NCBI GenBank assembly: GCA_017452895.1
Contig: JAFTLE010000064.1
Span: forward strand, 1-40,381
Origin: Clostridia bacterium
GTDB lineage: Bacteria; Bacillota; Clostridia; Oscillospirales; CAG-272
Direction of reading: 5' to 3'
Length of the DNA stretch: 40,381 nt
Each line of letters opens with the position of its first letter. The stretch's first letter is position 1. This document shows positions 1 to 40,381 of this stretch, piece after piece. The notes beneath the pieces were generated by a model that did not search any database, had not been told where the DNA came from, and saw only the letters and a program-made list of their open reading frames with translations. The translations under genes and the position numbers were made by a program.

Positions 1-1710
1 GGGCTTGCGGTACTGAAGCAGGGCGCGCTGCATCGCCTTCTCGTGATAGTCACGGCAAACGGCAACGGGCTTTTCTGTCATCGGGTGCAGACCCGTGTAG
101 TACATCGCGGTCGAGATCGTGCCGGGGGTGGGATAAAAATCCTGCACCTGCTCCGGCGAATAGTTGAATTTGCGGAGCCAAAGTGCCATATCGACAGCAT
201 CGGCAAGCGTTGTGCCGGGGTGGCTCGACATCAGGTAGGGCACGAGATACTGCTCTCGCCCCGCCTTCGCCGAGGCGCGGAAGTACGCGTCACGGAAGTG
301 CTCGTAGACCTCAATTTTCGGCTTGCCCATCATCATCAGCGTGTGGTTGGCGCAATGCTCGGGCGCGACCTTCAGCTGTCCGCTGACGTGATACGCGGCA
401 AGCTGATCGAGGAATTTTGCGTGGTCCTTATCGTACATCAGGTAGTCGAAGCGGATGCCCGAGCGCACGAACACGCGCTTGACGCGCGGCAGTGCCGCCA
501 CGCGGCGCAAAAGCTCCGCGTACTCGGTGTGATCGTATGCGAGGAATTTGCAGGGGGTCGGTGCCAGGCACTTGCGGTCCTTGCACATCCCCTCTGTCAG
601 CTGGCGGCGGCAGGAGGGATTGCGGAAGTTCGCCGTCGGACCGCCAACATCGTGAATATAGCCCTTGAAATCGGGGAGTGCCGTGATTTTCTCCGCCTCG
701 GCAAGCACGCTCTCCATACTACGGGAGCGCACCTCACGCCCCTGATGGAAGGCAATGGCGCAGAAGTTACAGCCGCCAAAGCATCCACGGTTGTGCGCGA
801 TTGAGAATTTGACCTCGGCGATCGCGGGCACACCGCCTGATTTTTCATAGTCGGGATGATAGTCACGCGCATAGGGGAGCGCGTAGACCGCGTCAAGCTC
901 CGCGCGCTCAAGAGGCGGCATCGGCGGATTGGCGACAAGGAGCTTGCCGTCGTAGGTCTCCGTGACCGCCTTACCCGTGATCGCGTCCATATTGCGGTAC
1001 TGCACCGCAAAGGCGCGCGCGTAGGCGGGCTTGTCGGATTTCAGCGTATCATAGTCTCCGCAATCGACCGACGGAAAATGAACCGTATCGCCCACCTTCC
1101 CGAGCCAGACCGTGCCGCGCACATCGCGGATGCGCTTGATCGGCACGCCGCGCGATAAAAGCGCGGCAATACGCAACAGGATATTCTCACCCATTCCGTA
1201 GGTCAGCAGATCGGCGCGGCTGTCCACGAGGATGCTGCGGCGCACGCGGTCGTCCCAATAATCGTAGTGGGCGAAGCGGCGCAGCGATGCCTCAAGCCCG
1301 CCGAGGATGATCGGTACGTCGCCGTACGCCTCACGGATGCGGTTGGTGTAAACGATCACAGCGCGGTCGGGGCGCTTGCCCATCTCGCCGCCTGCGGTGT
1401 AGTAGTCGTAGGTGCGGCGGCGCTTTGCCACCGTGTAGTGCGCGACCATCGAGTCGATGTTGCCCGAGGTCACGAGGAAGCCGAGCCGCGGACGGCCGAA
1501 GCGGCAGAAATCCGCTGTGCTCTTATAGTCGGGCTGGGAGAGGATCGCCACGCGGTAGCCCGCATGCTCCAAAACGCGGGAGATGATGGCGACACCAAAG
1601 GACGGGTGATCCACGTAGGCGTCCCCCGTCACATATACGAAGTCAACGGCATCCCAGCCGCGCGCCGCCACATCGGCGGCGGTGGTGGGTAAAAACGCGC
1701 TCCGCTCCAT
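1..1710 (-). CDS. ygiQ: YgiQ family radical SAM protein, 3' end cut off by window edge
   Basis: The first 570 residues of a YgiQ-type radical SAM protein are visible; the family is usually somewhat longer, so the C-terminus lies outside the window. The N-terminus has the family's hallmark 'RGWDAVDFVYVTGDAYVDHP' followed by a B12-binding-like region with 'ILGGLEASLRRFAHYDYWDD'. The iron-sulfur cysteines are C310, C314 and C317 (CX3CX2C) in 'NRGCFGGCNFC', which coordinate the 4Fe-4S cluster that cleaves S-adenosylmethionine. The substrate of the family is not established. The ATG at 1710 overlaps the hisS stop codon (ATGA), so it is translationally coupled as the last visible gene of the repressor-mrnC-hisS-ygiQ operon. 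Family assignment is confident; biochemical role is not. Confidence 0.93.
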   Translation of the reverse strand, partial: MERSAFLPTTAADVAARGWDAVDFVYVTGDAYVDHPSFGVAIISRVLEHAGYRVAILSQPDYKSTADFCRFGRPRLGFLVTSGNIDSMVAHYTVAKRRRTYDYYTAGGEMGKRPDRAVIVYTNRIREAYGDVPIILGGLEASLRRFAHYDYWDDRVRRSILVDSRADLLTYGMGENILLRIAALLSRGVPIKRIRDVRGTVWLGKVGDTVHFPSVDCGDYDTLKSDKPAYARAFAVQYRNMDAITGKAVTETYDGKLLVANPPMPPLERAELDAVYALPYARDYHPDYEKSGGVPAIAEVKFSIAHNRGCFGGCNFCAIAFHQGREVRSRSMESVLAEAEKITALPDFKGYIHDVGGPTANFRNPSCRRQLTEGMCKDRKCLAPTPCKFLAYDHTEYAELLRRVAALPRVKRVFVRSGIRFDYLMYDKDHAKFLDQLAAYHVSGQLKVAPEHCANHTLMMMGKPKIEVYEHFRDAYFRASAKAGREQYLVPYLMSSHPGTTLADAVDMALWLRKFNYSPEQVQDFYPTPGTISTAMYYTGLHPMTEKPVAVCRDYHEKAMQRALLQYRKP

Positions 1711-2951
1711 CAGAGCGTAAAGTCGGCGAGGCGCACCTCGCGCTGCTCCGATCTCTCCATATCACGCAGGGCGGCAACCCCCGTGTCGATCTCGTTGTCG
1801 CCGAGGATGAGCGTGTAGCGCGCTCCCTTCTTGTTGGCGTATTTCATCTGTGCCTTCAGGCTACGGCCCATCAGGTCGCATTCCACGATATGCCCCTCAC
1901 GGCGCAGTCGCTCGGTGATGCCGAGGGCGCACTCCGCCGCACGCGCACCGAGCGCCGCGATATAAAGCACGGGGCGGGCAGGCTCGATGTCCGCCGTGCC
2001 GCACTCACGCATCGCAAGCACAAGGCGGGTCAGACCCATCGCAAATCCGATGCCGGGGAGCGCAGGGCCGCCCAGCTCCTCAACGAGTCCGTCGTAACGG
2101 CCGCCGCCGCAGACCGTGCTCTGCGCGCCGATGCCCTCGGCAACGAACTCAAACACGGTGCGGGTATAGTAGTCAAGACCGCGCACGATCGCGGGGTCGA
2201 TCACATACTCCACGCCCATCGCGTCAAGCATACGGCAGAGACTGTCGAAATGCGCGCGGCAGTCGGGGCAGAGATGGTCAAGCGTCCGCGGTGCCGCCGC
2301 GGCAAGCGCGGCGCACTCGGGATTCTTGCAATCGAGCAGGCGAAGCGGGTTGGTCACGAGACGCTTTTTGCAGGTGTCGCAGATCTCGCTTTCGTGCGAC
2401 TTGTAGTACTCAACGAGCGCACCGCGATAATTGGGTCGGCAGGACTTACAGCCGATCGAATTGAGGTGCAGCTTCACGTTTTTGAGCCCCAAGCGGCGCA
2501 AAACGCTCGCCGCAAGCGCGATCGAGGTCGCGTCGGCGGCAGGGGAATCCGCGCCGAACATCTCGGTGCCGAATTGGAAAAATTCACGGCTGCGCCCCGC
2601 CTGCGGTGCCTCGTGGCGGAAGCAGTTGATAATATAATAATACTTCAGCGGCATCGGATCGCCGTACCTGCCGTTTTCGATCAGCGCGCGCGCAACAGAG
2701 GCGGTTCCCTCAGGCCGCAGGGTGATCGAGCGACCCTCGTCGCGGTCGGCGAAGGTATACATCTCCTTTTGCACAACGTCGGTCGTGTCGCCGACACCGC
2801 GCACGAACAGCTCGGTATTCTCAAAGGTAGGCGTACGGATCTCGCCGAAGCCGTACTTCTCCGCCTCCTCCCGCATGATCCCCTCCATATAACGGAACAG
2901 GGGGGTCTCCTCGGGTAAAATGTCCATCGTGCCTTTAATCTTCTGTATCAT
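1710..2951 (-). CDS. hisS: Histidyl-tRNA synthetase
   Basis: Class II synthetase of 413 residues that charges tRNA-His in the cytoplasm. Seen in order: the N-terminal 'KIKGTMDILPEE', class II motif 2 ('REFFQFGTEMFG'), a middle insertion, the histidine-specific 'VRGLDYYTRTVFEF' and 'CGGGRYDGL' motifs, motif 3 ('GIGFAMGLTRLVL') and an anticodon-binding domain over about the last 90 residues. The insertion carries cysteine pairs (GCKSC, CDTC, CKNPEC, CPDC) that probably bind zinc, as in other clostridial HisRS. The ATG lies inside the 3' end of mrnC (17-base overlap) with 'GGACAAAACG' as weak Shine-Dalgarno. No T-box leader is seen before it; expression should follow the upstream repressor/mrnC transcript. 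Confidence 0.97.
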   Translation of the reverse strand: MIQKIKGTMDILPEETPLFRYMEGIMREEAEKYGFGEIRTPTFENTELFVRGVGDTTDVVQKEMYTFADRDEGRSITLRPEGTASVARALIENGRYGDPMPLKYYYIINCFRHEAPQAGRSREFFQFGTEMFGADSPAADATSIALAASVLRRLGLKNVKLHLNSIGCKSCRPNYRGALVEYYKSHESEICDTCKKRLVTNPLRLLDCKNPECAALAAAAPRTLDHLCPDCRAHFDSLCRMLDAMGVEYVIDPAIVRGLDYYTRTVFEFVAEGIGAQSTVCGGGRYDGLVEELGGPALPGIGFAMGLTRLVLAMRECGTADIEPARPVLYIAALGARAAECALGITERLRREGHIVECDLMGRSLKAQMKYANKKGARYTLILGDNEIDTGVAALRDMERSEQREVRLADFTL

Positions 2952-3324
2952 CGTTTTGTCCTTCCATGCTTAAAAGCGCGTCGATGCGCTCGTAATTTCC
3001 AAGGTAATAGTGCATCCCCAGCACGCACTCAAGTCCGGTTGCCGCCCGATAGTCGGCACCGCTCGTATGCTTCGGCGTTTGCAGATGCTTGTGATTTGCG
3101 CCGCGGCGGAAAACATCCGCCTCAAGCTCTGTAAAGTATGGTTTGCATTTTTCGGCAAGCCGCGCCTGCGCGGTCGCCGTAATATAGGTCTGCGTTTGGC
3201 GGTTCAGCTCGCCCGATCTCGGAATGCCTCGGCGCACCAGATGTGCCCTGATATAAAGGCTATGCACCGCATCCCCGAGGAAGGCGAGCGCCTCAACGCT
3301 CGGCAGCTCGTTTTGCCCGTTCAT
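2935..3324 (-). CDS. mrnC: Mini-ribonuclease III (23S rRNA maturation)
   Basis: A 129-residue protein, the length expected of Mini-III, an RNase III catalytic domain without the double-stranded-RNA-binding domain that trims 23S rRNA precursor ends in Bacillota. The signature 'ALAFLGDAVHSLYIR' holds catalytic Asp18, and the second acidic motif is 'TGLECVLGMHYYLGN' near residue 100. The basic central stretch 'RRGANHKHLQTPKH' is typical of the family. It starts 19 bases after the stop of the repressor gene, with 'GAAAGAGGAAAACGGT' before the ATG, and overlaps hisS, so all three are probably on one transcript. In other Bacillota mrnC usually follows cysS; here it precedes hisS. Confidence 0.93.
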   Translation of the reverse strand: MNGQNELPSVEALAFLGDAVHSLYIRAHLVRRGIPRSGELNRQTQTYITATAQARLAEKCKPYFTELEADVFRRGANHKHLQTPKHTSGADYRAATGLECVLGMHYYLGNYERIDALLSMEGQNDDTED

Positions 3325-3343
3325 ACCGTTTTCCTCTTTCGCC

Positions 3344-3922
3344 TCATTCTACGTGCGCGTGAAAGGCAACCACCTTGCCGAAAATACGCACGCGCTCGCG
3401 CTCACGCCCGACGTAGACCGTGGGGGCAATGCGCGGATTCTCGGACTTTAAGATCAGCTGCCGATGCTCGGGGTCCTGATACACGCGGCGCAAGAGTACG
3501 CCGTCGCCCACCGACAGCGCGGCAAGCTCACCGCCGCCGTAACGCTCACAGCGGCAAAGATATAAAAGGTCGCCGTCACAGATGCGGCCGCCCGTCATCC
3601 CCTCGCCCACAGCGTACAGACAAAAGTCGACGCGTCCGTCAGCGGTATGCCCCGAATCGCGGTAGATCGGCTGACCCGCCGCGTCAAGCCCGGACAAAAG
3701 CGGCAATCCGTCACCGCACCGCTCCTCGGTGAGCGTCAATAGCTCCGAGGGTGTCGTGCCCAGCGCCTCAGCAATCGCGGGTATGCGGTCAAGATAGATG
3801 CTGATGATCCCCTTCTCATAGCGGGAAACCGTCTGCTTCGTCGTGCCAAGACGGGTGGCAAGCTCCTCCAGCGTCATTCCGCGCAAAAGGCGAAGCTCCT
3901 TAATTTTTTCTCCAATCTCCAT
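3344..3922 (-). CDS. Phage CI/LexA-type repressor with substituted protease residues
   Basis: A 192-residue two-domain regulator. Residues 1-65 are an XRE helix-turn-helix ('GMTLEELATRLGTTKQTVSRYEKG'); residues 95-188 match the S24/LexA C-terminal fold (motif region 'AVGEGMTGGRICDGDLLYL', then 'LLRRVYQD', 'LILKSENPRIAP', 'VRIFGKVVA'). In self-cleaving members the first motif reads G-D-S-M and a lysine precedes the Arg of the second; here the serine position is Gly108 and the lysine position is Arg145, so autoproteolysis is not expected. Dimerisation and DNA binding may remain. It is divergent from the phage-like module at 4197-5648 and upstream of mrnC-hisS on the same strand with no terminator between. 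It probably binds the four operator sites at 4042-4180; that is inference. Confidence 0.88.
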   Translation of the reverse strand: MEIGEKIKELRLLRGMTLEELATRLGTTKQTVSRYEKGIISIYLDRIPAIAEALGTTPSELLTLTEERCGDGLPLLSGLDAAGQPIYRDSGHTADGRVDFCLYAVGEGMTGGRICDGDLLYLCRCERYGGGELAALSVGDGVLLRRVYQDPEHRQLILKSENPRIAPTVYVGRERERVRIFGKVVAFHAHVE

Positions 3923-3987
3923 TTTGCTCCTTTATTCCCAAGACTCCGCTCGGGGCGTTCCTTCGTCAATTGGACCGTTCCTTTTCA

Positions 3988-4016
3988 ATTATACATAAAA
4001 ACAACGCGAGATGCAA
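3988..4016 (-). promoter_or_regulatory. Sigma-A-type promoter for the repressor-mrnC-hisS-ygiQ transcript
   Basis: On the minus strand there is TTGCAT at 4016-4011, a 17-base spacer and a perfect TATAAT at 3993-3988. Transcription would begin near 3981, giving a leader of about 60 bases before the repressor ATG at 3922. It lies back to back with the plus-strand promoter at 4047-4075, with their -35 boxes about 30 bases apart, the layout of a phage-type switch. Confidence 0.8.
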
Positions 4017-4041
4017 CACTTTTTCAAAAAAAATTCAAAAA

Positions 4042-4058
4042 GTCACTTGACAAGTTAC
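4042..4058. promoter_or_regulatory. Operator-like site 1 (GTCACTTGACAAGTTAC)
   Basis: A 17-bp imperfect palindrome fitting GTNAC-N7-GTNAC. It overlaps the -35 box of the rightward promoter. Presumed target of the divergent repressor at 3344-3922 (inference from position and repetition). Confidence 0.7.
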
Positions 4059-4075
4059 AAATTCTGTGTTATGAT
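4047..4075 (+). promoter_or_regulatory. Consensus promoter of the phage-like module
   Basis: TTGACA (4047-4052), 17-base spacer, TATGAT (4070-4075). The -35 box is buried inside the first operator-like site (4042-4058) and the second site (4079-4095) covers the expected start near 4082, so a bound repressor should block it. Confidence 0.8.
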
Positions 4076-4078
4076 GAA

Positions 4079-4095
4079 GTAACGCAATAGGTGAC
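4079..4095. promoter_or_regulatory. Operator-like site 2 (GTAACGCAATAGGTGAC)
   Basis: Second 17-bp match to GTNAC-N7-GTNAC, centred 37 bp from site 1 and lying over the predicted transcription start. Its right half AGGTGAC is identical to that of site 4. Confidence 0.7.
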
Positions 4096-4110
4096 TCCCT
4101 TTCTCCACAG

Positions 4111-4127
4111 GTCACCCGTTGCGTAAC
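4111..4127. promoter_or_regulatory. Operator-like site 3 (GTCACCCGTTGCGTAAC)
   Basis: Third match, centred 32 bp from site 2 and in the opposite orientation. Together sites 2 and 3 form a long inverted repeat with 18-base arms (4079-4096 and 4110-4127), 15 of 18 positions paired. Confidence 0.7.
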
Positions 4128-4130
4128 GGC

Positions 4131-4152
4131 GGCGGTCGTTCCGCCATTTTTT
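4131..4152 (+). terminator. Short GC hairpin with T-run in the module leader
   Basis: GGCGG, five-base loop, CCGCC, then A and six T. It lies about 50 bases downstream of the predicted start of the rightward promoter and before the first gene, so it could end a short leader RNA or act as an attenuator. The stem is only 5 bp, so strength is uncertain. Confidence 0.5.
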
Positions 4153-4163
4153 GAAGCATGAAG

Positions 4164-4180
4164 GTCACCTGATAGGTGAC
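4164..4180. promoter_or_regulatory. Operator-like site 4 (GTCACCTGATAGGTGAC)
   Basis: The best copy: 7-bp arms GTCACCT/AGGTGAC are perfectly palindromic around GAT. It ends 16 bases before the GTG of the first module gene at 4197, so a bound protein could act as a roadblock or cover the ribosome binding site DNA. Confidence 0.75.
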
Positions 4181-4196
4181 AAAGGGGTGAAAAAGA

Positions 4197-4475
4197 GTGT
4201 TTTATCAATATAAGGAGGAGGGTGTCGCCTGCCATCGCAATGCGGATGCGATCCTCTCATCGATTGCCGCCGTGCGCGCGGAAATTGCCGCGGCGGAGGC
4301 GGAGCGCGTGCGCCTGCTTGCCGCCGCGCGGCAAAGCGATCTTGGCGGGATCCGCTCGCTTGCCGCGCTCTGCGATCGGGCAGAGGATCTGCGCGCGCGG
4401 CTCTCGCTTCTCTCGGACCTGCTCGACGGGCTGAAGGACGAGCTTGCCGCAAGCCTTTATGCCACGGGGTGCTGA
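4197..4475 (+). CDS. Small coiled-coil protein, first gene of phage-like module
   Basis: 92 residues from a GTG at 4197, preceded by 'GGGGTG' about 7 bases upstream. After 'MFYQYKEEGVACHRNAD' the protein is almost entirely alpha-helical and rich in Ala, Leu, Arg and Glu with heptad-like spacing ('AVRAEIAAAEAERVRLLAAARQ', 'LRARLSLLSDLLDGLKDEL'), suggesting a coiled-coil dimer. I do not recognise a family. The stop TGA is followed one base later by the ATG of the replication-protein gene, so the two are translationally linked. An overlapping frame from a GTG at 4222 has a strong AGGAGG only three bases upstream, but it is short and has poor composition; I prefer 4197. Confidence 0.65.
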   Translation: MFYQYKEEGVACHRNADAILSSIAAVRAEIAAAEAERVRLLAAARQSDLGGIRSLAALCDRAEDLRARLSLLSDLLDGLKDELAASLYATGC

Positions 4476-4476
4476 G

Positions 4477-5217
4477 ATGCGCGAGAATATCATACTGCAC
4501 CTCGATGCGCGCGATCAGCTTGCGCTGCTCTCGGATGCCGACCGCGGCCGGCTGCTGCTCGCTCTGTTTGCCGCCGCCGCAGAGGAGCCGATCCCCGCGC
4601 TTTCGCCCCCTGCCGAGATCGCGCTCGCGTTTTTGATGCAACGGATGCGTTACGATACCGTAAAGTACGAGCAGATCTGTGCAAAGAAACGTGAAAAGGC
4701 AGTAGAGCGCTGGAAAAACGAGAGAAAACGCACGGCATCCATGCCGTTGTATGCCAACGGATGCAACGGCATGGATACCGATACGGATACGGGTACGGAT
4801 ACGGATCGTACACTCTCTCCCCCAATAGCCCCCGCAGGGGGCGCGCGTGTGAAAGGGGCAAAGCGAGAGGAGCCTCCCGAGTTTGCCGCCTTCCTCGCGG
4901 CGTATCCGAAGAAAATCAACCGTGATGCCGCACGCACGGCGTACGCAGCGGCGCGCGCCCGCGGCGTGACGCACGAAGAAATCCTTGCAGGTCTTTCGCG
5001 CGCAAAAAGCAGTGACAGCCGCTTCCTCGGCGATCCGCGCTATATCCCCACCGCCGCCAAGTGGCTCGATTCGGAGGGCTATCGCGACGAGCACGCGCCG
5101 CCAAGCCGCGACCGCCTCGGCAATTTCGATACCGACGAGGTATTTAACCGCGCCGTCGAGCGCAGTTACCAAAAATTCAAGGAGCAGGAAAAAGAGGGGA
5201 CGATTGCGACTTTTTGA
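4477..5217 (+). CDS. Phage-type replisome organizer-like protein (DUF6291-like N-terminus)
   Basis: 246 residues. I chose the ATG at 4477, immediately after the previous stop (TGA-G-ATG), over an in-frame ATG at 4444 inside the upstream gene. Residues 1-80 resemble the N-terminal domain of phage replication proteins related to DUF6291 (helical, 'LAFLMQRMRYDTVKYEQICAKKREKAVERW'). Then comes a low-complexity acidic linker, TDTDTGTDTD at about 100-109, encoded by a GATACG hexanucleotide repeat, and a C-terminal domain starting 'PPEFAAFLAAYPKKINRDAARTAY' that resembles the C-terminal part of other phage replisome organizers. Such proteins open the origin and recruit helicase loader. No helicase or loader gene follows, so replication function here is unproven. 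Confidence 0.65.
   Translation: MRENIILHLDARDQLALLSDADRGRLLLALFAAAAEEPIPALSPPAEIALAFLMQRMRYDTVKYEQICAKKREKAVERWKNERKRTASMPLYANGCNGMDTDTDTGTDTDRTLSPPIAPAGGARVKGAKREEPPEFAAFLAAYPKKINRDAARTAYAAARARGVTHEEILAGLSRAKSSDSRFLGDPRYIPTAAKWLDSEGYRDEHAPPSRDRLGNFDTDEVFNRAVERSYQKFKEQEKEGTIATF
4774..4803 (+). repeat. Hexanucleotide GATACG repeat inside the replication-protein gene
   Basis: Five consecutive 6-base units (GATACC, GATACG, GATACG, GGTACG, GATACG) encode the Thr-Asp linker. Unit changes keep the reading frame. In several phages the origin iterons sit inside the initiator gene at its linker, so this is a candidate origin element, by analogy only. Confidence 0.7.
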
Positions 5218-5227
5218 AAAAAGTCGC
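5206..5227 (+). repeat. Perfect hairpin across the stop codon of the replication gene
   Basis: GCGACTTTTT and AAAAAGTCGC are 10-base perfect arms around GA; the TGA stop is at the tip. The core CTTTTTGAAAAAAG (5210-5223) recurs exactly at 23473-23486 in another intergenic region, so this is part of a dispersed intergenic repeat rather than a simple terminator. Confidence 0.65.
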
Positions 5228-5280
5228 CCAAAAACCTTTATGCGGAAAGGAGAATGGGCTATCGCCCTTCCCATTATTCA

Positions 5281-5310
5281 TTTTTTTGCCAAGCTTTTTT
5301 TGCAAAAAAA
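5281..5310. repeat. T/A-rich hairpin, TTTTTTTGC...GCAAAAAAA
   Basis: Nine-base perfect arms around a 12-base loop containing CAAGC. Nearly the same sequence, with longer arms, is found at 18346-18373, so it belongs to a repeated intergenic element. It lies directly upstream of the ribosome binding site of the next gene. Confidence 0.6.
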
Positions 5311-5330
5311 GCGGGAGAAAGGAAAAAATT

Positions 5331-5648
5331 ATGAACTGTTACAAATTACCGCTTGACGTTGAGCGCACGGTTGCCGACCTCTGTCTTGGCTACCGTCGGC
5401 GAGAGAATCTTTTGCTGCGTGGCGAGCTGTTACCTGCGACCGCGGCGGAGTTTATGCGGATCAACGCCGCAATCGACGGCGCGCTGGAGGATGAGTGCGA
5501 GATTGCCATTCGCAAGACGATTCTTGAGGATCTCGCCGAACGCCGCGGCCACCGCCGCTCCCCCCTTGCCTTTATCAGCGTGAATACCTATAAGGAACGC
5601 AAAAAGCGCACGAAGTACAACATTGCCCGCAGGCTGTCCTTGATCTGA
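5331..5648 (+). CDS. Small phage-like protein, RinA/ArpU-type C-terminus
   Basis: 105 residues from the ATG at 5331, chosen because 'GGAGAAAGGAAAAAATT' gives a good ribosome binding site; an upstream in-frame ATG would read through the intergenic hairpins. Pattern: 'YKLPLDVERTVADLCLGYRRRENLLL' near the N-terminus, 'INAAIDGALEDECEIAIRKTILEDL' in the middle, and the ending 'NTYKERKKRTKYNIARRLSLI'. This resembles phage late-regulator proteins of the RinA/ArpU kind, which often end in a basic helix followed by a Y-x-v-A-k-x-L-g-l-I motif. The match is from memory and partial. It is the last gene of the module; nothing structural of a phage follows. Confidence 0.6.
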   Translation: MNCYKLPLDVERTVADLCLGYRRRENLLLRGELLPATAAEFMRINAAIDGALEDECEIAIRKTILEDLAERRGHRRSPLAFISVNTYKERKKRTKYNIARRLSLI

Positions 5649-5728
5649 TTTACGGATCGGATAAGTTCCACCGACCACTCCCACTTCATTTCCTTCGTGG
5701 ATCGCGGGGTGTCACTTATGCGGTATGG

Positions 5729-5766
5729 AACAAAGATCCCCCGTCATAAACGGGGGATCTTTTGTT
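5729..5766. terminator. Bidirectional terminator between the phage-like module and lysS
   Basis: Strong 15-bp stem with arms AACAAAGATCCCCCG and CGGGGGATCTTTTGTT (one extra T) around TCATAAA. It is placed to stop both rightward transcripts from 5648 and leftward transcripts leaving lysS at 5783. In the 80 bases between 5648 and this hairpin I see no gene. Confidence 0.8.
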
Positions 5767-5782
5767 CTTTCAGCCTCCGATC

Positions 5783-7297
5783 TTACACCTCGGGCTTCAT
5801 TGTGGGGAATAACAGCACGTCTCTGATTGATGCAGAGTCCGTCAAAAGCATAACCAAACGGTCCACACCGAAGCCAAGACCGCCCGTCGGGGGCATACCG
5901 TACTCCAGCGCGGTGACGAAATCGTAATCGACCTCGGCGCGGGTGTCGGGCTCGGCGGCGCGCTTCGCGGCGACCTGATCCTCGAAGCGCTGACGCTGGT
6001 CGATCGGGTCATTCAACTCGGAGAAGGCGTTGCCGAATTCGGTTGCGTTGATGAAGTACTCAAAGCGCTCGGTGAAGCGCGGATCCTCGGGCTTGCGCTT
6101 TGCAAGCGGGCTGTTCTCAACAGGATAGTCGTAGATGAAGGTCGGCTGAATCAGCTTCTCCTCAACGTATGCGTCGAAGAATTCGATCAGCACGGTGCCG
6201 CGCGTTGCGTCCTTCGGCACCTCGACGTGCTTCTCTTTTGCGACGGCGCGCGCTTCTTCATCGCTCTGCCAATCGTAGTAGTCGACACCTGCGTACTTTT
6301 TAACAGCCTCTGCCATCGTAAGACGCTCCCACTTGCCAAGGTCGATCTCGGTGCCCTGGTAGGTGATCTTCTTCGTGCCGAGGATCTTTTCCGCGAGCAG
6401 CTGATACAGCTCCTCGACCAGATCCATCATTCCGTAGTAGTCGGTGAATGCCTGATAAAGCTCAACCGTCGTGAACTCGGGGTTGTGCTTGGTGTCCATC
6501 CCCTCGTTGCGGAAGATACGGCCCACCTCGTAGACGCGGTCAAGACCGCCGACGATGAGTCGCTTCAGATAAAGCTCGGTCTCAATACGCAGATACATAT
6601 CAATATCCAGCGTGTTGTGATGCGTTGCAAACGAGCGGGCGGACGCGCCGATCTCCAGCGGAACGAGGATCGGGGTATCAACCTCAAGGAATCCGCGCGA
6701 ATCGAGATAATTTCTGATCTCGGTCATAATGCGCGAGCGGATACGGAAGGTATCGCGCACCTCGGGGTTAACGATCAGGTCAACGTAACGCTGACGGTAA
6801 CGCAGGTCGGTGTTGGTCAGACCGTGGAATTTCTCGGGCAGGGGGAGCAGCGACTTCGACAGAAGCGTGACCTCCAGCACGTGGATCGATACCTCACCCG
6901 TGCGGGTGCGGAACGCGTAGCCCTTCACACCGAGGATGTCGCCGACATCCCACTTCTTGAAGGCGGCGTAGGCTTCGTCGCCGATGTCGTTACGGCTGAC
7001 GTAAAGCTGGATCTTGCCCGTCGTGTCCTGAAGATGTGCGAAGGATGCCTTACCCATCACGCGGCGGCTGACCATACGGCCGCCGAGGCTGATGACGGTA
7101 TGCGGTGCCTCCTCCCCCTCGGGAACGGGATCGGGATCGACGAAATCACGCAGAACGTCAGCGGCATAGCTGTCTACGTCGTACTTCGTGATCTCATAGG
7201 GGTTTTTCCCCTCTTGCATTAAGACACGCAGCTTCTCACGGCGAACGAAAAGCTCGCTCGAGGTGTTCTGCTCGGTTGCCTGTACCTGTTCGCTCAT
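5783..7297 (-). CDS. lysS: Lysyl-tRNA synthetase, class II
   Basis: 504 residues, normal for LysS; it charges tRNA-Lys. An OB-fold anticodon-binding domain fills about residues 65-165 ('VISLGGRMVSRRVMGKASFAHLQD'), then 'LRYRQRYVDLIVN', motif 2 ('VGRIFRNEGMDTKHNPEFTT'), and motif 3 'GGLGFGVDRLVMLL' near the C-terminus. The start ATG overlaps the greA stop (ATGA at 7294-7297) and is preceded by AAGGAG. It is the last gene of the regulator-protease-greA-lysS operon and is followed by the terminator at 5729-5766. The greA-lysS pair is common in Clostridia. Confidence 0.98.
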   Translation of the reverse strand: MSEQVQATEQNTSSELFVRREKLRVLMQEGKNPYEITKYDVDSYAADVLRDFVDPDPVPEGEEAPHTVISLGGRMVSRRVMGKASFAHLQDTTGKIQLYVSRNDIGDEAYAAFKKWDVGDILGVKGYAFRTRTGEVSIHVLEVTLLSKSLLPLPEKFHGLTNTDLRYRQRYVDLIVNPEVRDTFRIRSRIMTEIRNYLDSRGFLEVDTPILVPLEIGASARSFATHHNTLDIDMYLRIETELYLKRLIVGGLDRVYEVGRIFRNEGMDTKHNPEFTTVELYQAFTDYYGMMDLVEELYQLLAEKILGTKKITYQGTEIDLGKWERLTMAEAVKKYAGVDYYDWQSDEEARAVAKEKHVEVPKDATRGTVLIEFFDAYVEEKLIQPTFIYDYPVENSPLAKRKPEDPRFTERFEYFINATEFGNAFSELNDPIDQRQRFEDQVAAKRAAEPDTRAEVDYDFVTALEYGMPPTGGLGFGVDRLVMLLTDSASIRDVLLFPTMKPEV

Positions 7298-7785
7298 TGA
7301 TGGTCTCCTTTTGCGCGGGTCACGTCGAGGATGTCGATGTGGTATTTCTTGTCACGGGGCAGCTCGACCTCAACCTTTTCGCCCGCGCGCTTACCCATCA
7401 GGGCAGCACCGATCGGGGAGACGTCGGAGATCTTGCCTGCGGCAGGGTCGGTACCGTAGGAGCCGACGATCTGATAGGTCAGATTCGCGTTCTTCTCGTG
7501 ATGGAACACCTTCACAAGAGAGCCAACGCTGATGACCGATGCGTCAAGCTCGCTCTCGTCAATGATCTTTGCCTTCGACAAGCGGTTTTCAAGCTCCAGC
7601 TTCTGATGGGCGAGCTTTGCCTGCTCCTGCTTTGCCTCATCGTACTCGCTGTTCTCGGACAAGTCGCCGTAGCTGCGTGCCGTCGAGATATCCTTCTTAT
7701 TCAGCTCGATCTTCTCGTTGATGTCCTGCAGCTCTTTTACCAGCTCGTCGTATTCTGCCTTTGTAAAATTAAGAATTTCTTCCAT
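7294..7785 (-). CDS. greA: Transcription elongation factor GreA
   Basis: 163 residues (family about 158). The N-terminal coiled coil that enters the RNA polymerase secondary channel carries the acidic tip in 'ARSYGDLSENSEYDEAKQEQ', with the Asp and Glu that help RNA polymerase cleave backtracked RNA. The C-terminal FKBP-like domain ends with 'SPIGAALMGKRAGEKVEVELP', the standard GreA signature. GAGGAGTTACGATC precedes the ATG. Only 32 bases separate it from the upstream protease gene, so it is probably co-transcribed, and it is coupled to lysS by a 4-base overlap. Confidence 0.97.
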   Translation of the reverse strand: MEEILNFTKAEYDELVKELQDINEKIELNKKDISTARSYGDLSENSEYDEAKQEQAKLAHQKLELENRLSKAKIIDESELDASVISVGSLVKVFHHEKNANLTYQIVGSYGTDPAAGKISDVSPIGAALMGKRAGEKVEVELPRDKKYHIDILDVTRAKGDHQ

Positions 7786-7817
7786 GATCGTAACTCCTCA
7801 CAAATTACTTATTGTTT

Positions 7818-9347
7818 TCATCTGTCTTTAAGCGCGTTATGCGCTGCCTGCAGCTGCGCGTCGTCAGCGTAGGTCAGCTTGTAGATGTTAATGCTCTTTG
7901 CCGTCTCGGAAAGCTCGACCGTAACGTCGGGCGTGATGCCCACACCGTCGTAGTTACCCGAATAGGGCGGCGTATAGTAGAAGGTCGTGAGGCTCAGAAG
8001 CGAGCCGTCGGTGTTGCCTTCCTGATCGACCTTCAGAATATTCTGCATGCCCGACTGACCGACGCCCTTGCCATAGGTCGTCGTTCCCATTACGGTCGCG
8101 TCGATCTTGCCCTTTGCGTCGTAGTCGCGGAGCGCGCCCGTAAAAAGCTCGCCCGCGGAGGCGGTATATTCGTTGGTCAGAACGACCATCGGCAGGTCGA
8201 TCTTATGATCGTTGAGGTAGCCGTCAAGATACGCCGCGTAATTCGGATCGGACTTGCCGACCAGATTCAGCACCGTGCTGACGGTATAGCTTTTCGTTTT
8301 ATAATTGAGATGCACGATCTCGCCCGCGGGCAGAATATATTCAAGCACCGCGACGACCGAATCGAGCAGTCCGCCGGGATTTGCACGCAGGTCGAAGACG
8401 ATGCTGTCAATCCCCTGGGCACACAGGGCGGTATACGCAGAAACGAACTGCGCGTAGGTGTTTTTGTCAAAGGATGTGATGCGGATATAGCCGACGTCGC
8501 CGTCGAGAACGCTGTGGTAGACCACCTTTTCGGTCACGATGGCGCGGGTAACGGTCATATCGATCCGCTTTCCGTCGCGCTCAACGGTAAAGGAGACGGC
8601 AGTGCCGACCTCCCCGCGCATCTTTTCGATCGCGGGATAATAGCCAAGCTCGGCGATGTCCTCCCCCCCCACGGCCACGAACAGATCGCCCGGCATCAGC
8701 CCCGCCTCGATCGCGGGGGTGTCGGGAAAGACGTTAAGCACCTCGATGTATCCGCTTGCGGTCAGCGTGACCGACACGCCAATGCCCGAATAGGTGCCCG
8801 TGATATTTTCCTCATAGCTCGGCTGATCCGCCTCGCTGTAATACGCGCCGTATTTGTCGCCGATGGCGTTGAGGTAACAGTTGACGAGCGTGGTGGTGAG
8901 GATCTCCTCATCCGCCGTGACCGCCGCCATCTTGTAATTGTTGATCATACGGGTGACGATCGCATCGGCGAGCGAGACGATATTTTTGAAGCTGCCGACG
9001 TAATGCTGCTTGTAGGTCACCTCGACCGAGCTGAGCTTATAAACGTTATACTCACACGCGGAAAGAAGCGTGCGGATCTCGTCGTAGGTGAGGGCGTAAT
9101 CCGCCGTCGTATCGTATTCCTCGCTGAAAAGGATGTCGGTCCCGATGCGTGAAAAGGCATCGGAGAGCGCCGTCCTGATCGCCGACACGCCCGAGGGCGA
9201 GGTCGTCCAATCATCGGTCTGCGGTTCATCGGGGAGGGACGAGGACGACATCGTCGGCGGCGAGTCGGGGGCGTCCGTGCAGGAAAAGAGTGAACCGCAA
9301 AGAAGAATGGCGAGGAGCAAAGAAAGTAACGCTTGCGTTTTTTTCAA
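7818..9347 (-). CDS. Carboxy-terminal processing protease (S41), lipoprotein, TTG start
   Basis: 509 residues. The signal peptide 'MKKTQALLSLLLAILLCGSLFSC' ends in a lipobox with Cys23, so it is anchored on the outer face of the membrane. Residues 182-270 are a PDZ domain ('GIGVSVTLTASGYIEVLNVF', 'AGLMPGDLFVAVGGEDI'). The S41 domain follows with 'RANPGGLLDSVV', nucleophile Ser397 in 'EYTASAGELF' and general-base Lys427 in 'TTTYGKGVGQ', both intact. The start is a TTG at 9347: the signal peptide begins there, GAGG lies 9 bases upstream, and no ATG is nearby. It follows the PucR-type regulator by 19 bases. In other bacteria CtpA-like proteases trim extracellular proteins; the substrate here is unknown. 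Confidence 0.92.
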   Translation of the reverse strand: MKKTQALLSLLLAILLCGSLFSCTDAPDSPPTMSSSSLPDEPQTDDWTTSPSGVSAIRTALSDAFSRIGTDILFSEEYDTTADYALTYDEIRTLLSACEYNVYKLSSVEVTYKQHYVGSFKNIVSLADAIVTRMINNYKMAAVTADEEILTTTLVNCYLNAIGDKYGAYYSEADQPSYEENITGTYSGIGVSVTLTASGYIEVLNVFPDTPAIEAGLMPGDLFVAVGGEDIAELGYYPAIEKMRGEVGTAVSFTVERDGKRIDMTVTRAIVTEKVVYHSVLDGDVGYIRITSFDKNTYAQFVSAYTALCAQGIDSIVFDLRANPGGLLDSVVAVLEYILPAGEIVHLNYKTKSYTVSTVLNLVGKSDPNYAAYLDGYLNDHKIDLPMVVLTNEYTASAGELFTGALRDYDAKGKIDATVMGTTTYGKGVGQSGMQNILKVDQEGNTDGSLLSLTTFYYTPPYSGNYDGVGITPDVTVELSETAKSINIYKLTYADDAQLQAAHNALKDR

Positions 9348-9366
9348 AATTGAGTTCCTCGGAATT

Positions 9367-10452
9367 TTAGAATTTTGCAGGCTTGCTTGCCATATATTTT
9401 TTCACCATCAAGGCGACCTTGAAGGTGATGGCGTGCTCGAATTCACGCAGGTCAAGCCCTGTGATCTTGCGGATCTTTTCAAGACGGTAGACCAGCGTAT
9501 TGCGATGCACAAAGAGCTTGCGCGAGGTTTCGGACACGTTCAGGTTGTTCTCAAAGAAGCACTGCACCGTCATCAGCGTCTCACGGTCGAGCGATTCGAG
9601 CGAGCCCTTCTTGAACACCTCCTGCAGGAAGATGTCGCAGAGCGTGGTCGGTAGCTGATAGACGAGGCGGCCGATGCCCAGATTGTCGTAGGAAATGATA
9701 CTGCGGTCGGTGTCGAAGACCTTGCTGACCTCCAGCGCGACGCGGGATTCCTTATACGCCTTCGCGAGGCCCTTCAGCGTCTCGGCAACCGTGCTGATAC
9801 CGATGGATACCTTTGCGTAGAATTCGCTCGAGATCACGTCGGAGATCGTGTGCGCGAGTGCCTCGATGTCCTCAAGCTCATCCTTTTCGTCCACGTCCTT
9901 CACCAGCACCGCTTCGGTCTCGCTGATGTTCAGGATAAAGCAATGCTCGCGGTCAGGGAACATCCCCTGCAGGATCTCATAGGGCAAAAGGTCGGGTCTG
10001 CCCGCGAAGCGGACGAGATAGAGCACACGGCGCTCGTCACCCTCGAAATGCAGCTCCTTGCTCTTAACATAAATATCGCTCGGCAGGATGTTGTCGAGTA
10101 TCACGTTCTTAATAAAGGATGCCTTGTCGTACTTTTCCTCATGCAGATTGCGGATGTTGCAGAAGGAAATGGCGAGAAGCCCCGCGATACGCGTGGCGTT
10201 CTGATCCTCTCCCTCTACGAATACGACGATATCGTTGCGCGTGCCCGAGCCCGCGAAGCGATAGGTATATCCGCCGATCACGAGCGTGTCTGCGGCATAA
10301 GAAAGCTCCTCACGAATCCCCTGACGCACCTCGCCAACGAGCGCAAGATCGTTTGAGGCGATTACGGTGCCGCTGTTGTCAAGCACGCCGACCGTGCCGA
10401 CCAGCAGATCCTTCATCTGGTGAATAATTCCTTGATAAAGGCGATTCGACAT
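9367..10452 (-). CDS. PucR/CdaR-type transcriptional regulator
   Basis: 361 residues from the ATG at 10452, chosen because AAGGGGGA lies 8 bases upstream; an in-frame ATG at 10476 has no Shine-Dalgarno. The N-terminal sensor region starts 'LYQGIIHQMKDLLVGTVGVL' with 'VGTVGVLDNSGTVIASND', as in diacid-sensing CdaR relatives. A middle GGDEF-like part has 'YAKVSIGISTVAETLKGLAK' and 'AYKESRVALEV'. The C-terminal PucR helix-turn-helix is 'FFENNLNVSETSRKLFVHRN' continuing into 'TLVYRLEKIRKITGLDL'. The ligand is unknown. Its gene heads an operon with the S41 protease, greA and lysS, an unusual partner set for a carbon-source regulator. Confidence 0.88.
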   Translation of the reverse strand: MSNRLYQGIIHQMKDLLVGTVGVLDNSGTVIASNDLALVGEVRQGIREELSYAADTLVIGGYTYRFAGSGTRNDIVVFVEGEDQNATRIAGLLAISFCNIRNLHEEKYDKASFIKNVILDNILPSDIYVKSKELHFEGDERRVLYLVRFAGRPDLLPYEILQGMFPDREHCFILNISETEAVLVKDVDEKDELEDIEALAHTISDVISSEFYAKVSIGISTVAETLKGLAKAYKESRVALEVSKVFDTDRSIISYDNLGIGRLVYQLPTTLCDIFLQEVFKKGSLESLDRETLMTVQCFFENNLNVSETSRKLFVHRNTLVYRLEKIRKITGLDLREFEHAITFKVALMVKKYMASKPAKF

Positions 10453-10494
10453 AGAAAGGTCCCCCTTGTCTGTCATTTGTTCATACTGTACTAT

Positions 10495-10523
10495 ATTTTA
10501 AATGATTTTTTGTGATTTTTCAA
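10495..10523 (-). promoter_or_regulatory. Promoter of the regulator-protease-greA-lysS operon
   Basis: On the minus strand TTGAAA (10523-10518), 17-base spacer, TAAAAT (10500-10495). It lies in a very A/T-rich stretch (10490-10580) that also holds the 3' flank of rsmE. I see no convincing rsmE terminator in it, so read-through from rsmE is possible. Confidence 0.72.
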
Positions 10524-10581
10524 TAGTTTTTTGAAAAATTTTATAAAAAATATATAAATTTTTTATGCAATTTCGTCAAAA

Positions 10582-11313
10582 TTACAAGTCGTAACGGAAC
10601 AAAAGCGAGGACAAAACGAACAGCGGGGCGGTCTCACAGCGCAGGATGCGACGGCCAAGACCGCAAAGCGAAAGCCCTGCCGCGGCGGCGCGTTCAACCT
10701 CGTCGGGTGAAAAGCCGCCCTCGCTGCCGACGATCACGGCGATATCCGCGGGGGGATCCGCGGGCAAAAGCTCCGATAGCGGAAGCGTTCCCTCTCCCTC
10801 ATAGCAAAAGAGGGTGAGCGCGTGTGCGCTTGCCGCCCTCAGCATCCCGTCGAAGGTGAGCGTTTTGCCGACGCTCGGCAAAACGCCGCGCCCGCACTGC
10901 ATTGCCGCATCGTGTACGATGCGGGAGTATCGCTCGTGCTGACGGTCGGCGCGCGCAGGATCGGGGCGTTTCACACAGCGCGAGGACTCAAACGGCACGA
11001 CCGACGCCACGCCAAGCTCGACCGCCTTTTGCAAAATCAGCTCCAGCTTGTCGCCCTTCGGATAGCCCTGATAGAGCGTCACGCGGTAGGGTGGCTCAAC
11101 GGGGCTCTTGACGCTTTCGGTGATCCTTGCCGTCACCGTATCGTGCGTGAAGGCGGTCAGCTCACAGGTGTGCTCGTAGCCGTCGGTGGTAACCGCCGTC
11201 AGTTTATCGCCCACCGCCATACGGAGCGAGCGCGAGATATGACGCGCATCCTCACCCGTGAAGCTGACGGTATTTCCCGAAATGCTCCCCTCGGGGAGAA
11301 AAAAGCGCGGCAT
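10582..11313 (-). CDS. rsmE: 16S rRNA m3U1498 methyltransferase
   Basis: 243 residues, normal for RsmE, a SPOUT (knotted) methyltransferase that methylates N3 of U1498 in 16S rRNA. The N-terminal PUA-like domain has 'FTGEDARHISRSLRMAVGDK'. The knot carries 'LYQGYPKGDKLELILQKAVE' and 'PFESSRCVKR', then the SAM-binding 'VIVGSEGGFSPDEVERA' and 'LGRRILRCETAPL'. Its ATG overlaps the prmA stop (ATGA), so it is translationally coupled as the last gene of the zinc-ribbon-ribF-prmA-rsmE operon. prmA-rsmE is a standard pair in Bacillota. Confidence 0.97.
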   Translation of the reverse strand: MPRFFLPEGSISGNTVSFTGEDARHISRSLRMAVGDKLTAVTTDGYEHTCELTAFTHDTVTARITESVKSPVEPPYRVTLYQGYPKGDKLELILQKAVELGVASVVPFESSRCVKRPDPARADRQHERYSRIVHDAAMQCGRGVLPSVGKTLTFDGMLRAASAHALTLFCYEGEGTLPLSELLPADPPADIAVIVGSEGGFSPDEVERAAAAGLSLCGLGRRILRCETAPLFVLSSLLFRYDL

Positions 11314-12230
11314 CAGTCGCGCTCCAGGAGAATGGCGTACCAGTCATTCTCGGTGCGTTCGGAAAGATAGGTGAAGCCCCTTGCGGTGAGTGCCGCTATC
11401 ACCTCGTCACGGCGGCATCCGATGATGCCCGAAACGATCAGGCGTCCGCCGCTTCTGATATAGCCACCGATGTCGGGTGCCATACGCAAAATGATGTCGG
11501 CAACGATGTTCGCAACGCAAAGGTCGTAAAGCCCCCCTGTTTTGTCAACGCCGAGAAGAAGGTCGGAGACACCGACCGTCAGATTGGTCACACCGTCACG
11601 GGCGGCGTTTTCCCTCGAGACGCGCACGGCAACGGGATCAATATCGTAGGCATAGACCTCACGCGCGCCGAGCTTTGAGGCGCAGATCGAAAGAATGCCG
11701 CTGCCACAGCCGACGTCAAGCACGCGCTCGCCGCCGCGGACCTCCTCACACAGATGCTCCATCACAAGACGCGTCGTCTCGTGCGTGCCCGTGCCAAACG
11801 CCATACCGGGGTCCATTTGCATCGTGATCTCACCGTCAGCGGGGGTATAATCCTCCCACGCGGGCACGACCGTAATGCGGGAGAGCTTGATCGGCTTGTA
11901 ATACTGCTTCCACGCGTTTGCCCAATCCTCCTCACACACGCCGTCACACGCAAGGGTATAGTCGATGCCGAGCGACGTCAGGCGCGCGTCGATGTAGGCT
12001 CTGTATTCCGACACGCTCCGCTCTGCGGGTACGAACAGCGATACGCTCGCTTTTGTGCGGTCGGCGTTAAGCAGTGCGTCGTCCATCAGGTCGCCGTACA
12101 TACCCTCCAGCGTCAGATCGCTGTAATCCTCGATCATCAGACCGTTGTCGAGCATCCCCATCACCGCGGTGACGTCGTCCAGATGCTCCACGGCGGCGGT
12201 GACCGTCATTTTCGTCCAGATATCATTCAT
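11313..12230 (-). CDS. prmA: Ribosomal protein L11 methyltransferase
   Basis: 305 residues. PrmA trimethylates lysines and the N-terminus of ribosomal protein L11. An N-terminal L11-recognition domain (about 1-110) is followed by the linker 'WANAWKQYYKPIKLSRITVV' and the Rossmann methyltransferase domain: 'MDPGMAFGTGTHETT', SAM motif I 'RVLDVGCGSGILSICASKLG', acidic motif 'VYAYDIDPVAV', and the catalytic-site motif 'DLCVANIVADII'. It overlaps ribF by 8 bases upstream and rsmE by 4 downstream. Confidence 0.97.
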   Translation of the reverse strand: MNDIWTKMTVTAAVEHLDDVTAVMGMLDNGLMIEDYSDLTLEGMYGDLMDDALLNADRTKASVSLFVPAERSVSEYRAYIDARLTSLGIDYTLACDGVCEEDWANAWKQYYKPIKLSRITVVPAWEDYTPADGEITMQMDPGMAFGTGTHETTRLVMEHLCEEVRGGERVLDVGCGSGILSICASKLGAREVYAYDIDPVAVRVSRENAARDGVTNLTVGVSDLLLGVDKTGGLYDLCVANIVADIILRMAPDIGGYIRSGGRLIVSGIIGCRRDEVIAALTARGFTYLSERTENDWYAILLERD

Positions 12231-13146
12231 AGCTTCTTTTTACCTCGTCTATGTCCTTCATGATCTGCGTCCTCAGCGCGTCCACGCTGTCAAATTTCAT
12301 TTCGTTGCGTATGCGGCGCAGGAAAAATACGCGGATGCGCTTGCCGTACAGCCAGCCGCGATAACCGATGATGTGGGTCTCACAGCTAACCGCCCCCGCA
12401 TCCGATACCGTCGGACGGACGCCGACGTTTGTAACGGCGGGGTAAAGGATCCCGTCCACCAGGCATTCACAGTGATAAACGCCGTAGGCAGGCAGAACGA
12501 AGCCCTCGGGAAAATACTGATTGATGGTCGGCGCACCGAGATGGCGACCGAGACATTTGCCGTGCAAAACAGGGAAATTGATCGAGAAGATGCGACCGAG
12601 CATTGCGTTCGCGCTCTCGATATCGCCGTCCTCCAGCGCCGTGCGGATCGCGCTCGAGCTGATCGGCCGCTCGCCGAAAAAGACGGGGGGCAGAATGATC
12701 GCATCCCCGCCACCGCGACGCATCAGCGCACGCAGGGCATCGGCATCGCCCACGGCATCCTTGCCGAAGCGGAAGTTGAAGCCGCAGACCGCAGTCCGTA
12801 CCAAAAGCTTGTTTTGTAAGGTTTCGTTTACAAATTCCTCAGGCGAGGCATCCGCGATCTCAGCAAAATCGGCAAGGTAAATATCGTCAACGCCGCTTTC
12901 GGCAAGCAGGCGCAGACGCTCGTCCGATTCTCCGAGACGCGCACGGGATTTATAGGGAGACGTCTTGTTGTCGGCAAAGGTAAAAACGCCCGAGCGCACG
13001 CCGAGCGACCTTGCCTCACAGATCGCCGCCTCCAGGAGCTGACGGTGACCGCGATGCACGCCGTCAAAAAAGCCGAGCGCCAGAACGCACGGCTCCTTTG
13101 AAAATTCATCGCGCGAAAGATTATAGAGCATCATCGTCGGGTGCAT
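12223..13146 (-). CDS. ribF: Bifunctional riboflavin kinase / FAD synthetase
   Basis: 307 residues, normal for RibF, which converts riboflavin to FMN and FAD. The N-terminal nucleotidyltransferase domain has 'ALGFFDGVHRGHRQLLEAA', 'VCGFNFRFGKDAVGD' and 'ERPISSSAIRTALEDGD'. The C-terminal flavokinase domain begins at 'HGKCLGRHLGAPTINQYFP' and includes 'YHCECLVDGILYPAVTNVG'. The start is uncertain: the ATG at 13146 has AGG almost touching it, while an in-frame ATG at 13134 is 13 bases from GGAGG. Either way it overlaps the zinc-ribbon gene. Confidence 0.95.
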   Translation of the reverse strand: MHPTMMLYNLSRDEFSKEPCVLALGFFDGVHRGHRQLLEAAICEARSLGVRSGVFTFADNKTSPYKSRARLGESDERLRLLAESGVDDIYLADFAEIADASPEEFVNETLQNKLLVRTAVCGFNFRFGKDAVGDADALRALMRRGGGDAIILPPVFFGERPISSSAIRTALEDGDIESANAMLGRIFSINFPVLHGKCLGRHLGAPTINQYFPEGFVLPAYGVYHCECLVDGILYPAVTNVGVRPTVSDAGAVSCETHIIGYRGWLYGKRIRVFFLRRIRNEMKFDSVDALRTQIMKDIDEVKRSYE

Positions 13147-13402
13147 ACCTCCGTGCCGCGGGGTTATCCTTCAAGAGCTCGTTGATGACCGCCATCGCAC
13201 GGATATCGCGTGAGCGCTGCAGGTGACCGCGCAGGGTGTCAAGCGCTTCCTTGATCTCGCTTGTATCGAGCCCCTCGGCAACGACGTTCAAGAGTGCCTC
13301 GCAATCAGGGCAGACCTCCTTCGCCGCGCCCGCGCCGTTGACGTAAAGAATGGCGGGGTCCTCACTCTCGATTGCTACACGGCAGACCGTACATTTCGAC
13401 AT
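13121..13402 (-). CDS. Small zinc-ribbon-like protein of unknown function
   Basis: 93 residues from the ATG at 13402, chosen for its AGAGGG 6-9 bases upstream; an ATG at 13435 lacks one. Two CXXC pairs, 'MSKCTVC' and 'EVCPDCE' about 30 residues apart, should bind one zinc. The rest is helical ('TSEIKEALDTLRGHLQRSRD'). I do not recognise a named family. It is the first gene of the ribF-prmA-rsmE operon and its 3' end overlaps ribF. Confidence 0.75.
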   Translation of the reverse strand: MSKCTVCRVAIESEDPAILYVNGAGAAKEVCPDCEALLNVVAEGLDTSEIKEALDTLRGHLQRSRDIRAMAVINELLKDNPAARRYAPDDDAL

Positions 13403-13458
13403 AAATTTCCCTCTCTTATTTTCAGATTTGATCATTTCAAACGGTTTGGTTTCTACTT

Positions 13459-13487
13459 AGTATACCATAAATCCCGCCTGCTTGCAA
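13459..13487 (-). promoter_or_regulatory. Promoter of the zinc-ribbon-ribF-prmA-rsmE operon
   Basis: On the minus strand TTGCAA (13487-13482), 17-base spacer, TATACT (13464-13459). It fires away from the rimP operon promoter 60 bases to the right. Confidence 0.78.
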
Positions 13488-13526
13488 GTCTTTTTCTGCC
13501 TTTGTGAAATTTTTTTCAAAAAAGGG

Positions 13527-13554
13527 TTGCATTTTAAGAAAAGAGTGCTATAAT
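13527..13554 (+). promoter_or_regulatory. rimP: Promoter of the rimP-nusA-infB operon
   Basis: TTGCAT (13527-13532), 16-base spacer, TATAAT (13549-13554). It precedes a leader of about 65 bases that contains a hairpin. Confidence 0.8.
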
Positions 13555-13579
13555 GTATATAGTTGAATGATAGGATGTA

Positions 13580-13610
13580 GAAGAGTGGGTTTGTCTCACT
13601 CTTCACTTTT
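13580..13610 (+). terminator. Leader hairpin of the rimP operon (attenuator-like)
   Basis: GAAGAGTG, 9-base loop, CACTCTTC, then A-C-TTTTT. It has the form of an intrinsic terminator inside the 5' leader, 18 bases before the rimP ATG. In this operon NusA is a product and itself acts on hairpins, so autoregulation by attenuation is plausible; that is inference. Confidence 0.65.
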
Positions 13611-13627
13611 TATGTAAGGAGCAAGCA

Positions 13628-14089
13628 ATGAAAAAGGGAAATATTGCTGATACGGTAAGGGAGCTGCTTTTACCGACGGTTGAGGCACTCGGCTATATGC
13701 TTTGGGACGTGACCTATAAAAAGATCGGCACCGAGTGGCATCTTGAGATCACGATCGACTCTGAGGAGGGGATCACGATCGAGGACTGCGAGCTTGTGCA
13801 CCGCGCGATCGACCCCGTGCTGGACGACGCCGACCCGATCGCCGACGCGTATCATCTTGACGTCTCCTCGCCCGGGATCGAGCGTGAGCTTCGCACCGAC
13901 GCGCACGTCCTTGCCTGCCTTGGTGAGCGTGCCGAGGTCAGACTCTTCGCGCCCTTAGACGGCGCGCGCAGCTTCGTCGGTACCCTTTTGGGGCTTGCGG
14001 ACGGTGTGCTGACCCTCTCGGTCGGAGAGCGCACGCTGGAGCTGCCGACCGACGGCATTTCAAAAATCACGACCGTCTTCTTTGATTAA
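13628..14089 (+). CDS. rimP: Ribosome maturation factor RimP
   Basis: 153 residues, normal for RimP, which helps assemble the 30S subunit. The N-terminal domain has 'VRELLLPTVEALGYMLWDVT' and 'WHLEITIDSEEGITIEDCEL'; 'LDVSSPGIERELRTDAHV' is the standard family motif, followed by a C-terminal SH3-like barrel. AAGGAG lies 7 bases before the ATG. It is the first gene of the nusA-infB operon. Confidence 0.95.
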   Translation: MKKGNIADTVRELLLPTVEALGYMLWDVTYKKIGTEWHLEITIDSEEGITIEDCELVHRAIDPVLDDADPIADAYHLDVSSPGIERELRTDAHVLACLGERAEVRLFAPLDGARSFVGTLLGLADGVLTLSVGERTLELPTDGISKITTVFFD

Positions 14090-14116
14090 AAAATACTTAT
14101 ATAAAGGAAAGAAAAA

Positions 14117-15142
14117 ATGAACGCTGAATTTTTTAACGCGCTGGATCTGCTCGAAAAGGAAAAGGGCATTCCGAAGGATTACATGCTTGAGAAGGTTGAG
14201 GCGGCTCTCGTGAGCGCATTCAAGAAGGAATGCGGCTCGAGCGAGAACGTCCGCATCGTGCTTGACCCCGTCAAGAAGGACGTCAGGGTCTATCAGCAGA
14301 AGACGGTCGTTGAGACGGTCGAGGATCCCTTGACCGAGATCAGCCTTGAGGAGGCGAAGGCGCTTTCGCGCCGTCACAAGCTCGGCGGCGTCGTGGAGTT
14401 TGAGCTGAAGCCGAAGAGCTTCCGCCGTCTGTCGGCGGGTGCGGCAAAGCAGGTCATCATTCAGGGCATCCGTGAGGCGGAGCGCGCACGCGACATCCGC
14501 GAATATGAGAACAGAAAAGAAGAGGTCATGACCGCGCGTGTCTACAAGATCGACGACACCAACGGCAACGTGATCCTCGAGCTTGGAAAGGGCACCGTTG
14601 TTCTGCCGAAGAACGAGCAGCTGCCGACCGACCGCTTCAAGGTCGGTGATTACGTCAAGGTCGTCGTGACCGAGATCAATACGACCTCGGAGCGCGGACA
14701 GATCGTGACGATTTCGAGAACGCATTCGGGACTCATCAAGCGTCTGTTTGAGGAGGAGGTCCCCGAGATCCGTGACGGCACCGTCATCATCAAGGCGGTC
14801 GCGCGTGAGGCGGGTGTTCGCAGTAAGATCGCGGTGCTTTCGCGCGATGAAAACGTAGATCCCGTCGGTGCTTGCATCGGCGCGCACGGTATGCGTATCG
14901 GCAACGTGATGAACGAGTGCCGCGGCGAGAAAATCGACGTCATTCCATACAGCGAGGATATTTGCGAGTTCGTAAAGGCGGCGCTCTCCCCTGCCGAGGT
15001 CATCTCGGTCGAGAAGGTGAGCGATCGCGCCTGTGAGGTCAAGGTTGCTCCCGAGCAGCTTTCTCTTGCGATCGGGCGTGAGGGCATCAACGCAAAGCTT
15101 GCCGCGCGTCTGACCTACATGAAGATTGATATCAAGGCGTAA
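14117..15142 (+). CDS. nusA: Transcription termination/antitermination factor NusA
   Basis: 341 residues: the short Bacillota form without the C-terminal acidic repeats of E. coli NusA. Order: N-terminal RNA-polymerase-binding domain (1-125), S1 domain (about 135-200, 'MTARVYKIDDTNGNVILELG'), KH1 with 'GACIGAHGMRIGNVMNECRG' and KH2 with 'SLAIGREGINAKLAARLT', both with intact GXXG loops for RNA binding. It modulates pausing and termination at RNA polymerase. It sits between rimP and rnpM, 27 and 12 bases from them. Confidence 0.98.
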   Translation: MNAEFFNALDLLEKEKGIPKDYMLEKVEAALVSAFKKECGSSENVRIVLDPVKKDVRVYQQKTVVETVEDPLTEISLEEAKALSRRHKLGGVVEFELKPKSFRRLSAGAAKQVIIQGIREAERARDIREYENRKEEVMTARVYKIDDTNGNVILELGKGTVVLPKNEQLPTDRFKVGDYVKVVVTEINTTSERGQIVTISRTHSGLIKRLFEEEVPEIRDGTVIIKAVAREAGVRSKIAVLSRDENVDPVGACIGAHGMRIGNVMNECRGEKIDVIPYSEDICEFVKAALSPAEVISVEKVSDRACEVKVAPEQLSLAIGREGINAKLAARLTYMKIDIKA

Positions 15143-15154
15143 AAGAGGCATCAT

Positions 15155-15439
15155 ATGGCAGAAAAGGGACAAAAGGTAAAAAAGATCCCTATGAGGCGCT
15201 GCATTGGCTGCGGTGAGCATTTTCCGAAGCGGGAGTTGATCCGCGTCGTGCGTTCTCCTGAGGGATCGACCGCACTTGATTTCACGGGGCGCGCACCCGG
15301 ACGCGGCGCATATCTTTGCGCGCGCACGGCATGCTTTCAGAAGGCTCGCAAGACACACCGAATGGAGCAGAATCTGAGCTGCAGCATCTCCGAGGACGTA
15401 TACGAGGCTTTACGAAAGGAGCTGGAGGCGGCAGAGTGA
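15155..15439 (+). CDS. rnpM: RNase P modulator RnpM (YlxR)
   Basis: 94 residues. The YlxR signature is 'MRRCIGCGEHFPKRELIRVV' followed by 'DFTGRAPGRGAYLC' and a final cysteine-bearing 'ARTACFQKARK'. The B. subtilis homologue binds the RNase P RNA and modulates its activity. Its stop overlaps the GTG of ylxQ (GTGA at 15436-15439). The conserved position between nusA and ylxQ supports the call. Confidence 0.93.
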   Translation: MAEKGQKVKKIPMRRCIGCGEHFPKRELIRVVRSPEGSTALDFTGRAPGRGAYLCARTACFQKARKTHRMEQNLSCSISEDVYEALRKELEAAE

Positions 15440-15753
15440 ACCGACATCTGACAACGCTTGGGCTGGCACGGCGCGCAGGGCGGCTCATCATCGGAGCGCC
15501 GATGGTGTGCGAGGCATTGCGCTCGGCGCATCCGCCCGTTTACGTGTTCTATGCGTGCGACGTATCGGCACCGACCGAGCGCCGTCTGACATCCAAATGC
15601 GCGTATTATAAAATTCCAATCATGAAGCTGGAAGCATCGACTGAGATGCTTGGCAATGCCGTCGGCAAGACGGGGGCGGTCGCGGCGGTCGCGCTGACCG
15701 ATGCGGGCTTTCTTACCGCACTGCATCTTACCGACAGGAAAGGACGAGAGTGA
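15436..15753 (+). CDS. ylxQ: YlxQ, L7Ae/L30e-family RNA-binding protein
   Basis: 105 residues from a GTG at 15436, with GGAGG 8 bases upstream inside rnpM. The L7Ae-like fold is shown by '[20 protein letters not shown]' and '[20 protein letters not shown]' followed by '[18 protein letters not shown]'. Relatives bind kink-turn RNA. It overlaps infB by 4 bases. Confidence 0.9.
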
Positions 15754-18257
15754 ATATGGCGATCAAACTGACGAAAATTTCAAAGGATTTCAATATAAAG
15801 GGCAAGGATCTGCTTGACCTTCTCAAGACGTACGGTCTTGAGAAGAAGGCAGGCGGTGCGCTTGAGGACGACGAGATGGAGATCTTCTTCCAGAAGTACA
15901 CCGTCGACAATCAGCTGAAAAATCTCGGCGACTACCTTGACGGTGTGGCAACGCTGACGGTTGAGCGCGCAGCCCCCGCTGTCAAGGAGGAGGCACCGAA
16001 GGAGGAGCCGCCCGCAGAGCAGAAGGCAGAGCCCGAAAAGAAAGAGGAGGCGCCGAAGGAGCAGAAGGCAGAGCCGAAGAAAGAGGAGGCAAAGCCCGCG
16101 CCGACGCCCGAGAAGCCCGCACCGAAGAAAGAGGAAGCGAAGCCTGCGCCGAAGAAGGAAGAGCCGAAGAAGAAGCCGAAGCAATCCTTCAAGACGATCA
16201 TGCCCCCCGCAGGAACGAATCTGCCGACGGGCGGCGGCGAGACGGTCGTGGTGAAGCAGAAGAACCGCGTCGTCGACACGCGTACCTCCTACGTCGATCT
16301 GTCGAAGTACGACGAGCACCGTGATTATACGGGCTACGGCGCACGCGTTTCGGATAACCACCAGAACAGACAGAAGCTGAAAAAGCAGGACACCCGCGCA
16401 CAGGGCAAGGCGGGCCGCGAAAAGATCGACAAGGAACGCGAGAAGATGAAGCGGATGGAGGCAGAGCTTGCGAGAAAGAAGCAGCTTGAGATCACCATTC
16501 CCGACGAGATCACCGTCGGCGAGCTTGCGACCCGTCTGAAGAAGACCTCTGCCGAGGTCGTGAAGAAGCTCATTATGATGGGCGTGATGGCGACCGTAAA
16601 CGAGACCATTGACTACGATACCGCGTACCTCATCGCCGACGAGTTCGGCGCGAAGGCAACGCGTGAGGTCGTTGTGACCATTGAGGAGCGCTTGTTTGAC
16701 GAGGCTGAGGATACCGCCGAGGACCTGTCGGATCGTTCGCCCGTCGTTTGCGTAATGGGTCACGTTGACCACGGTAAGACCTCGCTTCTCGACGCGATCC
16801 GTCACACCAGCGTTACGCGCGGTGAGGCGGGCGGTATTACCCAGCACATCGGTGCGTACCGCGTCAGCATCAACGGAAAGGACATCACCTTCCTTGATAC
16901 CCCCGGTCACGAGGCGTTTACCGCAATGCGTGCGCGCGGAGCGCAGGCAACCGATATTGCCATTCTGGTCGTCGCCGCTGACGACGGTATCATGCCGCAG
17001 ACGGTTGAGGCGATCAACCACGCGAAGGCGGCAGGCATCGACATCATCGTTGCCATCAACAAAATGGATAAGCCCGAGGCAAATCCCGACGCGATCAAGC
17101 AGGAGCTGACGCAGTACGAGCTGGTTCCCGAGGAATGGGGCGGCGACGTCATCTGCGTACCGATCTCCGCGAAGACGGGTATGGGCATCGAGGATCTGCT
17201 TGAAAACGTTCTGCTCGTTGCAGAGGTCAAGGAGCTTCGCGCAAACCCGAACCGCCGTGCGAAGGGTCTGATCATTGAGGCGAAGCTTGATAAGGGCCGC
17301 GGTCCCGTTGCAACCGTGCTGGTGCAAAACGGTACTCTGCACGCAGGCGACGTCGTAATCGCAGGTACTGCCGTCGGCCGTGTCCGTGCAATGACAAACG
17401 ACAAGGGCGAGCTTGTGAAGGCCGCAGGCCCGAGCGTTCCCGTTGAGATCATCGGTCTTGCCGAGGTTCCTGAATCGGGCGACGAATTCAACGCCGTTGA
17501 GGATGAGCGTATGGCGCGCGACCTCGCGGAGCAGCGCCGCGAAAAGATGAAGCAGGAGACCTTCAAGGCAAACTCCCGTATGTCGCTTGACGCGCTCTTT
17601 GATCAGATGGGCGAGGGTGTCAAGAATCTTAATATCATCGTAAAGGCAGACGTTGGCGGCTCGGTCGAGGCGGTCAAGGCTTCGCTTCTGAAGCTCTCCA
17701 ACGAGGAGGTCAAGGTTGCTGTCATCCACACGGGTGTCGGCGGCATCACCGAAAGCGACGTTATGCTGGCAGACGCATCCGACGCGATCATCGTCGGCTT
17801 CAACGTCCGTCCCGACAAGGGCGCTGTCGATTCGGCGGAGCGCAGCGGTGTTGATATCCGCACCTACCGCGTCATTTACGAGTGCATCGACGAGATCACC
17901 GCGGCAATGAAGGGTATGCTTGCTCCGACCTATAAGGAAACGGCACAGGGCCGCGTCGAGGTGCGCCAGCTCATCCACGTTCCGAACGTGGGCTATATTG
18001 CAGGGTCCTACGTGCTGGACGGAAAGGTTACCCGTCAGTCGCTCGTGCGCGTCGTGCGCGACGGCATCGTCGTATTCGACCGCCGTGCCGAGGAGACCGA
18101 GAGCTTCTCGAACAAGATCGGCTCTCTGCGCCGCTTCAAGGACGACGTAAAGGAGGTCGCTCAGGGCTACGAGTGCGGTATCATGCTCGATCGCTTCAGC
18201 GATCTGAAGGTCGGCGATATCCTCGAAGCGTATATCATGGAAGAAGTCGAAAGATAA
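15750..18257 (+). CDS. infB: Translation initiation factor IF-2
   Basis: 835 residues from GTG 15750; an ATG at 15756 is an alternative two codons in. Residues 1-60 are an IF2-N domain; 75-150 are a Lys/Glu/Pro/Ala-rich linker of PAPKKEE-like repeats; a second IF2-N-like domain is at 246-300. The GTPase domain has G1 'GHVDHGKTS' (337-345), 'DTPGHEAF' (G3, 383) and 'NKMD' (G4, 437). Domains II-IV follow, ending in the fMet-tRNA-binding barrel. Codon use is strongly biased: the reverse strand stays open for 732 codons in register, meaning no TTA, CTA or TCA codons in that stretch, as expected of a highly expressed gene. It closes the operon. Confidence 0.98.
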
Positions 18258-18262
18258 AAAAC

Positions 18263-18294
18263 AAGGGGAACCTTTTCAAAAAGGTTCCCCTTTT
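18263..18294 (+). terminator. Terminator of the rimP-infB operon
   Basis: Perfect 14-base arms AAGGGGAACCTTTT and AAAAGGTTCCCCTT, continuing in TT, 6 bases after the infB stop. Confidence 0.85.
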
Positions 18295-18295
18295 C

Positions 18296-18327
18296 CCCCT
18301 CTAAAAGTCAAGAGGGGTTTTCTTTTT
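18296..18327 (+). terminator. Second hairpin and T-run after infB
   Basis: CCCCTCT, 8-base loop, AGAGGGG, then TTTTCTTTTT. It backs up the first terminator. Confidence 0.7.
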
Positions 18328-18345
18328 GGATTTTTTCATAGCAGG

Positions 18346-18373
18346 TTTTTTGCCAAGCTTTTTTGGCAAAAAA
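18346..18373. repeat. T/A-rich hairpin TTTTTTGCCAA...TTGGCAAAAAA
   Basis: Eleven-base perfect arms around GCTTTT. It can terminate either strand and lies 20 bases past the glnN stop on the minus strand. The same element, less complete, occurs at 5281-5310. Confidence 0.7.
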
Positions 18374-18393
18374 GCGTCGTTCTGTTTTGTATC

Positions 18394-20487
18394 TTACACT
18401 CTGAAGATCAGCTCTGCGTAGGTCGGATAGGGCCAGAAGTCGGCAGGGCAGATGGTCTCCATCTCGTCAACGACGGCACGCAGCCCTGCCATGGCGGGCA
18501 CGATCGTATCGGCGCAGACCGCCGCCTTTTCCTCAGCACCCTCGGCGGCAAGGAAAATGTCAACCTTTGTTTGCAATTCATCGACGGCGGCGTAGGCACG
18601 GTCGGAAAGCTCCGCCAAGCGCTCGACAGTCCTTCTCTGTCCGTTCACCTTGATGCCGACGTGATCCTGAAGCGCGCCGATCGTACCGGCCATATCGCCG
18701 AGGGCAGAGCCGACGGCGGGCAGAACATCGCGGCGGAGCATACGAAGCATGGTTTCCGCCTCGATGTGAATGACCTTCGCGTAGTTTTCAAAGAGGATCT
18801 CGGCACGCGAGAGGATCTCGGTGCGGCTCATAACGCCCATCTCGGTAAAGAGGGCGATATTCTTCTCATCGGTGAAATGACGGTAAGCGTCAACCGAGGT
18901 CTTGAGATTGGCAAGCCCGCGGCGCTCCGCTTCCTTCTCCCACTCCTCGGAGTAGCCGTTGCCGTTGAAGATGATGCGGCGGTGGTTGATGAAGGTCTTG
19001 CGGATCAGCGCGGTGACCGCCTCTGCAAGGTCCCCCTTCCCCGTCAGCTCGTCGGCAAATTCCGACAGCACCCGTGCGACGGCGGTATTCAGTACGACGT
19101 TCGGCATCGCAATATTCTGCGAGGAGCCGAGCATACGGAATTCAAACTTGTTGCCCGTGAAGGCGAAGGGCGAGGTACGGTTGCGGTCGGTTCTGTCGCG
19201 GCGGATGGTCGGCACGCTCGGCACACCGAGATTCATGACCTTACGGTGGCGGTGCGCCAGCGTTTGTCCTGCCACGATGGCATCGACCAGCTCGTCGAGG
19301 TCATCGCCGATGAACATCGAGACGATGGCGGGCGGTGCTTCTCCACTGCCAAGACGGTGATCGTTGCCCGCGTGGGCAACAGAAACGCGCAAAAGCTCCT
19401 GATACTCGTCAACCGCGCGCACGACGGCGGCGAGGAAGAGCAGAAATTGCAGATTCTCCTCAGGCGTTTTGCCGGGATCAAGGAGATTTTTGCCGCGGTC
19501 GGTGCAGATCGACCAGTTGTTGTGCTTACCCGAGCCGTTGACACCCGCGTAGGGCTTTTCGTGGAGCAGACAGATCAGATCGTGACGCTCGGCAACGAGC
19601 TTCATGACCTCCATCGTCAGAAGATTCTGGTCGACTGCCATATTGCCCTTTGCAAAGATCGGTGCCAGCTCGTGCTGGGCGGGGGCTGCCTCGTTATGCT
19701 TGGTCTTCGAGTTGATGCCAAGCTTCCAAAGCTCCTCGTCCACATCTGCCATATAGGCACGAATGCGCGTCTTGAGAGGACCGAAATAGTGATCCTCCAG
19801 CTCCTGCCCCTTCGGTGCGGGTGCGCCAAAGAGCGTGCGCCCCGTGAACATCAGATCCTCACGCAGCTCGTACATCTTGCGGTCAATGATGAAATATTCC
19901 TGCTCTGCGCCGACGGTGACGGCAACGCGCTCGGTCGCCGTGTCGCCAAACAGACGCAGAATGCGAAGCGTTTGTGCCGAGAGCGCGTCCATAGAGCGCA
20001 GAAGCGGTGTTTTGGTATCCAGCGCGTCGCCCGTGTAGGAGCAGAACGCAGTCGGAATATAGAGCGAGCCGTCACGCACGAAGGCGTAGGAGCCGGGGTC
20101 CCACATCGTGTAGCCGCGCGCCTCAAAGGTCGAGCGCAGACCGCCCGACGGGAAGCTCGATGCGTCGGATTCCCCCTTGATGAGGCACTTGCCCGAGAAA
20201 TCCATCACGACCTTACAGTTCCCGACCGAGGAAATGAAGGAATCGTGCTTCTCCGCAGTCATACCCGTCAGCGGCTGAAACCAATGCGTGTAGTGGGTCG
20301 CGCCCTGCTCGATCGCCCAATCCTTCATTGCTGAAGCAACGGCATCGGCGATCGATGCGTCGATCTCACCGCCCGTGTCCATCGTGCAAATCAGCGATTC
20401 GTAGACCTCACGCGGTAGCCGCTTTCGCATCACGTCCTCGTTAAAGACCTGACACCCAAACAGCTCCGGTATATTTTTCTGCTCCAT
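18394..20487 (-). CDS. glnN: Glutamine synthetase type III
   Basis: 697 residues from the ATG at 20487 (GGGAG 9 bases upstream; a GTG at 20508 is possible but lacks a site). GSIII is the long bacterial form and makes glutamine from glutamate, ammonia and ATP. The N-terminus 'FGCQVFNEDVMRKRLPREVY' is GSIII-specific; the catalytic core carries 'GAEQEYFIIDRKMYELREDL', 'TKHNEAAPAQHELAPIF', 'LHEKPYAGVNGSGKHNNWS' and 'SGEAPPAIVSMFIGDDLDE', with the metal-binding Glu and His residues of the family. The C-terminus has the typical long helical extension. Strong codon bias (587 codons without TTA, CTA or TCA) suggests high expression. It is monocistronic. Confidence 0.97.
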   Translation of the reverse strand: MEQKNIPELFGCQVFNEDVMRKRLPREVYESLICTMDTGGEIDASIADAVASAMKDWAIEQGATHYTHWFQPLTGMTAEKHDSFISSVGNCKVVMDFSGKCLIKGESDASSFPSGGLRSTFEARGYTMWDPGSYAFVRDGSLYIPTAFCSYTGDALDTKTPLLRSMDALSAQTLRILRLFGDTATERVAVTVGAEQEYFIIDRKMYELREDLMFTGRTLFGAPAPKGQELEDHYFGPLKTRIRAYMADVDEELWKLGINSKTKHNEAAPAQHELAPIFAKGNMAVDQNLLTMEVMKLVAERHDLICLLHEKPYAGVNGSGKHNNWSICTDRGKNLLDPGKTPEENLQFLLFLAAVVRAVDEYQELLRVSVAHAGNDHRLGSGEAPPAIVSMFIGDDLDELVDAIVAGQTLAHRHRKVMNLGVPSVPTIRRDRTDRNRTSPFAFTGNKFEFRMLGSSQNIAMPNVVLNTAVARVLSEFADELTGKGDLAEAVTALIRKTFINHRRIIFNGNGYSEEWEKEAERRGLANLKTSVDAYRHFTDEKNIALFTEMGVMSRTEILSRAEILFENYAKVIHIEAETMLRMLRRDVLPAVGSALGDMAGTIGALQDHVGIKVNGQRRTVERLAELSDRAYAAVDELQTKVDIFLAAEGAEEKAAVCADTIVPAMAGLRAVVDEMETICPADFWPYPTYAELIFRV

Positions 20488-20504
20488 AGCTTTCAACTCC
20501 CACG

Positions 20505-20519
20505 GCACGCCTTGCGTGC
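20505..20519 (-). promoter_or_regulatory. Small hairpin in the glnN leader
   Basis: GCACGC, AAG, GCGTGC (minus strand) makes a 6-bp stem in the short 5' leader, ending about 18 bases before the glnN ATG and just ahead of its GGGAG. Possible translation control; no known riboswitch or glutamine-RNA pattern is recognised. Confidence 0.5.
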
Positions 20520-20539
20520 AAAAATTTCTTTACCCTACA

Positions 20540-20567
20540 ATTATACCACACGCGCGACTTTTGTCAA
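20540..20567 (-). promoter_or_regulatory. glnN: Promoter of glnN
   Basis: Minus strand: TTGACA (20567-20562), 16-base spacer, TATAAT (20545-20540), with an extended -10 (TGG before TATAAT). A perfect consensus promoter, in line with a highly expressed gene. Confidence 0.85.
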
Positions 20568-20607
20568 GTATTTTCGACAATGCGGCGTCTCCTCTTCACG
20601 ATTTGAC

Positions 20608-20636
20608 TTGACAAAGCAGGGGGAATGATATATAAT
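20608..20636 (+). promoter_or_regulatory. Promoter of the exonuclease gene
   Basis: TTGACA (20608-20613), 17-base spacer, TATAAT (20631-20636): both boxes are perfect. It is divergent from the glnN promoter, with about 40 bases between the -35 boxes. Confidence 0.85.
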
Positions 20637-20672
20637 AGTCGGGTAAGAGAAAAATGAGAGGACAACCCCTTC

Positions 20673-21659
20673 ATGTATTATATCACTTTGGACCTGGAAT
20701 GGAACCAGGCCTATCAGCAAAAGGCGCTCGCCGTGCAAAAGCGGCTCGCCCTCCGCTTACGCGGAGAGGTAATCCAGATCGGCGCGGTGAAGCTGGACGA
20801 AAATATGGTGCCCTGCGGCAGCTTCAGCATGATCGTACGGCCGAAATTTTACAAGCGCATTCTGCGCCACGTGTCCCGACTGACAGGCATCACGCAGGAG
20901 CAGATCGACAACGGGATCACGCTGCCCGAGGCGGCTGAAAAATTCCGCCGCTTCTGCGGTGAGGATTACGCCTTCCTGACCTGGGGACCCGACGACATTC
21001 CGATGCTTGCCGACAACCTGCGCGCACACAAGCTCGATACCGATTGGCTCGCGCCGACCTACGATCTGCAGCCGATGTTCAACAACGTCACCGACGGTGA
21101 GAGCCGTCAGCGGTCGCTTGAATTCGCAATGGAGCATTACGAGATCCCGCAGAATCTGCCCGCGCACGACGCGCTCAACGATGCCTACTTCACCGCCCTC
21201 GTCGCCGCACGGCTGGAGGTGCCGCGGCAGATCAGGGAAAACGTCAGGCGCAAGAACGCGGACGAGGTCGTTCGGGAGATTGGCAACGCCGACATCGGTG
21301 AGGACGGCTACCCGACGCTTGAGTCGCTTTTGCTGATCCCCGCCTTTACGGAGCCCGCCTGCGTGCGTTGCGGAAGGGCACTCACGACGGAGGATGAGGT
21401 TCTGCACGCGAAGGGGCAGCGCTATTCCCGCCTTTACACCTGTGCGGAGCACGGCTCCTTCCTTTACACGCTCCACCCCGTTAAGAATTTTGACGAGACC
21501 TGGCGCGCTCGCTTACGCGTCATCCGTGCAAGCGAGGCTGACATTACAAAATACCGCGAGCGACTGAAGCTCGCCGTCGCCCGACGCCCCTACCGCCGCC
21601 ATCGGCGCAAGCCCAAGCAGGGACAGGCGAAACCGACCGGAAACGCAAACAACGGTTAA
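20673..21659 (+). CDS. DEDDh 3'-5' exonuclease with C-terminal zinc-binding region
   Basis: 328 residues. The exonuclease domain (1-180) has ExoI 'ITLDLEWNQAY' (Asp7, Glu9), ExoII around 'LTWGPDDIPML' and ExoIII 'LPAHDALNDAYFTALVAARL' with the His-x3-x-Asp arrangement of DEDDh enzymes, as in KapD/Eri1-like proteins. Residues about 230-275 carry 'CVRCGRALTTEDEVLH' and 'TCAEHGSFLY', a likely zinc ribbon, and the protein ends in a basic tail ('RRPYRRHRRKPKQGQ') suited to RNA or DNA binding. The substrate is unknown. It is a single-gene unit with its own promoter and terminator. Confidence 0.85.
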   Translation: MYYITLDLEWNQAYQQKALAVQKRLALRLRGEVIQIGAVKLDENMVPCGSFSMIVRPKFYKRILRHVSRLTGITQEQIDNGITLPEAAEKFRRFCGEDYAFLTWGPDDIPMLADNLRAHKLDTDWLAPTYDLQPMFNNVTDGESRQRSLEFAMEHYEIPQNLPAHDALNDAYFTALVAARLEVPRQIRENVRRKNADEVVREIGNADIGEDGYPTLESLLLIPAFTEPACVRCGRALTTEDEVLHAKGQRYSRLYTCAEHGSFLYTLHPVKNFDETWRARLRVIRASEADITKYRERLKLAVARRPYRRHRRKPKQGQAKPTGNANNG

Positions 21660-21660
21660 C

Positions 21661-21687
21661 AAAAAAGCGTGCAAAGCACGCTTTTTT
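21661..21687 (+). terminator. Terminator of the exonuclease gene
   Basis: A6-GCGTGC, AAA, GCACGC-T6: perfect 12-base arms. The identical 27 bases recur at 22306-22332. Confidence 0.88.
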
Positions 21688-21706
21688 GTTTTTTATCGGC
21701 AATCTG

Positions 21707-21735
21707 TTTACAAAATCACGTATTTATGCTATACT
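21707..21735 (+). promoter_or_regulatory. Promoter of the small lipoprotein gene
   Basis: TTTACA (21707-21712), 17-base spacer, TATACT (21730-21735), 38 bases before the ATG. Confidence 0.72.
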
Positions 21736-21772
21736 GAAGTCAAGAATACTATGAAGAAACGGAGACCTACGA

Positions 21773-22297
21773 ATGAAAAAGAGCCTTTCCTTATGCTTTG
21801 CATGCGTGCTTCTTCTCTGCTCGCTCACGGCGTTTGCATCCTGCGCTGAAAGACCCGAGCTTGATTTCGCGACCGCCGCTGAAAATCTTGAGGCGGAGGG
21901 TTATACGGTCTCGTACTATACGGCAGAGGATCACGATCTCGCCGAAGGTATAGTGCGCTATCTTATGGCGTACGAGGGCTCGGATTTCCATGATAAAGCT
22001 GACTACTTCGTTATGGAAGAGTACGACGATACAAGGATGGCGAAGCTCGCGTATCTCGAGCAAAAGAGGATCTTCGATGCAAAGCTTGAGGAGTATGAGT
22101 TAAAGATCAAGACCCTTGAAAGAACGTTGGAGCTTTATTCGGATGATCTGAACGACGCCGTGCGCGAGGATTATAAAAGCAAGCTGAAATATTACAAGCA
22201 AGAATTGGATCGGTGGGAGGACGAATTCACGGTCGGCAGATTCGGCAAGACCGTCTGGTACGGTGCCGTCGATATTCTTGAGGACACCGAGGACTGA
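21773..22297 (+). CDS. Small lipoprotein of unknown function
   Basis: 174 residues. The signal peptide 'MKKSLSLCFACVLLLCSLTA' ends in lipobox FASC with Cys24. The mature part starts with 'LDFATAAENLEAEGYTVSYY', a pattern seen in other small clostridial lipoproteins, and contains a charged helical segment about 105-150 ('KLEEYELKIKTLERTLELYS') likely to form a coiled coil. I do not recognise a family. It stands alone between its own promoter and terminator, and is A/T-richer than its neighbours. Confidence 0.8.
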   Translation: MKKSLSLCFACVLLLCSLTAFASCAERPELDFATAAENLEAEGYTVSYYTAEDHDLAEGIVRYLMAYEGSDFHDKADYFVMEEYDDTRMAKLAYLEQKRIFDAKLEEYELKIKTLERTLELYSDDLNDAVREDYKSKLKYYKQELDRWEDEFTVGRFGKTVWYGAVDILEDTED

Positions 22298-22305
22298 ACC
22301 CAAAT

Positions 22306-22332
22306 AAAAAAGCGTGCAAAGCACGCTTTTTT
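22306..22332. terminator. Shared terminator between the lipoprotein and methyltransferase genes
   Basis: The same perfect hairpin as at 21661-21687 (A6-GCGTGC, AAA, GCACGC-T6). It works in both directions and its right edge overlaps the stop codon of the convergent methyltransferase gene (22331-22333). Confidence 0.87.
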
Positions 22333-23455
22333 ATTTGTTCTTAAAGTATTGATACAAATAACAGGGGATCATTCCGTTATACAGCTTTCGCACCTTATCG
22401 GGGCGTGCGCCGTAAAAGCGCGGGAACTCGGGATGCGAGGTGATCACGTAGATCTGCCACGGGGCAAGGGCGCGGAAGCGTGTGCCAATGTCGCGGTAGA
22501 GCTGCTCCACCTCTTGCAGTGTGCCGCCGATGCGCTCGCCGTAGGGGGGATTGGTCACGACCGTGCCGCGGCGCCCCTCGGGCATCTCTATTTTCCGCGC
22601 GTCGGCAGTAAAGATCCTGAGAGCGTTATCCACGCCCGCGCGGCGTGCGTTCGCCATCGTAAGGGCGACCGACGCGGGGTCGATATCCGACGCGTAGACC
22701 TCGAATTTCGTTTTCCGCTCGGTGTCAAGCGCCTCCTCCCGCGCAAGACGCCAAAGGCTCTGCGGGATCTGCGGGAAGCTCTCCGCGGCGAAGGCACGTG
22801 CCTTGCCCGGGGCGATATTGTTGACGAGCATTGCCGCCTCAATGGCGATCGTGCCCGAGCCGCACATCGGATCCCAGAGAAGGACCTCCTCACGCGGGCG
22901 CGCGGTCGCCGCGATCGCGGCGGCAAGCGTTTCGCGCATCGGGGCATCGTTTGCCTCGGTGCGGTAGCCGCGGCGGTAAAGCGGTGCGCCCGTGGTGTCA
23001 ATCATCAGCGTTGCCTCATCCTTGAACAGGAAAAATTCCACGCGGTAGGTACGCCCCGTTTCGGCAAACCAATCGAGATGATACTGCTCCGACAGACGGC
23101 GCACGATCGCTTTTTTAATAATCTTCTGGCAATCGGGAACCGAAAAAAGGCGGCTCTTCACGGCGTGCCCCGTGACGGGGAAGGCATCATCCTTCCCGAT
23201 CCACAGCTCCCACGGCAGGGCGCGTGTGCCCTCAAAGAGCATATCGAAGCTATCGGCGCGGAATTTGCCGAGACTGATATAGATGCGCTCTGCGTAGCGC
23301 AGAAAGATATTCGAGAGCGCGACCCCCTCCTCGTCTGCACGGTAGGTGATGCGGCCGTCGATGGTCTCGATCCGATCGTAGCCGAGCGACTCAATCTGCT
23401 CGCCGAGCAGATGCTCAAGCCCAAACAGGCAGGTTGCGACAAGTGTAAGATTCAT
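22331..23455 (-). CDS. THUMP-domain class I RNA methyltransferase (RlmL/YpsC-like)
   Basis: 374 residues. An N-terminal ferredoxin-like/THUMP region (1-155, 'LVATCLFGLEHLLGEQIESL') is followed by the linker 'PLYRRGYRTEANDAPMRETL' and a Rossmann methyltransferase with SAM motif I 'LLWDPMCGSGTIAIEAAMLV', 'FEVYASDIDPASVALTMANA' and catalytic motif IV 'VVTNPPYGERI'. These match the N-terminal half of E. coli RlmL and B. subtilis YpsC, thought to methylate G2445 (m2G) of 23S rRNA. Its stop lies inside the shared terminator. Confidence 0.93.
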   Translation of the reverse strand: MNLTLVATCLFGLEHLLGEQIESLGYDRIETIDGRITYRADEEGVALSNIFLRYAERIYISLGKFRADSFDMLFEGTRALPWELWIGKDDAFPVTGHAVKSRLFSVPDCQKIIKKAIVRRLSEQYHLDWFAETGRTYRVEFFLFKDEATLMIDTTGAPLYRRGYRTEANDAPMRETLAAAIAATARPREEVLLWDPMCGSGTIAIEAAMLVNNIAPGKARAFAAESFPQIPQSLWRLAREEALDTERKTKFEVYASDIDPASVALTMANARRAGVDNALRIFTADARKIEMPEGRRGTVVTNPPYGERIGGTLQEVEQLYRDIGTRFRALAPWQIYVITSHPEFPRFYGARPDKVRKLYNGMIPCYLYQYFKNK

Positions 23456-23472
23456 AACGCACAGTTCGCTTG

Positions 23473-23569
23473 CTTTTTGAAAAAAGAAGGCGAAAAACTT
23501 TCATATTTTTTGATAGGTCTCTTTTATTTGGACGAGGGCACGGGGGAGCTTTTTCAAAAGTCTCCCCCG
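23473..23569. repeat. Intergenic repeat-type region with G/C hairpin
   Basis: Contains CTTTTTGAAAAAAG (23473-23486), identical to 5210-5223 and in both places followed within a few bases by an AAAAAC-y-TT run, and a long hairpin with arms CGGGGGAG-CTTTT and AAAAG-T-CTCCCCCG (23541-23569). The hairpin follows the minus-strand gene that ends at 23575 but lacks a clear T-run on that strand. No gene is seen here. Confidence 0.6.
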
Positions 23570-23574
23570 ATCAC

Positions 23575-24372
23575 TCACTCCTCCTCGCCCGCGATGATCC
23601 GATTGAAGATTGCAACGTTGTTCGCGTGGTGACGCTCTGCCTTTTTCTTGCCGAAGAGCGACTGCATCGTGCTGATCTTCCGCACGCAGAGAACGGTGTC
23701 GCCGCGCAAACGGGAAAGGCCCGGGAGCTTATGCAGATCCATACCGCCGAGTCGGTAGCCAAAATATCCCTCGCGCACCGTTTCCGTTCCGGCTTGATTC
23801 TTTACCTTGATCTTTCCGAGCCGTGCATAGTCGGGTACCTTTTCCGAAAAGCTCTGCTCCATAAAGCCGCCCTGCAAGCATACGCTTTCAAAGAGGGCGG
23901 GATCAAGCAGACAGATGACCGCCTCGCCCGCCTGGATCTCGTTGTCAAAAACCTCGGTATTCATCTGCGAGGTGTTGGCAAGGAAGGAGACGTCAACGCC
24001 CTCCTTTTTCTTTTTCTCAAGCTCCGCCAGAGAATAGATGACGAGGTTGCGTACCGCGATGGTGATCTCTCCGTCTTCGTTAAGGTCGGTCACGTAGGGC
24101 TCGAGTGAGGTCTTGATATCCTCAATATCCTCCTGCGTCAGCGTGACGGGGCCTGCGTACATCACGTATATATCGTAATCGGATTTTGACGAGCACTGCA
24201 CGAGGCAGACGATCAGAACGACAAGCGTGAACAGCCCGATCAGAAAGGGCCATTTATAATGATACCAGAAGTTTTCAAGCTTCGTAAGAAAGGGAGACTT
24301 CATCGTAGCACCCGACAGCTTTCCGTCCTGCTTTTCGCTTTGTAAGGTTTCGTTTACGTTTTGTTCTTCCAT
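23575..24372 (-). CDS. Conserved single-pass membrane protein, function unknown
   Basis: 265 residues. A cytoplasmic N-terminus of about 42 residues is followed by one transmembrane helix ('WPFLIGLFTLVVLIVCLVQC', about 42-61) and a long, mainly outside domain beginning 'SKSDYDIYVMYAGPVTLTQE'. The opening 'NFWYHYKWPFLIG' and 'YDIYVMYAGP' are familiar from hypothetical proteins of gut Clostridia, but no function is known to me. GAAAGGATTTCGCA precedes the ATG, and it has its own promoter. Confidence 0.78.
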   Translation of the reverse strand: MEEQNVNETLQSEKQDGKLSGATMKSPFLTKLENFWYHYKWPFLIGLFTLVVLIVCLVQCSSKSDYDIYVMYAGPVTLTQEDIEDIKTSLEPYVTDLNEDGEITIAVRNLVIYSLAELEKKKKEGVDVSFLANTSQMNTEVFDNEIQAGEAVICLLDPALFESVCLQGGFMEQSFSEKVPDYARLGKIKVKNQAGTETVREGYFGYRLGGMDLHKLPGLSRLRGDTVLCVRKISTMQSLFGKKKAERHHANNVAIFNRIIAGEEE

Positions 24373-24401
24373 TGCGAAATCCTTTCGATACCGTTTTTTT
24401 T

Positions 24402-24430
24402 ATTCTACCATAAAGCCGTGTGGATTGCAA
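24402..24430 (-). promoter_or_regulatory. Promoter of the membrane protein gene
   Basis: Minus strand: TTGCAA (24430-24425), 17-base spacer, TAGAAT (24407-24402). The -35 lies in a small palindrome (GGATTGCAAGCAATCC, 24422-24437), which may also serve as the 3' hairpin of the upstream oxidoreductase gene. Confidence 0.7.
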
Positions 24431-24464
24431 GCAATCCGCGAAAATATTGAATTGCCGCAAGCAC

Positions 24465-25439
24465 TCAGACATCGAAGGAGATCCCGCTGCACGCACGGAT
24501 CTTCTCAACGATACGGATGCTCTCCTCGCTGATCTTGGCATAGGGGTGCGAGAAAACGCGCCCACGGATCAAGCGGCAGAATTCTGCCAGCTCGTAGATC
24601 ATATTATTCTCGACGGGGGCATAGGGGATGACCGTCGGTGCTTCGCCGCGCAGATGAAGCGACAGCTCCTGCGGCGAATTGGCGTGCAGGAAGGAAAGAC
24701 TGCCGTGCTCACCCGTGATGACCGAGGGGCGGACCGAATCGGTGATCTTGGAATAAAGGATGAGCGCCTGCATTCCGTCGTAGGAAAGGCGTGCCATTCC
24801 CTCCCCCTCAAAGCCGTTTTCAAGGAAGACCGAGCCCGAGAATACCGCGTGCGGTGCGCCAAACAGACTCACGCACAGCTCGATCGGGTAGATGCCGATG
24901 TCCATGACCGCCGCATTTGCGAGGTTGGGATTGAAGGCGTTTTTGACCTCACCGCGTAAAAATGCATCGTAGCGCGAGGAATATTGGCAATATTCAAGCA
25001 CCGCGTGGCGGATGCGTCCGAGCCTTGGAAGTGTCTCCTTGATGAGGGCAAGCACGGGATCGTGAAGCGGGCGCATTGCCTCCAAAAGGACGAGTCCGCC
25101 GTCCGTAGCGCGCTGTGAAAGTGCAAGGTATTCTTCTGCCGTGGGGACGGCAGGCTTTTCACACAGGACGTGGAGACCCGCGTCAAGCGCCGCCATGCTC
25201 TGCGAAAAATGGAGCAGATTGGGGCTGGCGACGTATACGGCGTCAATGCCCGAGGAAAGCAGCGCGTCAAGTGAGGTGCATACGCTTTCGATACCGTGAC
25301 GGCGGGCATAGGCTTCCCCACTCTCCGTCCCTCTTGAGTAGACCGAAAGGATCTCGCAATCGGGGGTCGCCTTCACCGCGTCAGCGAAGCGGTCGCTGAT
25401 CATACCCGTTCCAATCACGCCGAATCGAATGGTTTCCAT
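24465..25439 (-). CDS. Gfo/Idh/MocA family NAD(P)-dependent oxidoreductase
   Basis: 324 residues. The N-terminal Rossmann fold has 'IRFGVIGTGMISDRFADAV' (GXGXXX dinucleotide motif) and the family's 'GLHVLCEKPAVPTAEEYLAL' with the catalytic-region EKP. The C-terminal alpha/beta domain contains 'NAAVMDIGIYPIELCVSLFG', the usual substrate-side motif with D-x-G-x-Y. Members act on sugars and cyclitols; the substrate cannot be told. AAGGAG precedes the ATG. It is 19 bases downstream of the EamA transporter gene and probably co-transcribed with it. Confidence 0.92.
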   Translation of the reverse strand: METIRFGVIGTGMISDRFADAVKATPDCEILSVYSRGTESGEAYARRHGIESVCTSLDALLSSGIDAVYVASPNLLHFSQSMAALDAGLHVLCEKPAVPTAEEYLALSQRATDGGLVLLEAMRPLHDPVLALIKETLPRLGRIRHAVLEYCQYSSRYDAFLRGEVKNAFNPNLANAAVMDIGIYPIELCVSLFGAPHAVFSGSVFLENGFEGEGMARLSYDGMQALILYSKITDSVRPSVITGEHGSLSFLHANSPQELSLHLRGEAPTVIPYAPVENNMIYELAEFCRLIRGRVFSHPYAKISEESIRIVEKIRACSGISFDV

Positions 25440-25458
25440 AAAAGACTCCTTTTTTCTT

Positions 25459-26409
25459 TTATTCGCCGTTCTGCTCTTTCCCGTGCGGCTTATAAAGCGA
25501 AACGAGGAGCACCGCCGCCAGAACGATTGCCGCGCCGCCGATCTGCGGCAGGGTCAGCATTTGCGATTGATCGCCGCCGATCACACCGAGAATCACGGCA
25601 CCGCCCAAAGCGCCGAAGACCGCCTCAAGACTCATAATAACGGTTGCGGTCGCGGGCTTTGCATAGCGCTGACCGATGATCTGCAGGGTGTACGCAACGC
25701 CGCTTGAGAAAAGTCCCGCATAGAGAATGGGTAGGGCGGCGGAGCCGAGCGCGGCGAGCGTCGGGCGTTCAAAAATTAGCGAAAACGGAAGCGAGAGAAT
25801 CGCCGCGGTCAAAAATTGAATGCAGGACATCCGCACACCGTCAACCTTCGGCGTAAAATAACTGATGACCCAGATATGTACCGAGAAGGAAAGCGCGCAA
25901 AGAAGCGTCAAAAGCTCACCGAGTCCGATCGAGGAAAAGCCGCTATCAAAATCAATACAGAGGAGAAAGAAGCCAACGATGGCAACGCCGATGCCGATCC
26001 AATGGAACAGCGGCACACGGCGGCGCAGAATCAACCCGATGATCGGCACGATCAGCACGTAGAGCGCGGTGATGAAGGCGGATTTGCCGGTTGCGCCCTC
26101 CTTGATATGCATCAGCCCCTCTTGCTGGAGCGTGGTCGCGACACAAAGGCAGATGCCGCAGAGCGCGCCGCCGATCCACTCGGTACGCGTGACACCCGTG
26201 CGGGAGAAAAGGAATCTGCCGTTTTTATGGACACGATCAAAGATCATGACCGTCGGCACGAGAACGAACGCGCCGAGGAAAAAGCGCGTAGCGTTGAAGG
26301 TGAAGGTGCCCACACTACCGCCGCCGACGAGCTGTGCGGTAAACGCCATGCCCCAGATGAACGCGGTCAAAAGCAGAATGATATTTCCCTTCATATGATT
26401 GCTCTTCAA
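25459..26409 (-). CDS. EamA-family transporter (drug/metabolite exporter superfamily)
   Basis: About 316 residues with ten predicted hydrophobic helices arranged as two EamA repeats; the first repeat starts 'GNIILLLTAFIWGMAFTAQL' and the second 'LLTLLCALSFSVHIWVISYF'. 'SLEAVFGALGGAVILGV' is the usual C-terminal EamA signature. The start is a choice: TTG 26409 has AAGGAG 7 bases upstream, while ATG 26394 has only a weak GAAGAG. Cargo is unknown. It probably shares an operon with the Gfo/Idh oxidoreductase. Confidence 0.92.
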   Translation of the reverse strand: MKSNHMKGNIILLLTAFIWGMAFTAQLVGGGSVGTFTFNATRFFLGAFVLVPTVMIFDRVHKNGRFLFSRTGVTRTEWIGGALCGICLCVATTLQQEGLMHIKEGATGKSAFITALYVLIVPIIGLILRRRVPLFHWIGIGVAIVGFFLLCIDFDSGFSSIGLGELLTLLCALSFSVHIWVISYFTPKVDGVRMSCIQFLTAAILSLPFSLIFERPTLAALGSAALPILYAGLFSSGVAYTLQIIGQRYAKPATATVIMSLEAVFGALGGAVILGVIGGDQSQMLTLPQIGGAAIVLAAVLLVSLYKPHGKEQNGE

Positions 26410-26459
26410 TTTGCTTCTCCTTCTTGATTTCAATGATAAACTGTGATAAAATAGAAAAT

Positions 26460-26517
26460 GGAGCCGAATGGCTCCCACATCACGGCAGAGCCGTGTATTT
26501 GCAAGGCGACCGCCTTG
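26460..26517. repeat. Three tandem short hairpins at 21-bp period
   Basis: GGAGCC-GAAT-GGCTCC (26460-26475), CACGGC-AGA-GCCGTG (26481-26495) and CAAGGCG-AC-CGCCTTG (26502-26517). They begin exactly 21 bases apart. The stem sequences differ, but each keeps full pairing and GC next to the loop. They fall in the 5' region of the EamA gene on the minus strand. The rest of 26518-26574 shows no gene or clear signal. Confidence 0.75.
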
Positions 26518-26574
26518 TATATCCCGATCAAAACGCCGCGGACGGCTGATACGCGCCAACGCTTACGTAGCGGA

Positions 26575-26607
26575 TAAAAAACTCCAAGCCATAAGCTTGG
26601 AGTTTTT
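26575..26607 (-). terminator. Terminator after tRNA-Val
   Basis: Arms AAAAACTCCAAGC and GCTTGGAGTTTTT around a 5-base loop, with a T-run on the minus strand; it starts at the tRNA's CCA end. Confidence 0.85.
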
Positions 26608-26683
26608 GGTGGAGACAACTGGACTCGAACCAGTGACCCCTTGCATGTCAAGCAAGTACTCTAACCAACTGAGCTATGCCTCC
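26607..26683 (-). tRNA. tRNA-Val (anticodon GAC)
   Basis: A 77-base cloverleaf on the minus strand. The acceptor 5' strand GGAGGCA pairs with TGTCTCC (one G-U), the D arm is AGCTCAGTTGGTTAGAGT, the anticodon stem CTTGC/GCAAG holds the loop TTGACAT (anticodon GAC), and the T arm is CTGGTTCGAGTCCAG. Discriminator A and the 3' CCA are encoded. It reads valine codons GUC and GUU. Confidence 0.95.
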
Positions 26684-26694
26684 GTACGTTCTAT

Positions 26695-26722
26695 ATTATA
26701 CCACAGTTTTTTCATTTTGCAA
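26695..26722 (-). promoter_or_regulatory. Promoter of tRNA-Val
   Basis: Minus strand: TTGCAA (26722-26717), 16-base spacer, TATAAT (26700-26695) with TGG extension, 12 bases before the mature tRNA 5' end. Confidence 0.82.
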
Positions 26723-26762
26723 CCCCTAATTGCAATATTTTTTATAGGAAAGGAGAAATTTT

Positions 26763-29102
26763 ATGCGATACTCTGTTGAAACCGATGAAGTCAGCATTGA
26801 CGCGGCGGAAATGGCTGCCCTTTCTCTTTTCCGTGACGGAGCAATGCTCTCCAAGGAGGAGGAATCCTTCTGTCGGCTTGCGGAGGACGAGGGCGAGGTG
26901 CTTTGTCTTCCAATGCTGTGCGACGGCGTTAAGCTCTCGATTTTCGCCCGCGTGAGCGCGCTGACCGAGCACGGCACGGTCTTCGTCTTTGAAACGGCAC
27001 ACGATCCCGATGCGATGCTGCCGCTTTCTCTGCGCTATGCGGAGTGCTATGCCCTTTGCGCGACCTATCTGGCACGCCGCACGCGTCGCGTGCTCGGCCG
27101 AGAGATCACGCTGGTGTATCGGAACGTGCTCCTTGGAAAGGAGCATATGGAAACGCACGCCTACATGACGGCGGAGCTGAAGGAGCATTTTGAGCGTTTG
27201 ACGGAAAATCTGACACCCGACGCCCTGCGTGAGATGGACCGCGTGCTTCACCGTCTGCCGACGATGGCGGCGATCCGCTTCCCCTTCCCGAAGATCCGCG
27301 ACGCACAGCGCGACTTTATGAATTGGACCTACCGCACGATCAAGCGGCGCGAAAAGCTATACGTCTGCGCGCCGACGGGCACGGGAAAGACGATGTCGGT
27401 GCTTTTCCCCGCGGTGCGTGCGCTGGGGGCGGGTCGGATCGAAAAGGTCTTCTATCTCACCCCGAAATCAACGACGGCGAGTGCCGCCCTTTCCGCGCTC
27501 TCGCTTCTCTACAAGCGCGGAGCGGATCTGCGCGGCGTATCCCTGATCGCGAAGGAGCGCATCTGCCCGATGCGCGGATGCGACTGTCACACGCACTTCA
27601 ACTGTCCCGTTATGCGTGCGAGTGAGGAGGCGGCGCGGCGCGCTCTGTTTGCTCTGCTTGAGAGGAATCTGCCGATTGTGGATGCCGCCGTTTTCGTTGA
27701 CGCGGCGAGGGAGCACGGCGTTTGCCCCTACGAGCTTTCGCTTGCTTACAGCCTTTACGCCGACGTGATCGTTTGCGACTACAACTACGTTTTCGATCCC
27801 GATGTCTTTTTGCGCCGCTTCTTTTCGGCACACGGACACTATACCTTTCTCGTGGATGAGGCGCACAACCTCGTCGAACGCGCGCGTGAGATCTACTCTG
27901 CCGAGATCGACACGGCGTTTTTATCCGAGCTATCCGCCCTCGTTTCAAAGGACGGGGGGCTTTCCGCCCGCGTGCGTGAGGTGGAGGACGGTGTGCGCAA
28001 AACACTGCTGCGCCTGACGCGTGAACAGACGCGCACGGGCGAGGATGGGCAAAAGGTCGCCTTCCTTTCGCAGAAGGAGCTGCCCGAGACGGTTTTGTCG
28101 ATGCTTTCAAGGCTTGACGCCGAGCTGCCTGAGGCAATCCGTGCCGTAAAAAAGAGCGGTGCCGAGCTGCCCTATACCGAGCTGCGCCGCGCGGTCCGCA
28201 CGCTTTCGCGCACGGTGCGGCGGTTGGCACTTTATTCCGACTCCTACCGCACGCTTTTGTCGCGGCAGGGCGACCGGCTTTCGCTCCGCGCCTTTTGCGT
28301 GGATCCGTCGGAAAATCTTTCAAGACGGCTTCTGATGGGGGATTCGGCGGTCTTCTTCTCCGCTACGCTCTCACCCGTCGAATACTACAAAACTCTGCTT
28401 GGGGGAGAAAATCAAAGCGCCGCAGAAACGCTGGAATCCCCCTTCGAGGCAGAAAATCTGCTGGTCGCCGTTATGGATAAGATCAGCACGCGCTATCTGA
28501 AAAGAGAGGAGACGGTGCGGCAGATCGCGAGCGTGATCCTGACCGCTTACCAAAACCGACAGGGAAATTATCTCGTCTTTTGCCCATCCTTTGCCTATAT
28601 GGAAAGGATCGCAACGGCGTTTCACGCAGTTGCGCCCGAGATCCCGATGCGTATACAGCGTCGTAATATGAGCCGCGCGGAGCGCGCCGCCTTCCTCGAT
28701 GGCTTTACCGAGGATTCAAGGGCGGTTGCCTTTTCGGTCATGGGCGGGATCTATTCTGAGGGGATCGACCTTGTGGGTGAGCGCCTGATCGGCGCGATCG
28801 TGGTCGGCGTAGGGATGCCGCGCCCCGATCCTGAGCGTGAGACGGTGCGTGCCTATTTCGAGGACACGGCGGAGTGCGGTATGGAATTCGCCTACATCTA
28901 CCCCGGGATGAACCGTGTTTTGCAGGCGGCGGGGCGCGTGATCCGCAGTGAAGAGGATCGCGGTGCCGTCATCCTGATCGACGACCGATTTTCGGACCCG
29001 AATTACCGCCGTCTGTTCCCCAAGCATTGGCACGGATTGCGCTTTGTCGGTAACCTGCATTCTCTTGATGTTTTGCTCTCGCGGTTTTGGAAATCCAAGT
29101 AA
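26763..29102 (+). CDS. DinG/XPD-like superfamily 2 DNA helicase with Fe-S cluster region
   Basis: 779 residues. The N-terminal 170 residues are not recognisably helicase and may be a nuclease-like or DNA-binding extension ('EITLVYRNVLLGKEHMETHA'). Walker A is 'VCAPTGTGKTMSVLFPAVRA' (about 203-222). The four-cysteine XPD-type cluster is represented by 'KERICPMRGCDCHTHFNCPV' and 'HGVCPYELSLAYSLYADVIV'. Motif II is 'FLVDEAHNLVERAREIYSAE'; motifs V-VI are 'VAFSVMGGIYSEGIDLVGER' and 'NRVLQAAGRVIRSEEDRGAV', where Arg binds ATP. Expected role: 5'-3' unwinding in DNA repair. GGAAAGGAG precedes the ATG. It is a single-gene unit. Confidence 0.92.
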   Translation: MRYSVETDEVSIDAAEMAALSLFRDGAMLSKEEESFCRLAEDEGEVLCLPMLCDGVKLSIFARVSALTEHGTVFVFETAHDPDAMLPLSLRYAECYALCATYLARRTRRVLGREITLVYRNVLLGKEHMETHAYMTAELKEHFERLTENLTPDALREMDRVLHRLPTMAAIRFPFPKIRDAQRDFMNWTYRTIKRREKLYVCAPTGTGKTMSVLFPAVRALGAGRIEKVFYLTPKSTTASAALSALSLLYKRGADLRGVSLIAKERICPMRGCDCHTHFNCPVMRASEEAARRALFALLERNLPIVDAAVFVDAAREHGVCPYELSLAYSLYADVIVCDYNYVFDPDVFLRRFFSAHGHYTFLVDEAHNLVERAREIYSAEIDTAFLSELSALVSKDGGLSARVREVEDGVRKTLLRLTREQTRTGEDGQKVAFLSQKELPETVLSMLSRLDAELPEAIRAVKKSGAELPYTELRRAVRTLSRTVRRLALYSDSYRTLLSRQGDRLSLRAFCVDPSENLSRRLLMGDSAVFFSATLSPVEYYKTLLGGENQSAAETLESPFEAENLLVAVMDKISTRYLKREETVRQIASVILTAYQNRQGNYLVFCPSFAYMERIATAFHAVAPEIPMRIQRRNMSRAERAAFLDGFTEDSRAVAFSVMGGIYSEGIDLVGERLIGAIVVGVGMPRPDPERETVRAYFEDTAECGMEFAYIYPGMNRVLQAAGRVIRSEEDRGAVILIDDRFSDPNYRRLFPKHWHGLRFVGNLHSLDVLLSRFWKSK

Positions 29103-29140
29103 GGGGCTGTCTCAAATTTCGCAATTTGAGACAGCCCCTT
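29101..29140 (+). terminator. Terminator of the helicase gene
   Basis: Perfect 18-base arms AAGGGGCTGTCTCAAATT and its complement around TCGC, overlapping the stop codon. The GCTGTCTCAA core is reused in the rnr terminator at 38800-38837. Confidence 0.85.
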
Positions 29141-29151
29141 ATTATTATGAA

Positions 29152-29187
29152 AACTGCCCCTCGCTTTCGCGGGGGGCAGTTGGTTTT
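29152..29187 (-). terminator. Terminator of the giant lipoprotein gene
   Basis: Minus strand: AACTGCCCCC, GC-rich loop, GGGGCAGTT then TTTT. It lies 25 bases past the stop of the gene ending at 29212. Confidence 0.8.
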
Positions 29188-29211
29188 TAAGTCAGACTCT
29201 TACCGGCTAAA

Positions 29212-32200
29212 TCAGGGGTTGGTGGGGAAGCCGGTCTCGTTGTCGTCGTCGGGATTCGGGTTTGCAGCGTTCCAGTTGAAGATCAGCTCTTCAAGTGCAG
29301 TCTGATATGCATCGAATGCAACGTTGAATGCTGCAGTGGGATCATCCACACCGTAAGCGTCAACGACGTAGAGGAAGAGCGGATTAGTTGCCTCAAGATA
29401 GATCGGAAGCGTCTCGTAACCCTGAGCACGGTTCATGATGTAGGGGTTAACGGTTGCATCAATCTTGACGCTTGCTGCGTATGCATCCAGAATGGTCTGG
29501 ACCTTAGCGATCTCAGCAGCCATAAGAGCGTTTGCATCGTCTGCAATGGCGGGGCACTGAGCGATCGCTTCCTCGGTAACAGCCATGTAACCTGCCTGCA
29601 TCTCGTAGAGGAAGAGAACGTTGATCGCTTCGTCAACGATGAGGTAGAGCTCCTCAATCTTCTCATCCAGATCGTCGGTAGCGTAGTCGTAGGCTGCACG
29701 CTCAAGTATACCCTTGTATTTGTTACCGATCTCGTTGATCGCGGTACGAACTGCAATGTACTTGCTGTTGTCAGGAATGATCGACAGGAACATGGTGACC
29801 GTAGCACTGACGTACTCGGAGCCGTTGATCATGTGCGTGTGGAATACCTGAACGTAGATCGTCTCATGCAGAGCCTCGAAGGATGCGAGGTTCAGAGGAG
29901 TGGTGATCTCGCTGTTGTCGATCTTGAACTGTGCGATTGCAGCCGCAACGGCGTCGATGTCTGCTCTCAGCGTGTAGGATGCGGGCAGAGCGGCGATTCT
30001 TGCGATCTCGTCGTTGATTGCCTTAGCATCAGCAACCAGCTTGTCGTACTTCGTTCTTGCAGCTTCAAGCGTATCAAGTGCGTCAGCATCGATTGCATCG
30101 ATCAGATCGGTTGCAACGTAGCCGTCGGATACGTAGAGTGCGTTTGCAAGGAAGTCAGCCAGAGCATCCTCAGCAGCGACGATTGCTGCGAGAGAGTCGA
30201 TTGCTTCACCGGGTGCGGTATCGTACTTAACAGTACCGATTGCGTTGATCAGATCAACAATTGCCTGTGCATCAGCAACAGCCTGCTTGTAGAGAGCATC
30301 GTAGGTATCGAAGTAAGCCTTCAGAGCATCGTAGGTATCGATGAAGGTCTCGTCTTCCTTGTTCTCCTCGTCGATCACGGTGTACTCCATGTTGAGGTAG
30401 GTCTCAACCTCGGTGGTGTCCGGATCGTCAGCGGCAGCAATGATCTCGTAGAGATTTGCCCATGCCTCGTATGCAGTCTTTGCATCGAGAATGGTTGCGC
30501 CGGAGTTCAGAACGACGACTGCGGGAGTAGCGGGATCGTTGTCGGTGTCTGCGAGAACGCCGTCGATCGCATCGATCTTACCAAGAACGTTCTGAGCAGC
30601 GATATAAGCCTCAGCGTAGAGTGCATCGTAGGTCGCACGCTCATCGATCATCGTCGTGTAGTTGGTAACGATGTAGGAGCCTGCAAGCTTCGCAATGATT
30701 ACATTCTCAACGAATGCGTTAGCGGAGAGGGTCGGTACGGTACCGAGGTCATTGGGGTTGGCAGGATCAAGCGTAACGTCGCTGATGCCGTACTTCTCAG
30801 CCCAGATCTCGTATTTAGCCTCAGCAGCCTCGATCAGAGAACGCTTTGCAAGCTTCTGCTTGGTTGCGATCGCATCGATTGCAGCGATGACCTCCTCTGC
30901 ATCCAGACGGACGGTCTCAAGCAGACCGAGGTAAACGACGACGATGTCGTTGAGCTCGGTGTAAGCTTCACCGATCATCTTATCGCGGGAGTTGTGGATA
31001 TCCTCGGTTGCGGTCTCAACGTACTCGTAGAGCGTCTTATCCGAGTTGAGGACGGTATCGAGAATTGCAACGTAAGCCGCATCGTTGAGGTTGATGCCTG
31101 CGTTGAGCGTCAGCATCTCGTACTCGATCAGCCATGCGATGTATTCCTTCAGAGCTTCCTCAATTGCATCAATATCGTTGAGCTTGATATCAGCTTCACC
31201 GCCGATTGCAGCCAGAAGACCGAGCAGCTTGGTTGCAACACCGTCAACTGCAACTGCGTCGTCGTATGCTGCATGGAGCTGGTCGTAGCGCTCTACGTCT
31301 TCGTTCAGCTCATCAATCACGTTAACAGCGGGAGCAACGTCCTCGTCGTATGCGATCAGCGAGGTGTATGCAACACCGTCGGTTGCAACGATACCAGCAA
31401 GCGAGGTGTAATTGGTCCCATCGATGTTGTTCAGAGCGGTCAGAAGAGCGTCGATTGCGGCATCAATCTTCTTCCACGAATCCTCGTCGAAGTTTGCAGC
31501 GCCTGCAGGACGGTACATAACGTGACCGATCTCAGCCCACTTCTGGTAAGCCCAGTCGATGTAGTCGTCGTAATCCTCGAGCTCGTCAAGCAGCTCATCA
31601 ATTATAACATCGCCGTCTGCCTCAGTGAAGTAGGGAGCCAGCTCAATGCGGCCCTGTGCAACTGCAACGGCAGCCTCAAGTGCCTTATACTGCTGAGGAG
31701 CGTAGTAGTGCTCCTTCGCACCGTATGCGTCGATATAAGCAGCCCACATCTTCTCGATTGCGGCGGTCTTAACCTCACGCAGATCCCAGATCGCCTCATC
31801 CTCTGCAACGACCATATCAAGCGTGATCTTGTAATCGCCAAGAGCGGTCTGTACGTCAACGAGCGTGGTAGCGTTCGTGATAACGAGCTCAGCTGCAGCC
31901 TTCAGAGCGTCAGCCTGTGCAAGGTACACGCCGCCAATCTTGAGAGCGGCTGCATCGTAAGCGGTCTGGACCTCCTCCAAAGCGGCAGTCTTACCGTTCT
32001 TGTACGCCTCAACAGCAGCCTTCATCTCAGCAACAGCAGCGTTGATGGCAGCCGTATCGGTAGCCTTATTGATCGTGTCGACGCAAGCGCTGTAAAGCAG
32101 CTTCACACCGGGATCGGTGTCTTCCTTGTAGGAAGCGATCGAGTTGATCGCGTTGGTCTTGTCTGCGCCAAGCTGATCGTAAACGGTAACGATCACATAG

Positions 32201-32547
32201 GTGATCTTCTGAACCTTACCCTCAGCGTATACGACGGCGATCAGCTGCTGACCTGCCTCATCAAAGGGCTCAACGTCAACAAGCATATCCTTCGTTACGT
32301 TGACGGTCTTGGTCGTACCGTCCGAATATGTAACCTTAATAGTAGCACCTGCGCAGTCAAACGTGTCACCAAGGTCATAGGTAACGGTGTTCGGATGGGA
32401 AGCGATCGAAATGTTTTCCAGCACTACCCCTTCCTCTTCTTCGCCGCACGCGGTGAAAGCAACGACCGTGAGCGCAAAGATCGCCAATGCCAGCACTAAA
32501 AGCTTGACCAACGTGCTGACTTTGTGATTGTTTTTCTGAATTTGCAT
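29212..32547 (-). CDS. Very large lipoprotein, Ig-like domain followed by helical repeats
   Basis: 1111 residues from the ATG at 32547, chosen for GGAGG 6 bases upstream. The signal peptide ends at lipobox FTAC with Cys34, then a short Glu run. Residues about 43-125 are a bacterial Ig-like group 3 domain ('YDLGDTFDCAGATIKVTYSD'). The remaining ~980 residues are acidic, Ala/Asp/Ile-rich helical repeats in which a motif of the type T-Y-D-A-L-Y-x8-A-Q-x-V-x-x-I-D-A-I recurs. It ends in 'NWNAANPNPDDDNETGFPTNP' with no LPXTG or transmembrane anchor, so the N-terminal lipid holds it outside. The in-register reverse strand is open for 889 codons (no TTA, CTA or TCA), pointing to very high expression. 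The LytTR gene and a direct repeat lie just upstream. Confidence 0.85.
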   Translation of the reverse strand: MQIQKNNHKVSTLVKLLVLALAIFALTVVAFTACGEEEEGVVLENISIASHPNTVTYDLGDTFDCAGATIKVTYSDGTTKTVNVTKDMLVDVEPFDEAGQQLIAVVYAEGKVQKITYVIVTVYDQLGADKTNAINSIASYKEDTDPGVKLLYSACVDTINKATDTAAINAAVAEMKAAVEAYKNGKTAALEEVQTAYDAAALKIGGVYLAQADALKAAAELVITNATTLVDVQTALGDYKITLDMVVAEDEAIWDLREVKTAAIEKMWAAYIDAYGAKEHYYAPQQYKALEAAVAVAQGRIELAPYFTEADGDVIIDELLDELEDYDDYIDWAYQKWAEIGHVMYRPAGAANFDEDSWKKIDAAIDALLTALNNIDGTNYTSLAGIVATDGVAYTSLIAYDEDVAPAVNVIDELNEDVERYDQLHAAYDDAVAVDGVATKLLGLLAAIGGEADIKLNDIDAIEEALKEYIAWLIEYEMLTLNAGINLNDAAYVAILDTVLNSDKTLYEYVETATEDIHNSRDKMIGEAYTELNDIVVVYLGLLETVRLDAEEVIAAIDAIATKQKLAKRSLIEAAEAKYEIWAEKYGISDVTLDPANPNDLGTVPTLSANAFVENVIIAKLAGSYIVTNYTTMIDERATYDALYAEAYIAAQNVLGKIDAIDGVLADTDNDPATPAVVVLNSGATILDAKTAYEAWANLYEIIAAADDPDTTEVETYLNMEYTVIDEENKEDETFIDTYDALKAYFDTYDALYKQAVADAQAIVDLINAIGTVKYDTAPGEAIDSLAAIVAAEDALADFLANALYVSDGYVATDLIDAIDADALDTLEAARTKYDKLVADAKAINDEIARIAALPASYTLRADIDAVAAAIAQFKIDNSEITTPLNLASFEALHETIYVQVFHTHMINGSEYVSATVTMFLSIIPDNSKYIAVRTAINEIGNKYKGILERAAYDYATDDLDEKIEELYLIVDEAINVLFLYEMQAGYMAVTEEAIAQCPAIADDANALMAAEIAKVQTILDAYAASVKIDATVNPYIMNRAQGYETLPIYLEATNPLFLYVVDAYGVDDPTAAFNVAFDAYQTALEELIFNWNAANPNPDDDNETGFPTNP

Positions 32548-32583
32548 ACTAACCTCCATGCATTTTTAAGATTGGATAACTGT

Positions 32584-32589
32584 ATTTTA
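32584..32589 (-). promoter_or_regulatory. Probable -10 box of the giant lipoprotein gene
   Basis: TAAAAT on the minus strand, 37 bases before the ATG. There is no good -35 hexamer 16-18 bases upstream, which is typical of promoters needing an activator. Confidence 0.45.
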
Positions 32590-32620
32590 CAATACTACGA
32601 GAAAATATTCATCTGTTTTT

Positions 32621-32652
32621 GTATGAATGGGAATTATTTCGTATGAATGGGA
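32621..32652. promoter_or_regulatory. Direct repeat GTATGAATGGGA x2, period 20 bp
   Basis: Identical 12-mers at 32621-32632 and 32641-32652. LytTR regulators bind two direct repeats about one to two helical turns apart, just upstream of a weak -35. The position relative to the -10 at 32584-32589 (about -50 and -70 from the start) fits. Presumed target of the regulator at 32768-33472. Confidence 0.65.
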
Positions 32653-32696
32653 TGCCTGCTCTGAATAGTTCTACAATTATTGGGCAAGGCGGATTC

Positions 32697-32729
32697 TTTT
32701 TCCTGCCATTTTTCCATCCACAGGAAAAA
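32697..32729 (-). terminator. Weak hairpin after the LytTR gene
   Basis: TTTTTCCTG and CAGGAAAAA pair around a 15-base loop; no T-run follows on the minus strand, so termination would be partial. Confidence 0.35.
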
Positions 32730-32767
32730 GAGGAAAAGGAAGGGGCTTTACGGGGTCGGGATCTTGA

Positions 32768-33472
32768 TCACGTGTGGTAAGCGGAGAGGATCTCCTTCGC
32801 CTCGACGTATCGGTTTTTGGCAACCGCCACGCGCTCCTGGTTGTCAAGCACGAAGCTGTACCTGTTCACCGAGGTCACGTAGCGCAGGTTAACGATGTAG
32901 CTGCGGTGGGAGCGGTAGAACTCTCCGTCGGGCAGCTCGGACAGCACGCCCGCAAGCGAGCCCGTGCATACGAGGGTTGCAGTACGCGTATGTACGTCAA
33001 GCTCGGTACGGAATACTTCAATGTAGTATATGTCCTCCGCACGCACGACGACCGTACCGCCGCTCTCCAGCTTCAGGGTGACCGAGGGGGTCTTACCGAG
33101 CTTTGAGAGCAGATAGCCGAACACCTCACGCAGACGGCGCGACGAAACGGGGCGGACGAGGTAGGAGAGCGGATAGGTCTCGTAGGCCTCCAGCGCGTGC
33201 GCGCCACTGCGCGCGATGAAGATCAGCTCACCCTTATAGCCCTGCTGACGCATCCGCTTTGCAAAATCAAGCCCCGTCGTCCCGCCGCCAAGCTCGGGAT
33301 CAAGGATCACCAGCTGGAAGGTCCGCTTCTGAAGCTGCTCGCCAAGCTGACGCAGTCCGCGGAAGGTTTCAATGTTCAGCTCGCGGTTGCGCTTCGCCGC
33401 GAACTCGCGCAGCTGTCCTGCGATCTCCTCGGCTCCGTGCAGGGTGGCGTCACAAATTGCAATACGAATCAT
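32768..33472 (-). CDS. LytTR-family response regulator with degenerate receiver
   Basis: 234 residues. The N-terminal receiver (1-120) keeps the phospho-acceptor Asp58 ('LVILDPEL') and a Ser89 switch residue, but the acidic pair at the start reads Asp8-Ala9 ('ICDATLHG') instead of Asp-Asp and the usual Lys is Arg107 ('YLVRPVS'). The LytTR DNA-binding domain covers about 128-232 ('AEDIYYIEVFRTELDVHTRT', 'YRSHRSYIVNLRYVTSVNRY', 'VAVAKNRYVEAKEIL'). No histidine kinase gene is nearby. It starts 11 bases after the phosphoesterase stop, with AGAGG before the ATG. Likely target: the repeat at 32621-32652 upstream of the giant lipoprotein. Confidence 0.9.
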   Translation of the reverse strand: MIRIAICDATLHGAEEIAGQLREFAAKRNRELNIETFRGLRQLGEQLQKRTFQLVILDPELGGGTTGLDFAKRMRQQGYKGELIFIARSGAHALEAYETYPLSYLVRPVSSRRLREVFGYLLSKLGKTPSVTLKLESGGTVVVRAEDIYYIEVFRTELDVHTRTATLVCTGSLAGVLSELPDGEFYRSHRSYIVNLRYVTSVNRYSFVLDNQERVAVAKNRYVEAKEILSAYHT

Positions 33473-33483
33473 ATGACCTCTTA

Positions 33484-34617
33484 TTATATAATGGTAATAT
33501 CCCGGTTCTCAAGCGCCGCAAGCCCGACGCGGAGCGCGTCTGCCGCCGCCGCGCGTTCCTCAGGCGTTCCGCCCGAAAGACGTGGCAGGAGCGTGCGGTA
33601 AAGCTCGCCCTTCACCGTCATATCGCGTTCCAGATACGCGCAGTTGTAGGTCGGCGTCGTCATATCCTGTATATCCAGACTGTAAACGCCGAACTCCTCA
33701 GCAGAAAGCTGGGGCAGGACGAAGTCGGTCGGCAGCTCACCCATCAGGCGGATGCGGAGCGTGGTCTCCTCCCCATAGCCGTGCGCGGAGATGGCGGCGG
33801 TGAGCTTCGCCAAGACGTCCTTCTCCTCGGCGCAGCCCGTGATATCAATCTGCAGCGTTTCGTAACGGCGCTTGCCGAACAGGATCCGCTCACTCCTCAG
33901 CCGCCACGCGTCGCCGTCCTTCGTTGCCTCGATCAGATTGACACCGCCGATGCCAGGCTCGTCGAAGCTGCGTCCCTCAAGACAGCCGCAATACGCGCAA
34001 AGGGTCTCGCCAAGCCTCGTCCCCTCACTGTACTTATGAATATGACCGAGGGCGGCGTAGTGTGCGCCGAAGCCCGCGATATCCTCCCCCGTTACGGGAC
34101 AGCAGTCGGAGAGAACGTTGTCAAGGAAGGCGTGACCGCAGATAAGATTCAGGCGGCCCGCATCCTCCACCCTTTTCCCCGCCAGGGGTGAAAAGCTGTG
34201 CGTCTTTCGCAAAAACGCCCAGCCGTAGACCGATATCGACAGATCGGCAAGGTCGAAGCGCGCAAGCCCCTCCTCCTTGAAGATGTGAACGTTTTCGGGA
34301 AGCCGCCCCGTGGCGTAGACCGAGCGCATCGTGTACGGGTCGTGGTTGCCGGGGCTGATCACGAACTGCGTAGGCGCGCACGCGGCGATCTCACGCCTGA
34401 GCGTTTCGATCGTGGAGCCCGTGGCAAAGTCGCTGTCAAAAAGGTCGCCGCTGATCAGCACCAGCGGGATCGCCTTATCCCTGACGTAACGCATTACGCC
34501 AAGAAAGGTCTCTCGCAGCTCCGCACGGCGCCTCTCACTCTTTTCGACCGAGAGCCGCGAGAAGGGACTGTCCAGATGGATATCCCCGCAATGCAGAATT
34601 TGAATCGTTTGTTCCAT
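33484..34617 (-). CDS. YhaO/SbcD-like metallophosphoesterase (DNA repair nuclease subunit)
   Basis: 377 residues. The calcineurin-like core has all metal-binding motifs: 'HCGDIHLDSPF' (DXH), 'ISGDLFDSD' (GDXXD), 'VISPGNHDPY' (GNHD), 'LICGHAF' and 'AALGHIHKY' (GHXH). The start 'ILHCGDIHLDSPFSRL' is YhaO-type rather than SbcD-type. B. subtilis YhaO pairs with the SMC-like ATPase YhaN; no such gene lies beside it here. A C-terminal cap region follows about residue 270. It has its own promoter and is followed by the LytTR gene. Confidence 0.9.
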   Translation of the reverse strand: MEQTIQILHCGDIHLDSPFSRLSVEKSERRRAELRETFLGVMRYVRDKAIPLVLISGDLFDSDFATGSTIETLRREIAACAPTQFVISPGNHDPYTMRSVYATGRLPENVHIFKEEGLARFDLADLSISVYGWAFLRKTHSFSPLAGKRVEDAGRLNLICGHAFLDNVLSDCCPVTGEDIAGFGAHYAALGHIHKYSEGTRLGETLCAYCGCLEGRSFDEPGIGGVNLIEATKDGDAWRLRSERILFGKRRYETLQIDITGCAEEKDVLAKLTAAISAHGYGEETTLRIRLMGELPTDFVLPQLSAEEFGVYSLDIQDMTTPTYNCAYLERDMTVKGELYRTLLPRLSGGTPEERAAAADALRVGLAALENRDITII

Positions 34618-34662
34618 GTATTCTTTCCTTTGTTAAAAAAGAATTTTTCGTTTCTTATAATA

Positions 34663-34691
34663 ATTGTACCACTTTCGACCGATAAATGCAA
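34663..34691 (-). promoter_or_regulatory. Promoter of the phosphoesterase-LytTR operon
   Basis: Minus strand: TTGCAT (34691-34686), 17-base spacer, TACAAT (34668-34663). Confidence 0.78.
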
Positions 34692-34720
34692 GACGTTGCA
34701 AAAAATATCTTTTCTCACCC

Positions 34721-34749
34721 TTGATTTACTTCAAAATCTTTGTTATAAT
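34721..34749 (+). promoter_or_regulatory. Promoter of the methyltransferase gene
   Basis: TTGATT (34721-34726), 17-base spacer, TATAAT (34744-34749). The start near 34756 rules out translation from the ATG at 34754, supporting the ATG at 34796. Confidence 0.78.
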
Positions 34750-34795
34750 AAATATGAAAAATGACCGCGCGATTTTCTGCGATGAAGGAGCTGCT

Positions 34796-36316
34796 ATGTT
34801 AAATCTTGCCGTTCGGAATACAAGAAAGCTGATCCGGGAGAAATCAAAGACCGAGAATATCCGCCTCGGCCGTCTTTTCACGAAGAAGAAGACCGCCGCC
34901 TGGATGGCGAATATGATGGACACCGTCGGGCGAGAGACCGTCACGGTCCTCGACCCCGGCGCGGGCACGGGCATCCTTTCTGCCGCCGCCGTCGAGCGCA
35001 TCTGCACGATGAAGGGGGTAAGAGAGATCCGCCTGACCTGCTACGAGAACGATCCCGTCTTTCTGCCGATGCTTGAAAACAATCTGCTCCGCATTCGCAA
35101 AAAATGCCGTCACGATTACGGGATAAAGCTCGTTTACTCGGTCCACAACGACGATTTTCTCCTGGCGATGCGTGATGTGAATCTGCACACGCTTTTCGCG
35201 CCCGAGCTTTATTCCTACGATTATATTATTACCAACCCGCCGAAGGAGCTTTGCCGAAAGGATTCCGAAGCGGCATCCTGCATGCCCGCGATCTTCACGG
35301 GCGCGATGGATCTTTCCTTTTTGTTTGCCGCCCTCTCGGTCTGCGCGATGAACAGCGGCGGTCAGCTGATCGCTCTGCTCCCCTCCACGGTATCGACCGC
35401 AAGCTATCTTGCGAAGTACCGCCGCTATATGGCGGAGTCGACCGCAATCGAGCGTGTGCATCTGTTTCTCAACCGGGCGAAGGATGAGAAGCACACCGAA
35501 ACACTTCGCAAAAATATGATCATCAAATACGTTAAGAGCGAAAAGACGCCCGAATTCGTCCGCATCTCGACCTGTCACGGTGACGAGGTGGGGGATGACG
35601 TGCGGATCCTGCCGCCGCTTCCCTACGAATTCGTCGTGCGCGGCGAGAGCAAGACGCTGCTTTTGCCAAAGTCGCGGCGTGAGCTTGATATCCTCTATTT
35701 CGTGAACGGTCTGCCCGCAACGGTGTCCTCGCTCGGGCTGAAGCTCCGTAACGGCTTGACGCTTGAATCGCGCTATCCCGATATGGTGCGCGACGTTCCC
35801 GAGCCCGGGACGGTGCCGCTGATCCATCCGCGCGCCATTGCAGACGGACAGGTCTCGCTCGCGAGGAATACGAAGTCCTCGTATCTCTTCCCGACAATCC
35901 CGTCGCTCGTGCAAAAAAACCGCAACCTGCTTCTGATCAAGCGCGTGCCCGCGAAATCCGAGGGGCGGCATCTCGTTTGCGCAGTCTACCTCGCCTCGCA
36001 GTTCCCGCGCTACAAGTACATCAGCACGCACAATAAGCTGCTTTATATCGACTATGCGGACGATCAAAAGGAAATGTCCGCGCAGTTCCTCCACGGGCTT
36101 TACGCCGTTCTCTCCTCGACGCTTTACGAAAATTATTTTTCGATCGTCTCGTCCTCAAAGCAGGTAAGCATCTCGGATTACGCCGACCTCCCCTTGCCTG
36201 AGGAGCGGATCATCACGGCGATCGGCGCAAATCTGATGATGACGCGCACCTTCAGCCGCAAGGCGTGTGACGCGCTCGCAAGCAGCTTTTTGCGGATTCC
36301 TGAGGAAGTTAAATAA
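34796..36316 (+). CDS. Orphan Eco57I-like DNA adenine methyltransferase, altered motif IV
   Basis: 506 residues from the ATG at 34796 (AAGGAG 5 bases upstream). 'IRLGRLFTKKKTAAWMANMM' is the usual lead-in of Eco57I/type IIG methyltransferases; SAM motif I is 'VLDPGAGTGILSAAAVERI' (Asp53). Motif IV, normally NPPY or NPPF, reads Asn147-Pro-Pro-Lys150 ('YIITNPPKELCRK'), losing the aromatic residue that stacks on the flipped adenine. The C-terminal half (about 290-500) has the shape of a target-recognition domain ('KLRNGLTLESRYPDMVRD', 'SSTLYENYFSIVSSSKQVSI'). No nuclease or specificity gene is next to it. It may be an inactive or atypical modification enzyme. Confidence 0.8.
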   Translation: MLNLAVRNTRKLIREKSKTENIRLGRLFTKKKTAAWMANMMDTVGRETVTVLDPGAGTGILSAAAVERICTMKGVREIRLTCYENDPVFLPMLENNLLRIRKKCRHDYGIKLVYSVHNDDFLLAMRDVNLHTLFAPELYSYDYIITNPPKELCRKDSEAASCMPAIFTGAMDLSFLFAALSVCAMNSGGQLIALLPSTVSTASYLAKYRRYMAESTAIERVHLFLNRAKDEKHTETLRKNMIIKYVKSEKTPEFVRISTCHGDEVGDDVRILPPLPYEFVVRGESKTLLLPKSRRELDILYFVNGLPATVSSLGLKLRNGLTLESRYPDMVRDVPEPGTVPLIHPRAIADGQVSLARNTKSSYLFPTIPSLVQKNRNLLLIKRVPAKSEGRHLVCAVYLASQFPRYKYISTHNKLLYIDYADDQKEMSAQFLHGLYAVLSSTLYENYFSIVSSSKQVSISDYADLPLPEERIITAIGANLMMTRTFSRKACDALASSFLRIPEEVK

Positions 36317-36331
36317 TTTTTGAAAAACCTA

Positions 36332-36360
36332 TTGCATTTTTCATCTTGTTGTGCTACAAT
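36332..36360 (+). promoter_or_regulatory. secG: Promoter of secG
   Basis: TTGCAT (36332-36337), 17-base spacer, TACAAT (36355-36360), giving a leader of about 70 bases with a small palindrome GGATCC-TCG-GGATCC. Confidence 0.75.
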
Positions 36361-36435
36361 AGATGCACTGTGTTTTGAAAGCGTGCTTTCAGTCTATTTT
36401 AGAAAGGATAGGATCCTCGGGATCCGGATGAAAAA

Positions 36436-36729
36436 ATGATTGCTCTTATGATCGCTCTGCTTGTTTGCGGCGTATTTCTCGTGATTGCCGTATTGATGCA
36501 GCATGGCAAATCCCACGGTCTGTCCGGCACCATCGCCGGCGGCGCTGAAACCTTCTTCGGCAAGGATAAGGGATCGAAGATCGACAAGGTTCTCTCAAAG
36601 CTCACCACGATCATCGGTATCGTGTTCGTCGTTCTCGTCCTTCTCGTATACCTTTTGAATCCCAACTATACTCCCTCGAACAAGTATACGCAGGGTATGG
36701 GAATTCCTTCCACCTCGTCCGTTGAATAA
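36436..36729 (+). CDS. secG: Preprotein translocase subunit SecG
   Basis: 97 residues. Two transmembrane helices ('MIALMIALLVCGVFLVIAVL' and 'LTTIIGIVFVVLVLLVYLLN') flank the conserved loop 'GTIAGGAETFFGKDKGSKID', the SecG hallmark. It is the accessory membrane subunit of the SecYEG channel. secG-rnr is a standard Bacillota order, but here a terminator separates the two. Confidence 0.95.
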   Translation: MIALMIALLVCGVFLVIAVLMQHGKSHGLSGTIAGGAETFFGKDKGSKIDKVLSKLTTIIGIVFVVLVLLVYLLNPNYTPSNKYTQGMGIPSTSSVE

Positions 36730-36735
36730 AAACGC

Positions 36736-36763
36736 AAGCCACGGGAAAAATCCCGTGGCTTTT
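36736..36763 (+). terminator. Terminator of secG
   Basis: AAGCCACGGGA, AAAA, TCCCGTGGCTT then TT: perfect 11-base arms. rnr, 24 bases on, would need read-through or a promoter inside this stretch; none is clear. Confidence 0.85.
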
Positions 36764-36786
36764 AATTTAATTTTGAAAGAAGTATT

Positions 36787-38790
36787 ATGAAGAAAAAGAA
36801 AGATTTCCGAAAATTTGCGCGGGCATCGGCGCGGCGGCAAGCACCCCGCCGCACGCCCGCACCGAAGAAAAACAAAACGCATGCCGCCGTCACGGTCAAC
36901 GCAGTCTTTTGCGGCACGCGCTACGGCTACGGCTTTGCCGAGGTCGAGGGGCGTGGGGAGGATCTGTTTATTCCCGAACGCAAAACGGGGGGTGCAATGC
37001 ACGGCGACCGCATCCGCGTACGCTTTACGCCGCAGTATGAGGGACGGCAGGAGGGTGAGGTCGTTGCGATCACAGAATACGCGCACACCACGCTCGTCGG
37101 TATTCTTGCGGCGGAGGAGACGATCTTCCGTCGCCGCCGCGTCCGCCGTTATTTCGTGATCCCCGACAATCCGCATTTTGGGGAGGCGTATCCTGCCGTT
37201 TACCAAAGCGGCTATCGGGTCGGGCATAAGGTCGAGGTGTCGCTCGGCCGTGACGGCGAGAGCGCGGGCACGCTTTTGCGTGACTTTGGCGATGCCGAGT
37301 CGCGCGGGGCGAATTACGGCGCGATCCTTTCGGAAAACGGGATCGAGACCGAATTCACGGAGGATGCCCTGCGGGAGGCGGAGCTTGCGGCAAGCACGCC
37401 GCTCTCGGAGGCGGGACGCACCCGCGTGCGCGACGTCGTCTTTACGATTGACGGGGCGGATGCGAAGGATCTTGACGACGCGATCTCGCTTCGCCGTGTG
37501 AAGGGCGGGTATCTGCTCGGCGTGCATATTGCCGACGTGTCCGAGTACGTGAAGCCGAAGGGCGAGCTTGATGCCGCCGCGCACGCGCGGGGAACGAGCG
37601 TTTACTTTACCGATAAGGTCGTGCCGATGCTGCCGCCCGCCCTCTCGAACGGTGCCTGCTCTCTGAATGCGGGTGAGGATAAATACGCTCTGAGTGCGAC
37701 GGTACAGCTTGATCAAAGCGGGAAGATCGTCGATTGCCGCATTGAAAAAAGCATTCTCCGCTCGCGCGTGCGCGGCGTTTATTCCGAGGTCAACGACCTG
37801 CTTGAAAACCGAGAGGCCTCTGCCTTCTACGAAAAGTATAAGGGGGTCTATCCGACGCTTCTTGAGATGACAGAGCTTTATCTGATCCTTGACCGCCGCT
37901 CCCGCGCGCGCGGCGCAATGGAGCTTGACCGCGCTGAGGCAAGGATCCTGCTGGACGAATCGGGTGAGCCTGTCGAGATCGTCGCGCGGGAGCGCGGGGT
38001 TGCCGAAAAAATGATCGAGCAATTTATGCTCGCGGCAAACGAGGCTGTCGCCACCCGTATGCACGCCCTGACCGTTCCCTGCGTCTACCGTGTGCACGAG
38101 GAGCCGTCGCCCGACCGTCTACGTGAATTCGTGACCTTCGCGCACAACCTTGATTTCGACACGCGCCCCTTTAGCGAGCGGCGCCCAACGGGGCGGGATT
38201 TTTCGGATTTACTGGATACGGCACGGGAGCGCGGGATCGGCGATGCGCTGTCCTACACCGTCCTTCGCACGATGGCGAAGGCAAAGTACAGTGCCGCCGC
38301 GCATCCGCATTTCGGGCTCGGCATTCCGCTTTACTGCCACTTTACCTCGCCGATCCGCCGTCTTTCCGACCTTGTGACGCACCGCATCATCAAGGCGGTC
38401 CTGCTTGACGGCGAGCCTGCCAAGAGGTACGAGTCCGCCGCGCGGCGTGCCGCCGATGCGGCGACCGAGGGCGAGCTGCGCGCCCTTGCCGCGGAGCGCG
38501 GGATCGACGCGCTTTACAAAACCGTCTATATGACGCGGCATATCGGCGAGGAATTTGACGCCGTCATCAGCTCGGTCACGTCCTTCGGCATCTTCGCCGA
38601 GCTTCAGAACACCTGCGAGGGGTTGATCCCGCTCTCCTCACTCGACGGCGCATTCGTCTTTGACGAGCGCAATCTGTCGGTGCATAGCGGACGGACGGTC
38701 TACCGCCTTGGTGACCGCATCCGCGTCCGCGTGGTGGACGCCGACGTCCCCTCGCGCCGCGTGCGCTTTGCGATCGTAGCGCAAAAATAA
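36787..38790 (+). CDS. rnr: Ribonuclease R
   Basis: 667 residues. A basic N-terminus (1-32) is followed by an OB cold-shock domain (34-100, 'YGYGFAEVEGRGEDLFIPER'), a second OB region, and the RNB catalytic domain (about 209-540) with 'TIDGADAKDLDDAISL' (221-235), whose four Asp residues bind the catalytic magnesium, and 'CHFTSPIRRLSDLVTHRIIK'. An S1 domain (about 583-660, 'FDAVISSVTSFGIFAELQNT') ends the protein. It degrades structured RNA 3'-5'. In most Bacillota smpB follows; here the next gene is a convergent XRE regulator. Confidence 0.97.
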   Translation: MKKKKDFRKFARASARRQAPRRTPAPKKNKTHAAVTVNAVFCGTRYGYGFAEVEGRGEDLFIPERKTGGAMHGDRIRVRFTPQYEGRQEGEVVAITEYAHTTLVGILAAEETIFRRRRVRRYFVIPDNPHFGEAYPAVYQSGYRVGHKVEVSLGRDGESAGTLLRDFGDAESRGANYGAILSENGIETEFTEDALREAELAASTPLSEAGRTRVRDVVFTIDGADAKDLDDAISLRRVKGGYLLGVHIADVSEYVKPKGELDAAAHARGTSVYFTDKVVPMLPPALSNGACSLNAGEDKYALSATVQLDQSGKIVDCRIEKSILRSRVRGVYSEVNDLLENREASAFYEKYKGVYPTLLEMTELYLILDRRSRARGAMELDRAEARILLDESGEPVEIVARERGVAEKMIEQFMLAANEAVATRMHALTVPCVYRVHEEPSPDRLREFVTFAHNLDFDTRPFSERRPTGRDFSDLLDTARERGIGDALSYTVLRTMAKAKYSAAAHPHFGLGIPLYCHFTSPIRRLSDLVTHRIIKAVLLDGEPAKRYESAARRAADAATEGELRALAAERGIDALYKTVYMTRHIGEEFDAVISSVTSFGIFAELQNTCEGLIPLSSLDGAFVFDERNLSVHSGRTVYRLGDRIRVRVVDADVPSRRVRFAIVAQK

Positions 38791-38799
38791 AAACATGAC

Positions 38800-38837
38800 A
38801 AAAAAGCTGTCTCAAAGCACTTGAGACAGCTTTTTTT
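38800..38837. terminator. Terminator between rnr and the convergent XRE gene
   Basis: A6-GCTGTCTCAA, AGCAC, TTGAGACAGC-T7. Works in both directions. Confidence 0.87.
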
Positions 38838-38850
38838 GATTTATGACATT

Positions 38851-39135
38851 CTAACGCTTCAGACAATCGATCAGACGCAAAACGATCTCGCGTTCCTCGT
38901 TCTTCAAATCGGTGATGTCAACCGTCAGCCTGTCACTTGATGCCAAAAGATAATCCGCATTGACGTGAAATATCTTGGTCATTTCAACGATGTTTTGAAG
39001 GGATGGAGAGGACAGGGACATTTCCCAGGAATTCACTGCACTGCGCGAAATACCTAATCTCTGTGCCAGATCGGTCTGCGTCATACCCACCTTGTCGCGC
39101 AAATATTTGATCCTGTCAGCAATATTCAAAATCAT
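38851..39135 (-). CDS. Small XRE-family regulator
   Basis: 94 residues. Helix-turn-helix over residues 8-62 ('VGMTQTDLAQRLGISRSAVN' and 'SWEMSLSSPSLQNIVEMTKI'), then 'FHVNADYLLASSDRLTVDIT', typical of short chromosomal or phage-like repressors, and a C-terminal helix that may dimerise. AAGGGGAACGGT precedes the ATG. It diverges from the repeat-rich lipoprotein gene, and a perfect 16-bp palindrome lies between their promoters, so it probably represses both. Confidence 0.88.
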   Translation of the reverse strand: MILNIADRIKYLRDKVGMTQTDLAQRLGISRSAVNSWEMSLSSPSLQNIVEMTKIFHVNADYLLASSDRLTVDITDLKNEEREIVLRLIDCLKR

Positions 39136-39194
39136 ACCGTTCCCCTTTCTTTTTTCTACACTATATATCTTACCCGATTATTTTATAGCAAAAA

Positions 39195-39210
39195 TTATCA
39201 TTAATGATAA
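39195..39210. promoter_or_regulatory. Perfect palindrome TTATCATTAATGATAA, likely operator
   Basis: All 16 bases are self-complementary. It lies 8 bp before the -35 of the lipoprotein promoter and overlaps the likely -35 (TTATCA) of the leftward XRE promoter, whose -10 would be TATAAA near 39187-39182. A protein bound here would affect both. Confidence 0.72.
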
Positions 39211-39217
39211 ATAATAC

Positions 39218-39246
39218 TTGACAAAACATTTTTTACATGCTATAAT
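39218..39246 (+). promoter_or_regulatory. Perfect consensus promoter of the repeat-rich lipoprotein
   Basis: TTGACA (39218-39223), 17-base spacer, TATAAT (39241-39246). The start near 39253 gives a leader of about 158 bases. Confidence 0.87.
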
Positions 39247-39251
39247 TGCCT

Positions 39252-39379
39252 CGAATGGAGTGGAGCATTCGCATCATATCCGCAAAACTCCAACCTTAGA
39301 AACAGGAGGTGTAGAAGAAAACGGAGTGGATTCTACCGATTGGAACCACTCGGCTGTACTGTCAATCGGGGCGGATATG
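39252..39379 (+). ncRNA. Candidate structured 5' leader RNA
   Basis: Complementary stretches: CGAATG (39252-39257) with CATTCG (39266-39271); CATATCCGC (39275-39283) with GCGGATATG (39371-39379), closing a domain; ACTCC (39287-39291) with GGAGT (39323-39327); CCGATTG (39336-39342) with CAATCGG (39363-39369). CCACTC (39346-39351) could also pair with GAGTGG at 39258-39263 or 39324-39329, giving alternatives. It ends about 30 bases before the lipoprotein ATG. It matches no riboswitch I know. Confidence 0.4.
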
Positions 39380-39410
39380 TATTATATTCATGATTTGAAA
39401 GGAAAAAAGA

Positions 39411-40381
39411 ATGAAAAACAACGCTATTTTCAGAAAAGTCTTGTTGTTGACCTTGTGTCTCGTTCTGATCCTCTCCTGTTTCGCCGCATGCGGGCAGAAG
39501 AAGATCGACGCGCTTGAAAAAAGTGTGGGCGAGCTTCAAACACAGGTAAGCAACAATGCCTCAAAGCTTGAAGAAACCGCAAAAAGCGTGACGCTCGAGG
39601 AGCTGCGTGCACTGGTCGACGAGATCAAAACGACTGCCGACGCTGCCGCAACCGCAGAAAAGCTGGAGAGCGTGGTTTCCGAGCTTGCGACCGTTAAGGG
39701 AACCGCTGACGCCGCCGCAACCGCTACGGCTCTTGCAAACGCCGTTGAGGAGATTGAGGCACTGATCGCCGCTAACGGCGAGGCGGATACCGCCACCGGT
39801 GCCGCACTCAATGAAACGCTTACCGCAGCACTTGCAAAGATCACTGCGCTGGAGGAATCCTACGTAAGCACTGCAAGCCTGAACACAGTAATCGCCGAGA
39901 TTCGTGCCGCATACGCAACAAATGAATCGGTTGCCCAGACTGCCGCAAAGCTTGAGACCGTCATTGCAAACCTTGAGGGTGTCAAGGCAACTGCCGATGC
40001 CGCCGCTACCGCTACGGCTCTTACAAATGCCGTTGAGGAGATCGAGGCACTGATCGCCGCAAACGGCGAGGCTGACACCGCCGCCAAGGCGGCGCTTGAT
40101 GAAGCGCTGAATGCAGCACTTGCAAAGATCACCGCCCTCGAGGACACCTACGTAAACACCGAAAGTCTGAATACGGTGATCGAAGAGATCAGAGCAAGCT
40201 ATGCGACGAATGAAAGTCTTTCGCAGACTGCCGCAAAGCTTGAAACCGTCATTTCGAACCTTGCCGCCGTAAAGGATACCGCGGATGCCGCCGCAACCGC
40301 TACGGCTCTTGCAAATGCCGTTGAGGAGATCGAGGCACTGATCGCCGCAAACGGCGAGGCTGACGCCGCTACCAAGGCAAC
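39411..40381 (+). CDS. Repeat-rich coiled-coil lipoprotein, cut off by window edge
   Basis: At least 323 residues; the 3' end is outside the window. AAAGGAAAAAAGA precedes the ATG. The signal peptide 'VLLLTLCLVLILSCFAAC' ends at Cys27. The mature protein is nearly all alpha-helical: 'KKIDALEKSVGELQTQVSNN' opens a coiled coil, then 96-residue repeats begin with 'TADAAATATALANAVEEIEA' and include 'SLNTVIAEIRAAYATNES' and 'AQTAAKLETVIANL'. It is likely a long fibrous surface lipoprotein. Regulation probably involves the divergent XRE protein, the palindrome and the long leader. Confidence 0.85.
   Translation, partial: MKNNAIFRKVLLLTLCLVLILSCFAACGQKKIDALEKSVGELQTQVSNNASKLEETAKSVTLEELRALVDEIKTTADAAATAEKLESVVSELATVKGTADAAATATALANAVEEIEALIAANGEADTATGAALNETLTAALAKITALEESYVSTASLNTVIAEIRAAYATNESVAQTAAKLETVIANLEGVKATADAAATATALTNAVEEIEALIAANGEADTAAKAALDEALNAALAKITALEDTYVNTESLNTVIEEIRASYATNESLSQTAAKLETVISNLAAVKDTADAAATATALANAVEEIEALIAANGEADAATKA
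39694..40381 (+). repeat. 288-bp (96-residue) tandem repeat, about 2.4 copies visible
   Basis: The same point of the repeat (GCCGTTGAGGAGAT) occurs at 39741, 40029 and 40317, exactly 288 bases apart. Copies are very similar at DNA level, with third-position changes. The array continues beyond the window. Confidence 0.9.

Follow-up and report, generated by a model that had tools for sequence, protein, structure and literature searches.

The 2.3-kb unit flanked by hisS-mrnC and lysS in the analyzed stretch of 40,381 nucleotides (the window) is best explained as a phage-derived repressor switch, carried by the genus in its chromosomes and present in this species in a stand-alone form, which is predicted to work by repressor binding and to be blind to DNA damage (probability roughly 55%). 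The repressor is expected to bind at four operators, keeping the operon of p92, p246 and p105 repressed. Sister repressors with an intact dyad and a Cys-Gly site would be cleaved with the help of RecA, by which c7-c2, and in 30 genomes perhaps also the downstream SpoIIAA-SpoIIAB-SigF-GroESL cluster, would be tied to DNA damage. The switch in the window would open only upon titration, dilution or degradation of its repressor, for example when an incoming phage brings in operators or an antirepressor. Once made, p246 would use its DnaB_2-like tail to act at host replication.

Structure and Genomic Context of the Unit

The unit comprises the repressor and three other intact genes. The CI-type repressor (3344..3922, minus strand) has 192 amino acids with an HTH_3 and a degenerate S24 domain. 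On the plus strand follow p92 (4197..4475; 92 amino acids, GTG start), a c7-like helical protein, p246 (4477..5217; 246 amino acids), with a DUF6291 N-terminal end and similarity to phage replication initiation in its C-terminal half, and p105 (5331..5648; 105 amino acids), the founder here of the c2 family, for which five helices were predicted with a pLDDT of 96. A terminator-like hairpin (5732..5762, plus strand) is located between p105 and lysS. All four genes show coding-like codon use, and two overlapping long frames that were tested did not score as coding.

The Pfam matches of the neighboring genes are of housekeeping type, namely radical SAM, HisRS, Ribonuclease_3 (MrnC-type) and class II D/K/N tRNA synthetase (LysS), and further GreA, S41 peptidase, PucR-type HTH, RNA methyltransferase and PrmA. 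Among the four genes of the unit and the nine neighboring genes that were profile-scanned, no integrase, transposase, packaging or structural gene was found (of the window beyond 12.2 kb, i.e., 12.2-40 kb, the scan covered one gene), and positions 2900-6300 contain no attachment-like pair of flanking direct repeats. The earlier note, written from the sequence, had described a repressor with divergent promoters, a set of operators and intact frames, lacking integrase, structural genes and attachment repeats, and this description was borne out, with every part located at the coordinates given.

It is very unlikely that a mobile or satellite-like unit recently landed between mrnC and lysS. A relative of the repressor within 1.5 kb was found in none of the 29 other mrnC loci examined (61 other genomes have mrnC), the unit within 1.5 kb in none of the 29 other lysS loci examined (L068 has only a 35-residue HTH match), and the 59 genus genomes searched contain four partial and no full-length relatives of p246, all of which would agree with such an arrival. 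The missing integrase, transposase and attachment-like repeats speak against it, and mrnC and lysS are not adjacent in the relatives examined either, so that no empty site can be demonstrated.

Promoters and Operators

The rightward promoter (TTGACA-N17-TATGAT, 4047..4075, plus strand) has 11 of 12 consensus bases and was identified by a promoter scan, which found 2 promoter-like sites compared to 0.7 in shuffles. The probable promoter of the repressor (TTGCAT-N17-TATAAT, 3988..4016, minus strand) was read by eye, the scan giving no call for it. Operator O1 GTCACTTGACAAGTTAC (4042..4058) overlaps the -35 box of the rightward promoter, and O2 GTAACGCAATAGGTGAC (4079..4095), which has a counterpart in 18 of 31 loci, lies directly past its -10 box. 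They are followed by O3 GTCACCCGTTGCGTAAC (4111..4127), by a terminator-like hairpin with a T run in the leader (4128..4145, plus strand), which is absent from most relatives, and by O4 GTCACCTGATAGGTGAC (4164..4180), a perfect 7-3-7 palindrome.

Allowing up to one mismatch, GTNACNTNNNANGTNAC was found three times in the 40 kb of the window, each time between 4042 and 4180, compared to 0.61 expected; three sites were reached in 3 of 100 shuffles. For GTNAC-N7-GTNAC, the 274-bp intergenic region contains four perfect sites, the expectation with at most one mismatch being 0.08. In the 31 loci where a c7 or c2 gene (in the window, p92) is no more than 1.6 kb from the repressor, the intergenic regions contain 77 operator-like sites compared to 2.5 expected. 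In 27 of the 31, an O1-type site lies across the -35 box. The strict operator, a pattern derived from part of the loci in which it was then counted, occurs at 39 sites in 37 of the 69 genus genomes, 37 of these sites being located upstream of the unit's c7/c2, and is absent from the other 32 genomes; the reversed pattern was not found. At the tested stringency, no O1 site was found in G104. One complete operator, in G102, coincides in part with the promoter of a Y-family DNA polymerase gene.

Loss of the Catalytic Dyad

The repressor matches the profiles HTH_3 (E 1.5e-15), Peptidase_S24 (E 4.5e-10) and phrog_4 "transcriptional repressor" (E 3.4e-29), with both the Xre-type HTH and the S24 fold above cut-off, and its sequence matches LexA 3k2z (E 8.3e-5). 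Ala-Gly is a usual scissile site of self-cleaving S24 repressors, and a site of this kind is present as Ala82-Gly83, which aligns with the Cys-Gly of the sisters. The catalytic Ser and Lys of the self-cleaving LexA/CI type are missing, their positions in the alignment being taken by Gly108 and Arg145. This Ser-Lys dyad is kept in 36 of 40 genus repressors and altered in those of the window, G036, G104 and G005. Due to its loss, the repressor of the window likely no longer opens the switch via self-cleavage after DNA damage, and it probably keeps a replication-type gene under a lock that does not sense damage. No such gene is present in G005, hence dyad loss and a replication-type gene are not always coupled.

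For the alignment and the trees, rows shorter than 170 or longer than 250 amino acids were omitted; the viral set contributed 13 of its 39 repressors and genome_contigs 19 of its 80. Counts of intact dyads in non-genus and viral rows are biased, because these loci were retrieved by motifs at the Ser site. The four dyad-less repressors group together with an SH-aLRT of 93, in a grouping that unites long branches. When the other three are left out, no single branch separates the genus rows from the rest any longer, and the placement of the window repressor becomes unsure. Its HTH has a median identity of 51% to the genus repressors versus 33% to the 13 viral ones.

The dyad loss could also be a step of decay, the unit then being a dying remnant of a domesticated switch. 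In line with this, each of the four dyad-less repressors sits on a long branch, the DUF6291 genes lack the C-terminal half in G036 and G104, and the operator of G104 is eroded. Nevertheless, decay is unlikely in the window, where the four coding-like frames are intact, the four operators are perfect and p105 and p246 have relatives at 75-96% identity.

The Divergently Transcribed Genes

p92, which had been left unnamed in the earlier note, reaches 30.6 bits against the sister-locus c7 profile, compared to 10.2 bits for the best of 2000 shuffles; p92 and c7 are both coiled-coil-like, a property for which the shuffles control only partly. p246 matches DUF6291 (E 1.1e-13) as well as the PHROGs "replication initiation"/"primosomal" families phrog_270 (E 2e-13), phrog_9327 (E 2.9e-11) and phrog_9474 (E 1.1e-8), as a phage replisome organizer should. 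The profile search that had been proposed for it thus agrees with the earlier label of a replisome-organizer-like gene. The C-terminal tail of p246 shares 69% identity over 29 residues with a host DnaB_2-domain protein. For p246 one relative was found at 79% identity, and for p105 relatives at 96, 84 and 75%, although it is not visible from the data whether the close relatives of the two genes adjoin each other. Judged from these identities, both genes have outlasted speciation.

The same search did not confirm p105 as RinA/ArpU-like. No NCBIfam match was obtained at E 1, and no sequence or profile match to the RinA/ArpU late regulators; a profile comparison with an ArpU-like set, which lies below the family cut-off and is mixed with sigma factors, gave 1%. 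The label is drawn from the gene position in two prophage-like regions and from weak structural hints.

Distribution in the Genus and Probable Phage Ancestry

The p105 family is present in 55 of 69 genus genomes, in single copy in 52 of them, and has no relative in 14. In 44 of the 55, a repressor relative is located within 2.5 kb of the p105 relative. As a side observation, a weak match to c2 (25 bits) adjoins the repressor of L178. groEL follows the switch in 30 genomes, and in all of these loci whose gene order was examined, the divergent repressor is followed by the order c7-c2-SpoIIAA-SpoIIAB-SigF-GroES-GroEL. At groES, a CIRCE-like element was found in 13 of 14 loci, and for this reason the chaperonin genes may be regulated independently of the switch. 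The window represents the stand-alone form with a replisome-organizer-like gene, and stand-alone units were kept between the same neighbors in two sets of related species.

The comparison of related genomes proposed in the earlier note thus revealed a repressor, operator and p105 family shared across the genus. Between a domesticated and a mobile element, which the note had left open, "domesticated" is favored, while the labels "remains of a prophage", "satellite-like" and "recent arrival" agree less well with a genus-wide switch and p105. Nor does the module always lie inside full prophages elsewhere, prophage-like regions being seen for 3 of 58 p105-family matches.

Phage ancestry of the switch is supported by sequence comparison, because operators of the window kind with similar spacing adjoin CI-like repressors in eight viral contigs (L341, L342, L349, L358, L361, L369, L381 and L389) and p105 relatives occur in prophage-like regions of three genus genomes, in two of them immediately upstream of terminase genes. 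The recognition helix of the viral repressors resembles that of the genus. The same contigs would fit an immunity gene, in which an uncleavable repressor is kept to shut incoming temperate phages sharing its operators, with the divergent genes as passengers or sensors; with a repressor that persists through DNA damage, such immunity would be continuous. This is rather unlikely, as the operator is not enriched in viral contigs relative to the reversed pattern (50 stretches versus at least 120, of which 80 were examined), p246 and p105 are intact and needless for immunity, and a phage of the same genus with the operator is represented by only one prophage-like region, in G105.

Beyond the stand-alone phage-derived switch, it is tentatively proposed that a phage lysogeny switch was taken over throughout this genus of gut Clostridia as a DNA-damage gate before SpoIIAA-SpoIIAB-SigF and GroESL. 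The branch of the window would have lost self-cutting and would now be a damage-blind lock on a phage replisome organizer with a host initiation-protein tail, serving replication or superinfection control.

Comparison with Known Systems

Like the window, the viral early-region switches have a CI-like repressor and a -35 box running on as TTGACARGTYAC, and their next perfect operator follows after 32-41 bp (32 bp in the window). They differ by a small gene of 65-81 amino acids in place of c7, no c7 or c2 relative being detected in the eight contigs, and by short repressors in seven of eight (111-151 amino acids as read), L381 being full length with S24.

Within the genus, stand-alone, sigma-factor/chaperonin-adjoining, split-apart and peptidase-dead states exist side by side, so that the route from phage switch to host regulon can be tested directly. 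A response of the joined form to DNA damage would link an SOS-type signal to a SigF partner-switch, a link for which no paper was found in a literature search of titles and openings of abstracts.

The non-canonical phage-like LexA of Bacteroidetes (PMC8565304) is likewise a phage-like repressor in a host response; as summarized in PMC13148647, it governs a large SOS network, in contrast to one main target unit here. The closest known case is FddR of Francisella (PMC13148647), described there as a phage-type S24 repressor co-opted across the genus. It is accompanied by a divergently oriented gene without known function and has a palindromic operator, under which some species also have a DinB-type polymerase. 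The switch described here shares the co-opted S24 repressor, the genus-wide presence with one divergent partner, the palindrome conserved at the shared promoter region and, in G102, the polymerase gene. It differs in the operator (GTNAC-N7-GTNAC versus GTG-N11-CAC) and, in the window, in the missing dyad, whereas the key residues of FddR are intact, as are those for RecA-aided cleavage in 36 of 40 genus rows. Replisome organizer, SigF or GroESL neighbors are not among the parts of the FddR system described in that source. Compared to FddR as described there, the sigma-factor and chaperonin neighbors and the peptidase-dead branch are new, and the genus adds another apparent case of a phage repressor recruited for host regulation.

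Gene content of the repressor unit

Between hisS-mrnC and lysS, a divergent unit of phage type was found, containing a CI-type repressor gene (3344-3922, minus strand; HTH_3 and S24 domains) and three rightward genes encoding p92 (4197-4475), p246 (4477-5217) and p105 (5331-5648), named after their lengths in amino acids. According to Pfam, the unit is flanked by housekeeping genes, and a repeat search over 2900-6300 agreed with the earlier note that attachment-like repeats are absent on either side. Downstream of the repressor gene, mrnC begins on the same strand after a gap of 19 bp (3325-3343), so that the repressor promoter could also serve mrnC-hisS in this species. Another short gene of the Xre HTH type (HTH_3, E 1.1e-14) is located at 38851-39135 on the minus strand.

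The N-terminal end of p246 was assigned to DUF6291 and phage replication proteins were matched, two of them across the C-terminal half; in a large protein collection, p246 was recovered together with one relative of 79% identity. A near-identical C-terminal tail (GNFDTD..FNRAV.RSY.KFK) is shared by p246 (5112-5200) and a host DnaB_2-domain protein (L283, G000:C84, 4922-6076). Due to the 69% identity of these tails over 29 residues, p246 is expected from its sequence to act at replication initiation.

For p105, searches of Pfam, PHROGs and NCBIfam gave no match at a threshold of E 1, and three relatives with 96, 84 and 75% identity were found in the large protein collection at E 0.001. Its predicted structure consists of five helices (pLDDT 96).

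Promoter and operator sites

In the intergenic region, a strong promoter directed rightward (TTGACA-N17-TATGAT) is accompanied by four perfect copies of GTNAC-N7-GTNAC, and the -35 box is overlapped by the first copy. A terminator-like hairpin with a T run at 4128-4152, between the operators and p92, is possibly an attenuator.

The strict operator pattern RTNACTTGACARGTNAC, which was built from part of the same loci it was then scanned on, detected 39 sites in 37 of the 69 genus genomes, and the reversed pattern none. Upstream of the unit's c7 (p92-like) or c2 (p105-like) genes, 37 of these sites are located. Allowing up to one mismatch, 77 operator-like sites were counted in 31 intergenic regions, compared to 2.5 in shuffles; a site lies on the -35 box in 27 regions and just after the -10 box in 18.

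The remaining two strict sites belong to a Y-family DNA polymerase promoter in G102 and a prophage-like region in G105. In G102, at a distance from the repressor unit, the full operator overlaps the TTGACA-N17-TATAAT promoter of the polymerase gene (PF00817; L266, G102:C34, about 6070-7629). In G105, the full operator is on the minus strand (L265, G105:C26, about 5903-7925), with a Clp-protease-like gene on one side and small and large terminase genes on the other. Furthermore, promoters with the operator right half TTGACAAGTNAC, lacking the left half-site, precede TerB-type genes in three genomes (L277, L278, L282), next to a BrxC/D-type ATPase gene.

Distribution within the genus

A repressor match was obtained in 68 of the 69 genus genomes under a permissive criterion, one which could be satisfied by any HTH. 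The c2 family was detected in 55 genomes (58 matches; three genomes have a second copy). Outside the genus, c2 occurs in one genome of an order sample of 295, three further matches being genus members, and in a class sample of 391 only the window's own genome was found. Where records at matching loci carry a name, they are genomes of Clostridia and Oscillospiraceae, in many cases from the guts of deer, goat, sheep and yak.

In 30 genomes, at most 2.5 kb separate c2 from the repressor and at most 4.5 kb separate it from groEL. In those of these joined loci whose genes were mapped, the order is repressor / c7, c2, SpoIIAA (STAS), SpoIIAB (HATPase), SigF (sigma-70), GroES, GroEL, with domains checked in G035 and the other loci recognised with profiles derived from such clusters; an extra gene separates the repressor from c7 in G100 and G001. 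Since 13 of the 14 groES loci tested carry a CIRCE-like element, no single transcript is claimed. The SpoIIAA, SpoIIAB and SigF genes directly precede groES-groEL (L070-L088, L126), an order seen in the genus genomes whose genes were mapped there, whether the repressor switch is present or absent. In the window's genome (1.4 Mb, 84% complete), this cluster is on a different contig and has no adjoining repressor.

In 14 genomes, c2 lies beside the repressor without groEL nearby; in one of them, G038, the unit runs into spoIIAA-spoIIAB at the contig end. In three genomes, c2 is near groEL and a repressor is missing from the surrounding 2.5 kb (G013 has a contig end there). Eight have c2 elsewhere only, seven of them at one common site adjoining a class II tRNA synthetase gene (by Pfam on L253 only; L259 is cut there by the contig). 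Flanking genes around the unit are common to G004, G019 and G020, and three are common to G036 and G104, as would fit vertical inheritance of the unit. In the fetched loci of relatives, mrnC and lysS are not adjacent, so that no empty site is demonstrable for the window.

Relation to phage loci

In support of a phage origin of the switch, relatives of p105 were found inside prophage-like regions of three genus genomes. In G035 and G057, they are located immediately upstream of small and large terminase genes, a position often taken by late regulators, of which p105 is a candidate member. In G011, the relative stands last in a run of genes whose other end adjoins CI-like genes and a primosomal gene resembling p246.

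Among 50 viral stretches with GTNACTTGACAAGTNAC, eight encode a CI-like HTH protein (at least 68 bits) within 400 bp. Each of the eight has two perfect sites within 450 bp and a promoter-like sequence, its -35 continuing as TTGACARGTYAC, 32-41 bp upstream of the first perfect site (32 bp in the window). Stretches with the reversed pattern gave weak matches in 4 of 80 (at most 43 bits, one overlapping the site). By count, viral contigs are not enriched for the operator pattern (50 versus at least 120 reversed). The genus profile also detected 39 repressor loci in viral contigs; among the genes displayed near the repressor in these, c7 and c2 are absent throughout, and a p246-like gene is present in two loci.

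Loss of the Ser-Lys dyad and proposed mechanism

In the window repressor, the catalytic dyad of the S24 peptidase domain is changed, Gly108 replacing Ser and Arg145 replacing Lys. The dyad and the putative Cys-Gly cleavage site are retained in 36 of 40 genus repressors (one per genome) and in six LexA rows, as well as in 19 other genome and 13 viral rows, whose counts are biased because motifs covering the Ser position were used to find these loci. All four repressors with a changed dyad (window, G036, G104 and G005) belong to stand-alone units and cluster in the tree on long branches (SH-aLRT 93); after removal of the other three, placement of the window repressor is unsure. In three of the four loci, c7 and c2 are separated by a DUF6291 gene, which G005 lacks. 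In G015, with intact dyad, the gene at this position is weakly similar to Phage_rep_org_N (E 7.8e-4, below the cut-off).

Judged from the sequence, the unit would form an autoregulated lock, with the repressor on four predicted operators (O1-O4, 4042-4180) blocking the promoter at 4047-4075. In sister species, self-cleavage of the repressor after DNA damage would open the switch. For the window repressor, this route is probably unavailable, and the switch would open only on titration, dilution or degradation of the repressor. We tentatively propose, at slightly less than two chances in five, that a phage switch was adopted genus-wide as a DNA-damage gate before SpoIIAA-SpoIIAB-SigF/GroESL and that the window's branch became a damage-blind lock on a replisome organiser; the biased dyad counts in viral and other rows slightly lower the odds of this reading as a whole.

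Comparison with FddR

The nearest known kind to the window unit is FddR of Francisella, a phage repressor that was co-opted and is paired with a divergent, functionally unassigned gene (PMC13148647). In two species, DinB is located beside a paralogue (PMC13148647). As far as FddR is described in that source, both systems are alike in anatomy, whereas their neighbours differ and a peptidase-dead branch is found on the window side.
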